Shown here in pieces: positions 1 through 33,498 of a DNA stretch of 33,498 nt; positions within the stretch are counted from its first letter, which is position 1, and each line of letters starts with the position of its first letter. The notes beneath the pieces are model-generated. The model saw nothing but the letters and a program-made list of their open reading frames with translations. It was not told the origin of the DNA and made no database searches. The translations under genes and the position numbers were made by a program. The stretch is from Gammaproteobacteria bacterium (lineage in GTDB: Bacteria; Pseudomonadota; Gammaproteobacteria; GCA-001735895), in assembly GCA_029862125.1 (NCBI GenBank), contig JAOTXY010000033.1, forward strand, positions 1 through 33,498, read 5' to 3'.

Positions 1-349
1 GCTGGGTGCGAGCTTGTGGGCCAATGTTGATCGAAAGCGCAAGGAACTGAGCGTGTTAAGACTGGTCGGATTTAAAAGCGGACGCATTGTCATGTTTCCC
101 GTTCTGCAATCGTTTTACACCGCCATACTCGGGTGGTTGCTCGCGGTTCTCGTCTATCTTGGTTTTGAACACCTGATCAACTTCTTTCTGGCCCCACGGC
201 TTAATCTTGATCGCGCCCTGTGTTTTCTGCTCACCGAGCATTTCCTGTGGGCTTTAGGATTGACAGTCGTCGTCGCCATTTCTGCCGCCATACTGGGTGG
301 TGCCCGGGCCGCCGGTATCGAACCTTCCGAAGGCTTGCGTGAAATCTAA
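1..349 (+). CDS. FtsX-family ABC transporter permease, C-terminal fragment (5' truncated by window)
   Basis: The open frame runs in from the left edge (first full codon at base 2), so only the last ~116 residues are seen. They match the C-terminal end of FtsX/MacB/LolC-type permeases: a cytoplasmic stretch with the family's ELSVLRLVGFKSGRI (the 'E-x-x-x-LR-x-x-G' coupling helix), then two hydrophobic helices and a final cytoplasmic tail ending GARAAGIEPSEGLREI, the usual 'A-x-x-x-x-P-x-x-x-LR' ending. Such permeases pair with an ABC ATPase to move lipids, lipoproteins or peptides, or to do mechanical work on the envelope; the substrate cannot be read from this piece. In many gammaproteobacteria lptE lies before holA, but here this permease does. 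No intrinsic terminator is visible directly after its stop. Confidence 0.85.
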   Translation, partial: LGASLWANVDRKRKELSVLRLVGFKSGRIVMFPVLQSFYTAILGWLLAVLVYLGFEHLINFFLAPRLNLDRALCFLLTEHFLWALGLTVVVAISAAILGGARAAGIEPSEGLREI

Positions 350-352
350 ATA

Positions 353-372
353 ATGTAGGATCGATCCTACAT
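353..372. promoter_or_regulatory. 20-bp perfect palindrome resembling a GacA/UvrY response-regulator box
   Basis: The sequence ATGTAGGATCGATCCTACAT is a perfect inverted repeat. Its core TGTAGG-N6-CCTACA differs by one symmetrical base per half-site from the GacA upstream activating sequence TGTAAG-N6-CTTACA known in front of rsmX/Y/Z genes. It starts three bases after the stop of the permease and lies about 75 bp (centre to start) upstream of a TATAAT box. With no T-run after it, it is unlikely to be a Rho-independent terminator. The identification as a GacA-type operator is inference. Confidence 0.5.
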
Positions 373-436
373 AAACGGTTGCCCGGGATTACAAATCAAG
401 TCGCCTTACGGCGTAGGGCCAGGATCTCCGAAACTC

Positions 437-442
437 TATAAT
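437..442 (+). promoter_or_regulatory. -10 promoter element (TATAAT) for the candidate sRNA
   Basis: A consensus TATAAT lies at 437-442. No good TTGACA-like box is found 16-18 bp upstream, as is usual for activator-dependent promoters. Transcription would start near base 449. The palindrome at 353-372 would be centred about 86 bp upstream of that start, somewhat further than in Pseudomonas rsmY/rsmZ. Confidence 0.4.
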
Positions 443-448
443 TCAAGA

Positions 449-591
449 CGTGCCGGTATGGATTCAGGCAAAGGAGATGTTAATAAATATTTTTATTGCA
501 TCAAAGGCAGGAAGCCTTGCAGGAAGCCGTTGGATCAAGTATGCAGGTAATCTTTGGGTCCTCGCACCTTAACCGGTCGAGGACCTTTTTT
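449..591 (+). ncRNA. Candidate CsrB/RsmY-like regulatory sRNA (CsrA/RsmA-sequestering)
   Basis: Between the TATAAT box and the intrinsic terminator lie ~140 nt with six GGA motifs (460, 473, 510, 522, 532, 581), against about two expected by chance. One is displayed in a perfect hairpin, AAGGC-AGGAA-GCCTT at 504-518, the classic CsrA/RsmA target (AGGA in the loop). A second CAGGAAG copy follows at 520-526. The first GGA lies in the loop of TGCC/GGCA (451-454/467-470). An AU-rich hairpin AATAAA/TTTATT spans 482-496. Size, GGA density, upstream GacA-like box and 3' terminator all fit RsmX/Y/Z-type RNAs that titrate CsrA. Alternatives: a leader or attenuator of holA, or the mRNA of a 30-codon reading frame at 458-550. 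The 5' end is uncertain. Confidence 0.5.
557..591 (+). terminator. Rho-independent terminator
   Basis: An 8-bp perfect stem GGTCCTCG (557-564) / CGAGGACC (578-585) with a 13-nt loop is followed at once by six T (586-591). It ends the candidate sRNA about 50 bp before holA, so holA probably depends on read-through or its own weak promoter. Confidence 0.85.
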
Positions 592-642
592 AGTTCTGCT
601 GCCACGCTCTTTACAAAACCGTATTGTGGTAGCATTCGCCGC

Positions 643-1659
643 ATGCAAGCCTCCCAGATCACGCAGGATATCAAACCCGTATATCTGCTCGCCAGCGCCG
701 AACCCTTGTTGACTCGCGACTGGCTTGACGATGCACGTGATGCGCTGCGTGCAGCGGGTTTTGAAGACATTCTGAATCTGCAAACCGATACCGGTTTCGA
801 TTGGCAGGAGCTACTGCAGGAAGGCGATATGATGTCGCTGTTTTCAGAGCACAAATGCCGTATCGTGACCATGCCAACCGGGAAACCAGGGCAGGCCGGG
901 AGCAAGGTAATTCAAAGTCTTTGTCGAGAGCCGAGCGAAGGTAATGTTTATATCTTTTCGGTACCGGCGCTCGATCGGCAGTCCAGAAACGCGAGCTGGT
1001 GCAAGGCGATACAGGCAGCGGGTAAGATTGTCGAGCTTAAACCGGTTTATGAAAATCAACTGGCCGACTGGTTATTGCATCGGGCTCACGGCAAAGGGCT
1101 TAATCTCGATCTGCAATCGGTCCTGTTTCTGGCTGAACGTACCGAGGGTAACCTGTTGGCCGCAGACCAGGAGCTGGAAAAACTTTCGATACGATTTGCC
1201 GACCAGTCTGAGGTTGATTTCGAAACCATAGCGGCATCGGTTTCAGAGTCGTCGCGCTACAGTCATTTCCTGCTGGTCGATGCCTGTCTTGCTGGCAAAA
1301 CCGGGCGCGCGCTGAAGATTCTGCATAGCCTCGAAGCAGAAGGCTATGCCACGGCACAGTTGCGTTGGGCATTGCAGAATTCGCTGCAACAACTGGATCG
1401 TCTCAAGCAGGCCCAGCGTGGTGGTTCTATTGGTGACCGCATCTGGCAGGAACTGCGCATCTGGGGAGCTAAACAGGGGCTTTACCAGGCCGCATTAGCA
1501 AGACTCGGGGCTTCACGGATTGAGCGTTTGCTACAAAGCTGTGCTACATTAGATCGCCTTGGAAAGGGGCAACAGGACAGTGATTTATATGAGCAGGACT
1601 GGTTACAGGTAAAATCACTGGTTGCCGACTTCAGCGGCGATATTGGTAATAGATTATGA
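643..1659 (+). CDS. holA: DNA polymerase III subunit delta
   Basis: HolA is the delta subunit of the DnaX clamp loader; it opens the beta sliding clamp. The 338-residue product has the expected length (E. coli 343) and typical blocks: [12 protein letters not shown] near the N-terminus, the [11 protein letters not shown] clamp-binding region near residue 70, then the C-terminal collar domain with [14 protein letters not shown] and the [18 protein letters not shown] stretch. The frame is open up to 496, but the ATG at 643 is chosen because homologues start about two residues before the Q-x-x-Q-x-x-PVY region and because the upstream part overlaps the terminator. The stop overlaps proA by 4 bp (ATGA), so the two are translationally coupled. 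In gammaproteobacteria holA usually follows lptE; here an sRNA-like locus and an FtsX permease precede it. Confidence 0.93.
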
Positions 1660-2945
1660 GTGTTGCGTTACATAAAGAACAGGGTACCAATCTGGGTCAG
1701 TACATGCTGCAGCTCGGGCAGTCGGCACGCGCGGCAGCAGCTGAACTCGCGCATGCAGAGCCACAGCATAAGAACCAGGCCTTACTCGCGATCGCAACGG
1801 TACTGGATCAACGTCGAGATTTTATTCTGCAGGAAAATAAAAAGGATCTTGAGGCGGCCAGTGTTAACCTGTTAAGTGCCGCAATGCTCGAGCGGCTTGA
1901 ACTGAACCAGGCGCGTATCGATGCGATGATCGAAGGATTGCAACAGGTGGCAGGTCTCGCCGACCCGATCGGTGAAATCACCGAGTTGCGCTACCGCCCC
2001 TCCGGTATCCAGGTGGGCAAAATGCGGGTACCGCTGGGCGTTATCGGCATTATTTACGAATCAAGGCCCAACGTGACAATCGACGCTGCGGCGTTATGCC
2101 TTAAATCCGGCAATGCAAGTATATTGCGCGGTGGTAAGGAAGCGCTGCATTCCAACCAGGCCATATACCAGTGTATTCAGCAGGGACTGAAGCAAGCCGG
2201 TTTGATAGAGCAGGCGGTCCAGGTAATTAATACCACCGACCGTGAAGCGGTCAGCCAGATGTTGAAGATGCATGACAGCATAGACGTGATCATTCCGCGC
2301 GGCGGCAAATCCCTTATTGAGCGTATAGCCGGTGAATCGATGATTCCAGTAATTAAGCACCTGGATGGTGTTTGTCATGTTTTCATAGACGATCATGCCG
2401 ACCTGCAAAAGGCGCTGGACATCGCCGTAAACGCGAAAACCAGGCGCTACGGCGTGTGTAACGCGATGGAGACCCTGCTGGTGGCAGATGCGATTGCGGA
2501 TCGTATTATGCCCGGTATTATCGAGCAAATGTCGGCCAACGGGGTCGAGTTGCGCGGCTGCGATCGCAGTTGCCAGTTCGACGCTGTAAAAATTATTCCC
2601 GCCAGTGAAGAAGACTGGTATACCGAATACCTGGCACCAGTTTTATCGATTCGTATTGTCGATGGCCTCGAGCAGGCGATCGAGCATATTAATCACTACG
2701 GTTCACATCACACCGATGCGATTGTCAGCGAAGACTATAGCCATACCCGCGCATTTACCCGTCGCGTCGACTCGAGTTCGGTCATGGTCAATGCCTCGCC
2801 CGGATTTGCGGATGGTTTCGAATATGGCCTGGGCGCCGAGATCGGGATCAGCACCGATAAACTGCATGCCCGTGGACCGGTCGGGCTGGAAGGGTTAACT
2901 TCGCAGAAGTACGTTGTTTTCGGGGACGGAAACGTACGTAGCTAG
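1656..2945 (+). CDS. proA: Glutamate-5-semialdehyde dehydrogenase (gamma-glutamyl phosphate reductase)
   Basis: ProA reduces gamma-glutamyl phosphate to glutamate-5-semialdehyde with NADPH, the second step of proline synthesis. The 429 residues match the usual ~420. Family motifs are clear: [16 protein letters not shown], the [15 protein letters not shown] cofactor region, IPRGGKSLI, and the catalytic cysteine in [11 protein letters not shown]. The C-terminal [20 protein letters not shown] is typical. The start ATG lies inside the holA stop. proB is not in the window. The pairing of proA with nadD after holA is also found in other gammaproteobacteria such as pseudomonads, so the placement is ordinary. 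Confidence 0.97.
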
Positions 2946-2957
2946 TGCAGCACTAAG

Positions 2958-3578
2958 ATGATAGGGATTTTGGGAGGCACCTTCGATCCGATCCATGAGG
3001 GACATTTTCACATTGCTACCCAGGTATTGACCCGGCTCGGCCTGGAGCAGGTGCAGTTTATGCCCTGCGCATTGCCGGTGCATCGCGATGAACCCCATGC
3101 CTCGGCCACGGATCGCTGCGCGATGATTGAATTGATGATCGCAGACGAGAAGGCGTTTGCGTTGAACACCCTTGAACTCGATCGCAGTGGACCATCGTAC
3201 ACGCTCGACAGCCTGCGCGAGATTCGCCACCGAACTGACGCGACCCTGGTGCTGGTGCTCGGTGCGGACGCCTTCAATAATTTCGCCAGCTGGAAATTAC
3301 CACATGAAATTCTGAAGATTGCTCACCTGGTGGTCTGTTATCGGCCGGGTTACGAAGTGGGTACGCATATTTTTGATGCATATCTTGCCGAATCACCAGG
3401 GGTTTTGTCTGAACATTTGGCAGGTGCCATTCTAATGCTCGAAGTCGAAGCGATTGACTGCTCCTCAAGCGAAGTGCGTGCCGCGTTGGAGCAGGGTGAC
3501 ACCACGGGGCGATGTATACGCCCGGTGGTGGCAGACTATATCGATAAACATAATTTATACCGGAGAACCATTGACTGA
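2958..3578 (+). CDS. nadD: Nicotinate-nucleotide adenylyltransferase
   Basis: NadD transfers AMP from ATP to nicotinate mononucleotide, giving deamido-NAD in NAD biosynthesis. The 206-residue protein starts with the nucleotidyltransferase signature GGTFDPIHEGH (residues ~6-16, with the T/HxGH phosphate-binding histidines) and carries LVLVLGADAFNNFASW in the middle and the C-terminal SSSEVRAAL (the ISSTxxR-type ATP-binding motif). The ATG is 12 bp after the proA stop. The last eight bases overlap the TTG start of rsfS. No irregularity is seen. Confidence 0.96.
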   Translation: MIGILGGTFDPIHEGHFHIATQVLTRLGLEQVQFMPCALPVHRDEPHASATDRCAMIELMIADEKAFALNTLELDRSGPSYTLDSLREIRHRTDATLVLVLGADAFNNFASWKLPHEILKIAHLVVCYRPGYEVGTHIFDAYLAESPGVLSEHLAGAILMLEVEAIDCSSSEVRAALEQGDTTGRCIRPVVADYIDKHNLYRRTID

Positions 3579-3930
3579 TACCAATCCCACCAGCTTGCAG
3601 GTCGAGGCAACCAAAAAAATGGCGCTAGAGGCGCTGGATAACCTGAAGGCGGAAAATGTAGTGTTGCTGGACGTGCGCGCCCAGTCCAGTTTCACCGACT
3701 ATATGATATTTGCGAGCGGGAGCTCCAGGCGCCATGTCACTGCAATTGCTGAATCGGTAGTCGAGGCTGCAAAGGCGGCTGATAGCCCCGCCATTGGCGT
3801 TGAAGGTGAGGATATCGGTGAATGGATACTGGTTGATCTCGGTGACGTGGTCATTCATATCATGTTGCCCGATGTGCGACTCTATTATGACCTTGAAAAA
3901 CTCTGGGGCGAAGAACTGGCCGTCGGCTGA
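3571..3930 (+). CDS. rsfS: Ribosomal silencing factor RsfS
   Basis: RsfS (YbeB/Iojap family) binds ribosomal protein uL14 and blocks joining of the subunits when nutrients are scarce. The product is ~119 residues and has the family core VVLLDVRAQSSFTDYMIFASGSSRRHVTAIAESV and the later GEWILVDLGDVVIHIM and YYDLEKLWG. The frame is open upstream to 3454, but this would overlap nadD by 125 bp. The TTG at 3571 is chosen because a GGAG sits five bases before it (3562-3565), and it gives a protein of normal length. It overlaps the end of nadD by 8 bp and is followed by rlmH after 2 bp, the same rsfS-rlmH pair as in E. coli. Confidence 0.95.
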   Translation: MTDTNPTSLQVEATKKMALEALDNLKAENVVLLDVRAQSSFTDYMIFASGSSRRHVTAIAESVVEAAKAADSPAIGVEGEDIGEWILVDLGDVVIHIMLPDVRLYYDLEKLWGEELAVG

Positions 3931-3932
3931 GA

Positions 3933-4403
3933 ATGCAGATCCAGGTTATCAATGTCGCGCAAAAAATGCCCGCCTGGGTTGACACCGCCTGCGATGATTA
4001 CCTGAAACGGATTCCGAGGGAAATTTCGCTAAAATTCGTAACCGTGCCGCTTGCGTCTCGCAAATCACAACAGTCCCGCGCACGCCTGCAACAACAGGAG
4101 TCAGCTCTTATACTGGAAAAATTGACTTCCGGCAGCCTGAATATTGCACTCGATGAAGCTGGTGAATCATGGTCAAGTGCCGACTGGTCAAAGCACCTGC
4201 AACGCTGGATGTTTGATTTTCCACGCGTAAACCTGATCATCGGTGGTCCGGATGGTTTGTCGTCGGCCTGTATCGAAGTCTGCCAGCACCGGGTCTCACT
4301 CGGAAAAATGACGATGCCGCATGCGCTCGTCAAGGTAGTGCTCGTGGAACAACTGTACCGTGCTTGGAGCATCCTCAAAGGTCACCCATATCATCGCGAA
4401 TAG
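3933..4403 (+). CDS. rlmH: 23S rRNA (pseudouridine1915-N3)-methyltransferase RlmH
   Basis: RlmH is a SPOUT (trefoil-knot) methyltransferase that uses SAM to methylate pseudouridine 1915 in helix 69 of 23S rRNA. The 156-residue length matches E. coli (155). The knot motifs are present: LIIGGPDGLS (SAM loop), LGKMTMPHALVKVVLVEQLYRAW, and the conserved terminus ILKGHPYHRE. It lies 2 bp after rsfS, so both ribosome-acting proteins are co-expressed. maf follows after 35 bp. Confidence 0.97.
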   Translation: MQIQVINVAQKMPAWVDTACDDYLKRIPREISLKFVTVPLASRKSQQSRARLQQQESALILEKLTSGSLNIALDEAGESWSSADWSKHLQRWMFDFPRVNLIIGGPDGLSSACIEVCQHRVSLGKMTMPHALVKVVLVEQLYRAWSILKGHPYHRE

Positions 4404-4438
4404 GCGACCCGGACAGGCTTTCAAGCTATCATTCCACA

Positions 4439-5014
4439 ATGATTTACCTCGCCTCCAAATCACCCCGCAGGGCCGAGCTATTGCGCCAGATCGGCATTGA
4501 ATTCGTCGTTCAAGCCCTGGATATCGATGAGAGCAGGGAGCCAACGGAATCGCCCACCGAGTACGTATGCCGCATGGCCAGAACCAAGGCCGGGGTTGTC
4601 GCCGAGCATCTGATCGGGCAGCAGGAGCCTTACGCCGTGCTGGCGGCAGATACTACAATCGTGCTTGATGGTGATACCATTGGCAAGCCTGCCGATCGCG
4701 AGCAATGCCACTCTATATTACGGCAGTTGTCTGGCAGGCAACACCTGGTCTTGAGTGCCGTCGCTCTGGCCACGCCGGGCAAGGTCGCGTTACGGCTAAC
4801 TCAAAACAGGGTGAGCTTCAGGTCATTATCGGCATCGGAAATCGAGTCCTATTGTGCGACCGGGGAACCGATGGACAAGGCGGGTGCCTACGCAATCCAG
4901 GGTAAGGCTGCTATCTTTATTGAACACCTTGAAGGAAGTTATTCAGCGGTTATGGGTTTGCCGCTTTACGAGACTGCAGAGTTACTGCAAGACGCAAATA
5001 TAGCGATGTTTTGA
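4439..5014 (+). CDS. maf: Maf-family nucleoside triphosphate pyrophosphatase (YhdE type)
   Basis: Maf proteins hydrolyse non-canonical or excess NTPs (dTTP/UTP for the YhdE subgroup) to monophosphates and can arrest septation. The 191-residue product begins with MIYLASKSPRRAELLRQIG, the family phosphate-binding signature, and has AADTTIVLDG and the EPMDKAGAYAIQGKAAIFIEHLEGSYSAVMGLP blocks. The frame is open 25 codons upstream, but the ATG at 4439 places the signature directly at the N-terminus as in homologues. Assignment to the YhdE subgroup rests on the following rng-yhdP-tldD order, as in E. coli where yhdE precedes rng. mreBCD, which commonly precede it, are absent. Confidence 0.93.
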   Translation: MIYLASKSPRRAELLRQIGIEFVVQALDIDESREPTESPTEYVCRMARTKAGVVAEHLIGQQEPYAVLAADTTIVLDGDTIGKPADREQCHSILRQLSGRQHLVLSAVALATPGKVALRLTQNRVSFRSLSASEIESYCATGEPMDKAGAYAIQGKAAIFIEHLEGSYSAVMGLPLYETAELLQDANIAMF

Positions 5015-5016
5015 TT

Positions 5017-6495
5017 ATGACGATAAGCGAAGAAATACTAATCAATATAACACCCCAGGAAACCCGGGTAGCGATAGTAGAGAACGGGGCGCTACAGGAA
5101 GTCAGTATCGAACGCCAACGTAGCCGTGGAATTGTCGGCAATATATACAAAGGCAAGGTCAATCGGGTGCTGCCCGGTATGGAGGCAGCTTTTGTCGATA
5201 TAGGTCTCGACAAGGCCGGGTTTCTGCACGTCTCCGATATCGATACGGGTGATGATAGTGCAGTTGCAGAGGAAAATACGACGCGCCCGACAATCAATGA
5301 GCTTTTACGTGAAGGGGAGACTGTATTGGTGCAGGTTGTCAAAGATCCAATTGGCACCAAGGGAGCACGTTTGACGACCAGTATATCCGTACCCTCCCGC
5401 TACCTGGTTTACATGCCAAACTCCACCTCTGTGGGTATATCGGTCAAGATCGAGGATGAAGCCGAACGTGAACGCCTGAAAAAACTGATCGAGGCTTGCC
5501 GTTCCGAAAATCAGGTTGGTGGTTGTATTATTCGTACCGCCGCGGAAGGCGTTGACGAGACTGAATTGCAGCTTGATATCACTTTTTTATCCAAGCTGTG
5601 GGGATCGTTACTCGAGCACGCAGAATCGGTGCCTGCCGGGAGTATGATTCACGAGGATCTACCGTTGTCGATACGTACACTGCGTGACATGGTGGGGGTC
5701 GATACCAGCCTGGTAAAAGTTGATTCTCGAGAAACATACCAGCGTATGACCGATTTCGCGACGCGTTATATTCCAGACCTGCCAGCCAGGATCGAACACT
5801 ATCCGGGCGAACGCCCCTTGTTTGATGTTTACAATATCGATGATGAACTGCAACGTGCGCTCGCACGCCAGGTCAGTCTTAAATCAGGTGGTTACCTGAT
5901 TATTGACCAAACCGAGGCGATGACGACCATTGATATCAATACCGGTGCGTTTGTAGGCCATCAAAACCTCGAAGAAACCATTTTCAAAACCAATATGGAG
6001 GCGTCGCAGGCAATCGCACGGCAACTCAGGTTACGCAACCTCGGGGGTATTATCATCATCGATTTCATCGACATGGAGCACGAGGATCATAAGCGACAGG
6101 TATTAAAATCGCTAGAGAAGTACCTTGATAAGGATCATGCCAAGACCCAGGTTTGCGAGGTTTCGCCGCTGGGGCTGGTCGAAATGACGCGTAAACGCAC
6201 GCGTGAAAGCCTGGAGCATATTCTGTGCGAGCCCTGTAAAACCTGTCATGGCCGAGGCTCGCTTAAGACCACTGAAACCGTGTGTTACGAGATATTCCGC
6301 GAAATCCTGCGAGAGGCCCGCTTTTATGATGAAGCGCGGCAATTGCTGGTTATGGCAAACCAGGATGTCGTCGACAGATTACTCGACGAAGAGGCGGCTA
6401 ATTTGGCCGAACTCGAAACCTTTATCAAAATTCCGGTCAAACTTCAGGTAGAGGCACACTTATCTCAGGAATCTTATGACGTGGTGCCAGTCTAA
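5017..6495 (+). CDS. rng: Ribonuclease G
   Basis: RNase G is an endoribonuclease of the RNase E/G family that matures the 5' end of 16S rRNA and degrades some mRNAs. The 492-residue size fits RNase G (489) and not RNase E. Visible features: an S1 domain from ~residue 35 (RGIVGNIYKGKVNRVLPGMEAAFVDIG), the catalytic aspartates in TEAMTTIDINTGAFVG and GGIIIIDFIDM, and the zinc-link region CEPCKTCHGRG. A TTG two codons upstream could serve as start, but the ATG at 5017 gives the family N-terminus (MTISEEILINITPQETRVA). It begins 2 bp after maf and ends 18 bp before yhdP. Confidence 0.97.
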   Translation: MTISEEILINITPQETRVAIVENGALQEVSIERQRSRGIVGNIYKGKVNRVLPGMEAAFVDIGLDKAGFLHVSDIDTGDDSAVAEENTTRPTINELLREGETVLVQVVKDPIGTKGARLTTSISVPSRYLVYMPNSTSVGISVKIEDEAERERLKKLIEACRSENQVGGCIIRTAAEGVDETELQLDITFLSKLWGSLLEHAESVPAGSMIHEDLPLSIRTLRDMVGVDTSLVKVDSRETYQRMTDFATRYIPDLPARIEHYPGERPLFDVYNIDDELQRALARQVSLKSGGYLIIDQTEAMTTIDINTGAFVGHQNLEETIFKTNMEASQAIARQLRLRNLGGIIIIDFIDMEHEDHKRQVLKSLEKYLDKDHAKTQVCEVSPLGLVEMTRKRTRESLEHILCEPCKTCHGRGSLKTTETVCYEIFREILREARFYDEARQLLVMANQDVVDRLLDEEAANLAELETFIKIPVKLQVEAHLSQESYDVVPV

Positions 6496-6513
6496 ATATC
6501 TCGAGTTGATCGA

Positions 6514-9500
6514 ATGGAGCTTCTGAAAAGAATTAGCCTTGGAGTGTTCGTAGTCGCTGTCATCCTGCTGGCGATTATCATGGGCGGGTTGAGGCTCGTG
6601 ATAAGCAATATCGAGTATTTCAAACCCGAAATTGCGTACCTGCTGGAGCGTGATGTCAGTAAAGGTATCGTCTTTACCGAGGTCAGCGGAGAAGTAAACC
6701 GTTTCAATCCGATTCTTCGTATCGAAAATGTCTCGATAAATCTGCCCGATAGATCACAACCATTATTTATCGATCGCCTCACGGTTGAGTTCGATTTTTG
6801 GGCCAGCCTGAAGCAGGAAGCACCTGTCGTGCTTGAAATTTCAGGCAGGCTCGAAAAACTGGAATTGAAAAGAGATGAGTCAGGTCGATGGTGGACTCAC
6901 GATCTCGAGATTGGTACCGGTAAAAATCGAAGTTCGACCTTCGATTTCATGGAATCGCTAGCATTCGTGCCGCGCTATCTCAAACTCGATTTGCGTCGGC
7001 TAATCATCCGCGATGAAAAAAATCCCGCGACGTACCAGTTAGAACGCGTCTCAGCACACATCAATTACCAGCAAGGTCAGTTTTTTACACGGCTAAGCGC
7101 CGCGCTGCCGGATGAGCTCGGGCAGGGCATATTGGTGAAATCGGTTGTCGGCCCGGATCGAAGTGTTTTCTATATCAATGTGTCTAATTTGCAACTGCCT
7201 GCCATTGCCGGGTTATTTGACTTGAACACCTGGGGCCTGACAAATGGCGCGCTGGATGGTGAAGCCTGGATTAACATGTCCGGTGCCCGTGTCGTCGCCG
7301 TCAATGGAGACATGGTACTTAAGCAAGGCCTGCTGCAGGCCTTTGCCGATAAAATGCCCCTGGCGGTGGATTATCACGCGCGATTCAGTGCCATTCATCG
7401 TAAATCCAGTTGGCGCGTTACCGGCAACGTTGACCGTTTGAGAATCGATAATCAGAATGTTTTAGGATTTCGTACCCAGTTGGAAATCGCCGACGGACCC
7501 GACCAGACCCTGGTTTCTGCGTGGGTAAACCGATTTCAGCTCTCCGGTTTGCCGGCTATCGCAGGACAGTGGCTACCGGCAAACGTAAATCAGCAAATCG
7601 CGCAAGGTAAACTGCAGGGATTACTTCGGGACCTGGTGTTCAATATAGATCTACAGCGACCGGAGGAATTTAAAATCGGCGGCCAGGCGGTCCAGGTTAA
7701 CAACGAGGCATTCGGAAATATTCCGGGCGCAACGAATCTGAACGCTGATTTTCTCTTAGCGGGCAAGCGGCTCGGAGTAAAGGTCCATGGCGAGCAGGTC
7801 AGTCTCGACTTCGCTGACTTTTTCAGGGCTCCACTGGAATTTGATGCGCTGGAGTTGAGTGCAAATGCCAGCCGCAACGATTCAGGTGAAATTTCATTTT
7901 CAGTTAACGAATTCCAGGCTAGCAACCAGGATGCCAGGGTTTCGGGTCGCATGTGGATGGAATCCGATGATCACGAGCGCCCGTTCATGTTTCTGCGCGC
8001 CAACTTTACCGATGCTGATGCAAGCAGCGCCGGTAAGTATATGCCGATAAAATTATTGCCCGAGAAGACACTTGAGTGGCTGGATCGAGGTATTAAGGGA
8101 GGATTTGCGCCTGCTGGCGATCTACAGTTCCACGGCAGGCTCAGCGGCTTCGAAAAGCTTCAACAAGAAAAATCGGGCGAATTTTTTGTCGATTTCAATG
8201 TCGAGCAGGCCGACGTGTTTTTTGCACCCGGTTGGCTGCATGCCAGGAACGGAACCGGCAGGGTTTTATTTCATAATACTGGACTTGAGTTCGATCTTGA
8301 TCGAGTCAGTTATGAGAATCTTGATAATGCCCGCGCCCAGGGATCGATCGCCGATTTCGGTAAAGCGGTGCTGGAACTCGCGGTCAAGGCAGATTCGCCG
8401 GTAACCGACGCGATCCGTATATGGATCGATACTCCAGTCGGGCAACGTTATCGTGAAGTGATCGGCAATTTGCACGACCTTGAAGGTAACGTCAGCAGTG
8501 ATATCCAAATTAGCTTGCCGCTGCATAGCGGAGACGAGAAACAGCAGGTCCTTGTGCTGGTCGATCTCAAAAATACGCGCGCGCGAGCGCGGAACTGGGG
8601 GCTCGACCTGTCACAGATAAACGGCCAACTACAGGTAACCGAGGATACGATCGTTGCCCGGGAGTTGAATGCCAGGTTCTTCGAAGATCCGGTCGAGATT
8701 GAGATCAGAACCGTAAAACCGGGCGGTGATACGGTTGTGAATGTGGACGGAATCCTTGAATCCAGAAACCTGCTAAAGCGACTACCTGAAAACATGACCC
8801 GACACATTCACGGCAAAAGCGATTGGCAAGTGAAGCTGAATTTTGCGGCAGAATCAGTATCAGACGAGCTCCCGTATTTGCAGATAAGCGCAGCCAGCAA
8901 GTTAAAAAACACGGAAATAGCGCTACCTGCACCGTTTGCCAAGTCCAGCCAGGATTCTTCACCGATTTCGGCTGAGGTTAATTTTTTTCCGCAACAGGTT
9001 GACTTCACAACCGACCTCGGTGCCGACATTCATGCGCGAGGACAACTGAACTCACGCGATGAGCAGGATTTTCAGCTTGATTCGCTCGAGCTCGCCTTCG
9101 CGGCTAAGCTCGAGCCCACAACACGGCCGGGATTACATCTCTACGGATTTGTACCGGAAATTTCAATTGACGACTGGATTCAGGTTTTCAAGGGCTCTGG
9201 TATGTCGAGTCCCGACCTGCTTAGTACAGCCAATCTCCAGTTTGATCGGGCCAATGCCTTTAACCGGGTGCTTGAAAACGTGGCATTCGAAGTCAGGCAA
9301 ACCAGTCAACGTTTTATTGGAGAAATTCAATCGTCGCTGCTTAGCGGTCGTTTTGAAGCTCCGAGCCAGGTTTCTCCGCAAAATCCGCTTGTTGTCAACC
9401 TGGAGTACCTGAGACTGGACAAACTCGACCAGGAAGCAGATTATGCCGCATTGCTGCCGAGTGATTTGACCGATTTTCGCGTCAGTTCCCAGGCACTGAT

Positions 9501-10311
9501 TTTTCATGACATGCTGTTTAATGATGCGCTTATTGAAGCCAGGCAAGTTGAAAATACACTCCATATCGATAATTTCAGCATGCGTCGTGAAGAGATTCTT
9601 ATGACTGGAAAAGCGCAATGGGAATACGATACAACTAAGCGTTCACATCTCTCCAGTGTCAACGTGGGTTTCAAGGGCCCTCATTTAGGCCAGGCGATAG
9701 CGGGACTAGGATTCGGTGAATCTATGACTGATGGCAGCGTAGACTTTAACGGTGGCTTTACCTGGTCGGCACCGTTGCTGGGTTTCGAGCTGGATAATTT
9801 TAAAGGTGAAGCCGAGCTGAAAATTGTCGACGGAATACTTAATAACGTCGAACCGGGCGGCGGCAGGTTTGTTGGACTGTTGAGCTTGAGCGCGTTACCA
9901 AGGCGACTGGCGCTGGATTTTTCCGACGTGGTGGTTGAGGGTATGGAATTTGATAAAATTACCGGATCCTACCGGATAGATGGCGGCATACTATTTACCG
10001 AGGACACCCGGATGGACGGTCCCGCTGCTAAAATCAAGATTTCGGGTCAGACAGGCATAAAAACGCGCGATTATGATCAACTTATCCGTGTCACGCCGAA
10101 AATCCGTCAAACACTGCCGATAATAGGAGCGATTTCGGCAGGGAGCACGGTCGGCTGGGGGTTGCTACTGCTGCAAAACCTGTTTAAAAAGTCCATAGAC
10201 GATGCGGTGGAAGTTGAATACAAGATCACCGGAAGTTGGGATGATCCCCAGATTGAATTGATAAAGGCTGTTGATGAAAACCAGCAAGAATTACCGCAAC
10301 GTGAAAGGTAA
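6514..10311 (+). CDS. yhdP: YhdP family AsmA-like intermembrane lipid transport protein
   Basis: YhdP belongs to the AsmA/TamB repeating-beta-groove family; in E. coli, with TamB and YdbH, it carries phospholipids across the periplasm to the outer membrane. The 1265-residue length is almost identical to E. coli YhdP (1266). The N-terminus has one membrane anchor (about residues 8-31, LGVFVVAVILLAIIMGGLRL), followed by ~1200 residues of alternating beta-rich sequence. The C-terminal AsmA-like part shows the conserved GGRFVGLLSLSALPRRL and PIIGAISAGSTVGWGLLLLQ blocks. Position between rng and tldD is as in E. coli. The last 38 bp overlap the next gene in another frame. Confidence 0.94.
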   Translation: MELLKRISLGVFVVAVILLAIIMGGLRLVISNIEYFKPEIAYLLERDVSKGIVFTEVSGEVNRFNPILRIENVSINLPDRSQPLFIDRLTVEFDFWASLKQEAPVVLEISGRLEKLELKRDESGRWWTHDLEIGTGKNRSSTFDFMESLAFVPRYLKLDLRRLIIRDEKNPATYQLERVSAHINYQQGQFFTRLSAALPDELGQGILVKSVVGPDRSVFYINVSNLQLPAIAGLFDLNTWGLTNGALDGEAWINMSGARVVAVNGDMVLKQGLLQAFADKMPLAVDYHARFSAIHRKSSWRVTGNVDRLRIDNQNVLGFRTQLEIADGPDQTLVSAWVNRFQLSGLPAIAGQWLPANVNQQIAQGKLQGLLRDLVFNIDLQRPEEFKIGGQAVQVNNEAFGNIPGATNLNADFLLAGKRLGVKVHGEQVSLDFADFFRAPLEFDALELSANASRNDSGEISFSVNEFQASNQDARVSGRMWMESDDHERPFMFLRANFTDADASSAGKYMPIKLLPEKTLEWLDRGIKGGFAPAGDLQFHGRLSGFEKLQQEKSGEFFVDFNVEQADVFFAPGWLHARNGTGRVLFHNTGLEFDLDRVSYENLDNARAQGSIADFGKAVLELAVKADSPVTDAIRIWIDTPVGQRYREVIGNLHDLEGNVSSDIQISLPLHSGDEKQQVLVLVDLKNTRARARNWGLDLSQINGQLQVTEDTIVARELNARFFEDPVEIEIRTVKPGGDTVVNVDGILESRNLLKRLPENMTRHIHGKSDWQVKLNFAAESVSDELPYLQISAASKLKNTEIALPAPFAKSSQDSSPISAEVNFFPQQVDFTTDLGADIHARGQLNSRDEQDFQLDSLELAFAAKLEPTTRPGLHLYGFVPEISIDDWIQVFKGSGMSSPDLLSTANLQFDRANAFNRVLENVAFEVRQTSQRFIGEIQSSLLSGRFEAPSQVSPQNPLVVNLEYLRLDKLDQEADYAALLPSDLTDFRVSSQALIFHDMLFNDALIEARQVENTLHIDNFSMRREEILMTGKAQWEYDTTKRSHLSSVNVGFKGPHLGQAIAGLGFGESMTDGSVDFNGGFTWSAPLLGFELDNFKGEAELKIVDGILNNVEPGGGRFVGLLSLSALPRRLALDFSDVVVEGMEFDKITGSYRIDGGILFTEDTRMDGPAAKIKISGQTGIKTRDYDQLIRVTPKIRQTLPIIGAISAGSTVGWGLLLLQNLFKKSIDDAVEVEYKITGSWDDPQIELIKAVDENQQELPQRER

Positions 10312-10654
10312 GGCCTGTATCCTCTGCCTGCTACTGGTAACGGGTCATGTGTGGGCTAACTCGGTTCGTATTTTTACGCTGAGCGCCGATGAATGGGCGC
10401 GGCCGCGTTCTGGCGCGGTAATTCCGCAATTGTCAGCTATACGCTCCGCGGTGAGCTACTGGGGCAAGGGTGGAGACAGGATCATGATCATTCGATATCC
10501 GGGCGAGGATAGCGGTGAACTCTGGGCTGCGGAAATGCGGGACTGGTTGATATCTCTCGGTGTGCCCTCAGATTATATCCTGCTGCTATCGGGCACACAG
10601 GCAGCCGATGAAATCAATCTCGTGGTCGGCAATCGCGACGAAATGGAGCAATAA
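10274..10654 (+). CDS. Small exported protein of unknown function
   Basis: I do not recognise the family with certainty. The ~126-residue product starts with a basic N-terminus (MKTSKNYRNVKGKA), a hydrophobic stretch CILCLLLVTGHVWA and a likely signal-peptidase site near VWA-NS, so it should be periplasmic. The mature part has WARPRSGAVIPQLSAIRSAV, then IMIIRYPGEDSGELWAAEMRDWLISLGVPSDYILLLSG. The last stretch resembles the 'relabelling' segment of OmpA-like domains (residues A-x-x-x-x-x-WL-x-x-G-x-x-x-x-x-I), but no peptidoglycan-binding motif is complete, so this is only a hint. It starts inside yhdP (38-bp overlap; a TTG one codon earlier is an alternative) and ends 6 bp before tldD, which implies co-translation with both. 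Confidence 0.75.
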   Translation: MKTSKNYRNVKGKACILCLLLVTGHVWANSVRIFTLSADEWARPRSGAVIPQLSAIRSAVSYWGKGGDRIMIIRYPGEDSGELWAAEMRDWLISLGVPSDYILLLSGTQAADEINLVVGNRDEMEQ

Positions 10655-10660
10655 CTAGAT

Positions 10661-12103
10661 ATGGCGTCAACTTTAGAGGCAGTTAGTAAGGCTATTCTCG
10701 AACCGAGCGAACTGCAAATTGAGCAGCTCGGCGGATTTCTCGATGGCTTACAGGGCAAAAATGTCGATGCAGGGGATCTGTATTTTCAAACCAGTCAACA
10801 GGAATCCTGGGTCATGGATGACGGCATATTGCGCGAGGGTAGTTTTAATATCGAGAAAGGGGTAGGCATTCGTGCCATGTCCGAGGAGAAAACCGGCTTC
10901 GCCTATTGCGATGATCTGCGCAGTAATGCGATTACCCAGGCGGTCGGTAATGCGCGTGCGATTGTAAAGCAGGGCCAGTCAGGAACCAGCGAGATCAAGC
11001 TGGCGAGTAAACCTGCGACTGCCTTGTACACTTCATACAACCCGGTGGATGGTCGCAGCGCTGAAGAAAAAGTCGAACTTCTCAAAAAACTTGATGCTTA
11101 TACCCGCTCACTGGATGAACGTATCGAACAGGTCATTATTTCGTTGTCGGGTGGTATCGACCATATATTGGTCGCGGCTACCGATAATACGCTGGCCTCC
11201 GATATACGCCCGTTGGTTCGCCTCAATGTCACCGTGTTGATGCATCAGGCGGAGCGTCGTGAACAAGGCAGCGCCGGCTGTGGTGGTCGACATGCATACG
11301 ATGTTTTTTTTGACTCTGACCGGGCCTATGAACTGGCACGCGAAGCGGTCAGGCAGGCCACGGTAAATCTTGAATCGGTTGCGACACCCGCCGGCACCAT
11401 GCCCGTAGTATTGGGACCAGGCTGGCCCGGTGTCCTGTTACACGAAGCGGTCGGTCACGGCCTGGAAGGGGATTTCAATCGCAAGGGTACTTCGGCGTTC
11501 AGTAACAAGCTAGGTCAGCAAGTAGCTTCAGCGCTTTGCACGGTGGTAGATGACGGCACGCTGGTTGACCGCCGTGGTTCGTTAACCGTGGACGACGAGG
11601 GTGTTCCCGCCCAGTGCACGACGCTGATCGAAAACGGCATACTCAAGGGATACATGCAAGATAAGATGAATGCCCGGTTGATGGGAACCCGGTCAACTTC
11701 TAACGGACGACGCGAATCTTTTGCCCATCTGCCAATGCCACGCATGACCAACACCTATATGCTCCCAGGTGAAAGCGATCCCGGGGAAATTCTCAGCTCG
11801 GTGGACAAGGGCCTGTACGCGGTGAATTTTGGCGGCGGCCAGGTAGATATCACTTCGGGACGTTTTGTATTTTCGCTCTCCGAGGCCTACTTGATCGAAA
11901 AAGGCAAGATTACGGCACCGGTCAAGGGTGCAACCCTGATTGGATCCGGCCCCGAGGTCATGGGCAAAATATCGATGGTGGGCAATAACCTGGAACTGGA
12001 CCAGGGTGTCGGTGTCTGTGGGAAAGAAGGACAGTCGGTACCGGTCGGGGTAGGGCAGCCCAGCTTGAAGATTGACGAAATTACGGTCGGCGGTACCGAC
12101 TAG
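10661..12103 (+). CDS. tldD: Metalloprotease TldD
   Basis: TldD forms a heterodimer with TldE (PmbA) that degrades unfolded peptides; it is needed for microcin B17 maturation and CcdA turnover in E. coli. The 480-residue protein shows the zinc motif HExxxH as [11 protein letters not shown] (H261, H266) and the third ligand cysteine near the C-terminus in [13 protein letters not shown]. The end [11 protein letters not shown] is typical. tldE/pmbA is not in the window; in many genomes it is unlinked. An SD-like GGAG is at 10645-10648, rather far upstream. Its TAG stop overlaps the TAG stop of the convergent gene within the palindrome CTAG. Confidence 0.97.
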
Positions 12104-12453
12104 TTCACTGAAACCGCGGTGATTTCCATACCATTTTCGCCGCTTTGCAGGGTTAACAGGCCGAGGAATTCTCCTTCAAATTTCGAGCTGCCGAGCCTCC
12201 ACATTATAGTTATCGAATTTTCCCGGTGAATCGAATCGATAAACTCGAAGTCGGGCTCGATCGAGGTTAACACCGGAAAGTCCTCGCAACTCTGACGAAA
12301 ATGCTCTTCCGATAGTTTTGCCAGTAACTCGTTCGAGAAACCGCGTGAAAACCTGGCGTAATTCTGCTCACGCGCGGCGTCGACGATGTTTCTCCAGATC
12401 GGTTCCGCCACCGCGCGCAGTTGTTCCTTGTGCAAGCGCGAGAATTGCGTCAC
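12100..12453 (-). CDS. Small protein of unknown function, third gene of the RND operon (possible NTF2/cystatin-like fold)
   Basis: A 117-residue cytoplasmic-looking protein with no signal peptide or membrane segment. The first ~60 residues look helical ([49 protein letters not shown]); the rest looks like beta strands ([41 protein letters not shown]). This helix-then-sheet order is compatible with an NTF2/SnoaL-like fold, but I recognise no named family. Its ATG overlaps the stop of the RND permease by 4 bp, so it is translationally coupled to it. Possible roles as an accessory or ligand-binding protein are inference only. Confidence 0.75.
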
Positions 12454-15400
12454 GTCAGTCCCTCGCTGGTCTGCGGTTCGGACTGTAAATTGGCGTGCAC
12501 GTCTTCATAGATAGACAGCATCGCTGGAATCACCAGTAATATCAGCAGCGTCGCAAAGGCAAGCCCGAAGGCGATTGAAACCGCCATTGGTATCAGGAAC
12601 TGTGCCTGGCGCGAGGTTTCGAACAGCAATGGCGTCAGACCCGCGATGGTCGTAAGCGAGGTTAATAACACCGCGCGCAGGCGCTGACAGGCGGCTTCTT
12701 CTAGCGCCTCGCGGATGGATGCCCCCTTGTCCCTGATATGGCGATAAAACATGACCAGGATAATCGAGTCGTTGACAACGATGCCTGACAGGCCAAAAAA
12801 GCCGAACAGTGACAGGATAGTCAGGTTCATGTCCATGATCCAGTGACCGAGCACGGCCCCGGTCAGGCCCAGGGGTATGGTCAGCATTACCAGGAAGGGC
12901 CAGCCATAGGACGAAAAAACCCAGGCTAAAACAAGGTACATCAGTGTCAGCGCGATGATAGCCCCGGTGCGCATATCGGCGAATGTTTCGCGTTGGCTGG
13001 CCGAGCGTCCCTCGATGCTGAATTGAACACCGTACTTGCTGGCTAGTTCAGGCAGTGTAAATTGTGTCAGGTCGGCAACGATTTCAGCTGTGTTGTTTAG
13101 TGCGGCGTTGACATCCGCCGATACGTCGACCGACAACCTGCCGTTAAAATGGCGCAGGGTCTCGAAGCCCTGTGCCGAGCGCCAGTTGGCGACCGTTTCG
13201 AGGGCCACAAATTCATCATTGGGTAGTTTGATCGGCAAATACAGCAGGCTGTCGAGGCGTCGTTGCTCGGAATCGGGTAACTGTAAACGCACTTCGACTT
13301 CATCGGCACCCTGTTGAAAGCGTTGCAGGATAATGCCGTCATAGGCGGCCCGCAGCTGGCGCCCGATATCGAGGATGGACAAGCCAAGCGATTCGCCTGC
13401 CGGGCTCAATTCGTATATCAATTGTTCCCTGCCATAGGGAAGATCATCGTCGATGGCGCTGACACCGGAGATCCCCTCCAGCGATTGCGCCAGGTCAAGT
13501 GCCGCAGTTTTTAGCCGATGAGGCGTGGTGCCGGTAAGTCTTATGTTGAGTTCGCGCCTCGATGGGCCGACCCGGCGCGAGGTAATCTGGAAACTTTCCA
13601 CCCCCGGTGGAACCTTGATGCGCGAACGCCAGTTCTCGATGAAACTGGGATTATCCGTACTGCGTTGATCGGAGCTGAGCAGTTCCACGTAAATCGAACC
13701 CACGCGTTCGCCTGTTATCGCGCGGCCACGACCGACCGTGGATGCATGCACTCTGTAATAAGTCGAAACCACTGTTTCATCGATATCGGCGATGGTATTG
13801 AGTAATTCGGTCTCAACCCCGTCGACAAACTTATCAACTTCTTCACGGGAGGTACCCGAAACAAAGCGCACGTTCGCATACACCGTGGTCGACTCGGGAG
13901 AAGGAAAGAATTGCCAGCCCGTCTTGCCTCCAAAAAACAATCCGGCCGCGAACAGCAGGAAACCAATGGCAGTCGCAATGGTAGTCCAGCGAAATTCGAT
14001 TGCGTTACGTACCAGCCGACGAAACCAGTGATCACGGAAACGCGCGAAACCCCGATTGAGCTTTTCCTTTAGACGAGACTGTTTGTCCGCACGCCCCTGT
14101 ACAAATGCGTGCCGTAAATGGCCCGGCAGGATCAGGAAACTTTCGATCAGTGAAGCGATGATGACGCACACGATAACAATTGGAATCGCCATCATGATGC
14201 TGCCCATGCGCCCGCCGATCATCATTAACGGCAGGAATGCCGCGATGGTTGTCAGGGATGAAGCAAGAACCGGTGCCAGCATCCGCCTGGCGCCCCCCTC
14301 GGAAGCCATCAGGGGAGCTTCGCCCATATCGAAATGGGCCTGTGCATCTTCGCCGACCACTATCGCATCGTCGACAATGATACCGAGCGCCATAATCAGT
14401 GCGAACAGGCTGATCATGTTGATCGATCCGCCGACCAGGTACAACACGGCGAGAGTGGCCATGAATGAAACCGGAATACCGACCGCAACCCAGAACGCAA
14501 CGCGTGTAGACAGAAACAGGTAGAGAATCAGCAGCACCAGTACCAGGCCGCCGGCACCATTTTTTAGCAACAGCATGATGCGCTCTTTAATCAGTTGCCA
14601 GCGCTCGTTAAAAACCTGGATTTTAATATTTGGAGGTAACTGGGGCCGGGTCTGATCGAGCCAGTTTTGCAATATCTCCGCCGCTTCCAGTGAGTCCCCG
14701 GTTTCATTGCGACGCAGCACCAGTACCACGGCGTTGTTTCCGCGCAGGCTGATCGTCGGGGAGCCGGGCAGATGTCGTCTTTCGATCCTTGCTATGTCAC
14801 CGAGATGAATGCGCTTGTCGTCTTCGCTGACAATGGCTAGATTGGCGAAATCCTGTGGCGTCCTGCGCTGGTTTTGACTGCGAATCTCGCGCGCGCCATC
14901 GTCTTCTCCTATCAATCCTGCCGGTAGATCCTGGCTTTCAGCATCGATGCGGTCAGCCAGCTCGCCGAAACCGACGCCGAGACGTTGCATTTGCTCAGCG
15001 GCAAGTTCTATTTGTAGCTGTTGCTTGGGTAAACCGAAAATTTCCACCTTGTCGATTCCGGCGCTGATCAGCTCACGTTCGAATTGCCGGGCCAGCAGGC
15101 GCAGTTCGTCGATCTGTGAAGGTCCGCTTATTAGCAAACGGGCAACTGACTCGTAACGCACCAGTTGCGCGACCTTCGGCTTTTCCGCATCCTCGGGCAG
15201 GTTGTTGAAATCATCGACCTGCTTCTTGACCTCGTCCAGGGCGAAGGTCATGTTGCTGTTTTCGTCGAATTCGAGCGTGATCCCGGATGTCCCGGTTGCC
15301 GAGGTCGAGGTTATTTCCTTTAAACGGTCGATGCTGCGCAGGCGCTGTTCCAGCGGAATCGTAATACCTGATTCCACATCTTCGGCGCTGGCACCGCTCC

Positions 15401-15557
15401 AGATGGTACTGACCGTTATCCGATCGAGCTCGAAGTTCGGAAAGAACTGTACGTTCAGTTTTTGCAGGGCGATGATCCCGGATAACAGCATCATCGCCAT
15501 CAGCAGGTTGGCGGCAACCCGGTGGCGCGCGAAGATGCCGAGAATGCTATTCGACAT
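12450..15557 (-). CDS. RND efflux transporter permease (HAE1/AcrB superfamily)
   Basis: An inner-membrane proton-driven exporter of the RND superfamily, 1035 residues, the normal size. An N-terminal TM1 (residues ~14-31), the large periplasmic loop, and the TM2-TM6 block are seen; the proton-relay pair D396-D397 lies in ALGIIVDDAIVVGEDA (TM4). The IESFLILPGHL segment and the internal duplication with a second periplasmic loop and a C-terminal TM bundle (GLTGAVLGHWIMDM, GIVVNDSIILVMF, LTSLTTIAGLTPLLFE) complete it. The frame is open 20 codons upstream, but ATG at 15557 gives the standard N-terminus MSNSILGIFARHRVAANLLM. It overlaps the adaptor gene by 11 bp. Substrate is unknown and no outer-membrane factor gene is nearby. 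Confidence 0.95.
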   Translation of the reverse strand: MSNSILGIFARHRVAANLLMAMMLLSGIIALQKLNVQFFPNFELDRITVSTIWSGASAEDVESGITIPLEQRLRSIDRLKEITSTSATGTSGITLEFDENSNMTFALDEVKKQVDDFNNLPEDAEKPKVAQLVRYESVARLLISGPSQIDELRLLARQFERELISAGIDKVEIFGLPKQQLQIELAAEQMQRLGVGFGELADRIDAESQDLPAGLIGEDDGAREIRSQNQRRTPQDFANLAIVSEDDKRIHLGDIARIERRHLPGSPTISLRGNNAVVLVLRRNETGDSLEAAEILQNWLDQTRPQLPPNIKIQVFNERWQLIKERIMLLLKNGAGGLVLVLLILYLFLSTRVAFWVAVGIPVSFMATLAVLYLVGGSINMISLFALIMALGIIVDDAIVVGEDAQAHFDMGEAPLMASEGGARRMLAPVLASSLTTIAAFLPLMMIGGRMGSIMMAIPIVIVCVIIASLIESFLILPGHLRHAFVQGRADKQSRLKEKLNRGFARFRDHWFRRLVRNAIEFRWTTIATAIGFLLFAAGLFFGGKTGWQFFPSPESTTVYANVRFVSGTSREEVDKFVDGVETELLNTIADIDETVVSTYYRVHASTVGRGRAITGERVGSIYVELLSSDQRSTDNPSFIENWRSRIKVPPGVESFQITSRRVGPSRRELNIRLTGTTPHRLKTAALDLAQSLEGISGVSAIDDDLPYGREQLIYELSPAGESLGLSILDIGRQLRAAYDGIILQRFQQGADEVEVRLQLPDSEQRRLDSLLYLPIKLPNDEFVALETVANWRSAQGFETLRHFNGRLSVDVSADVNAALNNTAEIVADLTQFTLPELASKYGVQFSIEGRSASQRETFADMRTGAIIALTLMYLVLAWVFSSYGWPFLVMLTIPLGLTGAVLGHWIMDMNLTILSLFGFFGLSGIVVNDSIILVMFYRHIRDKGASIREALEEAACQRLRAVLLTSLTTIAGLTPLLFETSRQAQFLIPMAVSIAFGLAFATLLILLVIPAMLSIYEDVHANLQSEPQTSEGLT

Positions 15558-16788
15558 TGATCTGCACCTTGAGACCGGTAACCGCATTGGGCAGGTGGGT
15601 GGTCGCGATTTGATCACCGGATTCTATGTCACCGCTGCGAATCAACACCAGTGCCCGACCATCCTCGACACTTGATTGCCCGATCGAAACCACGTCGAGC
15701 GCCTGCAAGCGGTTGTCGACAACACGGTAGACCCGGGAATTTCCATAAACCGCCTGGTAAGGCACCGCGAATACCCCGCTCTCGGCAGGAAGCATTAAGC
15801 TGAGTGGTAATAACTCGCCCGGGCGCAGTTGTTCTGCGATGGCATCGATTGCGAAATAGGCATCTATGCCGGTCGCTTCGGCTTCCCCGGCAAGGCGTAT
15901 AAGTGGAAAACGACCTAAATCCTTGCGCTTGGACACACTGGCATCCAGTTGCTGTCCCTCGGCAAGCGCCAGTTGCACCGACTTGATGTAATTAATCGGA
16001 AGGTGGGCACGAATCTCGAGATTGTTAACCGGGAACAGCGATATCAGGATCTGGCCCAGTGATACGCGATCACCGGCGGCAACACCCACCTCGCTGATGA
16101 TCGCGTCGAAAGGGGCCTTTATCGCTGAACGGTCCATCGCTAATTTTGCCTGATCGAGTTCTGCTTTGCCGCGATCATGTCTTGCCGCCAGGATTTGAAG
16201 TTTCGCCGGGTAACTTTCGACTTCGAGTTCACGTGCGGTCACCTCGAGCTTGCGCCGACCCAACTCGCTACGGGCGCTATTCAGCGCGGTATCGGCGCTC
16301 AGGTTCTGCTTTTTCAGCTCGACCAGGCGTTGTACCTCGTCATTGGCCAGCGCCAGCAGGTCGCGTTCGGTTTCAAGCGAAATCTGGTTAGACTGGTATC
16401 GAATCTTGAGTTCCGCGATCTGGTTATCGATGTCACGCAAATCGGCTTCGGCCTGGAGTAACGATGCCGCAAAATCGCGTCGGTCCAAGGTTACCAGGGG
16501 TTGCCCCTGGTCGACGCGAGCGCCATTACGTACGAACACTTTCTCGACGATCCCACCTCCCGGGGCTGCCGCCTTCAATTGTTCGGGCGACTCGATGCGA
16601 CCGTACAGCGTAACGCTGGGTGAAAGTGTCTGTTGGCGGGCTTCGATAATATCGATCTGCCAGACTTTTTCGGTTAGTGCAGGTCTCTCTCTTTCGGTTC
16701 TGCTGGAGACCAGCGAAAAATAAAGCACACCGGCAATCAGAAGCACCAGGAAGGGTAATAATATTTTGGCCGAGGCCCTAGCTATCAT
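15547..16788 (-). CDS. RND efflux periplasmic adaptor (membrane fusion protein, HlyD/MexA family)
   Basis: The adaptor bridges the RND permease and an outer-membrane channel. Its 413 residues start with a basic N-terminus and one hydrophobic segment (ILLPFLVLLIAGVLYFSLV), either an anchor or an uncleaved signal; no lipobox cysteine is visible. The lipoyl half-motif is at GGGIVEKVFVRNGARVDQGQPLVTL (about residues 75-100), followed by a long alpha-hairpin/coiled coil (~100-200, rich in Leu, Glu and Gln), the second lipoyl half (IKAPFDAIISEVGVAAGDRVSLGQIL), and beta-barrel domains. It is the first gene of the three-gene operon. The promoter should lie in 16789-16860, where TATACT and TATGCT boxes can be seen on the minus strand without a clear -35. 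Confidence 0.93.
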   Translation of the reverse strand: MIARASAKILLPFLVLLIAGVLYFSLVSSRTERERPALTEKVWQIDIIEARQQTLSPSVTLYGRIESPEQLKAAAPGGGIVEKVFVRNGARVDQGQPLVTLDRRDFAASLLQAEADLRDIDNQIAELKIRYQSNQISLETERDLLALANDEVQRLVELKKQNLSADTALNSARSELGRRKLEVTARELEVESYPAKLQILAARHDRGKAELDQAKLAMDRSAIKAPFDAIISEVGVAAGDRVSLGQILISLFPVNNLEIRAHLPINYIKSVQLALAEGQQLDASVSKRKDLGRFPLIRLAGEAEATGIDAYFAIDAIAEQLRPGELLPLSLMLPAESGVFAVPYQAVYGNSRVYRVVDNRLQALDVVSIGQSSVEDGRALVLIRSGDIESGDQIATTHLPNAVTGLKVQINVE

Positions 16789-16851
16789 GATGGATCCGGA
16801 AATGGGAAATATTAAGCATACGCAGTATAACCTCTGTAGAGGGGTGCGAGG

Positions 16852-17340
16852 CTAAGAATCAGTGTGTTCGAAGCGATTTTGAGCCCGATTCTTGATCACT
16901 TTTCGCGGATCGAAAATTTGGCCATTCATCGCCAGATGCACACCCGCCGGCAATAGTTGAACGGCAGCGCAGGCAACTCCGAGATTGAAGGTTGCATCGC
17001 TATGGCGCATGCGTGCCGGTTGCATTGCACCGAACAGCACAATGGTTTTATCCCTGATATCCAACAGGGCCTGTGCGGTCTCTACCATTGTGTCGGTGCC
17101 GTGGGTTATCAAAATCCTGTCTTCATTTACGTTACTGATAGCATCGTGGATCATTTTTCGATCAACGTCATTGATATCGAGGCTATCCTTTTCAAGTAGC
17201 TCTACGATGTCATACTCGAAGCCGATATTGGCCTCTTCGAGCAAATCCCCGATGATTGTATCGGCAAACTGAAATTCGCTTTTGGCGTCGAAATAAATCT
17301 TGTCGAAAGTACCACCGGTGGTGAATATCTTGATTTTCAA
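16852..17340 (-). CDS. Short asparaginase-domain protein (N-terminal domain only)
   Basis: The 162-residue protein aligns only with the N-terminal half of type I/II L-asparaginases (normally 320-350 residues). The two active-site threonine motifs are present: TTGGTFDK (T11) and ITHGTDTMVETA (T82-D83, the TDT catalytic block). The later KTIVLFGAMQPARMRHSDATFNLG matches the 'V-x-T-G-A-M-R' strand of the family. The sequence ends cleanly with a stop after the first domain, and no second-half remnant is seen downstream, so it is a stand-alone domain family, not an obvious truncation. Full asparaginases complete the active site from a neighbouring subunit's C-terminal domain, so activity is open. 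It is divergent from the MFS gene (94 bp between starts). Confidence 0.85.
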   Translation of the reverse strand: MKIKIFTTGGTFDKIYFDAKSEFQFADTIIGDLLEEANIGFEYDIVELLEKDSLDINDVDRKMIHDAISNVNEDRILITHGTDTMVETAQALLDIRDKTIVLFGAMQPARMRHSDATFNLGVACAAVQLLPAGVHLAMNGQIFDPRKVIKNRAQNRFEHTDS

Positions 17341-17434
17341 AGCATGCTCCTGTTAGCGCGTATGAAAGTTAGGCACGGTGCCAAATTAATATTGTAAACT
17401 GGGTGCGCCGGCTTCACTAACTTGAATAATTTGA

Positions 17435-18661
17435 ATGAATACTGAACCATTAGTTCGGCCAAAAGTGCCCGTTATCGCTATCTCCTGTGCCTGTATTATT
17501 GCACTGCTGGCGTTCGGCCCGCGTTCCGCGATGGGTTTTTTCCAACTGCCCATATTGCAGGATACCGGCTGGGATCGGACCACCTTTGGTATGGCGATGG
17601 CCTTGCAGAATCTGTTCTGGGGCATGGGGCAGCCCTTGTTTGGCGTGATTGCCGACAAGTTCGGCGCCTGGCGGGTGCTTGCCACCGGGGCTACCCTGTA
17701 TGCTGCCGGCCTGGTCGTGATGGCGATTGCGCCGAGCCCCGCGTGGCTGCATATTGGCGGCGGAGTTCTGATAGGACTGGGTGTTGCGGCCTGCTCCTTC
17801 GGTGTTGTGCTGGCTTCGATTGCACGCCTGGTCAGCCCCGAGAAACGATCGTTTGCATTTGGTCTGGGCACTGCTGCCGGCTCGGCCGGAATGTTCGTAT
17901 TTGCGCCGATTTCACAGGGCTTGATCGATACCCTGGGCTGGTCCGACAGCCTGGTCGCAATCGGTGCGCTCATGCTAATCATTCCGCTACTGGCGATTCC
18001 GCTAAGGGGTAATTCCTCGACCTCGAAATTTGCCGCAGTTGAATTCGAACAAACGGTTGGCGCTGCATTGCGCGAGGCATTCGCGAGTAAGGGATATCTA
18101 TTACTGACATCCGGATTTTTCGTCTGTGGCTTCCAGGTCGCATTTATCACCGCCCATTTTCCTGCCTATATCAATGACCTTGGCATCGCTTCGCGCTGGG
18201 CGGTGGTCGCAGTCAGCCTGATCGGATTTTTCAACATTATCGGTTCGCTGGCTTCGGGTATCATCGGGCAACACTACTCGAAGCCGATTTTTCTGAGCCT
18301 GATTTATATCACCCGGTCGATTGCCTTCACGGTATTCCTGCTGACGCCGGCGAGTCCTACAACGGTTGTCGTGTTTTCGATCGTAATCGGTATCCTATGG
18401 TTATCAACCGTGGCCCCAACTAATGCGCTGGTCTCGGTAATGTTTGGTACCCGTTATCTGGGGATGCTCGGTGGTATCGTTTTCTTTTCCCACCAGGTAG
18501 GCTCCTTTCTCGGTGTCTGGATGGGAGGCTTTCTCTATGACGCGACCGGCTCCTACGATGTCGTCTGGTGGCTTGGAGTAGCGCTAGGAATTTTCGCCGC
18601 GATCGTGCACTGGCCGATCCGAGAGGAACCCGTCCAACGCCCCATCCCTGAAGCCGCCTGA
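17435..18661 (+). CDS. MFS transporter (OFA/monocarboxylate-like)
   Basis: A 408-residue major facilitator with about 12 hydrophobic helices. MFS signatures are visible: the loop 2-3 motif GVIADKFGAWRVLATG (D-K-x-G-x-x-R/W type), a glycine-rich TM5 (GLGTAAGSAGMFVFAPISQGLI) and the symmetrical second half. The opening helix ...RSAMGFFQLPILQDTGWDRTTFGMAMALQNL is typical of the monocarboxylate/oxalate-formate-type MFS group often called 'MFS transporter' in marine proteobacteria. Substrate is unknown. It may share a bidirectional promoter with the asparaginase-like gene. Its 3' flank contains two large inverted repeats rather than a simple terminator. Confidence 0.9.
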   Translation: MNTEPLVRPKVPVIAISCACIIALLAFGPRSAMGFFQLPILQDTGWDRTTFGMAMALQNLFWGMGQPLFGVIADKFGAWRVLATGATLYAAGLVVMAIAPSPAWLHIGGGVLIGLGVAACSFGVVLASIARLVSPEKRSFAFGLGTAAGSAGMFVFAPISQGLIDTLGWSDSLVAIGALMLIIPLLAIPLRGNSSTSKFAAVEFEQTVGAALREAFASKGYLLLTSGFFVCGFQVAFITAHFPAYINDLGIASRWAVVAVSLIGFFNIIGSLASGIIGQHYSKPIFLSLIYITRSIAFTVFLLTPASPTTVVVFSIVIGILWLSTVAPTNALVSVMFGTRYLGMLGGIVFFSHQVGSFLGVWMGGFLYDATGSYDVVWWLGVALGIFAAIVHWPIREEPVQRPIPEAA

Positions 18662-18728
18662 CCATACTGCTTCCAAACTAATGGCTTGAAGTATCAATCC
18701 ATAGCCTCGAATAAAAAGGTCATTCAAT

Positions 18729-18857
18729 GCCACCTCGGGGGGAAGTTCGCAAAAGCCGCTACCAACCGGCGCTAGCGCCGGTTGGCCCATCCATGGGACC
18801 GCTTGGAGCTCGGCTCCATGCCTCGCTACACTTTTGCAAACTTCCCCCCGAGGTGGC
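18729..18857. repeat. Nested inverted repeat A (129 bp, 27-bp arms enclosing smaller palindromes)
   Basis: Arms 18729-18755 and 18831-18857 are inverted copies with one mismatch (18748/18838). Inside lie a perfect 24-bp palindrome at 18762-18785 (CCAACCGGCGC/GCGCCGGTTGG around the centre), a small hairpin CCCA-TCCA-TGGG at 18786-18797, and a hairpin TGGAGC-TCG-GCTCCA at 18804-18818. The element lies between the convergent MFS and AstE/AspA-like genes. No target-site duplication is evident. It could be an extruded DNA structure, a bidirectional terminator without a T-run, or a MITE-type repeat. Confidence 0.85.
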
Positions 18858-18872
18858 TCCAAAATTGGTATG

Positions 18873-19051
18873 CAACCGATAAAGTTCCCCGTGACGTAAA
18901 GACTGGGTGCCGAAAAAGTATTAATTTTGAAGGGTCAGGCGGCATGGATGCCGCCTGTGGCGAGTCGAGACATGGATGTCGAGTCTCGCCTTGCCCTTTA
19001 AAATTAATACTTTTTCGGCACCCAGTCAGTCGCGGGGGACTTTATCGGTTG
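18873..19051. repeat. Nested inverted repeat B (179 bp, ~58-bp composite stem with two apical hairpins)
   Basis: Outer arms 18873-18895 / 19029-19051 pair over 23 positions (two G-T). After a 5-nt/1-nt bulge, inner arms 18901-18935 / 18993-19027 pair over 35 positions, the first 28 perfectly and the rest with two G-T. The apex carries two hairpins, 18936-18957 (CAGGCGGCA/TGCCGCCTG) and 18959-18990 (GGCGAG/CTCGCC outer stem, GACAT/ATGTC inner), both with CATGGATG at the tip. All wobbles are G-U when read as plus-strand RNA, which suggests an RNA structure in the MFS 3' region. No ORF and no transposase are present. Confidence 0.85.
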
Positions 19052-19111
19052 TCATTGATTGAATTGGAGGCTGCGGGGTGAACCATCGGGTTGAGGAGCG
19101 GTATGCAGCAG

Positions 19112-20158
19112 TCAGACCAGGGGGGGTTCGTCGCTTAGCAGCTCGTCAGTATTCGGATCGAGTTCTTCGTGATAGGCATCGATGTTCTCCGCTACGCGGT
19201 CAACGGCCTCGTAACTGGCGATATTGAAAAGCGCCTCGCCCGCGAAAACCAGTGGCAGATTGGTTTTGCCAATTATAATTCCGGCGACTGGACTAACCAG
19301 TTCCTCGGTATTTTCACCGAGCGGATTATTGATATAGGCCAGCAGGTCACCGATTTCGACCTTGGCTCCCGTCGCAACCAGGGAGCGCAGGATTCCACTT
19401 TGCGCGGCTCGTACCCAGCGAGTGGTATTCGCGACCAGCGCCTCTGATTTAGGCTGCCTCTTGCTTTTGGCGCGCATACCGAGTTCCCGCATCACCTGCA
19501 GCACACCCTTGACACCAGCCCTGATCGCAACTTCATCAAAGCGCAGCGCTTCGCCTGCTTCGTAAAGTAATACGCTGATGCCATTGGTGTGTGCGGCTTC
19601 GCGGAAGGACCCTTCGAGCAATTTGGCATTGAGGATGACCGGAACTCCGAACGCCTGGGCCAGCGCTTCCAGTTCCGGTTCACCCTGCAGGTTGGCGCGA
19701 ATCTGCGGCAAGTTTTCGCGATTGACTGCACCCGTGTGCAGGTCAATGATATGGCTGCAGTGAGGAATGATCTGCGTCATCAATACGTGGGCGAGACGCG
19801 CGGCCATCGATCCTTTTTCGGAGCCGGGGAATGATCGATTCAAATCACGGCGGTCGGGCAAGTAGCGCGATTTGGAAACGAAACCGTAGACATTTATCAC
19901 CGGGATCGCGATCAGCGTACCCTTGATTCGATCGATGAATTTATGCGACAGCAGGCGCCGAATGATTTCGACGCCATTAATTTCATCTCCATGCACGGCG
20001 GCACTGACCAACAGAACCGGCCCGGGTCGCCGACCGTGCACCACATGCACCGGCATGTTGACACTACTATGCGTGTAGAAGCTGGGTAACGGGATATCGA
20101 TCGATTGTCGGCTGCCGGGTTGAATCGCAACCCCGGCAATCTCGATGACCGCTTGCAT
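19112..20158 (-). CDS. Succinylglutamate desuccinylase/aspartoacylase (AstE/AspA) family zinc hydrolase
   Basis: An M14-like zinc carboxypeptidase-fold hydrolase of 348 residues. Metal-binding HGDE (H56, E59), the substrate loop DLNRSFPG and the third-ligand block IIDLHTG are all present. A C-terminal barrel-like domain (GILRSLVATGAKVEIGDLLAYINNPLG ... LVSPVAGIIIG) resembles the lipoyl-like domain of longer family members. Characterised relatives remove succinyl or acetyl groups from amino acids, but this subgroup's substrate is unknown. The ATG at 20158 is used: it lies 1 bp after the rimK stop with AAGGGC upstream; a start at 20206 would overlap rimK by 47 bp. It is the last gene of the rimK operon. 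Confidence 0.92.
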   Translation of the reverse strand: MQAVIEIAGVAIQPGSRQSIDIPLPSFYTHSSVNMPVHVVHGRRPGPVLLVSAAVHGDEINGVEIIRRLLSHKFIDRIKGTLIAIPVINVYGFVSKSRYLPDRRDLNRSFPGSEKGSMAARLAHVLMTQIIPHCSHIIDLHTGAVNRENLPQIRANLQGEPELEALAQAFGVPVILNAKLLEGSFREAAHTNGISVLLYEAGEALRFDEVAIRAGVKGVLQVMRELGMRAKSKRQPKSEALVANTTRWVRAAQSGILRSLVATGAKVEIGDLLAYINNPLGENTEELVSPVAGIIIGKTNLPLVFAGEALFNIASYEAVDRVAENIDAYHEELDPNTDELLSDEPPLV

Positions 20159-20159
20159 T

Positions 20160-21062
20160 TTAGCCCTTGCCACGTGTCCTGGTTTTGCCGGGTTGCAACT
20201 TTTCAAGATTGTTGATGATTAAACCGGCGACATCCTTGCCGGTGGCACCTTCGATACCCTCCAGTCCAGGGCTTGAATTGACTTCCATCACGACGGGTCC
20301 ATGGTTGGAACGCAACAGGTCGACACCGGCGACGTTCAGACCCATTATTCGTGCCGCTCTGACCGCGGTTGAGCGTTCCTCGGGCGTAATTTTAATCAGG
20401 CTGGAAGCACCACCACGATGCAGGTTAGAGCGAAATTCACCTTGGGGGGCCTGGCGTTTCATGGCGGCGACGACCTTACCATCGATGACGAAGCAGCGGA
20501 TGTCGGAACCCCCGGCTTCCTTGATAAACTCCTGTACCAGGATATCGGCTTTGACGCCCATGAATCCCTCGATGACGCTTTCGGCTGCTTTTTGCGTTTC
20601 CGCCAGAACCACGCCAATACCCTGGGTTCCCTGGAGTAGTTTGACGACAAGAGGCGCGCCACCAACCATTTTGATGACATCTTTAATATCGTCAGGCTTG
20701 TTGGCATAACCGGTGAGCGGCATGCCAATGCCTCTGCGAGATAACAATTGTAGCGAACGCAGCTTATCGCGTGAGCGTCCGATGGCTACCGATTCATTCA
20801 GTGCTACCACGCCCATCATTTCAAACTGCCTCAAAACGGAAAGGCCATATGCGGTAACCGATGCGCCGATGCGGGGTATGACCGCATCAAAGCCTTCGAG
20901 TACTTCGCCGCGGTAGTGAATCGAGGGTTTGTGCGCCGCGATATTCATATAGGCACGCAGCACGTCAATGACGATGATCTTGTGACCGCGCTCCTCTGCG
21001 GCTTCGATAATGCGTCGTGAGGAATATAACTTTCGATTTCGCGAAAGAAGAGCAATTTTCAT
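20160..21062 (-). CDS. rimK: Ribosomal protein S6--L-glutamate ligase RimK
   Basis: RimK is an ATP-grasp ligase that adds glutamate residues to the C-terminus of ribosomal protein bS6 and can make poly-alpha-glutamate. At 300 residues it has exactly the E. coli length and reads very close to it: [76 protein letters not shown] (ATP-binding lysine loop), [12 protein letters not shown]-like [12 protein letters not shown], and the magnesium-binding [17 protein letters not shown]. It follows rimB by 12 bp. In pseudomonads RimK, RimB and RimA remodel ribosomes; no rimA is apparent here. Confidence 0.96.
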
Positions 21063-21074
21063 TTGAATATCCGC

Positions 21075-21539
21075 CTATAACCCGTACAACTTACGTGGTC
21101 TAAATTTACCATTGACATAGGAAACACCTGGATCAACCACGAATCGGTTCTCCATGGCCCGGCGTCCCAGCAGCATGCGAAAGCGCATAGTATCACGGTT
21201 TGTCAGGGTCATCTCAATAGGCCAGGCGATATCGCCGATGACAACTTTGCTTTGGATGACGTAACGCATTTCGCGATGTCCACCGGAGTCGGTGACCTCG
21301 CGAAAGTCGTAAACCGGTGCGTGGCATTCGACTTCAAACGTCTGGTTAAGCTGTATCGGATGGATCAGGAATCGGAGCATATCAATCCCATCCCGGGTAT
21401 AGGGCTCGATCAGAAAGGCGTGCAGTGCGGAGGTGCGGGCCCCGGTATCGATCTTGGCCTTGATCGCGGGTAGATTCAGCTCCGGTAATGCCGCCCATTC
21501 CCGCCATCCGATAGTGACTCGCGCCGATTCAGCTGTCAT
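21075..21539 (-). CDS. rimB: Retropepsin-like RimB / 'ATP-dependent zinc protease' family protein
   Basis: A 154-residue protein of the Zn_protease (RimB) family. It carries the aspartic-protease-like triad DTGARTSAL (D31) and the later strand MRFRMLLGRRAMENRFVVDPG, equivalent to the conserved LLGR block. Members are coded next to rimK, and in Pseudomonas RimB is reported to counteract or tune RimK glutamylation. Despite the family name, no zinc motif is visible; the DTGA motif argues for an aspartyl mechanism. It lies between the ArgE-like gene (21-bp gap) and rimK (12-bp gap) on the same strand. Confidence 0.88.
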   Translation of the reverse strand: MTAESARVTIGWREWAALPELNLPAIKAKIDTGARTSALHAFLIEPYTRDGIDMLRFLIHPIQLNQTFEVECHAPVYDFREVTDSGGHREMRYVIQSKVVIGDIAWPIEMTLTNRDTMRFRMLLGRRAMENRFVVDPGVSYVNGKFRPRKLYGL

Positions 21540-21560
21540 AGAGGTAAAAAATTGCCCTGG

Positions 21561-22724
21561 TTAATCCAATTCTGACGTCTTGCGGCAGCGATGTACAAGG
21601 TTTTCAATCATTTGATCGCAGGTCTGCATTTGCTCACGACTGACAAATTCATCAGCTTTGTGGGCCTGGTCGATACTGCCCGGACCACACACCAGGCAAT
21701 TGACACCAATGCCATCGAATAAGCCGGCCTCGGTACCGAAGCTGACATTGTCACCGATATTGTCAATCGGATTGATCGAGCGTGTGTAGGCGATGACCGT
21801 CGATGCGGGATCGGTATGCAAACCCGGATAAGACGAGGTTTCGTCGAAACGGATCTCGCTATCGGGATAGCGCGATTTCATATCGACGAGCAACACGTCG
21901 TTGGCATAATGTCTGATTTCATGCATCAGTGCGTCAAGGTCCTCCTGCGGCAGGTTTCGGATCTCGAATTCGAATTCACACTGCTTCGGCACGATGTTGA
22001 GCGCGGTCCCACCGTTGATGGTGCCGACGTGAAAAGTCGAATGGGGCACCGTGTAGCTGTGGTCGGTCAACTGTTGCTGTACGCGCGTATTCATATTGCG
22101 GATAAACGCGATTAACTCGGCGGCATATTCAACTGCGTTAACACCGTTGCTGATATAGGCGGAATGGCAGGAAAGACCGCTGACCGTGACCCGGTAAGAA
22201 AGCTTGCCCTTGTGGGCGAGGACCATGCTCATGTCAGTTGGCTCACCGATCAGACCAATGCGTGGTTTGACTTCGAATCCGGCCATCGTGTCGACCAGTT
22301 TCTTTGCCCCGAGGCATCCAATTTCTTCATCGTAGGAAAACGCGAGGTGAATCGGCATTTTTAACGATTCGGCTGTAATTTGGGGCAGCCCTGCAAGCAC
22401 ACAGGCAATAAAGCCTTTCATATCACAGGAACCGCGACCAACCAGCAGTTTATCCCCGGTTTTCAAATGATAGGGGTCGCTATGCCATTCCTGGCCGGTG
22501 GTCGGTACAACGTCAGTATGACCGGAAAGCATAACGCCGCCGATGTCATCTGGCCCGATGGTGGCGTAGAGATTGGCGCGACTCTGGTCATCATTGTGCA
22601 CCAGCAGCGATTCGATACCGTGGTCGCCAAGCAGGTTACGGATAAAATCGATCAGTTGCAGGTTCGATGTCCTGCTGGTGGTATCGAAGGCGATCAGCCG
22701 GGCCAGAATTTCTTCACTATTCAT
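21561..22724 (-). CDS. argE: Acetylornithine deacetylase (ArgE)-type M20 metallohydrolase
   Basis: M20-family di-zinc deacetylase, ~387 residues (E. coli ArgE 383). Metal and catalytic residues are visible: GHTDVVP (H69), GRGSCDMKGF (D101), SYDEEIGCLG (E133/E134), GEPT, the dimerisation-domain SCHSAY histidine, and GPGSIDQAHKADEF near the C-terminus. This full pattern fits ArgE, which removes the acetyl group from N-acetylornithine, but the setting in a RimK/DUF1028 operon leaves room for another N-acyl amino acid substrate. Start choice: ATG at 22724 has GAG seven bases upstream; ATG at 22730 is possible. No other arginine gene is nearby. Confidence 0.88.
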   Translation of the reverse strand: MNSEEILARLIAFDTTSRTSNLQLIDFIRNLLGDHGIESLLVHNDDQSRANLYATIGPDDIGGVMLSGHTDVVPTTGQEWHSDPYHLKTGDKLLVGRGSCDMKGFIACVLAGLPQITAESLKMPIHLAFSYDEEIGCLGAKKLVDTMAGFEVKPRIGLIGEPTDMSMVLAHKGKLSYRVTVSGLSCHSAYISNGVNAVEYAAELIAFIRNMNTRVQQQLTDHSYTVPHSTFHVGTINGGTALNIVPKQCEFEFEIRNLPQEDLDALMHEIRHYANDVLLVDMKSRYPDSEIRFDETSSYPGLHTDPASTVIAYTRSINPIDNIGDNVSFGTEAGLFDGIGVNCLVCGPGSIDQAHKADEFVSREQMQTCDQMIENLVHRCRKTSELD

Positions 22725-22750
22725 AACCATTCTCGTGGCAAAGGCCGGAC

Positions 22751-23422
22751 TCAAGGATCTCCGGGAACACCGTAGGAGGGCGCGTCTTCCGGATTGTAGG
22801 CACGCGTCACGTAGTCGTCGATCTGCGGTTCGTAAACTTCCCAGCCTGCGATCATCTTGTTAATCGGATCGTCATCCCAGTCGATACGCAGTTCTACCAG
22901 GGGCCAGCAGGGATTACCACCGATCAGCAGGCCTGCGGAATGCAGCGAACCGGCTTCTCCGCCGGCATCTACCCCGGCTGTCAAGGCGGTGAGCAGACGC
23001 GTGCCGAAGCTGCCGCTGGATTGTTCGAAAGCCTTAATCATCGCTGTCGGAACTGATTCGTTGGCCAGCAGGTTGCCGACTGCGACACAGTGTTTGCCCT
23101 CGGCCGAGGCAAAGCGTCCCAAAACGGCATCGCCGGTAAACAACCCCGTATTGCCGTGATTGTCGATCAGGCCGAGTTGACGATACTTTATGTGTGGCGT
23201 GTTACTTGTCACAGTGCCGATAGCAGCATCCACGTCAACTCCGTCATCGAGCAGGGCGAGCATGCGTGGGCCGAGGCGCGGATCGGTGATGTTCTGACTG
23301 AGTGCAATTCCGATGCCCGGTCGCCAATGCAGGCAGCGGCTACTGACACTGATACTGGACGACGAAATGGCGGCCCCAAGCTGGCCCGTGGCTTCGTCCC
23401 AGGCAGCGATTGATAGTGTCAT
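22751..23422 (-). CDS. DUF1028 family Ntn-hydrolase-like protein
   Basis: A 223-residue DUF1028 protein; the family is thought to have an Ntn (N-terminal nucleophile) hydrolase fold and is often found beside RidA proteins and M20 amidohydrolases. Visible family traits: an N-terminal MTLSIAAWDEATGQLGAAISSSSISVSSR, QNITDPRLGPRML, the RQLGLIDNHGNTGLFTGD block, and KHCVAVGNLLANESVPTAM. The frame is open 52 codons further up, but the ATG at 23422 places this block at the N-terminus and has AAGG seven bases before it. It is the first gene of the rimK operon; the substrate is unknown. RidA is divergently transcribed from the same intergenic region. Confidence 0.88.
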   Translation of the reverse strand: MTLSIAAWDEATGQLGAAISSSSISVSSRCLHWRPGIGIALSQNITDPRLGPRMLALLDDGVDVDAAIGTVTSNTPHIKYRQLGLIDNHGNTGLFTGDAVLGRFASAEGKHCVAVGNLLANESVPTAMIKAFEQSSGSFGTRLLTALTAGVDAGGEAGSLHSAGLLIGGNPCWPLVELRIDWDDDPINKMIAGWEVYEPQIDDYVTRAYNPEDAPSYGVPGDP

Positions 23423-23822
23423 ACTGTTACCTTTTCTGCTGGGCCCAGCAGGCGAAGAGCCGTTGGCGGTGAGCGGCAATGGCTTCGATATGCGGATTTT
23501 CGATTGCCTGGCCCGGTGTTTGAAGGATAACACGGCCGGCTCTGATGTCATCATCGATCGGGTACGCTGGCAGCGCATGATCGTCGCAAATCATTAAAAA
23601 TATTTTACATGAGTTGGAAATCCACTCAAACTTCGAGCATCACAATCCATGCAATGGTTGAGGCTATGATCAGAACAGGTGGGGAAGATCGCGAATCGAT
23701 ACGCGCTAGAGGTGAGGTCTATATGATCGGAAAGGTTGCCCGGAAGGCCGGGAGCAAAGTCACTGAAGATGGCAGAATCGTTGGCACAATGTCAGCAGCA
23801 GCCGGGAAGAAGCGTGCCTGAG
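23423..23822. other. Divergent 400-bp region between DUF1028 and ridA; possible small ORF
   Basis: No recognisable gene lies here. A 70-codon plus-strand frame (23609-23821, ATG) ends one base before the ridA start. Its composition is unconvincing: five methionines, rare AGA codons and a low-complexity end. It matches no family that I know. A hairpin CCCGG-AAGG-CCGGG occurs near 23739-23752. The region probably holds the promoters of the rimK operon and ridA plus a ridA leader. A decayed gene or a leader-encoded small protein are alternatives. Confidence 0.4.
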
Positions 23823-24236
23823 ATGTCAATCCATAAACGCATTCGAAAGTTCAATACGCGAGATACCTATCCCAACCAGGCGCTCGATAACGATCTGTGC
23901 CAGGCTGTTGTTGCCGGCAACACGGTTTACCTGCGCGGCCAGGTCGGTACTGATTTCGACGGCAACCTGGTTGGTCTGGGTGACCCGGGTGCGCAGGCCG
24001 AGCAGGCGATGAAGAACGTCAAGCAGCTGCTTGAGGAATCCGGTAGCGACCTGAGTCATATTGTAAAAACCACCACTTATATCACCGATCCAGGATATCG
24101 CGAACCGGTCTACCAGGTTGTCGGCAAGTGGCTCAAAGGCGTATTTCCGATTTCGACCGGAATCGTGGTTGCCGGACTGGGTCAGCCTGAATGGTTGATG
24201 GAAATCGATGTTATTGCCGTGATTCCGCAAGATTAA
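23823..24236 (+). CDS. RidA/YjgF family protein
   Basis: RidA-family proteins form trimers and hydrolyse reactive enamine/imine intermediates to keto acids. The product has 137 residues. Family features: VAGNTVYLRGQVGTDFDGNLVGLGDPGAQAEQAMKNVKQLLEESGSDLSHIVKTTTYITDP, then STGIVVAGLGQPEWLMEIDVIAV. In true RidA the active-site arginine lies in the P-x-R-S/A segment; here the equivalent is PISTGIVV, without the arginine, so this is likelier a RidA-like subgroup (Rid4-7 type) without the classical deaminase residue. The ATG at 23823 is preferred because earlier in-frame starts lie in non-conserved sequence. Rid proteins with DUF1028 nearby are a recurrent context. Confidence 0.88.
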   Translation: MSIHKRIRKFNTRDTYPNQALDNDLCQAVVAGNTVYLRGQVGTDFDGNLVGLGDPGAQAEQAMKNVKQLLEESGSDLSHIVKTTTYITDPGYREPVYQVVGKWLKGVFPISTGIVVAGLGQPEWLMEIDVIAVIPQD

Positions 24237-24321
24237 GTTACCCGGCGTGGTTCACACATCGGTAACAAGGCTTTTCAAACGAGAAATCGTATAGTTGATA
24301 ATTGATTGAACGGGGATATTT

Positions 24322-24678
24322 ATGAAACCGGTAACCGAAGACGAACGCATAGTCGTCAATATTTATGAAGCGGAGTTCGAGCCGCTAGTCACTGACCGAG
24401 GTGAGAACGATGGCAGTGTCTTGCAGCTGGATCGCAGCAAACCGCTCGGGGTCGGGTTTAATGTATACAAGATGGATCCTGGTTATACCACGATTCCCCA
24501 TGAACACCGTGGTAATGAAGAGTTTTTAATAATCAGCGGTGATTTAACCGATAACGATGGTACGGTTTACCGTGAGGGTGACCTGGTTTGGCTGAAGGCC
24601 GGAACTCAACACTGCTCCTACACTAAACACGGTTGTATTGTTGTCGAGTATATTGAAGCAGCAGAGTCCTCGATCTAG
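24322..24678 (+). CDS. Small single-domain cupin protein
   Basis: A 118-residue cupin. Motif 1 is IPHEHRGNEEFLIISGD (metal ligands H60, H62, E66 or E67); motif 2 is YREGDLVWLKAGTQHCSYT (H97), so the metal centre should be intact. It resembles the ChrR-type/'cupin domain-containing' group with anti-sigma-like relatives, but is too short to carry any other domain. GGGG lies 7 bases before the ATG. Its TAG stop overlaps the TAG of the convergent gene within CTAG (24675-24678). The function may be a dioxygenase or sugar/amine binding; this cannot be decided. Confidence 0.85.
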   Translation: MKPVTEDERIVVNIYEAEFEPLVTDRGENDGSVLQLDRSKPLGVGFNVYKMDPGYTTIPHEHRGNEEFLIISGDLTDNDGTVYREGDLVWLKAGTQHCSYTKHGCIVVEYIEAAESSI

Positions 24679-24914
24679 GCTTCCTTGATCATGCGAAACA
24701 GTTCGTCTTTTAAATACAGACGGACTTTTTTACGCTCTTCCAGGTATTCATCAGAAGTATTCTCGATCCCGGTTTCTATGCGATGCACCTCGTGGTCGAC
24801 TTCGTGGTATTCGTCGAACAACCTGGCAAAATGCTGATTAGTCATCTTCAGATTGTGGATAGCCTCCTTGTGCTCGGGTAACTCGTGCACCAGGTCATGT
24901 TTCTCAGTCAGCAT
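24675..24914 (-). CDS. YdcH-like DUF465 family protein
   Basis: A 79-residue, highly charged, all-helical protein: LPEHKEAIHNLKMTNQHFARLFDEYHEVDHEVHRIETGIE followed by LEERKKVRLYLKDELFRMI. This H-x-I-x-x-L-K-x-x-x-x-H-F-x-x-L-x-x-E-Y-x-x-x-x-x-x-x-x-R-x-E pattern is the DUF465/YdcH family, short coiled-coil proteins of unknown role. The second part KKxRLxLKDE is the usual C-terminal. GAGG stands 8 bases before the ATG. It follows the DksA/TraR-like gene by 14 bp and is probably co-transcribed with it. Confidence 0.9.
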   Translation of the reverse strand: MLTEKHDLVHELPEHKEAIHNLKMTNQHFARLFDEYHEVDHEVHRIETGIENTSDEYLEERKKVRLYLKDELFRMIKEA

Positions 24915-24928
24915 GCATCTGTCCTCGC

Positions 24929-25258
24929 TTAATTCTCAATTTTTTCGGCGCAATCGACGCAATATGCCGTGAAAGGCAGCAGTTCGAGCCGGGCGGTTGG
25001 AATGTCTTCACCACATTCTTCGCAGCGAAAATAGGTACCGTTTTTAAGTCGGTGTAAAGCGAACTTGATCATCTCCAGCTCCTGTTCAGAACTGTTGCCG
25101 AGCGATTCAAGCACCTCGTCATTTTCGCGTTCGCTGGCCTGCTCACTCCAGTCGGCTGTCATACCCTCATGACGAATGTCCCGGTCGATCGAATTAATAC
25201 GATGCGTCACTTCCTTTTTTAACGCGATTAGTTTCTTTTTGATGTCTTTCTCGTCCAA
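24929..25258 (-). CDS. DksA/TraR-family C4 zinc-finger protein
   Basis: A 109-residue member of the DksA/TraR family that may bind in the RNA polymerase secondary channel. The zinc finger CEECGEDIPTARLELLPF...CVDCAEK (CxxC-17-CxxC) is complete. The coiled-coil part is short: the N-terminal ~65 residues (DEKDIKKKLIALKKEVTHRINSI ... EQASERENDEVLESLG) contain acidic residues that could serve as the tip. It is longer than TraR (~73) and shorter than DksA (~151), so it is likely an auxiliary paralogue and not DksA itself. The start is TTG at 25258 with GGAG nine bases upstream; no ATG alternative exists nearby. Confidence 0.9.
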   Translation of the reverse strand: MDEKDIKKKLIALKKEVTHRINSIDRDIRHEGMTADWSEQASERENDEVLESLGNSSEQELEMIKFALHRLKNGTYFRCEECGEDIPTARLELLPFTAYCVDCAEKIEN

Positions 25259-25369
25259 GGGTATTCGCTCCTAATTTCAGTCCAGGAAAACCTGAAGTCT
25301 AAAAATTCTATTAAAATGGATTCTTTAAGTATCGACAGAATATCGATAATAACCTTGATATGGGGCAAG

Positions 25370-26332
25370 TTAATAGTCGATCTGCGCGTGTTGATGTAAT
25401 TTTTTATGGGCACGGTTCTCAAGATAGAACACCAGCAGGCCGCTGAAAATAATCAAGCCGCTACCGACAAAGGAAATCCAGTCGGGCCAGTCACCCCACA
25501 GGTAAAAGCCAACCATCAGTGCAAAAGGCAGGGAGGCGTATTCGAAAGGTGCCACCGCCGCGGCCTCTCCCAAACGATAAGCCTGTGAAATCAGGTAGCC
25601 GCCAAACGATACCATAATCCCGCATAACAGCAGCAGTTGCAGCTGGGCCAGGTCAGGCCAGCTCCAGGCGCGTAACAGGAAACCGGTTGCCTCGTTATCG
25701 TAAATGTCGAACCTGCCATCGCCGATAGCCAGGCCGACAACAGAGCTGATGACTATGAAAGCGAGCTGGATGTAAAAGGTTAAGGCGCTCGCCTTTTCAC
25801 GCATGCCGAGTTTACGTGTCATCATAGTCATCACCGCGTAGGCCAGGGCGGCAAGAATCGGCAACAGGCTGACTGAGCGAAAAACTTCGCTGCCCGGACG
25901 CAGCATTATGATGACACCAATCAATCCGGCGATGATGACCAGCCAGCGTAACAGCCCAACCCTTTCTCCAAGTACGGGTTGTGACAATATGCAGATGAAA
26001 AGCGGTGCCGTGTAAAATAGCGATACGGTCTCGGCGAGTGGCATTACTGCCAGCCCCAGGAAGAAAAACATATTCGCCAGCACCAGCATCGAACCCCGTA
26101 TAAAGTGCAGCAGTGGTCGACGTGTTTTCAAAGTTTTCAAACCACCTTCCAGATGAATGAAAACGAAAACCAGGATCATCGCGAAGACACCGCGGAACAA
26201 CATAATTTCGTGTAGTGGCAACCCGGTACTCAGCCATTTTATTATCGAGTCGCTGACGGTTAAGAATGCCAATGCTGCAACCAGGCATAAGATGCCCTGG
26301 GTATTTCGATTGAGTGTTTTCAGGTAGGTCAA
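25370..26332 (-). CDS. EamA/DMT-superfamily transporter
   Basis: A 320-residue membrane protein with about ten hydrophobic helices arranged in two EamA repeats (residues ~13-145 and ~155-305). Typical features: a first helix ending in SDSIIKWLS, the LFRGVFAMILVFVF helix, the SLFYTAPLFICILSQPVLGERVGLLRW end of repeat 1 and APFEYASLPFALMVGFYLWGDWPDW at the end of repeat 2. DMT members export or import metabolites such as amino acids; the substrate is unknown. The start is TTG (26332), with only a weak SD. It lies 40 bp after the acetylpolyamine aminohydrolase gene on the same strand, so it may export or import a polyamine-related compound. Confidence 0.88.
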   Translation of the reverse strand: MTYLKTLNRNTQGILCLVAALAFLTVSDSIIKWLSTGLPLHEIMLFRGVFAMILVFVFIHLEGGLKTLKTRRPLLHFIRGSMLVLANMFFFLGLAVMPLAETVSLFYTAPLFICILSQPVLGERVGLLRWLVIIAGLIGVIIMLRPGSEVFRSVSLLPILAALAYAVMTMMTRKLGMREKASALTFYIQLAFIVISSVVGLAIGDGRFDIYDNEATGFLLRAWSWPDLAQLQLLLLCGIMVSFGGYLISQAYRLGEAAAVAPFEYASLPFALMVGFYLWGDWPDWISFVGSGLIIFSGLLVFYLENRAHKKLHQHAQIDY

Positions 26333-26372
26333 ATCCGACCGCTCGAAACTCGCGATTGCCCGGTCGAGGGAC

Positions 26373-27401
26373 TCACAACCCCTCGTAACCCTGTAACACG
26401 TTCACCGTGTTAATGCCGATTTCCTCGACCGCGTAGCCGCCTTCCATGATGAATAGCGTGGGTAACCCAAGGCTTGCTATGGTTGTGCCGTAGCGCTTGA
26501 AGTCATCACTGGTCAGCTTGAAAAATGAGATTGGATCATGTTCGAAGGTGTCGACACCGAGCGATATTACCAGCGCATCGGGCCCATAATTCCTGATCTT
26601 GTGACAGGCGTCTGCGAGCGCCGCGCTCCAGGTTTTGAAGTTGGTGCCGGGACCGAGCGGATAGTTATGGTTGAATCCTTCTCCGGCGCCTTGCCCGAGT
26701 TCATCGGCATAGCCGAGAAAATGCGGAAAGGCATCCCGGGGATCGCCGTGCAGCGACAGGAACATGACATCATCACGATCGTAGAATATTGCCTGGCTAC
26801 CGTTACCATGGTGGAAATCGACGTCGAGCAATGCGATCCTTGATGCGCCCTGGTCGATAAAGCCTTGCGCCGCAACCGCGGCGTTATTGATAAAACAGTA
26901 ACCGCCGAACATATCGCCGGCGGCATGGTGCCCGGGCGGACGGCACAGCGCAAAGGCTTCCCGGGCACCGTCTCGAATTGCGGACTGTGCCGTCAGTGCG
27001 ACATCGACGCTGGCGCGTGCGGCCTCCCAGGTGCCGTTGGAGATAGCGGTCTCGGCAGCGAGCGCATAATAGCCAAGCTTACCTTCGATATGGTCTGGAA
27101 TACGTTGCTGCATGCCACGGGCGGGCCAGCAGGTTGCGATTGCTTCGCCCCTGTAGCCCGAAGCCGTCCAATCATCCCAGCAGGTTTCGAGGAAGTGTAA
27201 AAATTCTGTGTCGTGTATCCGCGTGATAGCGTCGATGTTGTATTGGTGCGGGGTAATCACATCCCCGAGGCCAACCTCGTTAACGCGTTGCAGGATATGT
27301 TCGGCGCGCACCGGGCACTCGAAAGGCGGCACCAGTTCACCACCGTAGAGCTCGGTTTTGGCGTCATGCAGGGCATGTTTTTCGCTGAATACGGTAAGCA
27401 T
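26373..27401 (-). CDS. aphA: Acetylpolyamine aminohydrolase (histone-deacetylase family)
   Basis: APAH removes acetyl groups from acetylputrescine, acetylcadaverine and acetylspermidine. The 342-residue protein reads close to Mycoplana ramosa APAH along its whole length, including the N-terminal AKTELYGGELVPPFECP with the dimer/specificity loop, RPPGHHAAGDMFGGYCFINNAA (H158, H159), zinc ligands D195 and H197 in DVDFHHGNG, D284 in SLGVDTFEHDP, and the catalytic tyrosine region MEGGYAVEEIG. The residue numbers of the ligands coincide with those known for Mycoplana APAH. The gene starts 2 bp after the aguB stop. The name aphA is used for this enzyme in Pseudomonas; it should not be confused with acid phosphatase. 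Confidence 0.94.
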   Translation of the reverse strand: MLTVFSEKHALHDAKTELYGGELVPPFECPVRAEHILQRVNEVGLGDVITPHQYNIDAITRIHDTEFLHFLETCWDDWTASGYRGEAIATCWPARGMQQRIPDHIEGKLGYYALAAETAISNGTWEAARASVDVALTAQSAIRDGAREAFALCRPPGHHAAGDMFGGYCFINNAAVAAQGFIDQGASRIALLDVDFHHGNGSQAIFYDRDDVMFLSLHGDPRDAFPHFLGYADELGQGAGEGFNHNYPLGPGTNFKTWSAALADACHKIRNYGPDALVISLGVDTFEHDPISFFKLTSDDFKRYGTTIASLGLPTLFIMEGGYAVEEIGINTVNVLQGYEGL

Positions 27402-27403
27402 GG

Positions 27404-28309
27404 CTAGTTTTCGTGGGTGATTCGTGGCTCGAGCTTGCCGTCGAGCGTGGAAATGGTTTGATAAAGATCAGGCCGGCGGTCGCGATAAATGCCCCAGGCG
27501 TCGCGATAGCTACGAATCATCTCCAGATCGAATTCGTGTAGCAGTACGCTTTCGCTATGATTGTCGGCCTGGGCAACGATCTCGCCGGTATGATCGGCAA
27601 TAAACGAATGCCCGTAAAAAGTCAGTTGGAAAGCCGAATCCTGGGTTGCATTCTCGGTGCCGATGCGATTGGAAGCGATGACCGGAACCATATTGGCAGC
27701 GGCGTGGCCCTGCATGGTGCGTTGCCAGTGTCCACTGGAATCAAGCGTGATTGCTGGCGGCGGCTCCGAGCCGATGGCGGTTGGGTAGAGCAACAATTCT
27801 GCCCCCATCAGCGCCATGCTGCGTGCCGCTTCGGGAAACCATTGATCCCAGCAAACACCTGCGCCGATCTTGCCATAACGCGTATCCCAGACCTTGAAGC
27901 CGGTATCACCTGGGTTGAAATAGTTTTTTTCCTGGTAGCCGGGCCCGTTCGGGATATGTGATTTTCGATAGATACCAAGAATTTCGCCACCGGCGTCTAC
28001 CATTGCCAGCGAGTTGTAGAATGCCCGGTTGGCGCGCTCGAACCAGCTAAAGGGTAATACCACGTCGAGTTCTTTGGCCAGCGCTTGGAAGCGTTTCAAC
28101 GACTGATTCTGTTCCAGTGTTGTAGCGAGATCGAAGTGTTTCGTATCCTGCTCGATACAAAAATAGGGTGTCTCGAATAATTCCTGGATCAAGATCACCT
28201 GGGCGCCGCCGGCCGCGGCTTCGCGAATTAACTTTTCGGCGCGTTCCAGGTTTGCGGGAAGGTCCCAGCTGCAGGCCATCTGCGTGGCCGCGACGCGTAG
28301 CATCGACAT
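27404..28309 (-). CDS. aguB: N-carbamoylputrescine amidase (nitrilase superfamily)
   Basis: AguB hydrolyses N-carbamoylputrescine to putrescine, CO2 and ammonia, the last step of the agmatine route. The 301-residue protein shows the full nitrilase triad E43 (IQELFETPYF), K116 (YRKSHIPNGPGY), C153 (GVCWDQWFPEAAR), and the AguB-like stretches AATQMACSWDLPANLERAE, HAAANMVPVIASNRIG and FYGHSFIADHTGE. The ATG at 28309 is chosen, with GGAG 8 bases upstream; GTG 28312 or ATG 28303 are possible. agmatine deiminase (aguA) is not in the window. It is the first gene of the aguB-aphA-EamA run. A DavA-type 5-aminovaleramidase is a less likely alternative. Confidence 0.92.
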   Translation of the reverse strand: MSMLRVAATQMACSWDLPANLERAEKLIREAAAGGAQVILIQELFETPYFCIEQDTKHFDLATTLEQNQSLKRFQALAKELDVVLPFSWFERANRAFYNSLAMVDAGGEILGIYRKSHIPNGPGYQEKNYFNPGDTGFKVWDTRYGKIGAGVCWDQWFPEAARSMALMGAELLLYPTAIGSEPPPAITLDSSGHWQRTMQGHAAANMVPVIASNRIGTENATQDSAFQLTFYGHSFIADHTGEIVAQADNHSESVLLHEFDLEMIRSYRDAWGIYRDRRPDLYQTISTLDGKLEPRITHEN

Positions 28310-28413
28310 CACAGTAACTCCAAAGAAATGGCGTAAAACCTTGGATTCTTATCGATTTTCGAGAGCTTGGCTAGCTTTAAAATATCGGATCACGCACAAT
28401 TCGGCGACTATTC

Positions 28414-29724
28414 ATGCGAAAGAATCGAATGACTGATTATTTGCCGCAAGATACCAACGAAAGCTCTCTATGGGGCGAAACCGCGGTTGCCGGCCCAGAA
28501 AGTAAATCGTTAAGCGAATCGATGCAGGTCGACGTACTGGTTGTCGGTGGTGGCTATACCGGGTTATCCGCTGCTCTACACCTTGCCGAAAAGGGCGTCT
28601 CGGTGGTCTTGCTCGAGGCAAAGAACATTGGCTTCGGTGGGTCAGGCCGCAATGCCGGGCTGGTCAACGGCGGAATCTGGAAAACCCCCGACGATGTGCA
28701 AAAACTGATCGGGCCTGATGCTGCCAAACGCTTCAATCTGGCATTGCGCGATTCACCCACGCTGGTGTTCGACCTGGTCGAGCGCTTTAACATGCAGTGC
28801 CAGGCAAAGCGCTGCGGTACTGTCCATATTGCCCACAAGGCCGATGCCATGGCTTATCTTGAAGACCGCTGTCAGCAACTGCAGAATCTGGGCGCCGCGG
28901 TGCAGTTAATCGATGGCAACCAGGCTCACGCCATTTCAGGATCGCCGCTATACCGTCATGGCGGAATTCTCGACCCGAACGCGGGCACCATCCATCCGCT
29001 GAGCTATGCGCGCTCGCTCGCAAATACCGCAATCGACCGGGGAGTGCGCTTGTTCCAGCATTCCGGAATCGAAAGCCTTAATCGACACAATGATCGCTGG
29101 CTGGCGAAAACCGCCAACGGCGAGGTTATTGCCGAGCAGGCGATCATTGCAATCAATGCCTACGCGGATGCTAAAAGTAAAAAGGTTCGCAAGTCGACCC
29201 TGCCGGTGTTCATTTTCCATTGCGCGACGCCACCCTTACCCACAGAAATTGCGGCGTCTATTATTCCGCAACGCCACGGCCTGTGGGATACGGATAGCTT
29301 ACTGACATCGTCGCGAATTGACGCTGAAGGCCGCCTGGTGATGAGTGCCCCCGGCCGACTGCATGGCTTTCAGCGCCGGATTCGGGAGAGCTGGATGATG
29401 CGCAAGCGTGATCGCCTTTATCCCCAACTGAAAGGAATCCCCTGGGCTTACCAGTGGAGTGGACAGATCGGGGTGACCTCGACAAAAATCCTGCGGGTTC
29501 AGCTATTGGCCCCCGGGCTGTTTGCCCCCGCGGGATATAACGGGCGGGGCATCGGTGTGGGCACGGTCATGGGTAAACAGCTTGCCGACACCATTGCCAG
29601 CGGTAACCGCGATGATTTTCCGTTTCCGATCGAGGCGCTCCATCGTGAAAAATGGTCGAAGCTGCGCGCGGCTTACTACGAATATGGAACCCTGGCGCTG
29701 GAGTTTATCGACAGTCGCGGGTAA
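28414..29724 (+). CDS. FAD-dependent amine/amino-acid oxidase (DAO family, PuuB-like)
   Basis: A 436-residue DAO-family flavoenzyme. The Rossmann FAD motif VDVLVVGGGYTGLSAALHLAEKGVSVVLLEA sits at residues ~39-69, then FGGSGRNAGLVNGG, typical of gamma-glutamylputrescine oxidase-like proteins. C-terminal APAGYNGRGIGVGTVMGKQLAD is the second FAD-contact block. Members oxidise glycine, sarcosine, gamma-glutamylputrescine or similar amines. The context (aguB and aphA divergent, 100 bp between starts) suggests an amine substrate such as putrescine or cadaverine or a glutamylated form, but no puuA-type ligase is nearby, so 'puuB' is not assigned. An ATG at 28429 (MTDYLPQ) is an alternative start; neither has a strong SD. 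Confidence 0.88.
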   Translation: MRKNRMTDYLPQDTNESSLWGETAVAGPESKSLSESMQVDVLVVGGGYTGLSAALHLAEKGVSVVLLEAKNIGFGGSGRNAGLVNGGIWKTPDDVQKLIGPDAAKRFNLALRDSPTLVFDLVERFNMQCQAKRCGTVHIAHKADAMAYLEDRCQQLQNLGAAVQLIDGNQAHAISGSPLYRHGGILDPNAGTIHPLSYARSLANTAIDRGVRLFQHSGIESLNRHNDRWLAKTANGEVIAEQAIIAINAYADAKSKKVRKSTLPVFIFHCATPPLPTEIAASIIPQRHGLWDTDSLLTSSRIDAEGRLVMSAPGRLHGFQRRIRESWMMRKRDRLYPQLKGIPWAYQWSGQIGVTSTKILRVQLLAPGLFAPAGYNGRGIGVGTVMGKQLADTIASGNRDDFPFPIEALHREKWSKLRAAYYEYGTLALEFIDSRG

Positions 29725-29828
29725 AACCCGGTGCCCTAATTTAAATAGTCCTGGGTAGCAGGCATATTGGCTGGAATTATCTGATAGTCCGGATAAAATG
29801 CGATCACACTAAACAGGCGAACAAACCC

Positions 29829-31013
29829 ATGGCACAATCGAAACGAGTAACCTTTGACTGGCAGGATCCGATGTTCCTCGAGCAGCAGTTGAGCGAAGAG
29901 GAACGCATGATTCGCGATGCTACCCGTGAGTACTGCCAGGATGGACTGATGTCCCGCGTGCAAATGGCAAATCGCGACGAAGTGTTTCACCGTGAAATCA
30001 TGAACGAGTTTGGCGAACTGGGCTTGCTCGGTGCAACCATTCCCGAGGACTACGGCTGTGCTGGTGTTAACTACGTGTCCTATGGACTGGTGGCGCGTGA
30101 AGTCGAACGCGCCGATAGCGGTTATCGCTCTGCAATGAGCGTGCAGTCGTCGTTAGTAATGCACCCGATCTATGCTTATGGTGACGAAGCGCAGCGCCAG
30201 AAATATTTGCCACGCCTGGCCACGGGTGAATGGGTTGGTTGTTTTGGATTAACCGAACCTGACGCGGGCTCTGATCCCGCCAGCATGAAAACAACTGCCA
30301 CCGCGGTGGATGGTGGCTACCAACTCAAAGGCGCGAAAATGTGGATCACCAATTCCCCGATCGCCGATGTCGCCGTGGTCTGGGCCAAGCTCGATGGAAT
30401 CATTCGAGGCTTCATTCTGGAGCGCGGTATGGACGGTTTTTCAACCCCTAAAATCGAAGGCAAGTTTTCGTTGCGCGCTTCATCCACCGGTGAAATCGTG
30501 ATGCAGAACGTGTTTGTACCCGAGGAAAACCTGTTACCGAACGTCGAGGGTTTGAAGGGGCCGTTTGGTTGCCTGACCCGGGCACGCTTCGGCATCGCCT
30601 GGGGCACGATGGGAGCCGCTGAATTCTGCTGGCACGCAGCACGTCAATATACGCTCGATCGAAATCAGTTTGGCCGTCCGCTGGCGGCAACCCAGTTGAT
30701 ACAAAAGAAGCTCGCCGATATGCAAACGGAAATCGCGCTTGGCTTGCAGGGTTGTCTGCAGATGGGGCGTCTGATGGATGCCGATAGTTGCCCGGTGGAA
30801 CTGGTTTCGCTGATGAAGCGCAACAACTGTGGCAAGGCGCTCGACATCGCACGCGTTGCCCGTGACATGCATGGCGGTAATGGCGTTTCCGACGAATACC
30901 ACGTGATTCGTCACGTGATGAACCTTGAAGCCGTTAATACCTACGAAGGTACGCACGATGTTCATGCGCTGATCCTGGGGCGCGCACAAACTGGAATCCA
31001 GGCTTTTTCATAA
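29829..31013 (+). CDS. gcdH: Glutaryl-CoA dehydrogenase
   Basis: GcdH is an FAD acyl-CoA dehydrogenase that oxidises and decarboxylates glutaryl-CoA to crotonyl-CoA in lysine and tryptophan breakdown. The 394-residue length is typical. Visible traits: [22 protein letters not shown], the FAD/substrate block [37 protein letters not shown], the GcdH-type arginine in the [11 protein letters not shown] area, and the catalytic glutamate (about E373) in [21 protein letters not shown]. These, particularly the YEGTHD end, are diagnostic of GcdH over short-chain dehydrogenases. It ends exactly where the CoA-transferase begins, so the two form one unit. An electron-transfer flavoprotein gene is not seen. 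Confidence 0.96.
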
Positions 31014-32228
31014 ATGCCAGGACCGCTAAAGGACTTCCGGGTTCTCGACCTGAGTCGCATACTGGCAGGTCCCTGGGCCAGCCAGATGCTGGCGGACCTC
31101 GGCGCCGAGGTCATCAAGGTCGAACGTCCTGGCAGCGGTGACGACACCCGGGGCTGGGCTCCCCCTTACATGCCCGATCGAGATGGAGAGGTTACCTCAG
31201 AGGCTGCCTATTTTCATGGTACCAATCGTGGCAAGCAGTCAGTTTGCATTGATATGTCACATCCCGACGGGCAGGCGTTGATCCGGGACCTGGCAAGGGA
31301 GTGCGATGTATTGATCGAAAACTTCAAGGTCGGAGGATTGAAAAAATACAAGCTGGACTATGCGGGCCTGAAGAGTATTAATCCCGGGCTGGTTTACTGT
31401 TCGATTACCGGCTTTGGACAAACCGGGCCTTATGCAGACCGTGCCGGCTACGATTTCATGATCCAGGCGATGGGTGGGATGATGAGCGTTACCGGGGAGG
31501 CTGATGGATTGCCAATGAAGATTGGCGTCGCGCTGGCCGATGTGCTCACCGGTCTCTACGCGGCCAATGCAATCCAGGCGGCATTGATTCACCAGCAAAA
31601 AACCGGTGAGGGTCAGTATATCGACATGGCCCTGCTGGACGTGCAGGTGGCAACACTGGCTAACCAGGCCATGAACTACCTTGCTACCGGCGACAGCCCC
31701 GGCAGGCTGGGTAACGCGCATCCAAATATCGTGCCCTACCAGGCGTTCCAAACTGCCGATGGTTATATCATTCTTGCGATTGGCAACGATGCTCAATTTG
31801 AAAAATTCTGTGACCTGGCCAATAGCAGCGAACTGGCTGCCGATGAGCGTTTTCGCAGCAATAGTAACCGCGTTAAGAACCGCGAAACCCTGGTGCCCCA
31901 GGTAGAGATAATCATGTTGCAAAAATCGAGCATGGAGTGGCTCGATGCATTGAACGAGCGCGGTATTCCCTGCGGCCCGATTAACAACGTCGAACAGGTA
32001 TTTGACGATCCGCAGGTGCGGCACCGTGGGATGCAGCTTGAACTCGACCACCCTGTTGCGGGTAAGGTTGCCAGTGTCGCCAATCCGATCAAACTCTCAG
32101 TTACCCCGGTCGAGTACCAACAGGCGCCACCGATGCTGGGGGAGCACACTAACAGCGTGTTAACTTCGCTGCTTGGATTGAGCGATCAGGACCTGGATCT
32201 ATTGAGATCCAGGGGTGTTATTGCTTGA
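31014..32228 (+). CDS. Class III (CaiB/BaiF) CoA-transferase, probable succinyl-CoA:glutarate CoA-transferase
   Basis: Family III CoA-transferase, 404 residues. The opening block [42 protein letters not shown] is the signature, and the catalytic aspartate is D209 in [28 protein letters not shown] and [27 protein letters not shown] are typical. Because its ATG directly follows the gcdH stop without a gap, glutarate is the probable acceptor (as in human SUGCT and bacterial homologues next to gcdH), giving glutaryl-CoA for GcdH. The substrate is inferred from context. The 3' end overlaps the convergent proline-racemase-type gene by 11 bp. Confidence 0.92.
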
Positions 32229-33249
32229 GGGGCCAGGTATCGCTGAGACGATAACCGCCAGGCCACGGGTCGTCGGGATCGAGCATCACCTGGTGAGTGC
32301 CGGTAATCCAGGCGCGCCCACGAATCGATGGAATAATCGCTGACTTATCTCCCACGCGGGTTTCCTTGACGATGCCGCAATCGAAGCGAGAATCGATGAT
32401 CGACCTGCCAATTAACTTGTCCCCTGGTTGCATTAAGCCCTTGGCATGCAGTACCGCCATGCGCGCCGAGCAACCTGTGCCACAGGGAGAGCGATCCAGT
32501 TTGCCAGGGTCGATGGCGACCGTATTCCTGCTGACTTTGACCCCGTTTTCTTCGACGATCGGCATGCCGAATTCACAGAACGAAATATGCGCCCAGTCCG
32601 GGTTGCCCGGGTGAGTAAAATTGAGTTGCTCGTTGGCGGCGGTACTGATCCTGGTACCAAGCTGTGCCAGGTCTCTTGCTTCATCGGGTTTGATTTCGAA
32701 GCCGAGTGCAGCCGCATCAACGAGCACGAAGCTGTCGCCGCCATAAGCGGTATCGACAGTCAGCGTTCCGAATCCTTCGATTTCAAGGCTGACATCGAGT
32801 TGGTCGGCAAACGAAGCTACATTGTGTACTTCGATACTCTGTGCCTTACCGTTCTGGCAAAACGCTTTTACCGGAACCAGGCCACCGGGTGCTTCGAGTA
32901 CGAATTCGGTAAGCGGTTCCTGCATCTCGATCAGTCCGCTGTCGAGTAATACCGTGGAAACACAAATTGAATTAGAACCCGACATTGGCGGAGTATGTTC
33001 GGGCTCCATGATGATGAATCCAAACCGGGCCTCGGGTTGCTTTGCCGGAACCAGCAGGTTGATATGTTTGAATACGCCTCCGCGTGGTTCATTGAGCACC
33101 AGGTTTCTTAAACCCTGATCCTCGTCAATCCAGCGCGACTGTTGCCACAACGTATCTCCCGGGGGAGGGCTGACTCCGCCAACAATTACGTTGCCGACTT
33201 CACCCTCGGCATGGCAGGATATCATGTGGACGATATTTTTACTTCTCAT
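32218..33249 (-). CDS. Proline racemase family enzyme (4-hydroxyproline 2-epimerase or trans-3-hydroxy-L-proline dehydratase)
   Basis: A 343-residue member of the PRACE family. Its first catalytic position is serine: [12 protein letters not shown] (S90) rather than Cys as in classical MCGH-type proline racemases; the second is cysteine C256 in [16 protein letters not shown]. The combination Ser/Cys is found among enzymes acting on 4-hydroxyproline or trans-3-hydroxyproline, while Thr/Cys marks the eukaryotic-type dehydratase, so the reaction cannot be fixed by reading alone. [19 protein letters not shown] and [16 protein letters not shown] are typical. The ATG at 33249 gives the family N-terminus; longer forms overlap the upstream gene. 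It overlaps that gene's TGA by 4 bp (33246-33249). Confidence 0.92.
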
Positions 33250-33498
33250 GGTTTTTTGAAGTGAAAAAAGAAATGTATGAGCCACGCTATCAAGAATACG
33301 AAATAAAAACCCAGGGCCCAATATATGCTGCCATGCAGGCGCGGTTGCTGCTCGAAGTTCGCCAGGATGGCGAGTTGCATGACGACTATCGCCAGCGATA
33401 GATGCATGATCCCCATCAGTATCATTTGACGTCGGAAAAACTGCCGGGTTGCTTCGATCCGCTCAGGTGCAAGCCAGTGCTCACGGTGCGGGATTTTC
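33246..33498 (-). CDS. Small membrane protein, C-terminal part (5' truncated by window), DUF1648/SdpI-like
   Basis: The frame enters from the right edge; 83 residues can be read. They begin [24 protein letters not shown], reminiscent of the 'PNKxYWLAPERRxxT' motif of DUF1648/SdpI-related small membrane proteins, followed by two hydrophobic helices ([20 protein letters not shown] and [20 protein letters not shown]) and a basic end HFKKP. Its TGA overlaps the ATG of the proline-racemase-family gene, implying translational coupling. The start lies outside the window. Function is unknown; family assignment is by recall of the motif. Confidence 0.75.

Follow-up and report, generated by a model that had tools for sequence, protein, structure and literature searches.

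The window (the whole stretch of 33,498 nucleotides analyzed, contig JAOTXY010000033.1 of a Gammaproteobacteria bacterium) carries, close to its start, the end of a permease gene (Pfam FtsX, 36.8 bits versus 25.5) followed by a short, putatively non-coding unit and then by holA. The original prediction described a TATAAT box, a perfect hairpin, a second AGGAA copy, and a terminator with six T at its end, all of which are found in the sequence. The features of the locus are as follows:

354..371, either strand: GacA/UvrY-box-like palindrome TGTAGGATCGATCCTACA (arms TGTAGG and CCTACA around ATCGAT), putative upstream activating sequence, from the sequence
437..442, + strand: -10 box TATAAT, from the sequence
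448..590, + strand: putative Gac/Rsm-type CsrA-antagonist sRNA gene of ~143 nt, from matches to covariance model R1, covariation, and a fold z-score of -3.5
452..469, + strand: hairpin 1, GCC 452-454 paired with GGC 467-469, loop GGA 460-462, from the alignment
473..475, + strand: unpaired GGA immediately 5' of hairpin 2, kept in 21 of 22 aligned sequences
476..502, + strand: hairpin 2, GATGT 476-480 paired with GCATC 498-502, from the consensus structure
504..518, + strand: hairpin 3, AAGGC-AGGAA-GCCTT, with a CsrA-site-like loop GGA 510-512, from the alignment
519..527, + strand: hairpin 4, GC-AGGAA-GC, loop GGA 522-524, from the alignment
530..546, + strand: weak 3-pair helix 5, 530-532 with 544-546, around GGA 532-534, from the consensus structure
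543..555, + strand: strongly conserved linker GCAGGTAATCTTT 5' of the terminator, from the alignment of 22 loci
557..591, + strand: intrinsic terminator with an 8-bp stem (GGTCCTCG 557-564, CGAGGACC 578-585) and six T (586-591), from the sequence

The 5' end of the RNA (~448) is placed from the -10 box, with five bases between 437-442 and 448. Judged by eye, no -35 element resembling TTGACA is seen upstream of this box; a TAGGG block lies ~24 nt 5' of it in 10 of the 21 rows printed, and all 22 aligned loci have, at the equivalent position, a hexamer that departs from TATAAT, TATACT, or TACAAT by no more than one base. As expected for the Gac/Rsm-type class, the RNA appears to be non-coding and to have a promoter and an intrinsic terminator of its own. 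The list of open reading frames also lets the holA frame extend 5' as far as a TTG at 496 and includes a frame on the minus strand at 501-905; homology to HolA in the relatives begins no earlier than the residue of ATG 643, the HolA query used for the relatives having itself started at that codon.

Conserved secondary structure and GGA motifs

The inferred transcript (448-590) contains the GGA-rich stretch noted in the original prediction, with six GGA starting at 460, 473, 510, 522, 532, and 581, the last of them inside the terminator stem. In 5,000 dinucleotide shuffles of the window copy, the mean number of GGA is 2.8 (P = 0.013), so the enrichment in this single copy is only moderately unusual. 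Folding, which the prediction had proposed for 440-591, was done on positions 448-595 and yields a structure more stable than any of 200 shuffles (z = -3.5). The GGA count and the fold of one sequence alone are suggestive but short of convincing.

Relatives were collected by a BLASTN search with positions 350-660, which gave matches in 22 of 57 genomes, the source genome included; one of these (in G053), a match of 21 bases outside the family, was dropped. The resulting alignment (A1) holds 22 loci from 21 genomes, two of the loci being from G011, with 5' ends set from the -10 box. Over these loci, the GGA total is 153, as compared with a shuffle mean of 86 and a maximum of 105 in 300 shuffle sets. 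The RNAalifold consensus for A1, from which the covariance model R1 was built, comprises 30 pairs in six helices, and 93.8% of its cells pair. The minimum-energy fold of the single window sequence, in which the 5' end pairs at long range with the linker, was set aside: the alignment consensus prefers local hairpins.

The consensus pairs covary. Double-sided changes are seen in 70 cells of A1, as against 25 on average in the shuffles and no more than 21 after displacing the pairing partners by one, two, or three columns, and they affect 14 of the 30 pairs, a number reached by 4 of 500 shuffles, which do not preserve the relatedness of the sequences; a weaker measure, further standard pair types, is reached by 29 of 500 such shuffles. 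In a larger alignment (A2, 32 rows), 24 of the 30 pairs have double-sided changes, a count to be read with the proviso that A2 includes distant genera and two chance-like places (L061 and L062) and, being fitted to the model, leans towards it. Individual helices differ in how much they vary. Double-sided changes are found in all four consensus pairs of hairpin 1 and in 8 of the 11 pairs of the terminator helix (A1), while hairpin 2 is paired in 96.4% of cells with little covariation (one of five pairs in A1). The stem of hairpin 3 is likewise kept, with double-sided changes in one of five pairs in A1 and four of five in A2, and both pairs of hairpin 4 are invariant in A1.

Against this background, the five GGA columns upstream of the terminator stem are kept in 20, 21, 20, 21, and 17 of the 22 sequences, respectively. 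Three of them sit in loops (hairpins 1, 3, and 4), one is unpaired, and one touches helix 5, with its first G in the closing pair; conserved GGA motifs in loops and unpaired stretches are what is expected of a Gac/Rsm-type RNA.

The same alignment bears on whether the unit is instead a small-protein gene that has a promoter and terminator of its own, such as one for the 30-residue ORF at 458-550. In favor of such a reading, ORFs of 27-40 residues do occur in the window copy as well as in the two relatives closest to it. Across the 22 aligned loci, however, starts are lost, stops and indels break up the frames, an ORF of at least 15 residues (from ATG, GTG, or TTG) is lacking in four sequences, and conservation tracks base pairs rather than a reading frame. 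With no frame conserved over the 22 loci, we reject a protein-coding function, which we consider extremely improbable. The original prediction, too, had seen no convincing protein, and the three ORFs of the window copy (30, 31, and 40 residues) are not kept in relatives; its proposed comparison of related genomes comes out in favor of an RNA: the hairpins and GGA motifs persist, stems change in a compensatory manner, and no protein frame is conserved.

A GacA-type box and the circuit genes

The strongest clue is the palindrome at 354-371, which lies within the coordinates of the original prediction but went unmentioned there. It fits the pattern TGTARGN6CYTACA; the Gac box is given as TGTAAGN6CTTACA in two published studies (PMC11837529; PMC3171408). 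If up to two mismatches are allowed, chance would give 1.68 matches in the window, where a single match, the exact one, is found, so the pattern in the window alone is not proof. Its conservation is more telling: a box with at most one mismatch is present upstream of the RNA in 27 of 29 relatives' loci (exact in 22), starting 92-95 nt before the RNA in 26 of them and 71 nt before it in one. The two misses are L045, which is cut by a contig end 75 nt upstream, and L055. The latter (in G014, ~1360-1630) retains the RNA and its GGA motifs with no GacA box within 200 nt upstream, and is a possible natural case of rewired control. Over 41 genomes the box pattern occurs 76 times, versus 10 times for a reversed control, and in the source genome it occurs twice (reversed control, once), each time preceding a putative sRNA. 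A conserved GacA/UvrY-type box at a fixed spacing upstream, as is characteristic of the Gac/Rsm-type class, ties the RNA to the Gac/Rsm circuit.

Twenty further box sites from the 41-genome scan were inspected with a crude test for a -10 box and GGA motifs downstream. Four of them (L217, L220, L223, and L227) lead into a second RNA described below, as confirmed by its covariance model (R2), and three of these hold seven or eight GGA. By the same crude test, no sRNA is evident downstream of the other 16 (L210-L216, L218, L219, L221, L222, L224-L226, L228, and L229); L222 passes the test, but at a different spacing. Such box-like palindromes could be other GacA targets or chance occurrences.

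The spacing data also speak to the possibility that the hairpins and terminator form a cis-acting leader or attenuator that controls read-through into holA. The last T of the run is at 591 and holA starts at 643, a distance of 51 nt, and holA lies downstream in 25 of the 29 relatives' loci for which flanking sequence was examined, both of which would suit a leader; the permease end is found upstream in 28 of the 29. Yet the gap between RNA and holA ranges from 40 to ~500 nt (where the match starts at the first HolA residue), as against the fixed spacing of box, promoter, and RNA, and the consensus structure, as far as the consensus pairs go, has no pairing alternative to the terminator. No holA is found in the flanks of L008, L047, L053, and L039; the first three are near contig ends, whereas L039 is not and has no holA within 1,500 nt downstream of the RNA. 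The fixed box-RNA spacing together with the variable gap to holA indicates that box, promoter, RNA, and terminator form a unit conserved as a whole, independently of holA. Given the lack of constant linkage or spacing to holA, we reject the leader as highly improbable and favor a free-standing sRNA gene.

Judged by its protein sequences, the genome appears to encode the protein components of the circuit, namely CsrA, GacA, and GacS. CsrA (66 residues) scores 114.3 bits against an NCBIfam cut-off of 73, and its gene adjoins an aspartate kinase gene. One gene away from uvrC is the gene for a GacA/UvrY-like regulator that shares 50% identity with E. coli UvrY; its best NCBIfam model is UvrY/SirA/GacA (272.6 bits, below the cut-off of 280). 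A hybrid kinase of 908 residues shares 36% identity with E. coli BarA over residues 6-522 and has BarA as its best, full-length model (553 bits, below the cut-off of 890). The calls for gacA and the kinase gene hence rest on best match, with neighborhood added for gacA, and not on the cut-offs. Additional CsrA-domain places are seen at C138:5589-5726 and C52:55289-55442, the match in the latter being in two adjacent pieces.

Distribution in relatives and a second putative Gac sRNA

Searches with R1 find the RNA in 29 of the 41 genomes of the family, the source genome included, at 30 places and in three of three genera; the two places in G011 both lie at contig ends and could represent a single locus. 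R1 has no match in the other 12 family genomes, several of which are 94%-100% complete (G035, 100%; G003 and G020, 97%), which implies that loss or strong divergence of the RNA occurs. The family also includes the Olavius algarvensis Gamma 3 endosymbiont. A search at the level of the order covers the same 41 genomes and adds nothing further. Among 369 genomes of the class, R1 matches two members of the source genus and, weakly, two other places (L061, 22.9 bits; L062, 21 bits), which by eye resemble the ends of coding sequences plus a terminator, have no GacA box in front, and were judged to be chance matches. In this class search, eight candidates were scored per genome under stricter filters, so absence of the RNA elsewhere in the class is not proved.

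A scan of a sequence collection with GGCAGGANGCCTNGCNGGANGC returned 91 stretches. A GacA-type box (at most two mismatches, at most 330 nt upstream) is present at 15 of them and absent from 76, three of which have less than 160 nt of upstream sequence. Of the 15 boxed loci, the 12 with listed titles (all but L143, L144, and L152) comprise 11 from Gammaproteobacteria MAGs and one from the Olavius algarvensis Gamma 3 endosymbiont. Several of the 15 are places already found by the genome searches, and the scan therefore serves as a control, by way of its 76 box-less loci, rather than as new evidence.

The second occurrence of the box in the source genome, at C124:30190-30207, is followed by TATACT, AGGGA motifs, and a terminator, and this stretch (C124:30190-30434; L026 1501-1745; L163 1605-1744) is a second putative Gac-controlled sRNA, with three GGA in the source genome. 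BLASTN finds it in 14 of the 41 genomes and R2 in 24, four of the latter matches being weak (24.8-30.6 bits); weak matches counted, R1 and R2 both match in 19 of the 41. An alignment of 11 copies (A3) was made from the 14 BLASTN loci, leaving out L168, L169, and L171, which do carry the box and the core of the second RNA. In all 11 copies the distance from the start of the GacA-type box to the -10 box is 87 or 88 nt, and CTCTCCTCGAG is invariant, a possible base-pairing seed.

Relation to known RNAs and proposed function

No model of Rfam 15 (4227 models) matches positions 448-590 at gathering level, as the original prediction had anticipated in supposing that existing covariance models would miss the RNA. 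The best relevant sub-threshold match is to RsmY (RF00195) at 496-586, with 15.7 bits versus a gathering score of 57, and no Csr/Rsm family is found at E ≤ 5 in 13 loci of the RNA (the window's own and those of 12 relatives) or in four loci of the second RNA. The sole gathering match in the window is to TwoAYGGAY (RF01731), at 18892-19036 on the + strand (66.7 bits versus a threshold of 43). TwoAYGGAY shares Rfam clan CL00106 with RsmY but is a long double hairpin with two ATGGAT loops, and its model has no match at 448-590. The place at 18892-19036 looks like a repeat element. It comes with inverted repeats (18901-18941/18987-19027, 18873-18895/19029-19051, and 18729-18755/18831-18857), and the inner part of a large inverted repeat adjoining it carries ATCCATGG.

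The Pseudomonas RNAs RsmY, RsmX, and RsmZ are comparable in size (121 positions in the Rfam RsmY model, versus ~143 nt here) and have GGA motifs in hairpin loops and linkers and an intrinsic terminator, likewise found here. They differ in sequence, the present RNA not being recognizable by the RsmY model, and in location, their genes lying elsewhere in Pseudomonas, whereas the RNA described here is in a permease/holA neighborhood. A GacA box upstream is a further shared feature (PMC11837529), with the difference that the box here is mostly TGTAGGN6CCTACA rather than TGTAAGN6CTTACA. With CsrB and CsrC of enterobacteria and Shewanella, the likeness is in circuit logic, that of a BarA/UvrY-activated CsrA antagonist, and a UvrY box is reported upstream of Shewanella csrB1 and csrB2 (PMC3171408). 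CsrB and CsrC have far more GGA, 22 and 14 in E. coli (PMC11882849), versus six in 143 nt here, and Shewanella csrB1 and csrB2 are ~420 nt long (PMC3171408). Pf1-Pf3 of Pseudoalteromonas fuliginea, likened here by description only, are also Csr RNAs of a non-model lineage with several per genome, detected through their GGA motifs, promoter, and terminator, but they have 9-25 GGA each and were tested by experiment (PMC11882849).

Csr sRNAs usually lack sequence conservation and are found via GGA motifs, promoters, and terminators, according to PMC11882849; on this ground, and in view of the missing Rfam match, the RNA is filed under a sequence family of its own. The sRNAs that machine learning has predicted to regulate RsmA are from other species (PMC5568370), and among the literature matches listed (titles, abstract starts, and open-licence texts) there is no sRNA at holA and no Gac sRNA of this lineage. 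The RNA represents a new, lineage-restricted sequence family that would act like RsmX/Y/Z and CsrB/C, and neither a named Rfam family nor a new mechanism.

Taken together, covariation, the kept GGA motifs, the GacA-type box, and the circuit genes support the earlier idea of a CsrA-antagonist sRNA, and we consider it very probable (roughly 0.88) that 354-591 is a stand-alone sRNA gene of the Gac/Rsm (BarA/UvrY-Csr) circuit that sponges CsrA. In this circuit, the sensor kinase would phosphorylate GacA, which would bind the palindrome at 354-371 and activate the promoter at 437-442; an RNA of ~143 nt would be made, ending at the intrinsic terminator, and CsrA dimers would bind it at five GGA sites, of which three are in the loops of short hairpins, so that CsrA is drawn off its mRNA targets. 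Transcription of the RNA, GacA binding, CsrA binding, titration, and Gac dependence are all steps that we infer from sequence comparison.

The linker, in which GCAGGT is invariant in all 22 loci and AATCT is kept in at least 90%, may have an added role. Its near-invariance 5' of the terminator (GCAGGTAATCT), perhaps beyond what a CsrA site alone needs, would fit a GacA-activated sRNA that acts mainly by pairing with mRNAs and binds CsrA little or not at all. The preservation of five GGA positions, three of them in hairpin loops, in 17-21 of 22 loci goes against this, and the linker, which has an AGG of its own, may simply offer CsrA one more contact; we regard mRNA pairing as the main function as very unlikely. 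Somewhat less improbable, but still doubtful, is a combination in which the two unrelated-looking Gac sRNAs, with near-invariant non-GGA cores (GCAGGUAAUCU in the RNA at 448-590 and CUCUCCUCGAG in the second), would each sponge CsrA and also regulate mRNAs by base pairing; if so, titration would be coupled with direct targeting of specific mRNAs.

If the sponge reading is right, a Gac/Rsm sRNA family that falls below Rfam thresholds is recognizable in an uncultured gammaproteobacterial family by a GacA-type box at fixed spacing, covariation, and conservation of GGA in loops. The covariance model, together with this simple rule, would offer a way to find sponge RNAs in lineages that have CsrA and GacA and no annotated sRNA.
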